Part shown: positions 1 through 20,383 of the stretch, one piece after another | Layout of the letters: every line of letters starts with the position of its first letter | How positions within the stretch are numbered: the first letter of the stretch is position 1 | DNA from: a virus | Direction: 5' to 3' (one strand) | DNA: 20,383 nucleotides | IMG/VR virus record: IMGVR_UViG_3300042731_001443 | Span: 1 to 20,383 of that record | Position numbers and translations under genes: made by a program | The notes under the pieces: generated by a model | Database searches by the model: none | What the model was told of the DNA's origin: nothing | What the model saw: only the letters and a program-made list of their open reading frames with translations

Positions 1-3000
1 GATACCTAATTTCGACAATTCGTTATATGTATCCATATCTAAATCTTCTTCAGCAATACCATACATTCTACTTACTTCATCTGGTGTCATTTTTAGGTAT
101 TTACTTCCACCTGCGTTTAATTCTTCAATTACTGCTGCTAACATTGATCCTGCCACGTTCTCATCAATACTATTGTCAACATTAAAAATTAAAGCTCTAG
201 CATAGTCTTTAATCATCATTTCTTCAGGATCTCTATCTTTTGCTTTTGTATTTTCTGGAATAATAGATTTAATAGTATTAGCAAATTTTTTTACTTCAGA
301 AACTAAATCTAAGTCTTCACTTAACATTATAGCATATCTAGCAAAATCACTATTTACTTTTTTTGTATCTAGTAAATCCTTAATACTAATAAAATCTTTT
401 TTTATTTTATCAGCTAAAATACCTTCTCTGGTTTTCTTAGATATATCAGTATATTTCTTAAATCTAGTTCCATATGCATTATTTTCTAGTAGTTCATTAG
501 TATACTTAGGAGCAGATTCACCAATAGCTTCCCTTATCTCTTTTTCTGAGACGTAAGCTTCTTCAAGTCGTTCTTGCAATCTACCACGTAATGCTTCATT
601 AGCTAGTTTAACTTTATTACGTAGTACTCTAACATCCATTAAGCTATTCTCAAGTTTGTTAATAAAATTATTTACTTTATTAGCTAGTTTTACACTAATT
701 TTTGACATCAGTTTGCTAAGATATTTCAATCCACTTACTAAATTTGTTACTTTCTTTTCAGAAGTAAATCCTAAGCGTTCATGAATATCTGCAAGATTCT
801 TTAGTAATTCTTGCTTTCTTTCTGGTTTAGTAATTGATTTATCTAGAAACTTACTAATAATAGTAATAGATGTACGTAAACCTTTTTCTTTGCTATTTAG
901 TTCTTTTACTAACACATCTCGTTCATTGCTTAATTGTTGTGTTAGTTCGTCTTTAGAGCTAATTTTGAATTCTTTCAAACTTCTACTATTAATACTTAAA
1001 GCTTGATTCATTGTATACATTTCTTTACGAATCTGTTTTGCCAATTCTTTTACTGCTATTTCTTCTTTTTTTAATGCATTTAGCTCTTTAGTATATTTTT
1101 GGCGGATATCTTTTTTGAGTCGATCAACTTCTTGTTGAATTTCTCTTACTACTGCTTTTTTGAGTTTAGCATTTTTACCAGTCTGCTCACTTTTATTGAT
1201 AGCAATACTTATTTCATTTAAACCTTTTAACTTATTGGCTTCTTTACTATCTAGCAATATTGCAATCTTATCATATTGTTTTTCAAAAAACTGTGTATTT
1301 TCTCCAAGAGATTTTAACTTATTAAGTGCAGGATGCAATTGTTTTTTAGGTCTAGCTTTTTCTGTAACTGTTTCAATAGTTTTTGGTTCTGCTTCTTGTG
1401 CTTCTAGCTCTTCTGCTTCGATTATATCTGCTTCTTTTTCTAGGTCTTTAGCTGCTTCTTTTTTAGCTTGCTCAGGTTGCTTTTTTATCTGTGTTTTTTT
1501 AACTTCTTTTGCTAATTCATCATTTACTTTCTTTAAAATTCCGTCATCTTGAGCATTAGCCATTACTTGCTCAATATCTTTAGAAGGTGTTGGTCTATTC
1601 TTTATAATGTCCTTTACAATAGCAGTTTTTTCGTTTATATCTGCTTTTTCATATTTATCAAGAATAGTTTCTTTTTGTTTAGGTTGCTCTACTTTAGCTT
1701 TACCTTTTACTTCTTCTATAGTTAGTGCACCAACCTCTTCTTCAGGATATGGAGTTTCTTCTTGTTTTTCAGGTTGCTGTATAGGTTCTTCTTTAGCTTT
1801 TACTTTACCTTCTAGTTTATCAGTTAAAGATACCATTGCCTCTACTTCACGATCTACTGCTGATATAACTGAACTTAATGGACTAGGTTTCATATATTGT
1901 TCAATATCTGTCCCTACAGCTAGTTCCATTGGTGCTTGATGGTAATTTACTTCAAATACACCTTTATTTCTACCACTCTGAGATCTAGGGTATTCAATCT
2001 TGATATCATTTTTACCTCTTGTACTTTCACGTACTAAGACATTTCCACCTACTAAATCTTTTACTTTTTCATAAGTACTTTTGTATTTAGTCTTACCTTC
2101 ATCTGTTAAAGAATGATTCGCATATAGCAAAGCAATGAGTGCTTCTTCTTCTGAGATTTTATTTTTAGCACTATTAACTATCTCTTTTAGTGCTTCTTTA
2201 GTAGGGGCAATTACTTTTTCTTCTCTTTGAGTTTTCATTGCTTCAGACTTAGCTTCATGCTTAGCTGCAAAACTATACAATTTATCTTTAGCTACTGTAT
2301 TACCAGCTCTAGCATCTCTATAGTAATTAATATAGCCTTTTCTATCTTCATCTAATCCACCAGTAACTACTGAACCTCTAACTTCTTCAAGAGTTTTAAT
2401 ATCTTTTCTTGCTTCTAGTGCATTATTAATAACATCTTCAGAATATCTACCGCTAGTCCGCATAACTTTAGCTAGTTCTTCTGCCTTAGCATCATCTTTG
2501 ATATATGTTAATACATCCTGTGGTTCAGAGTTCATTATAACATCTTTTACTTCTGAATCACCAGCTTCATACTTATCAGCTAATTCTTGTTTTAACCTTC
2601 TACCTTCAACTAGGTAAGGTTCAATTCTTTTCTGTAACTCCTGCACTTGCTCGGGTTCTAGTGTCGATGCTGCATTATTTAGTTTATCTAGTGCAGTTTT
2701 CATACCTGCTAGATCTTTATTATCTACGTAACTCTGCCATTCTTTATCTGTTTCATCTGTCCAATGACTAGATACATCTGCGATTGGTTCTGCTGTTGTT
2801 TCAGGTGTTTCTTTTCGTAAATTTTTAATTTTTTCAATCATTTCTTTACGACGATTATCTGTTAGAGCTTCTTTTGTACCTTCTACGGCAATATTAGCAG
2901 CTTTCATACCCGGACCTGCTACAGCTCCTGCTGCAGCTGCTTCATATATACGTTTTTTATATTTATCATCTAAGAATTTTTCAAAATCTTGTGTACCACC

Positions 3001-4392
3001 TGCCACAACTGCTGCTTCAGTAAATCCTTCTTGAAATCCTTCAACACCCATTAACGCAGCAATTTTTGCCGTTCCACCAATAGCTTTTTGAGCAATTTCT
3101 GTAGGTACTTTACTAACCAATTCCCCTACAGCTTTACCAATTGCTTTAGATGCAGTATCACCTTTGGTTTTGTCAAATATCCACTTAGCAGCAACAGTAT
3201 CCATAGCTGTACCAATAGCAGCAAGCCCAGCCATTACTTTTAACTCATCTGCAGTAGGTTCTTTGCCATATTCTTTTATGTAGATATCTCTAGCTTCGTT
3301 TGCATTATCAGTAAATGATCCCATAATTGTGGGTAATCCAGTAATACCTTTAGCAGCCATTGCACGAGAAACACCCCACATATTAGCGCCAAGTTCGGCT
3401 ACACCTAGAGGATTCTCAATAACAGATCCTATAATACCTGTTACATAATTACCTTCATCAAATGCTTTTCCAAAAGATTCCATTAATTTCTTTTGATTAC
3501 GATCATCATAACCGAGCACATCTGTTTTAAAACTACGAATTTGATTAGCGCCTTCAGCCATAGTATCGATAATAGTTTTTACAGCTTTGGAATAGGTGGG
3601 ATACTCTTTTTCAAATGCACTATTTTCTTCTAAGTAGTCACCACCCAAAAATTCATATAAATTCTTTGGAGCTTCAGCTACCATAGCACCTGCTTCTAAT
3701 ACACCAGCAGGTAACGCTTTAACCACATTTAAGGGATCAGATACACCATCATCAATTTCACCACTACCATACTCACTAGCTATACGACTTAGTAGTCTAG
3801 CGGGTTCTGCTCTTTCAAACCCTGCTGGTGCATAGCGTTTAGGTTGATCAGGGATATAAGTACCTTCTGGTAACGGAGTTTCACTAGTTTGGTATGTAGG
3901 ATCAAGTAAAGGAGCAGTAGGATTATAATATTCTGTATACCCTGCACCATAAGCATCTTTTACTTCTTGTGGTACTTTACCAATACCAGCAGCTCTATTT
4001 TCAATCATTCCTTTATTAGAATGCAATAAATACTCTAGCTGAGTAGCTTTATCATAAGGTAATACTCGTTCTAAATCAGCACCATTTTCAGGAGTTACTC
4101 CTAATGGTCCCGGTTTATTTTCTCCAGAGTAACGTTGAGCAAATCCACCAGAAGTAGTGGCTAACCCTTCTTTTACTGCACCTTGATTTGTTATATCTGA
4201 ATAGTAATTACGAGTTTTGCCAACAAATGGAAGTACTTTACCGTCTATTTGTTCATAAGCACCATACGAGGTATTCAAAAGTCCTTCTGACAGAACTCTT
4301 TCACGTTCTTTCTGAAGTTCAGAACCTGTTAAATAGTTTAATTTATCTGCTTTATTTTGCTCTATAGTGCTTATTTTATCAAAAATAGACAT
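1..4392 (-). CDS. Giant internal virion (ejection) protein, gp16-like; 3' end cut by window
   Basis: An uninterrupted frame runs from an ATG at 4392 to the left edge: 1464 codons, no stop, C-terminus missing. The start has a GGAG ribosome site five bases upstream. The N-terminus is MSIFDKISTIEQNKADKLNY. Residues about 314-505 hold several Ala/Gly-rich hydrophobic or amphipathic stretches, including VEGFQEGFTEA near 450, a pattern seen in giant phage internal or 'polyvalent' virion proteins. From about residue 830 the chain is Lys/Glu-rich and predicted helical coiled coil. By eye I see no lytic transglycosylase, protease or ADP-ribosyltransferase motif in the visible part. Size (T7 gp16 is about 1318 residues), its position last after two smaller candidate core proteins, and its composition support an ejection protein that enters the cell envelope with the DNA. 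The family is inferred from context; that it is a real gene is near certain. Confidence 0.85.
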   Translation of the reverse strand, partial: MSIFDKISTIEQNKADKLNYLTGSELQKERERVLSEGLLNTSYGAYEQIDGKVLPFVGKTRNYYSDITNQGAVKEGLATTSGGFAQRYSGENKPGPLGVTPENGADLERVLPYDKATQLEYLLHSNKGMIENRAAGIGKVPQEVKDAYGAGYTEYYNPTAPLLDPTYQTSETPLPEGTYIPDQPKRYAPAGFERAEPARLLSRIASEYGSGEIDDGVSDPLNVVKALPAGVLEAGAMVAEAPKNLYEFLGGDYLEENSAFEKEYPTYSKAVKTIIDTMAEGANQIRSFKTDVLGYDDRNQKKLMESFGKAFDEGNYVTGIIGSVIENPLGVAELGANMWGVSRAMAAKGITGLPTIMGSFTDNANEARDIYIKEYGKEPTADELKVMAGLAAIGTAMDTVAAKWIFDKTKGDTASKAIGKAVGELVSKVPTEIAQKAIGGTAKIAALMGVEGFQEGFTEAAVVAGGTQDFEKFLDDKYKKRIYEAAAAGAVAGPGMKAANIAVEGTKEALTDNRRKEMIEKIKNLRKETPETTAEPIADVSSHWTDETDKEWQSYVDNKDLAGMKTALDKLNNAASTLEPEQVQELQKRIEPYLVEGRRLKQELADKYEAGDSEVKDVIMNSEPQDVLTYIKDDAKAEELAKVMRTSGRYSEDVINNALEARKDIKTLEEVRGSVVTGGLDEDRKGYINYYRDARAGNTVAKDKLYSFAAKHEAKSEAMKTQREEKVIAPTKEALKEIVNSAKNKISEEEALIALLYANHSLTDEGKTKYKSTYEKVKDLVGGNVLVRESTRGKNDIKIEYPRSQSGRNKGVFEVNYHQAPMELAVGTDIEQYMKPSPLSSVISAVDREVEAMVSLTDKLEGKVKAKEEPIQQPEKQEETPYPEEEVGALTIEEVKGKAKVEQPKQKETILDKYEKADINEKTAIVKDIIKNRPTPSKDIEQVMANAQDDGILKKVNDELAKEVKKTQIKKQPEQAKKEAAKDLEKEADIIEAEELEAQEAEPKTIETVTEKARPKKQLHPALNKLKSLGENTQFFEKQYDKIAILLDSKEANKLKGLNEISIAINKSEQTGKNAKLKKAVVREIQQEVDRLKKDIRQKYTKELNALKKEEIAVKELAKQIRKEMYTMNQALSINSRSLKEFKISSKDELTQQLSNERDVLVKELNSKEKGLRTSITIISKFLDKSITKPERKQELLKNLADIHERLGFTSEKKVTNLVSGLKYLSKLMSKISVKLANKVNNFINKLENSLMDVRVLRNKVKLANEALRGRLQERLEEAYVSEKEIREAIGESAPKYTNELLENNAYGTRFKKYTDISKKTREGILADKIKKDFISIKDLLDTKKVNSDFARYAIMLSEDLDLVSEVKKFANTIKSIIPENTKAKDRDPEEMMIKDYARALIFNVDNSIDENVAGSMLAAVIEELNAGGSKYLKMTPDEVSRMYGIAEEDLDMDTYNELSKLGI

Positions 4393-4419
4393 AGTACTCC
4401 ATTCTTAGAAATATTATAT

Positions 4420-4430
4420 ATTATACCAAA
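4420..4430 (-). promoter_or_regulatory. Extended -10 promoter before the giant ejection gene
   Basis: The minus strand reads TTTGGTATAATATATAAT, a perfect TATAAT hexamer preceded by TGG (extended -10). It ends 27 bases before the ATG at 4392 and overlaps the stop region of the previous gene. I see no good -35 hexamer, as expected for extended -10 promoters. The same core recurs before three other genes here. Confidence 0.55.
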
Positions 4431-5819
4431 TTATTTTTTAGATAAAGGTAAAGGACGAAGCAATTCTAAACTACCAGAAGTAGGATTAACAGTTAATCTC
4501 CAACCTTCTTTATCTGCTTTTTCAATAGCATCGCCTAACGGATACCATTGATTATTTAATGGATCAATAGCTTGAATACCACCGGATGACATATTGATAG
4601 TTTCTGGAGTTACTGAACGACCTCCTATTACACCAAGCCATTTTTGATTCTCAACACTAGCAAGAATACTATTACCTAATTCAGCAGGTAAGTTTAATGA
4701 TTCGAGTAGATTTAAGTAGCGATTTCCTTGAGCTGTATCTGCGTCACCAATATCCATCTTAACCAAGTTTGTTCTAACTTTACTCCAGTTTTCTTTATTT
4801 TTTGCTTTTGCTTTTTGTGCTTCTTTATATGCAGAAGAGCTTTTTGGAGTAAGCGCAGCTTTAGCCATTGCTTGCATATAGTTAATATTAGCTTCTGTTT
4901 TTCTACGCTCTAAATCAGTTTTACTACGTTCTGCTTGAGCTGTACGAATATTAGTAGCTTCTTTTTCTGCTCTTGCACCAATAGCTGCTTTATCAAATTC
5001 TGTAGGTTGTCTGCCATAAATTTTTTCGTACTGCCCTAATAAACCTTGATAAATAGCTCGTTCATCTACTTTAGCATTAACTACACTTTTAATAGTACGT
5101 TTACCAGCAGGTGCTTTCTTAATTGCATCAATCTCTTTCTGAATAGCTTTTAAATCTGTAGTAATTCTTTCGGGTTTTTCAACTGTTGTTTTTTCCACAG
5201 CAGATACTGCAGGTTTTCGAGTACCTAAATCAAGTGAGATTTGTTTTGGTTGTTCAGGTTCTTTACCAGTTTTAATATAATCTAGAAAATCATTCCAAGG
5301 TTGATCTTCTGCCATTTTTGTAAATGCAGCATCTCTGCCTGTATCTGCTAATGTTCCAGCATATTCCTCATTTTTACCAACGAAACTAGGGGTAGTAGCT
5401 TGTGTGTCTACTGGTATAGTAATCTTTGTTTCAGATGGTGCTATTGGCTGTTTTGACTGCACTACTGGAGAAGGTTGTTGCATTGCTTGTCTAGATAATA
5501 GTTGAATCTGTTGTTGCTGCTGAGGTGTTAAAACACTTTCTACACGTTCTGTCTCAGTATATGGCATAGTATCATATAGAAGTCCGCCAGCTCTATGTTT
5601 AGCAAGTTCAATAGCATGTGCTTCTGATGCACGATTTTCCGCACTTTTTGCTAATTCATTTGCAAAAGCTTGCTGCTTAAGTAGATCTTCTTGTTTTTTC
5701 TTTGCTAAATGTTCAGATGCAATTGTATCAAGGATACTACCAGCACCTTGAAATGCTTTCTGCAAACCTGTTGTAGGGTCAGTTGTGCCTCGTCTTGTAA
5801 AATCTGTTCTTAATGGCAT
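4431..5819 (-). CDS. Putative internal virion protein, gp15-like, 462 aa
   Basis: This is a soluble, largely helical protein. Residues about 35-75 are charged, Ala-rich coiled coil (AKKKQEDLLKQQAFANELAK). A Gln-rich stretch follows around residues 100-115, then a low-complexity Pro/Thr/Lys linker to about 240, and a second Ala/Lys/Glu helical region from about 250 to 345. No catalytic motif or membrane segment is visible. It starts two bases after the preceding gene's stop, with a GGGTGG-type ribosome site inside that gene's end. Lying between a short putative core protein and a giant one, it takes the position of T7 gp15, which forms part of the DNA-ejection tube. It is shorter than T7 gp15 (747 residues). 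The role is inferred from order and composition, not clear sequence similarity. Confidence 0.7.
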   Translation of the reverse strand: MPLRTDFTRRGTTDPTTGLQKAFQGAGSILDTIASEHLAKKKQEDLLKQQAFANELAKSAENRASEAHAIELAKHRAGGLLYDTMPYTETERVESVLTPQQQQQIQLLSRQAMQQPSPVVQSKQPIAPSETKITIPVDTQATTPSFVGKNEEYAGTLADTGRDAAFTKMAEDQPWNDFLDYIKTGKEPEQPKQISLDLGTRKPAVSAVEKTTVEKPERITTDLKAIQKEIDAIKKAPAGKRTIKSVVNAKVDERAIYQGLLGQYEKIYGRQPTEFDKAAIGARAEKEATNIRTAQAERSKTDLERRKTEANINYMQAMAKAALTPKSSSAYKEAQKAKAKNKENWSKVRTNLVKMDIGDADTAQGNRYLNLLESLNLPAELGNSILASVENQKWLGVIGGRSVTPETINMSSGGIQAIDPLNNQWYPLGDAIEKADKEGWRLTVNPTSGSLELLRPLPLSKK

Positions 5820-5821
5820 AT

Positions 5822-6259
5822 CTACACCACCCTGTTTGCTGATTTAGCAGCTAATCCACCACCAAATGATTTAGCAATATCACCTTGTCTTTGCTTAGCT
5901 TGACTAATTAAGAATTTATTTTGATCAATCTGTTGGTCAAGTAATTTACGTTCTTTTCCAGCAGTTTTGCTTTGATCTAAATAACTAAGCACACCAAGAC
6001 CGAGTTGTCCAATACCTAAACCACCTCTTAAAGTATCCATATTACTAAGTCCCGGAATCCATGATCCAGTAGTAGTGCCTCCACTAATATTACCTGCAGT
6101 ATTAGTAATATTACCAATATTAAGACCCGTATTCATATCAAATTCAGGGTATTTTACAGCAGCACCCCTAATTATTTGTTGTTGTGCTTCAGGAGTCATT
6201 AAACTAAAAGCTGTTTCTGTGATCCCTTCTTTTGCTAATACATCTGCCAATGTCGCCAT
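5822..6259 (-). CDS. Putative small internal virion protein, gp14-like, 145 aa
   Basis: The N-terminus has two short helices (LADVLAKEGI, LMTPEAQQQIIRGAA), a Gly/Asn/Thr-rich linker at about 45-70, then a glycine-rich hydrophobic segment GGLGIGQLGLGVLSYL at about 79-94. It is followed by a charged helix KERKLLDQQIDQNKFLISQA. A Gly-rich hydrophobic stretch ahead of a Lys/Gln-rich amphipathic helix is typical of small phage internal core proteins. The start is set by AAAGGA eight bases upstream. It is the first of three consecutive genes of rising size (145, 462, at least 1464 residues), matching the T7 gp14-gp15-gp16 order. A promoter-like element and two palindromes lie just upstream, so the three may form their own transcription unit. 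The family is inferred from pattern and position. Confidence 0.65.
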   Translation of the reverse strand: MATLADVLAKEGITETAFSLMTPEAQQQIIRGAAVKYPEFDMNTGLNIGNITNTAGNISGGTTTGSWIPGLSNMDTLRGGLGIGQLGLGVLSYLDQSKTAGKERKLLDQQIDQNKFLISQAKQRQGDIAKSFGGGLAAKSANRVV

Positions 6260-6267
6260 TTTCTATC

Positions 6268-6293
6268 CTTTACGTAAAGTATAAGCTTATACT
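6268..6293. promoter_or_regulatory. Two adjoining perfect palindromes before the ejection-protein genes
   Basis: CTTTACGTAAAG (6268-6279) and AGTATAAGCTTATACT (6278-6293) are both perfect palindromes, of 12 and 16 bases, sharing two bases. They sit directly downstream of a -10 element (6296-6301), so the larger one spans the expected transcription start and the smaller one contains the AAAGGA ribosome site of the gene starting at 6259. This is where a repressor operator or an RNA hairpin controlling translation would lie. Function is inferred from position. Confidence 0.45.
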
Positions 6294-6295
6294 AT

Positions 6296-6305
6296 ATTAT
6301 ACCAC
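6296..6305 (-). promoter_or_regulatory. Extended -10 promoter before the ejection-protein genes
   Basis: The minus strand reads GTGGTATAATATAG, with a perfect TATAAT and the extended TGG. The hexamer ends 36 bases before the ATG at 6259, in the 59-base gap after the 563-residue gene. The 12 bases TGGTATAATATA match the element at 4420-4430 exactly. No clear -35 box is visible. Confidence 0.55.
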
Positions 6306-6318
6306 AGTTTTATTAAAT

Positions 6319-8010
6319 TTAACTGAAGTATTTTTTTGTAGCATTATCGACTCTTCCTTGAGTCATTAAATAAGGTATATTTTGTATATACTCATTTGTA
6401 TCTAAATAATTTGCATAAGATGTATCATATAACCATCTAACTTTTTTTAGACTATCAGGAGTCGCTAATTCTTCTAACTCATCTTTTTGTTTATCAATTA
6501 ACGCTTGTTTTTCACTAATACCAGCATTAGGTGGATTTATATATTTAGTATAAATCTGAAATGCTTGTGTTAACCAATCTGTAGTCTGCGTTATTATTTT
6601 CATAGTAGATTGCTTTGTAAACTCGACTACTTCAGTTTTTACTACATCTAGTAAGTCAGTAAAACTAATTTCTTTAATCGTAGTTAAAAATGATTTACCA
6701 GATAGTTCTAGAAACTTTACTGGTGATGTACCAATTGATGAAATCACACTTAGGAAAGTACTTAACATACCTAATATTTGAATAGACCTACCTATAAATG
6801 CTGCTGCACCATAGCTTCCTGCATCTGCTGCAAATTTTGATATTAAACCTAATGCTAGTATACCTAGTGCTAAGTTAAAAGCCATTGCACCTGCAAATGC
6901 CGCAGTTGCTGTTATACCTGCCAAGCCACCTGCTGCTATAGCTCCTGCTCCTGCAGATAATATTATTACTGCAAATACAGCAGCTACTGTCAAAAGTTTA
7001 ACAAACGTAGATGCTTCTTTTTTCTTAAAATCAGTAGTCAATAGCTTACCTAATATTTCACTAAAGTCATGAGCATTAAGAGCCGCTAGTTCGTCATACT
7101 TTATAAAATCACCATTTAAACTAGTGTGATGAACCAATGTAATTCCAGTTATTGGATTAATCTGTTTATAAATCTCTAATAATTGAGCATTTACACTAGT
7201 TGTTGAAGAAGTATCTAATAACTGATTTCTAGCATTACTATACCTATTCAACAAAATCCCACTATAATTATTTAAATTATCAATCCTATCTTTAATTTTA
7301 TTTAAGTAAGTTATAATTAATGGGTCTGTAACTTCAGTTTTTCGACGAAATTCTAATCTAATATTAGCACTAAGTATATATCTACTATCTGTTCTGAGAT
7401 CATACCTGTGAGTAGCTAGATGTTTATGAGTAACTATAAACTTAGTTTCAAATAAATCTTGATTAGTATCTAGTAATGCTAAAGCAGTACAAATATGTTC
7501 TTCACTAATTGAATAAGAAGTATCTATTATCGAAGTACGCAATCTATTAGCTATACTAGAATCATCTCTATATAATGGTGCTTCAGTATCAAGTGGGTCA
7601 TATACAATATTATCCACTGTAACCCAATCTGAATACCCTTCACCATTTAACGGTAATGTATTATTTATAAAAGTTTTTAAATCTTCTATATCTAATTGAT
7701 CTTCTCTATTTTCCCATTTTAACTCAAACCAGCATTTCTCTACGCCATCATAACTTTCTTCTTGTAAGTCATTTAGTTTTATATTAAATAAATGATAAAT
7801 TTTCTTATGTGCTGCAGTATCTAGTACATCACCATTATAAAAATACATTTTATCAAATACTTTTATAGCACTTGGATCACTTTCTTCTACATCAAACCCA
7901 AGATTATCTACCCATTTATGTGGAAAATACCCAAGAAATACATTTTTAGTACGTAGAAGATTCATGAATCCTTGTATTGTAGGAGTTACTCTATCTTCGA
8001 TTACGTACAT
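6319..8010 (-). CDS. Putative membrane-interacting tail or ejection protein, 563 aa
   Basis: I do not recognise the family. Residues 1-335 are soluble, mixed alpha/beta, with several aromatic-rich strands. Residues about 337-426 are strongly hydrophobic and Ala/Gly-rich (AAVFAVIILSAGAGAIAAGG and onward), enough for two to four membrane segments. The C-terminal 130 residues are charged and helical. There is no signal peptide. Such a buried hydrophobic block fits a virion protein that inserts into the cell membrane on infection, or a holin-like or tape-like element. It is followed by the three putative ejection genes and preceded by the 273-residue gene, 13 bases upstream. The ribosome site is AAAGG seven bases before the ATG. 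The gene is near certain; its role is an inference from hydrophobicity and neighbours. Confidence 0.75.
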   Translation of the reverse strand: MYVIEDRVTPTIQGFMNLLRTKNVFLGYFPHKWVDNLGFDVEESDPSAIKVFDKMYFYNGDVLDTAAHKKIYHLFNIKLNDLQEESYDGVEKCWFELKWENREDQLDIEDLKTFINNTLPLNGEGYSDWVTVDNIVYDPLDTEAPLYRDDSSIANRLRTSIIDTSYSISEEHICTALALLDTNQDLFETKFIVTHKHLATHRYDLRTDSRYILSANIRLEFRRKTEVTDPLIITYLNKIKDRIDNLNNYSGILLNRYSNARNQLLDTSSTTSVNAQLLEIYKQINPITGITLVHHTSLNGDFIKYDELAALNAHDFSEILGKLLTTDFKKKEASTFVKLLTVAAVFAVIILSAGAGAIAAGGLAGITATAAFAGAMAFNLALGILALGLISKFAADAGSYGAAAFIGRSIQILGMLSTFLSVISSIGTSPVKFLELSGKSFLTTIKEISFTDLLDVVKTEVVEFTKQSTMKIITQTTDWLTQAFQIYTKYINPPNAGISEKQALIDKQKDELEELATPDSLKKVRWLYDTSYANYLDTNEYIQNIPYLMTQGRVDNATKKYFS

Positions 8011-8023
8011 TATATTACCTTTA

Positions 8024-8845
8024 TTACTGATCAGTATTTAAATAATCAATTGCAGTTGTCCATTTTAAGAGATATGGGTCATAATCAATACCACTAGCTT
8101 CTGTACTAAGTAGCATACTCATCATTGTAGCTGAACTATTAGCGACATGCTGACGCATATTATCATCAAAAGCACCTTCATTACGTTCAGCTACTCTAGT
8201 TTGCCAATAAGTCAATCCTTCTGTATCAGCACTTGTAGTTCCTGCTAAAGAACCATCTGCATTATATGCTAATGTAACTAGTCCATTTTGTCTATAAGCA
8301 TTTGCATATGTATTATACACATTTCCTTGAGCTAGTCTAATACTCTCGTGTTTAGTACCATAATCTACATCATAATCAATGCTATCTAGTTCTTCATGTG
8401 TATATGTCAAATTATCAGGAATTACACCATAATCTCTAAATAGCTGTGCTTGTGCTAACCAACCTTGAGCAATTCTGTTATTTGTATCTGCTACAACATT
8501 AGCAGTATCTGCCACTAATTTATCTTTTTGTGCTTGAGTAAATTCTGTATCTGCACATAGTTTCGCTAATACATACTCTGAATCTCTATCATCTTTAGCT
8601 AAATCAATTGCACCTTGCATAGCTTGAGAACTCAATCCACCCACCATACTAGCTATTGTCTGACTTAATATATTAGACTTTTCTCTATTATCTAGTCCAG
8701 CTTCATCCAGAATAGCTGTAAGTGTCTCTTTTGCTTTAAGATATATACTATCTTGTGCTGTACTAGCATCCATCAATTCTTTATAATACTCAATGACTTT
8801 ACCATTAATTTCGTTTAAGTCTAATTTTACACTACATGTTGCCAT
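8024..8845 (-). CDS. Unknown virion-region protein, 273 aa
   Basis: The product is not recognised. Residues 1-145 are almost entirely helical and Ala/Asp/Lys-rich, with heptad-like spacing (KLVADTANVVADTNNRIAQG near 109-128). Residues 150-215 are richer in Tyr/Asp/Gly and probably mixed, and the tail is helical again. There is no signal peptide or membrane segment. AAGGA lies seven bases before the ATG, and an 81-base gap separates it from the fibre gene upstream. Between the fibre and the hydrophobic 563-residue protein it is plausibly a tail component (fibre attachment, nozzle or chaperone), but the sequence shows nothing to decide among these. Confidence 0.7.
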   Translation of the reverse strand: MATCSVKLDLNEINGKVIEYYKELMDASTAQDSIYLKAKETLTAILDEAGLDNREKSNILSQTIASMVGGLSSQAMQGAIDLAKDDRDSEYVLAKLCADTEFTQAQKDKLVADTANVVADTNNRIAQGWLAQAQLFRDYGVIPDNLTYTHEELDSIDYDVDYGTKHESIRLAQGNVYNTYANAYRQNGLVTLAYNADGSLAGTTSADTEGLTYWQTRVAERNEGAFDDNMRQHVANSSATMMSMLLSTEASGIDYDPYLLKWTTAIDYLNTDQ

Positions 8846-8926
8846 TTAATTTCCTTATCTTGTATATATACTGTAACATCCACTACTACAAAGGATGGGA
8901 GTTATATCACATATCATAGGTTATCC

Positions 8927-10942
8927 TTATGATCCATTTTGAGTTATGAGATTGATTTCTGAAAAATCGGTAAACGTATATGTGGTTGTAACAAGCTGTA
9001 TAGCAAATGGAGTTAAGATAGTTGATCCTGAACTCGCATTCAACCCTCCATGATCAAAACTATTCTTGATCATGATATTTCCGTTGGTGTCCTGTTTGAA
9101 CGGAATGCCTCTAAGAGTAACTGTACTACCACTTGACAATGTAGCAGATACATAGTTGTACTTATCATAGAATACCCTGACAGTAATATCTCCTGCTAGA
9201 GACCGTTTACAAAGATAAACGTATCCAGGTTCTGTTGAGTATCCGTTAAGGTAGATCCTTGGAGTACTGCTATGATACCTAACAATACTATCTCCATACT
9301 CTGGATGAAGAGGAGGCGAGCCAACATCATAGTATTCATCGTGAGCATAGATGCCAAGGCCGGTAAACTTCGGCGAGTATGCATCTTCATCTGAGTAGAA
9401 CCTTGCCACTGCAGTTGCTCGTGTAGGTTTATTACTTGCATTATAAACACGAGACCTATATGATACACTAATCACAGAGCTGATAAAAGATCCCCAGATT
9501 AATGCTCCATCAATATGTGAGCCATAGATCCCACCACCAATGATGTTATACTCTTCTCCACTATCAGGATCACCTTCAGCAAAGAGTCCAAAACCAGTGG
9601 TGTACTCCCCTCCCCAGACATAGTTATTAGATTGAATACCACCACCAATCCAGATAGTATCAGTAGCTAAAATCCCTCCATTAATAGTAGTAGTACCGGG
9701 TTTATAAATATTACTAGTAATAATATCATTTTCATAATCAGTCATACTAGTATTGGTAAAGTCTACAATACCATTAAATTTAATTCTATTAGGTGAACCA
9801 GCCTGAATACTAAAAGAATCATTCCATGCTGCTGTATTTGTACCATCATTTACTCTAAAGTTCTGAGCATAAACAGCAAATGTAGATGTAGCATTGCTAC
9901 CATCCCCAAAAGCCCATCCTGTTATAGCCCCAGTAGTAGGATTAGTAATCAATTTACGAGAACTAGCTGCCCATCCAATTACTGAATCACCTATCGCACC
10001 ATTTGCTTGAATAACCCAAGAACTACCATTCCACTTATATATTGCATAACCATATTGCTGATAAGCTAAATTAGAAGATATACTTGTTCCAGTTAATGAT
10101 GTATAGTAATAATTAGTTCTTACCCATATATCACCTAAATCATTTGCAGAAGGTGTAGTAGTTTGTCTAAATACCTGATTACCTGCATGTGCTAGTTCTA
10201 ATGTTTTACCTACAGTAGTTTGTACCCATCCTAAAGCAACTCCAAGATATTGTTCAGTTATAGTACCATTAACTCTAATCTGACCTAATTGTGGTTCTGA
10301 TACACCATCCCAAAGTGAATATTCGCCCGCTATTACCTCATCAACTTCTTCAATTGAAACTTCTATATCATTATATGCAGCTACTAGTGTTTGATAGTCA
10401 CTAGCATATGCTAAATGGTCATTTGCATAAGTAGCTGTAACACTTGTAACATAGGCTTCAACATCACCACCAAACAGTGATTGTTGTACATCTACTGCTA
10501 GAGTAGATGCCTCTTGTTTAGTAGCTACGGATTGCTCTAAACTTAATATACCTGCATGATTTTCATTATAATTTGCAACTACAGTAGTCTCTAATGCTGA
10601 TAAAGTACTATCTGCAGTTTGTATATACGTTAGATTCTGGTTAACACTATTTTCTGCATTAGTTAATCTATCTCTTATTTCCTCAATAATTGGATTAACA
10701 TCTAACGATCCACCTGTACTTAATTGATCACTTACATAATCTGTAAGCCACTGAGGAACATTACCATCTAGCCTACCAGTGTAAATACCAGAACTAACTA
10801 AATGATATTCATTAGGATCTATATATGTAGTTGCACTATTATCATAACTAACCACTACTTCATCTAAACTAGAATTAATTCTATGCTCATATATAGTACC
10901 TAATACTACTTCATCTAATCCATCAATCTCAATATCAAGCAC
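8927..10942 (-). CDS. Tail fibre / receptor-binding protein with gpJ-like central module, 671 aa
   Basis: The start is GTG at 10942, with AGGAGA five bases upstream; it overlaps the previous stop by 8 bases. Residues 1-75 form a short N-terminal domain. About 84-205 is helical coiled coil (EEIRDRLTNAENSVNQNL), probably a trimeric stalk. About 255-410 resembles the C-terminal region of lambda gpJ/DUF1983-type host-specificity proteins: VFRQTTTPSANDLGDIWVRT, YKWNGSSWV, then STFAVYAQNFRVND with a following SFSIQAGSPNRIKFNG. About 415-671 is Gly/Tyr/Ser-rich beta structure, a likely receptor-binding tip. By hand count G+C over 9061-9660 is about 41%, with 50% at 9301-9420, against about 34% over five 60-base lines at 10381-10680. 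This suggests an exchanged tip. A tail-fibre role is well supported; the gpJ relation rests on motif reading. Confidence 0.85.
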   Translation of the reverse strand: MLDIEIDGLDEVVLGTIYEHRINSSLDEVVVSYDNSATTYIDPNEYHLVSSGIYTGRLDGNVPQWLTDYVSDQLSTGGSLDVNPIIEEIRDRLTNAENSVNQNLTYIQTADSTLSALETTVVANYNENHAGILSLEQSVATKQEASTLAVDVQQSLFGGDVEAYVTSVTATYANDHLAYASDYQTLVAAYNDIEVSIEEVDEVIAGEYSLWDGVSEPQLGQIRVNGTITEQYLGVALGWVQTTVGKTLELAHAGNQVFRQTTTPSANDLGDIWVRTNYYYTSLTGTSISSNLAYQQYGYAIYKWNGSSWVIQANGAIGDSVIGWAASSRKLITNPTTGAITGWAFGDGSNATSTFAVYAQNFRVNDGTNTAAWNDSFSIQAGSPNRIKFNGIVDFTNTSMTDYENDIITSNIYKPGTTTINGGILATDTIWIGGGIQSNNYVWGGEYTTGFGLFAEGDPDSGEEYNIIGGGIYGSHIDGALIWGSFISSVISVSYRSRVYNASNKPTRATAVARFYSDEDAYSPKFTGLGIYAHDEYYDVGSPPLHPEYGDSIVRYHSSTPRIYLNGYSTEPGYVYLCKRSLAGDITVRVFYDKYNYVSATLSSGSTVTLRGIPFKQDTNGNIMIKNSFDHGGLNASSGSTILTPFAIQLVTTTYTFTDFSEINLITQNGS

Positions 10943-11312
10943 ATGTCTCTCCTGTTGAGATTACATATATCTTATCAACAATAGCAGTTCTTATAGGAGT
11001 ACTATCAGTAAATACTATTTTAATAAATCCTTGATAAACAGGTTTTAAATAGTAATTATCTACTGCATCTCCTCTATCTGTATCTAAAGAATCAGTCAAA
11101 GTGCTATCCAAAACTACTTTTAACTTCCCGTTTAAAGCATCTTCTACAGTAATTGTAATAGTTCCTGCCGTTACATCACAAAGATCACTTAGTTTAGTAA
11201 GTTTAAAAACTGTATTACCTAGATCTATATTAGTAAGATCCTGTGGAAGAAATGAATCTTTTTCAACCACAGTAATAATAAAGCTATATTCAGAACCTTT
11301 AGGAATAGTCAT
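10935..11312 (-). CDS. Small beta-rich tail/fibre-associated protein, 125 aa
   Basis: The sequence alternates short hydrophobic strands with polar turns throughout (YSFIITVVEKD, TVFKLTKL, GTITITVEDA, GFIKIVFTD, AIVDKIYVIS) and has no long helix, so it looks like a single beta-sandwich. Modules of this kind, a folded interval on a strand-rich scaffold, often precede phage fibre genes, for example fibre-attachment or BppU-like N-terminal domains. I cannot assign a named family. AAGAGG lies seven bases before the ATG. The gene ends inside the fibre gene, an 8-base overlap that couples their translation. A fibre connector or head-tail adaptor role is inferred from position. Confidence 0.7.
   Translation of the reverse strand: MTIPKGSEYSFIITVVEKDSFLPQDLTNIDLGNTVFKLTKLSDLCDVTAGTITITVEDALNGKLKVVLDSTLTDSLDTDRGDAVDNYYLKPVYQGFIKIVFTDSTPIRTAIVDKIYVISTGETCA
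10948..10953 (-). promoter_or_regulatory. Ribosome site fixing the GTG start of the fibre gene
   Basis: AGGAGA lies five bases before GTG at 10942-10940. The nearby ATG one base upstream of the GTG is in another frame, so GTG is the only start in the fibre frame with this spacing. The site lies inside the last codons of the upstream gene, implying translational coupling. Confidence 0.6.
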
Positions 11313-11368
11313 TTTTAAACCTCTTTATATTCATATCTAAATACACATTATGTATCTAGGTATATCTA

Positions 11369-11388
11369 CTAAGAGGAATACCTCTTAG
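11369..11388 (-). terminator. Hairpin at the stop codon of the 174-aa gene
   Basis: The minus strand reads CTAAGAGG-TATT-CCTCTTAG, a perfect 8-base-pair stem with a 4-base loop that includes the TAA stop. The bases after it are not a T-tract, so a complete intrinsic terminator is doubtful. It could instead stabilise the coat-region mRNA or cause partial termination before the fibre genes. Confidence 0.4.
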
Positions 11389-11909
11389 AGATTTTTTTGA
11401 GCAGTCAACTCGTTTTCCTGTTGAATAGTATAACGAGGACGCATAGTAGTTTTTGAAAGACCTGTACGAGAATCTTTTGTATGATGGGGAATTTCCACTT
11501 TTTTAAGTACTTGAACAAATCCTTGCGGAATTTCAATCGGAGTATTCAATGGAAAAATACGTGTTCCCATGTCATAATAAACATTTGTCCAATTAACTTT
11601 ACATGTGGATGTTTGATTATTAACACGTTGGTCATTATCAATAATTGTTACTACAACTGTTTTTTTAGCATTATCATACATTTCTTTAGCCAATGCACTC
11701 ATAGGCTTTTTCTTTTTACTAGTCACAGCAGGTTTCACTTCAGATTGTTCTTTAGCTTCAACTGCTTCTTCGATTTCTTTTGCTGAAGTCTCTTGTGACT
11801 TGTAATATGTCTCAATCTTTTCTTTAAGTTTTTCGTCACGGATGTTAGGGCTATATTTAATACCTAGATCATCAGCTTCTTGTTTAAGTTCGTCACGAGT
11901 TTCTGACAT
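11385..11909 (-). CDS. Capsid-region protein with N-terminal HeH/SAP-like domain, 174 aa
   Basis: Residues 5-36 (RDELKQEADDLGI, then NIRDEKLKEKIETYY) fit the short helix-extended-helix pattern of HeH/LEM/SAP-like domains, which in phages occur in small head or Rho-like proteins. A charged linker follows, with AKEIEEAVEAKEQ and a KKKK cluster near 66-69. The C-terminal half (VVVTIIDNDQRVNN, VYYDMGTRIFPLNTPIEIPQGFVQVLKKVEI) resembles the compact beta module found in small proteins encoded next to phage coat genes. It follows the coat gene after 83 bases holding a hairpin and a TATAAT element. AAAAGGA lies nine bases before the ATG. A role in capsid decoration, maturation or head-tail joining is inferred; no exact family is claimed. 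Confidence 0.75.
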   Translation of the reverse strand: MSETRDELKQEADDLGIKYSPNIRDEKLKEKIETYYKSQETSAKEIEEAVEAKEQSEVKPAVTSKKKKPMSALAKEMYDNAKKTVVVTIIDNDQRVNNQTSTCKVNWTNVYYDMGTRIFPLNTPIEIPQGFVQVLKKVEIPHHTKDSRTGLSKTTMRPRYTIQQENELTAQKNL

Positions 11910-11947
11910 TTTTCAAAATCCTTTTAGGTTGTTTTGTTTATATTAGA

Positions 11948-11953
11948 ATTATA
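11948..11953 (-). promoter_or_regulatory. TATAAT -10 element after the coat gene
   Basis: A perfect TATAAT on the minus strand ends 38 bases before the ATG at 11909, similar spacing to the four extended -10 elements in this window. It lacks the TGG extension and overlaps a 12-base palindrome, TAACTATAGTTA (11952-11963). Weaker than the others. Confidence 0.35.
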
Positions 11954-11968
11954 ACTATAGTTACATTA

Positions 11969-11987
11969 GAGGGAGCTTAACTCCCTC
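11969..11987 (-). terminator. GC-rich hairpin just after the coat gene
   Basis: GAGGGAG-TTAAG-CTCCCTC on the minus strand is a perfect 7-base-pair stem with a 5-base loop, five bases after the coat stop codon. No T-run follows, so it may be a weak terminator or a 3' stabilising hairpin that keeps coat mRNA abundant relative to downstream genes. Confidence 0.5.
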
Positions 11988-11992
11988 AGAGA

Positions 11993-13327
11993 TTAGTTGC
12001 GTGCAGCAACAAGCGTTTTGAGAAGTGCTTCTTCTTTAAGGATAATACCTGCATAGAAGAAGTTGTAGCTGAAGAAGCCAGTAGTACCATACGGGTTAGC
12101 ATTTTCAACTTGTGCAGGAGATTTAGCGTTAAACTTGATTTTTTCAAGACCTTTAAGACCAACAGTTGCGAAAGCACCTTCAGTCGGGAAAAGAATCGGG
12201 AATACATCATAACGATCACCATCAGTAGCAGCACCAACTGAAAGATCACCACCACCAGTTACATCAAGAGTAGCATCAGCAGCAACATTAAGAGTTTCAC
12301 CTTCAGCTACAGTGAAAGATACACCATTTACAAGAATAACGTTATTTGCAGCAGCACCAGTAACGACTTTAATACCGTTAGTTACAGTAGTTGTAGCAAG
12401 GTTACCTACATAGTCATCTTGAACAGCAGCACCCTGACCACGGTAAACAGCAGCGGACTCAGCTTCAATAAAGCGAATTTCATGCATAGAACCTACTTCA
12501 CCTTCTGCCATAGTTGCAGCACCAGCATATTTATGGACCGGAATATATACATATTCTTTCTCATAATCAGTACCACGAGTAAGTGTTTCAAGATCAGACT
12601 TAACATCAGCCCCGATAATTGCGTAGTAGGATTTTGCTACAGGAGTTGTACCAATTTTTGTAGAACCAGTAACAACCATTGTATTTTTCTTAGCACGGTT
12701 ACGTACAAGTTTACGAACTGATTTACGAGCAAGATCGTAAGAAACTACCCAATCAACATCATCACTTCCGTCATCAGCAGACGCGATACCGATATCTTCA
12801 ATAGATGCAGCTGCACCAGAATAAAGAACAGTAGCTGTACCAAGCATATCACGCTGAATCAAATCTTCCATACGAGAGTTAGCAAGTTCACCAAGTTCTT
12901 CACGGTATTTAACCTGAATATAATCTTCAGACCAGATATCAACCTCATCAGTATAGTCAATCATCTCACCATAACGAGAAAAATTAGTTTCATATGTTAC
13001 TTTAGAAAGTGTACGCTGATTAGTTGCTCCTGCACCTTCAGACAATGTAGCATTAGTGAGTGCTGTATTAATATCAGCGATATCACGAGCAGTCAAATAA
13101 CCTTTAGAAGCAAAATCACCATCATCGAATGAACGATCATACATATGCTCAAAACGAGAAATTTTAAAAGTCTTACCGTATTTCTGTGGCATAGACCGAC
13201 GATCAGCAAATTGCTGATAAACATTAACACGGTTAGCGGCATTTACACCAGCACGGTCGTAGTAATGTACAATAGTATTAGCACCGACTGTTGCGTCAGT
13301 ACCAGAGTTATATTGATTGTTTGCCAT
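11993..13327 (-). CDS. Major capsid protein, N4-gp56-like, 444 aa
   Basis: This is the coat subunit with an HK97-type fold. Family features in order: N-terminal arm with YDRAGVNAANRVNVYQQFAD; RRSMPQKYGKTFKISRFEHM (about 43-62); NFSRYGEMIDYTDEVDIWSED (about 115-135), the conserved strand-helix of N4-gp56 coats; the long spine helix to about 165; VPVHKYAG-like and GEVGSMHEIRFIEA (about 276-290); and the C-terminal VFPILFPTEGAFATVGLKG and GFFSYNFFYAGIILKEEALLKT. Residues about 312-371 are an Ala/Gly/Val/Thr/Asn-rich insertion, probably a surface beta domain. The gene is visibly richer in G+C and in preferred codons than its neighbours, as expected for the most highly expressed gene. AAAGGA lies seven bases before the ATG, scaffold is immediately upstream, and a hairpin follows. 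Confidence 0.93.
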   Translation of the reverse strand: MANNQYNSGTDATVGANTIVHYYDRAGVNAANRVNVYQQFADRRSMPQKYGKTFKISRFEHMYDRSFDDGDFASKGYLTARDIADINTALTNATLSEGAGATNQRTLSKVTYETNFSRYGEMIDYTDEVDIWSEDYIQVKYREELGELANSRMEDLIQRDMLGTATVLYSGAAASIEDIGIASADDGSDDVDWVVSYDLARKSVRKLVRNRAKKNTMVVTGSTKIGTTPVAKSYYAIIGADVKSDLETLTRGTDYEKEYVYIPVHKYAGAATMAEGEVGSMHEIRFIEAESAAVYRGQGAAVQDDYVGNLATTTVTNGIKVVTGAAANNVILVNGVSFTVAEGETLNVAADATLDVTGGGDLSVGAATDGDRYDVFPILFPTEGAFATVGLKGLEKIKFNAKSPAQVENANPYGTTGFFSYNFFYAGIILKEEALLKTLVAARN

Positions 13328-13341
13328 TTATTTTTCCTTTA

Positions 13342-14499
13342 TTAATGGGCATCCATTAGTTTATTATACCAATCATCAAATTCTTCGTCAGAAGCATCTA
13401 AATAATCAGTTCTTTTTTTAACCCCACTAACTTTTTTGGTTGGGGCAGCTGCTTTTCTTTTAACTGAAGCTGACTTAGTTGCTTTTCGTTTTTCTGTATC
13501 AGCTTTTACTTTACTGATTTTTTCTTTTGCAATCTCTGCCTGTTCAGTTTTTTCCAGTCGTGCTTCTTCTTGACCTAGTTTTTCAAAGTATTGTCCAGCT
13601 GCTTCTTTGTAGTAATCAAGATCACTCTTTTTACCACCATCATAAACTTTAAGTTTATTAGCCATAGGTGCGATAGTATCAAACATACCACTTTTTACAT
13701 CGATATGCAATTGACGAATCAATTCAGGATTATCAATAAATTCGCTTCTGCTCTTACTATCCCATTTTGACTCAAGAATATCATACGTAGTATCATATTC
13801 TTTATCACCTTTAATCTCATCAACAATATCTTTGATCGCTAGTTCAGTCTCATTCCGACCATAATCCTTTGGTTGATATTCTGAATTGTCTACATCTAAT
13901 TCGAGGGCATCTACGCCTGTTCTTTTTAGTAATGAAGCAATTGCATCTTTATCACCCTTCAGTACATCAATAGCCAAATTAACATCATCTTGACTTAGAT
14001 TTGCTTGTTCAATCGCATCAATCGTTTTACGCCAAGGCTTAATTTGTTGCATCTTCTGAGTATAATTCATTGCTTGACCAAATACTTGACCAAACTTTTC
14101 AAAAATCTCATCATCTGAAAACTCATACTCTTTGCCATTTGCACGATATTTTCGAAGTACTGGTTGTTCTTCATCTTCTGATTTATCATCTTCTTCAGTA
14201 GTTTGCTCATCTTCAGAATCTTGTTCCTCGTCAGGTTCACTTTCATCTGTTTCCGAATCTTCTTCAGAATCTTCTTCCTCATCATCATCATCAGAACTAG
14301 TATCATCATCGGAATCCTCATCATCGATGGGTTGTTCCAAGTCTTCCGTACTATCTGTTTCTTCTTCTACTTCTATATCTTCAAAATCTTCTTCAATTGC
14401 AGTCTCAGGTGACTGTTCTTGAGCAGAAGCTTCTTTAAAAGCTGCCTCTAGCTCATCATCACTCATATTCCATAATTGATCATCAGTATAATTAGCCAT
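13342..14499 (-). CDS. Capsid scaffolding protein, 385 aa
   Basis: The protein is strongly polar. Residues about 36-111 are nearly all Asp/Glu/Ser, followed by a folded helical core (GKEYEFSDDEIFEKFGQVFG at about 122-141, then NYTQKMQQIKPWRKTI). A helical region rich in Lys/Glu/Ala at about 290-330 leads to a basic stretch at about 328-363 (KVKADTEKRKATKSASVKRK) and a short acidic, aromatic tail ending WYNKLMDAH. An acidic N-terminus and basic helical C-terminus, encoded directly before the coat gene, fit phage scaffolds, whose basic C-terminus contacts the coat. GAGGAA seven bases before the ATG lies in the end of the preceding gene. The last codons contain an extended -10 element that could drive the coat gene. 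No protease motif is seen. Confidence 0.85.
   Translation of the reverse strand: MANYTDDQLWNMSDDELEAAFKEASAQEQSPETAIEEDFEDIEVEEETDSTEDLEQPIDDEDSDDDTSSDDDDEEEDSEEDSETDESEPDEEQDSEDEQTTEEDDKSEDEEQPVLRKYRANGKEYEFSDDEIFEKFGQVFGQAMNYTQKMQQIKPWRKTIDAIEQANLSQDDVNLAIDVLKGDKDAIASLLKRTGVDALELDVDNSEYQPKDYGRNETELAIKDIVDEIKGDKEYDTTYDILESKWDSKSRSEFIDNPELIRQLHIDVKSGMFDTIAPMANKLKVYDGGKKSDLDYYKEAAGQYFEKLGQEEARLEKTEQAEIAKEKISKVKADTEKRKATKSASVKRKAAAPTKKVSGVKKRTDYLDASDEEFDDWYNKLMDAH
13363..13372 (-). promoter_or_regulatory. Extended -10 promoter inside the scaffold gene, before coat
   Basis: The minus strand reads TTGGTATAAT within the codons for Trp-Tyr-Asn of the scaffold C-terminus; the hexamer ends 35 bases before the coat ATG at 13327. 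Seventeen bases further upstream is CTGACG, matching the -35 TTGACA at four positions. It could raise coat expression over scaffold. Because it is coding, chance is possible. Confidence 0.45.
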
Positions 14500-14503
14500 C
14501 TAA

Positions 14504-14842
14504 TTATTCCTCATCATCATCTTCAATAGGCATAGATCCCATATTTTCGATAGTAATAAAATAATCTTGGAGAGCTGAAATAGAAACTAGTGATTCCATA
14601 ATGTCAGGGCGTGCTCCCATTTGTTTAATACGATCCATTGCAAGAAGACTTACACCATTTACAGCACGATCTTTAAAATAACCATCCAAAATAACTTTTT
14701 TAAAATCATCCGGTTGGGGATTACCGTTCTTAAGACGTTCAAGAGATTCATATAGGCTCTTCCAATATTCATTCTCAACCATAAGAATTTCATTTTCTGT
14801 TTTATTTTCTACCATATCAGTCGGTACTTGGGTATTTAGCAT
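14504..14842 (-). CDS. Small conserved head-region protein, 112 aa
   Basis: Residues 15-40 form a charged helix (ENEILMVENEYWKSLYESLERLKNGN), then DDFKKVILDGYFKDRAVNG and a second helical part ending SALQDYFITIENM, with an acidic tail EDDDEE. The order 'helix, (D/N)P-x-FK.vI.dGYFKDEA, ..aI..L..Y' recurs in short proteins encoded between portal and scaffold in many podoviruses and other phages; I know of no assigned function. The acidic end suggests contact with a basic partner. AAGGA lies nine to ten bases before the ATG. It ends five bases before scaffold starts, with the scaffold ribosome site in its last codons. Likely a head-assembly accessory factor, inferred from place only. Confidence 0.75.
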   Translation of the reverse strand: MLNTQVPTDMVENKTENEILMVENEYWKSLYESLERLKNGNPQPDDFKKVILDGYFKDRAVNGVSLLAMDRIKQMGARPDIMESLVSISALQDYFITIENMGSMPIEDDDEE

Positions 14843-14872
14843 TAGGCTAATTCCTTTCGATTATTGATTTTG

Positions 14873-14913
14873 TAGTTATCAGTAATAACTAAGTTTATTT
14901 TAACTTTATTATA
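14873..14913 (-). promoter_or_regulatory. Candidate promoter and hairpin upstream of the scaffold-region genes
   Basis: In the 90-base gap 14843-14932, the minus strand has TTAAGTATAATAAAG (TATAAT at 14908-14913), followed by an inverted repeat TAGTTAT-loop of 5-ATAACTA (14873-14891). The -10 element is 65 bases from the ATG at 14842, farther than the other elements, and lacks TGG. A weak call. Confidence 0.3.
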
Positions 14914-14932
14914 CTTAATTTATTCTTAAATC

Positions 14933-15136
14933 CTAAGATTTAGGGCCTGTTTTTTTCCAGCTTTTACTTACCTTAGCAAAATTTGCTCGTTTACGTACTG
15001 CTGCAGATTTACTAGCAAGTCCTTCACTAATACAAGAATCAGTTACAGAACCATAACCTTTTGATTTACAGTACTGCGTAAATAAACCCTTTCGTTCTGG
15101 TTTAATATGAATACCACTTTTTTTCTTATCAGCCAT
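14933..15136 (-). CDS. Small basic phage protein with AVRKRANFA motif, 67 aa
   Basis: I chose the ATG at 15136 (MADKKKSGIHIKPERKGLFT). An in-frame ATG at 15190 would add 18 residues but sits one base from AGGAGG, too close. The 15136 start has GAAAGG about nine bases upstream. The protein is Lys-rich throughout, with IHIKPERKGLFTQYCKSKGY at the start and AAVRKRANFAKVSKSWKK near the end. A short basic protein with 'GI.IKPS+KGL...' and 'SPAVRKRA.FA.NAKKW' is widespread in tailed phages and usually lies in the structural cluster; its function is not known to me. The charge suggests nucleic-acid binding or contact with the acidic scaffold. One base separates it from the preceding 15-residue gene. 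Confidence 0.75.
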   Translation of the reverse strand: MADKKKSGIHIKPERKGLFTQYCKSKGYGSVTDSCISEGLASKSAAVRKRANFAKVSKSWKKTGPKS

Positions 15137-15137
15137 A

Positions 15138-15185
15138 TTATTTACCTTTCTTTCCAGTGCCTTTTTTCTTCGTTTTACATGCCAT
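15138..15185 (-). CDS. Very short Lys-rich peptide gene, 15 aa
   Basis: ATG at 15185 is six bases after a strong AGGAGG (15192-15197), the best ribosome site in this cluster, and encodes MACKTKKKGTGKKGK followed by TAA. The stop falls one base before the next gene's ATG at 15136. The ideal spacing points to this start rather than the ATG at 15190. Tiny Lys/Gly-rich peptides of this style occur among phage small structural genes. It could be a real minor protein or an upstream peptide that couples translation into the 67-residue gene. Its length makes chance hard to exclude. Confidence 0.5.
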   Translation of the reverse strand: MACKTKKKGTGKKGK

Positions 15186-15191
15186 AACATA

Positions 15192-15197
15192 CCTCCT
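15192..15197 (-). promoter_or_regulatory. Consensus ribosome site that decides the start at 15185
   Basis: AGGAGG, a full Shine-Dalgarno core, lies six bases before ATG at 15185 but only one base before ATG at 15190. The spacing supports the 15-residue gene over the longer 85-residue reading of the next gene. Confidence 0.6.
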
Positions 15198-15198
15198 T

Positions 15199-15585
15199 TT
15201 AATCTAGTTCTCTAAGTTTATAAAGTGTTTGATAATATAATTTTTGAATCTCTTGAATTATATTATCAATAAAGGGATGTTTACAACTTTTAGACAAATT
15301 TTCAATCATCATAATATGAGTCTCAAGAGCGTCAATTGGATCTTCAACATCTCCTTTTAAAGGGATAAATGGAATATCTAGTTTCCCCCAGATTCCTTGT
15401 GCTGCTTCAGCTAAATCATCTGCCATTTCTGTAACATCAAAATCAGTATCACTTTCATCATCATAAAAATCATTTAGTGCAATATGTTTAGAATAACTAG
15501 ATGTACGCAAATGTGCCATATGTGCATATGTACGACTCATCATCAAAATACCGACTATCTTAGCAATTTTTTCTTTATTTTCCAT
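15199..15585 (-). CDS. DUF5856-like protein with Dps-like residue spacing, 128 aa
   Basis: The core reads MMSRTYAHMAHLRTSSYSKH followed by IALNDFYDD and MADDLAEAAQG. This 'SRT.aH..HL.T.SY..H.AL..FY...D..AE..QG' signature matches what I know of the phage DUF5856 family. His22 and His34 are 12 residues apart, as are the ferroxidase histidines of Dps (E. coli H51/H63), and Asp56/Glu60 are 4 apart, as are Dps D78/E82. A seven-residue acidic insertion after Asp42 lengthens the interval between the two pairs. The rest is helical, with LYKLREL at the end. A four-helix, possibly metal-binding bundle is my inference; its role in the virion cluster is unknown. AGGA lies before the ATG, and the preceding gene overlaps it by 11 bases. 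Confidence 0.75.
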   Translation of the reverse strand: MENKEKIAKIVGILMMSRTYAHMAHLRTSSYSKHIALNDFYDDESDTDFDVTEMADDLAEAAQGIWGKLDIPFIPLKGDVEDPIDALETHIMMIENLSKSCKHPFIDNIIQEIQKLYYQTLYKLRELD

Positions 15586-15718
15586 TATTTTTCCTATTTT
15601 TTATTTTACATTTTCTCTTTTTACGCATAGGAGAAGAACTTCTTTTAGGAGTACTACTTGCACCGCCATAATAGTGTTTAACACTTTGTTGGGCCAACCC
15701 TCCTTCATAAGTTTCCAT
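15575..15718 (-). CDS. Small highly basic protein, 47 aa
   Basis: The ATG at 15718 directly abuts the TAG of the upstream gene, with AGGAGA about five bases before it. The product begins METYEGGLAQQSVKHYYGGA and ends in a cluster of Lys/Arg (MRKKRKCKIKNRKNN). The first half is polar with Tyr/Gly; the second half carries about twelve basic residues and no acidic ones. The gene overlaps the start of the next one by 11 bases, typical of tightly coupled phage genes. Family unknown. The charge points to nucleic-acid or scaffold binding. It is easily missed because of its length, but the ribosome site and the exact fit between neighbours make it convincing. Confidence 0.68.
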   Translation of the reverse strand: METYEGGLAQQSVKHYYGGASSTPKRSSSPMRKKRKCKIKNRKNNGK

Positions 15719-15967
15719 CTATTCTCCTATACTTTTAAAGCAATGAGATGTCTCTAACTTTCTAAGAATTTTACAAACTAGTTTATCAAACCACGTAGCA
15801 GTATTATCTTTAATTCTTCTACCAATATGACTACTAATAGTTTCATCTTGTGAACCATTCCATAATACTACATTTCCCATTTGATCTAATACTAGTAAAA
15901 ATCTAAAAAATCTAGATCTCTTTTTAATGTCATTATCAAATTTGCGAAATAATTCTTCTTTTATCAT
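15719..15967 (-). CDS. Small 'DETISS' phage protein, 82 aa
   Basis: A helical, basic N-terminus leads into LLVLDQMGNVVLWNGSQDET, then ISSHIGRRI, a central helix WFDKLVCKILRKL and a terminal HCFKS. The order 'LDQ..NV...G..DETISSR.(Y/H)R...HC..S' is one I recognise from small uncharacterised proteins in many tailed phages of Proteobacteria; no function is established that I know of. Cys and His in the last third could bind a metal, unproven. The ATG overlaps the previous gene's TGA by four bases (ATGA), so translation is coupled. Its place between head genes hints at a virion or assembly role. Confidence 0.75.
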   Translation of the reverse strand: MIKEELFRKFDNDIKKRSRFFRFLLVLDQMGNVVLWNGSQDETISSHIGRRIKDNTATWFDKLVCKILRKLETSHCFKSIGE

Positions 15968-16461
15968 CGTACTCTTCCATACTGTTCAGCTAGACCCGGA
16001 TCAATTACTCTACCATCTGGCAAGATAATAGGGTTTTGTTGTGGTGACATTCCTGCTGCTGGATTACCCTGCAAATACTCATTACTAACTTCATCTACAT
16101 TTGATCTAACACCATTCACTTCTCCAGTACTTCTCTGCATTGCAGGAATAGGAGTGCCGTATTGATCTTGTTCATATTCCATTGGAGGTTGCCCTGCTAC
16201 TGACTCATAAGCCATCCCACCTTTAGCCTGTTTCATTCTTTCTAGTACAGACCTAATAGCATCTTGTCTAACTCGTTCTTCATTAGTCATTTGATTTGCC
16301 GCTTCTTGTTCAGCAATTCTAGCTTTAACTAATTGATCTAGTTGCATAGCTTTCCTAGCATCTTCTTCTTGCTTCATATTTCTAAGTTTTCTTAGTTGTT
16401 CAGCTGCTGACGCTTCCCCACTAATCGAATTACTACTATCATTATATATATCTACTGGCAT
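15964..16461 (-). CDS. Helical head-region protein following the portal, 165 aa
   Basis: Residues about 18-90 are charged coiled coil rich in Glu/Lys/Ala/Gln (AAEQLRKLRNMKQEEDARKA and on). Residues 95-165 are Pro/Gly/Gln-rich and probably disordered, ending NPIILPDGRVIDPGLAEQYG. No family is recognised. It begins 12 bases after the portal stop with AAGGAGA as ribosome site and overlaps the next gene by four bases. The portal's own C-terminus is also coiled coil. It may be a minor head protein or a portal-associated assembly factor; the sequence does not settle which. Confidence 0.7.
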   Translation of the reverse strand: MPVDIYNDSSNSISGEASAAEQLRKLRNMKQEEDARKAMQLDQLVKARIAEQEAANQMTNEERVRQDAIRSVLERMKQAKGGMAYESVAGQPPMEYEQDQYGTPIPAMQRSTGEVNGVRSNVDEVSNEYLQGNPAAGMSPQQNPIILPDGRVIDPGLAEQYGRVR

Positions 16462-16473
16462 TTATTCTCCTTT

Positions 16474-18438
16474 TTATCTTGGTAACCCAATATTTTGGTC
16501 CCCCGCTTCTTTTTGAATTTGAGCCATTAGTAATTGGTGTTGTCTATCTTTATCTTTCTCTAACGACTCATATTGCTCTCTATAACCATTGTCTTTTTCG
16601 ATAAAATCTAAGTCTACTTTATCTGCATCACTATGAAGTTTTCTAGCTTTTGCTGCTTCTACAGCTGCCTTATTCTTCTTAAGTTCTGCATCAATTTGGT
16701 TTTCTCCTGCACGAGCGTATTTATCAGCAATATCTGCACGCATTTTCTCAATTTCCATCTGTAATTTCATAAATTCCAGTTGCTTAGCTTGTTCTGCTGC
16801 AGGATCTGGTTGTGGTTCATACTCTTTAATTTGTTTCTCAAGAGCAGGCATCCTACTTAATTTAGCAAATTCACCCATAATCATTTTAGTCATATCAAAT
16901 GGCATAGTATTTCCAAGAGTTTGCATTAAGAAACTTAGTTCTTGTGCTTTTGCGCTATTATCTTCTGCTGTACTAATAGCAATTTCAATATCCAATTTAC
17001 CACTTAAGTCATCTCTTCTTACAGGAACATATTCCTCATTAGTAACCCTAATTATTTCTTCTTCATCTAGAAATTCACTATTATATGCCATCCATTTTCT
17101 AAACAATGGCTTCATCAAATTCTCTGCAATATTTCTAACTAGGTTTAATCTTCTAGTTGCAGTAGCGTCTAGAGCACCTCTAGCACCTGTAGCAGTGTTG
17201 CCAAGAGCATTACCACTAATACCCCCACTAAAGCTTTTTACCCCTGTTTGACTTTCAATTTCATTATTCATTAATTCCATCATATTAAATGCAGAACTGG
17301 GTATTTGATTATAACTACCTTGCCAGAAATCATTTGGTGTACCATTATATTCAAAGTTATCACCACTTAAAAAGCGTTTTCTATTAGTTCCATCCAAAGC
17401 ACCTTTTCTCATACCAATCTGCCCATTATTACTTTTAGCCATATTGTCAATAAGTCCACGAGTAATAGCAGTTTTTACTTTTTGATTATCGCCAATATTA
17501 GCTGCTAATGCTTCACCAAACAGCTGAAAAGGAACCGCATTAAAAGGTACTACTACAAAAGGAGGTTTCTCATCAGGATAAGGATTACTTTCTAATCGAA
17601 TGATTGTATCACCTACCCATGTACAAACAATAGGTTCTACAATACCGTCACCATCTACATCATAGTTACCCCAATATTCATGAACCATTATTTTTTTACG
17701 TGCTTTATCTTTAAATCTAAAGTTAGTCAAATCTTCAGGAATAAAATCCGAATCTCTACTTATGTCTAGTGTTGCAACCTTATCTAGATTTTTATATCTT
17801 CCATCTTGCTTTAGCGTACTCATATCTGTTTCATATCTATGAATTACAAATTGACATTTATCCATATCATCCATACAGGTAGGATCAATAAAAATATCTT
17901 CATTTCTGCAAACAATAGCAGTAGGCTGATTTTTAATTACTTTAGTTTCGGTAACTACCTCAATATCAATATATTCTTGATTTTCATTATTAATCTTAAT
18001 TACTTCTACTTCAGTTTCTACTTCTTCATCTTCATAATCCCAGCCAGTTTGTATAATTACAGTACCTTCAGTAGCAAGTACTCGTAATGCTTTCATAATA
18101 AAGTTATATCTAGGGAATTTTCTACAAAATTGTGTATTTAACAAAAGTTCGTTTTGTCTAGCTGCTTCAACATCTTCATATGTTACAGGATTACATTTAA
18201 TTACATCAGGAGTGCTTAAAAAGGGATCAGCTAAAGAAGGTAACATCCATTCCATTTGCTTACGAATGTCTTTTGATACTATTGCTGATTTACCTTTAAT
18301 TTCGTTACCATAGGGATCACCGTTAGTCTCATTAGCCCAACGTTCACGAAGACCAAGCCATTCTTTTTGCATTACTTCTGATGCTTTAAAATCTTGCTTT
18401 AAAGAAGTCAACAATTCTTGTTTATTTATTTTAGCCAT
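16474..18438 (-). CDS. Portal (head-tail connector) protein, SU10/phiEco32-like, 654 aa
   Basis: This would be the dodecameric ring at the packaging vertex. The N-terminus has REWANETNGDPYGNEIKG-type residues then SAIVSKDIRKQMEWMLPSLA (about 51-70) and DPFLSTPDVIKCNP, a signature of portals annotated SU10-like or P22/N4-like. At about 118-132 is LRVLATEGTVIIQTGWDYED, and at about 182-190 IFIDPTCMD. The clip/stem region is near PPFVVVPFNAVPFQLFGEAL (about 292-311), followed by the conserved GGISGNALGNTATGARGALD (about 405-424). Residues about 545-645 form a long coiled coil (the barrel). Length suits podoviral portals. The ribosome site is AGGGA about nine bases before the ATG, and an extended -10 element lies upstream. 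Confidence 0.9.
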   Translation of the reverse strand: MAKINKQELLTSLKQDFKASEVMQKEWLGLRERWANETNGDPYGNEIKGKSAIVSKDIRKQMEWMLPSLADPFLSTPDVIKCNPVTYEDVEAARQNELLLNTQFCRKFPRYNFIMKALRVLATEGTVIIQTGWDYEDEEVETEVEVIKINNENQEYIDIEVVTETKVIKNQPTAIVCRNEDIFIDPTCMDDMDKCQFVIHRYETDMSTLKQDGRYKNLDKVATLDISRDSDFIPEDLTNFRFKDKARKKIMVHEYWGNYDVDGDGIVEPIVCTWVGDTIIRLESNPYPDEKPPFVVVPFNAVPFQLFGEALAANIGDNQKVKTAITRGLIDNMAKSNNGQIGMRKGALDGTNRKRFLSGDNFEYNGTPNDFWQGSYNQIPSSAFNMMELMNNEIESQTGVKSFSGGISGNALGNTATGARGALDATATRRLNLVRNIAENLMKPLFRKWMAYNSEFLDEEEIIRVTNEEYVPVRRDDLSGKLDIEIAISTAEDNSAKAQELSFLMQTLGNTMPFDMTKMIMGEFAKLSRMPALEKQIKEYEPQPDPAAEQAKQLEFMKLQMEIEKMRADIADKYARAGENQIDAELKKNKAAVEAAKARKLHSDADKVDLDFIEKDNGYREQYESLEKDKDRQHQLLMAQIQKEAGDQNIGLPR

Positions 18439-18464
18439 TTGTTTCCCTGATACATATTTAATTA

Positions 18465-18479
18465 CTATATTCTACCAAA
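18465..18479 (-). promoter_or_regulatory. Extended -10-like element before the portal gene
   Basis: The minus strand reads TTTGGTAGAATATAG in the 59-base gap; TAGAAT differs from TATAAT at one base. The hexamer ends 30 bases before the ATG at 18438. It matches the element at 6296-6305 over TGGTANAATATAG. No clear -35 box is visible. Confidence 0.5.
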
Positions 18480-18497
18480 CTTAATATTAATTTAACC

Positions 18498-18818
18498 TTA
18501 TAAAATAGATGCAGCATACACATCACCTTTAGATGCTATATTATCTACATATCCACCAAAAATAAATTTTCCATACTGCTTTTCTGATCCATCTGTCATA
18601 ATATACGATAAATGTACCGGAGTAGTAAAAGTATCTGTAATATCTTCTGTAAAAAACTCGAATAAGCCAGATTCTACTTCCGATTCTTTACAAGTATTAG
18701 AAGTTACATTAACTAATATATCTCCAGTTTTTTTAGGCCATATAATTTTAATTGTGACAGTAGATCCTGTCCCAAATACTCCCCCAAGAAATGTATTTTC
18801 ACTAGATTGGTATCTCAT
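18498..18818 (-). CDS. Small beta-rich virion protein, 106 aa
   Basis: I chose ATG at 18818, which shares its first base with the previous TAA stop (TAATG); GGAG nine bases upstream fits it, while a GTG at 18827 sits directly on that ribosome site. The sequence has short strands and turns: MRYQSSENTFLGGVFGTGST, VTIKIIWP, then a segment ESGLFEFFTEDIT and a C-terminal GKFIFGGYVDNI. The layout (gift of Gly-Phe start, strand, 'SGLFEF', 'GKFVLGG-Vd.I') resembles small Ig-like modules encoded near phage head-tail or baseplate genes. Family not named. Probably a partner of the repeat protein upstream, since the two are translationally coupled. Confidence 0.72.
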   Translation of the reverse strand: MRYQSSENTFLGGVFGTGSTVTIKIIWPKKTGDILVNVTSNTCKESEVESGLFEFFTEDITDTFTTPVHLSYIMTDGSEKQYGKFIFGGYVDNIASKGDVYAASIL

Positions 18819-19999
18819 TATTCCCACTCCATAAATCTTTGTTTATTTATAACTACAGGAGTACCTGCATCTGGTAAATCATCTATATCTAAGCAGATTC
18901 TAGATTTTAAATTAAAACCTATTACAGCATCCACATCTCTTACATAAATTACTTGTTTACTGAAATCAGATACTACAGATATATCAGCATCTATAGAACG
19001 GTTATATATTACTTGCTTTTGATAATTACTATCTGCAACTATATTAGAACTATATGTAGGTTTTATAAGCAGCATATTCTTATTAGTTTCGATTGATATA
19101 TTTGAAGTTATACCATCTTTTATAAGTAATTTGTTCACATTAGCAAGTATCGTATTAGCACCAATAACTGTATTTAATACTAGTAGTTTATCTACTGAGG
19201 AATTAACTATAGCAGTACTAGTAAATTCTCTATACCATTTTACAGATTTATTGAAATTACCATTAACAGTAGTTACTGCCTCAATATAACTATTTAGTAT
19301 CTTATTCGATAAAGAGTTTAGTACTGAACTAGATAGAGCGTCTTCTAGATATAGTGATTTAAGACCTAATGATGGTAAAGTAATTACAATACCGCCTGCA
19401 GAACCCGTTTCTACTGTAACTACTGAATCAGTAGTACCGCCTAGAGTAGCTGATGTAGCAGCAGCAGTAATTCTAATAGCTACATGGAAAGTTTCACCCG
19501 GCTGAAATTCAATTATTGGTTGAGAACTATTTGCTGTTAACGTATCGCTACCAGCAGTTACTGATACAGCCACAGTATTTGAGGTAGCTGTAAATAATAA
19601 TGTTCTAGTGCCCCCACCTGTAGCTACACGATATACAGAATATTCTGCAGTAATATCATAACTAGCTAATAGAGCAGGCGCTGTATAGCTTATATTTGTA
19701 GCTAAAGTCCATGTTCCTGCTTGAATATATCTATGCATAGTTGATGTAGAGCCCATACCATCTGTCGAAGAAGCAGACTCATTTAATGCCCAACCATAGT
19801 TAGTTCTATTATCCGTAGAAGATGCATTCTCAGAAACATAAGGTTTTACAGTATGAGTAGTTGCAGTAGTACTAGTATACGTAATAGCAAATGAGGTATC
19901 AGCTGCACTTGTACCAGATAATTGTTTTACGTTAGTACCCCAAGTCTGATCCTGATCAATATTTCTAGGGTATAATAAGTTACCACTAAATAAGGCCAT
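18818..19999 (-). CDS. Beta-rich virion protein with tandem ~19-residue repeats, 393 aa
   Basis: The ATG at 19999 lies inside the end of the previous gene (14-base overlap); a TTG at 20008 in frame is possible, but neither has a strong ribosome site, so coupling is likely. Residues 1-210 are Thr/Ser/Ala-rich beta structure (VYRVATGGGTRTLLFTATSN; ITAAATSATLGGTTDSVVTV), like a jelly-roll or Ig-type domain. Residues about 230-363 hold seven diverged repeats of 18-20 residues of the form N-x-N-K-L-L-I-K-(6)-S/A-x-I-(3-4), then a partial eighth. Such short hydrophobic-alternating repeats suggest a beta-solenoid or intertwined trimer stalk. It is followed immediately by the portal region. Likely a tail or head-surface fibre; function is inferred. 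Confidence 0.75.
   Translation of the reverse strand: MALFSGNLLYPRNIDQDQTWGTNVKQLSGTSAADTSFAITYTSTTATTHTVKPYVSENASSTDNRTNYGWALNESASSTDGMGSTSTMHRYIQAGTWTLATNISYTAPALLASYDITAEYSVYRVATGGGTRTLLFTATSNTVAVSVTAGSDTLTANSSQPIIEFQPGETFHVAIRITAAATSATLGGTTDSVVTVETGSAGGIVITLPSLGLKSLYLEDALSSSVLNSLSNKILNSYIEAVTTVNGNFNKSVKWYREFTSTAIVNSSVDKLLVLNTVIGANTILANVNKLLIKDGITSNISIETNKNMLLIKPTYSSNIVADSNYQKQVIYNRSIDADISVVSDFSKQVIYVRDVDAVIGFNLKSRICLDIDDLPDAGTPVVINKQRFMEWE
18911..19312 (-). repeat. Tandem ~19-residue protein repeats, coding for about seven units
   Basis: Unit starts read, in order: LSNKILNSYI, NFNKSVKWYR, SVDKLLVLNT, NVNKLLIKDG, NKNMLLIKPT, NYQKQVIYNR, DFSKQVIYVR, then a partial LKSRICLDI. Units are 18-20 residues (54-60 bases). 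The Lys (Met in one) at unit position 3-4 followed by an alternating hydrophobic strand is conserved, but the DNA has diverged. Confidence 0.65.
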
Positions 20000-20383
20000 A
20001 AGATTCAACCAATGCTATTATATGAGTAAGATGGGTATCGCCTGTATATTCGATAGCCTGTAGGCTATTTACTAGTGACGTAGTGGGTGTTCCTCCTACT
20101 GCCATTAAACAAATAGCATATTCGCCAAGTAAATCTGCATTTTGCTCAACTGCTATTAAATCTAGTAATCTAGTTCGTGCATCTGTATCATCTACAGGGG
20201 ATCTACCAAAATCTGTAGTATAAAAAATACTATGCGTTAAATCATACCCAGCTAAGTCTAAATTATAGCTAGGATATGTAGTACCAGATAACTTAGCATG
20301 GCACCACTGATATTCAGGATTGATACAAGATGCGAAATCATTTAAATAATTAGCTGAAGTTATTTGATCTGCAAATGCTGCAT
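19986..20383 (-). CDS. Unknown protein, C-terminal 131 residues only
   Basis: A frame open from the right edge ends at TAG (19988-19986), so the N-terminus is outside the window. The visible part begins AAFADQITSANYLNDFASCI and ends THLTHIIALVESYGLI. It is mixed alpha/beta, with HAKLSGTTYPSYNLDLAGYD and a helical TRLLDLIAVEQNADLLGEYA, and has no membrane segment. The family is not recognised. It is the first of a coupled group: its last codons overlap the start of the repeat-containing virion protein. Given the all-structural neighbourhood it is probably also a virion protein or a head-tail factor, but no evidence fixes this. Confidence 0.65.
   Translation of the reverse strand, partial: AAFADQITSANYLNDFASCINPEYQWCHAKLSGTTYPSYNLDLAGYDLTHSIFYTTDFGRSPVDDTDARTRLLDLIAVEQNADLLGEYAICLMAVGGTPTTSLVNSLQAIEYTGDTHLTHIIALVESYGLI

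Follow-up and report, generated by a model that had tools for sequence, protein, structure and literature searches.

The gene at positions 15199-15585, on the minus strand of the window (the whole stretch of DNA analysed here, a 20,383-base virus record, IMGVR_UViG_3300042731_001443, positions 1 to 20,383), encodes a protein that is, as judged from sequence comparison and a predicted structure, a reduced and distant relative of Dps within the ferritin superfamily and not a Dps. We interpret it as a metal-binding mini-ferritin that would be made late and associated with the virion, a reading to which, taken as a whole, we assign a probability of roughly 0.6. The features on which the analysis relies are as follows.

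11993-13327, minus strand: major head protein (phrog_1357; PHROGs)
13342-14499, minus strand: phrog_2120 protein (label: tape measure), between the portal and capsid genes (PHROGs; order as for AD45 gp011)
14933-15190, minus strand: very basic protein of 85 aa, directly 3' of the DUF5856 gene
15199-15585, minus strand: DUF5856/phrog_858 gene, 128 aa, predicted Dps-like four-helix protein (Pfam, PHROGs, AlphaFold2)
15220-15222, minus strand: Tyr122 codon, fifth invariant residue (173/173), aligned with Dps W160 in two hhalign alignments
15406-15408, minus strand: Glu60 codon (173/173), aligned with Dps E82 (hhalign)
15418-15420, minus strand: Asp56 codon (173/173), aligned with Dps D78 (hhalign)
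15439-15459, minus strand: acidic 7-residue insertion D43-F49, GAT-rich codons, splitting helix B of the model
15484-15486, minus strand: His34 codon (173/173), aligned with Dps H63 (hhalign)
15511-15513, minus strand: His25 codon (173/173), aligned with E. coli Dps H51 (hhalign); the PF19174 match starts here
15520-15522, minus strand: His22 codon, the residue named in the original prediction (116/173), one helical turn ahead of His25
16474-18438, minus strand: portal protein (PF23899 SU10_portal, phrog_1216; Pfam, PHROGs), upstream and in the same direction

The open reading frame lies where the original prediction had placed it; it comprises 128 codons on the minus strand, and the plus strand of 15199-15585, translated in one frame, is interrupted by stops. 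The minus-strand gene run reads portal, two small genes, DUF5856, the 85-aa basic protein, a 112-aa protein, the phrog_2120 protein, and the major head protein. The product of 13342-14499 is possibly a scaffold, given its very acidic N-terminal third and its position between the portal and the head protein. Nothing in Pfam or PHROGs matched the product of 14933-15190, for which NCBIfam returned chance-level matches only, and a scan for promoters and terminators likewise stayed at chance level. A minus-strand frame of 47 codons (15575-15718), basic in its C-terminal half, begins immediately behind the 15719-15967 gene and shares 11 nt with the 5' end of the DUF5856 gene.

The protein had been described as DUF5856-like, and with 54.8 bits against a Pfam gathering cut-off of 34.6 it is a member of PF19174 (DUF5856), matched over model positions 1-94 of 94 and residues 25-124; it also belongs to phrog_858 (E 1e-23), which PHROGs labels "starvation-inducible transcriptional regulator." At E ≤ 1, tblastn matched 575 phage records, in 569 of which the match spanned 80% or more of the query; Ackermannviridae and T4-like phages are among them. 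A Tequatrovirus record annotates its DUF5856 gene as rI.-1/MobD.6, beside the lysis-inhibition gene rI, so that the family, by that annotation, includes T4 rI.-1, with which the window protein shares membership and all 5 invariant residues described below; unlike the window gene, the T4-like copies stand beside the lysis-inhibition gene and not in a head cluster. The Pfam Ferritin model (PF00210) matched none of 5 DUF5856 proteins scanned (that of the window and 4 others) at E ≤ 1, whereas E. coli Dps and that of a Campylobacter phage both matched. NCBIfam yielded no match for the 3 DUF5856 proteins submitted.

A scan of viral contigs with the single protein had no useful yield, whereas a profile scan revealed at least 520 family places, of which 80 were retained as loci. 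Later scans added members, including a rarer long-loop type, and another (the L110 group) showed 286 places, a part of which, as of the 520, was collected. The 224 members collected were reduced to 174 that are distinct over their last 105 residues and, after removal of one that lacks its N-terminal half (L242), to 173 full-length sequences, the window protein included; statements on invariance cover this collected set. The 80-locus set is partly circular with respect to the ligand positions, as the search patterns included H34 or D56/E60, and the patterns of later scans also touch single ligand positions. Among these 80 loci, the 13 that match just the His pattern all keep the remaining residues, the 42 that match just the Asp/Glu pattern all keep the His residues, and 7 distinct members found by tblastn, which is free of patterns, retain all 5 invariant residues. 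Six loci came from bacterial assemblies, 5 of them metagenome-assembled and 1 an isolate contig of Rhizorhabdus histidinilytica (769 kb); the last is probably a prophage locus, since a portal gene adjoins it. In a 635-kb phage (L011 3776-4351, LR745206), the DUF5856 protein is lengthened at its N terminus by about 60 residues and has a His-His spacing of 13, and in phT4A (L005 4127-4354, YP_010089050.1), the annotated start is apparently about 43 codons late, which costs the protein its conserved His residues.

Exactly 5 positions are strictly invariant in the 173 members, namely His25, His34, Asp56, Glu60, and Tyr122. The original prediction had likened 4 residues, His22, His34, Asp56, and Glu60, to the Dps ferroxidase center. 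Its intervals are correct (His22 and His34 are 12 apart, Asp56 and Glu60 are 4 apart) and 3 of its residues are conserved throughout, but the first is not: position 22 is His in 116 members, Arg in 49, and Lys in 8, and the profile alignments make His25 the Dps equivalent. All 57 members without His22 stem from the L110 scan, in which only 1 of 58 has it. The motif by itself is weak, as H-x11-H followed by D-x3-E arose in 5.0% of 20,000 shuffles of the window protein. The conservation, unlike the motif, is far beyond chance in the sequences compared, for the set with His25 in place of His22. We reject His22 as the counterpart of a Dps ligand, on the basis of Arg or Lys in 57/173 and of profile alignments that choose His25. 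The 12-residue interval from His22 appears to equal the Dps number incidentally; it does so only because the His-His loop of most members is 3 residues shorter and an extra His stands one turn earlier.

We compared 3 DUF5856 alignments with 11 Dps proteins, which share 9 invariant positions, the ferroxidase ligands H51, H63, D78, and E82 (numbered as in E. coli) included. The hhalign probabilities were 90% to 93% with scores of 40 to 47. In a scripted repeat, the true comparison scored 40 to 43 and the reversed Dps alignment 4, and shuffling of the Dps columns never gave more than 10.2 (58 and 57 of 60 runs answered). All 3 comparisons set H25 on H51, H34 on H63, D56 on D78, and E60 on E82; Y122 fell on W160 in the 2 alignments that reach the end, the third spanning the first half only. 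The correspondence is partial: R83, invariant in the 11 Dps proteins, is without an equivalent in DUF5856 (Ala in 96/173 and Thr in 55/173 at position 61), and the equivalent of Dps W52 is Trp in only 66/173. When the family HMM was run against all PDB sequences, NapA came first (E 0.003-0.008); a designed bundle (0.09) and D. radiodurans Dps2 (0.11) came next, and E. coli Dps ranked below them (0.7). An alternative, ungapped HMMER alignment with D. radiodurans Dps2 sets His22 on the Dps His; we took the residue register from the 3 gapped profile alignments, the long-loop members, and conservation.

The spacings H25-H34, H34-D56, and D56-E60 are 9-15-4 in 163 members, 12-15-4 in 5 (L126, L135, L141, L143, and L150), 12-14-4 in 2 (L149 and L151), 13-15-4 in 2, and 9-22-4 in the window protein alone. 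The 12-15-4 members have the full E. coli Dps spacing, and some of them show a Dps-style HW followed by Gly (e.g., L135, EHWRATGTGSFAKH); the 12-15-4 and 12-14-4 proteins are possible intermediates between Dps and DUF5856.

The AlphaFold2 model of the window protein (48 sequences, single chain) reached a pLDDT of 92.3 and a pTM of 0.88, with helices at residues 3-27, 31-41, 51-66, 83-98, and 104-126. A member from the Dickeya phage LIMEstone1, modeled separately, has the same bundle (pLDDT 92.9). In Foldseek searches of the PDB with the window model, the first 16 rows consisted entirely of Dps and its homologues (E 0.06-0.12, TMq 0.48-0.72), TMq to E. coli Dps (8pv9) being 0.78, and E. coli Dps was the best match of the LIMEstone1 model; the E-values are weak for both models, none being ≤ 0.001. 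For the window model, the VIA-align Z was 15.0 against M. smegmatis Dps2 and 14.0 against E. coli Dps (2.4 Å over 121 aligned residues in each case), and for the LIMEstone1 model it was 14.0 and 12.8, respectively, to be read with the caution that Z below about 13 in helical bundles may reflect common arrangement only. The end points of these alignments were excluded as evidence on register, the window model implying residue 25 on Dps 51 and the LIMEstone1 model setting its matching His on 49. The original prediction had made a Dps-like reading conditional on a four-helix-bundle fold; the predicted structure is such a bundle, with Dps as its best structural matches. What carries weight in the structural comparison is that Dps and other ferritin relatives occupy the rows and that the ligand positions agree. 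Among the viral models (BFVD), the best matches were mostly uncharacterized phage proteins. Two proteins of amoeba viruses, Fadolivirus and a Pithovirus (A0A7D3V608 and A0A481ZC29), were also among the better fold matches there.

Helical bundles match one another easily, and together with the 5% of shuffles that reproduce the originally proposed motif this could be taken to mean that an unrelated bundle resembles Dps by chance. We regard that explanation as scarcely credible: 5 invariant positions coincide with the Dps site, and the failure of the reversed and shuffled profile controls already contradicts it. Common descent with Dps and a Dps-type fold are, by contrast, close to certain.

The seven-residue acidic insertion (Asp43-Phe49) noted originally between the two residue pairs is real and peculiar to the window protein: its H34-D56 distance is 22, against 15 in 170 and 14 in 2 of the 173 full-length members, no other of which has the insertion. 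In the window model, it forms a loop that breaks helix B (mean pLDDT 78 for residues 41-50), whereas helix B of the LIMEstone1 model is unbroken (28-54). Dps dimers pack near the helix B region, and the window copy could be altered or inactive, since its insertion lies in helix B, near that packing.

The genomic surroundings link the family to virion genes frequently but not universally. Of the 80 viral loci, 63 have a same-strand portal gene upstream of DUF5856, and in 53 its end is no more than 30 nt away from the DUF5856 gene (phmmer, E ≤ 1e-4, queried with the portals of the window and 2 phages); 17 loci gave no such portal upstream, and in 2 of the 80 the upstream sequence is 600 nt or less. 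The portal also abuts the DUF5856 gene in L126, whose portal best matches that of the window, and in the Rhizorhabdus isolate contig (L237). The closest relatives by sequence (L012-L020, L023, and L024) gave no such portal upstream; in L017 the gene follows head genes, and in L023 it lies between tail fiber and holin genes. PHROGs assigned a family, of unknown function, to 1 of 5 neighbors in L160 and to neither of 2 in L136. In Ackermannviridae, the gene stands a few genes past the tail-completion gene, among structural-protein genes, and T4-like members adjoin rI, with no annotated structural gene in the neighborhoods viewed. By portal, the nearest isolates are the Alteromonas phages AD45 (62% identity), whose portal-capsid region contains no DUF5856 gene; a 258-nt gap between gp013 and gp012 occupies the site of the window's DUF5856 gene and the 85-aa basic gene, and the window gene at 14504-14842 matches AD45 gp012 at 51%. 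With T4-like copies beside rI and none in that region of AD45, the gene looks accessory; it is either an accessory passenger in the head cluster or has been lost in AD45.

The 53 abutting portal genes, the position among structural-protein genes in Ackermannviridae, and the form of the models, which have no BC helix, would suit a structural part in which the Dps fold has been reused for a small dimeric or ring-shaped element of the portal or neck, stapled by a structural, non-redox metal. Neither the T4-like neighborhoods viewed, free of annotated structural genes, nor the AD45 phages, nearest by portal yet without the gene in the portal-capsid region, sit well with such a part, and a purely structural role need not, we reason, retain the exact Dps ligand set; we therefore hold this alternative to the metal-binding mini-ferritin to be unlikely, though the most serious of its rivals.

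Published virion analyses of relatives bear on packaging. ORF78 of LIMEstone1, encoded within a cluster of virion proteins, was detected in phage particles through 3 unique peptides that cover 28% of it, and its record annotates it as a confirmed structural protein. The "Ferritin" gp217 of the Vi01-like phage Sajous1 was found in virions with 10 spectra and assigned through a Phyre2 match with a confidence of 96.7 (PMC10892097, 2024), the passages available naming no ligand residues; we infer that it is a DUF5856 member from the gene order in Guerrero, in which the tail completion gene is followed by 2 genes and then DUF5856. In the T4-like Klebsiella phages ValerieMcCarty03 and ValerieMcCarty04, a "starvation-inducible transcriptional regulator" accounted for 26 and 27 spectra, where the authors required 15; it is assigned to DUF5856 by its name, which is that of other Klebsiella phage records matched by tblastn. 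Canonical Dps has been reported with virions as well (SU10 CDS67 and Privateer Dps). Authors warn that proteins with low spectra in virion preparations may be contaminants, and contamination is possible throughout. The suggestion that a Dps-like protein was recruited to the phage virion thus has published mass spectrometry of relatives in its favor; the protein of this phage itself has about an even chance of being virion-associated. To say that nothing is known of the family in phages would be too strong, in view of the family labels, the virion "ferritin" of 2024, and the over-expression phenotype of rI.-1.

That phenotype, as summarized in a review, is that over-expression of T4 rI.-1 slightly prolongs lysis inhibition. 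Together with the position of the gene after the lysis-inhibition gene in T4-like phages and the authors' warning about contaminants, it could indicate an intracellular accessory protein, a metal buffer or signal in the infected cell that is merely carried over into virion preparations. We consider this quite unlikely. The 26 and 27 spectra of the 2 T4-like preparations exceed the cut-off, and the LIMEstone1 protein was detected in particles and is encoded in a virion-protein cluster. In addition, RaK2, said to encode an RI.-1 homologue, has no apparent homologues of T holin, RI, RI.1, or RIII. Laboratory lines of T4 are reported to differ by a frameshift in rI.-1, and the gene seems dispensable in T4 for that reason.

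For Vi01-like phages, iron-mediated entry has been proposed (PMC10892097): iron loaded on the protein and carried on the tail would exploit host iron uptake, as in the "Ferrojan horse" idea. Strains deficient in TonB or FeoB proved about equally easy to infect in that study, from which its authors conclude no more than that this is not the only way into the host concerned (PMC10892097), and for the family we find the idea exceedingly improbable.

If the protein works as a metal-binding mini-ferritin, its action would follow that of Dps. The metal site of Dps, a dodecameric cage, lies between two subunits, and by analogy the window protein would form at least an antiparallel dimer in which His25 and His34 of one subunit face Asp56 and Glu60 of the other, each such site holding a divalent metal, Fe(II) or another. 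Because the ligand set never varies in the members collected, metal binding at this predicted site is likely. Oxidation of the Fe(II) with peroxide or oxygen is a weaker step, and whether the protein is a ferroxidase is, on analogy with Dps, close to a coin toss. The protein would be expressed along with the late head genes and would either travel with the virion or be produced alongside it at assembly, and might shield the phage DNA, or the cell in which phages assemble and which they lyse, from free iron and peroxide; such a protective role is a guess from Dps biology and somewhat doubtful.

Several hallmarks of Dps are missing. E. coli Dps is 167 aa long, against 128 for the window protein and 114 to 125 for its 80 viral relatives, and its His-His spacing is 12, against 9 in 164 of the 173 DUF5856 members; the two share the four-helix bundle, the H-H-D-E set, the H-15-D-4-E spacing (in the family), and an aromatic residue at the W160 position. 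Dps has a short BC helix between helices B and C, which is absent from residues 67-82 of the window model and 55-72 of the LIMEstone1 model, and R83 and the PF00210 match also set it apart from DUF5856. E. coli Dps, of the DNA-binding subtype, has a basic N-terminal tail. No such tail is present in the window model, in which helix A begins at residue 3, and the protein is acidic (pI 4.73, net charge -11). The DNA binding suggested originally found no support here: an acidic protein without a tail is unlikely to bind DNA in the manner of Dps. A DNA-binding or transcription regulator, the function that phrog_858 and phage records name, is for the same charge (the 80 viral relatives have a median pI of 5.55, range 4.98-8.65) a very improbable reading, and we suspect that the label may simply derive from similarity to Dps.

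Labels and one Phyre2 match had hinted at the Dps-likeness of the family before. In the parts of the open-licence literature covered, we found nothing that gives the ligand set or the helix-B insertion, that links T4 rI.-1, the virion "ferritin," and the portal-coupled genes, or that reports biochemical work on a member; the name DUF5856 had no match in the open-licence papers searched, and a term search of PMC11721090 gave none either. The literature covered also included PMC3296691, PMC13119998, PMC6832632, PMC8008677, PMC10986025, PMC8573959, PMC3622015, PMC4281155, and PMC7881722. Pfam lists DUF5856, with relatives in hundreds of phage records, as being of unknown function, and a residue-level tie to the Dps ferroxidase site would turn a poorly understood T4 gene and a recurring virion unknown into one testable metalloprotein family. 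If members are truly packaged, virions would carry iron or peroxide chemistry, with consequences for how stable they are, for the early steps of infection, and for the iron that phages carry in the environment.

A wider reading would be that tailed phages repeatedly package ferroxidase-type Dps-fold proteins: kuraviruses would use canonical Dps, and Ackermannviridae and T4-like phages DUF5856, as would, by extension, this phage and the podoviruses with the portal-coupled gene. On that view, the head would work like an encapsulin, its HK97-fold shell equipped with a scavenger of iron and peroxide that either shields the packaged genome or passes into the host, and the acidic loop in helix B would be an adaptation of the dimer interface. 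We judge this improbable as a whole. The ferritin-like cargo loaded into encapsulins (IMEF, PMC6668986) does tie iron handling to an HK97-fold shell; for the phage protein, a location inside the head would be conjecture.

Canonical Dps proteins of phages (Streptomyces, Campylobacter, and Lactobacillus phages and kuraviruses) are, like DUF5856, Dps-fold proteins in a phage; that of Campylobacter phage CP20 matches PF00210 and not DUF5856, and the two wider neighborhoods viewed, in Comrade and GAP52, contain metabolic and replication genes. A 1.6-kb "Salmonella phage" record (OR851605.1) carries a dps gene that is 95% identical to E. coli dps and is probably host DNA.
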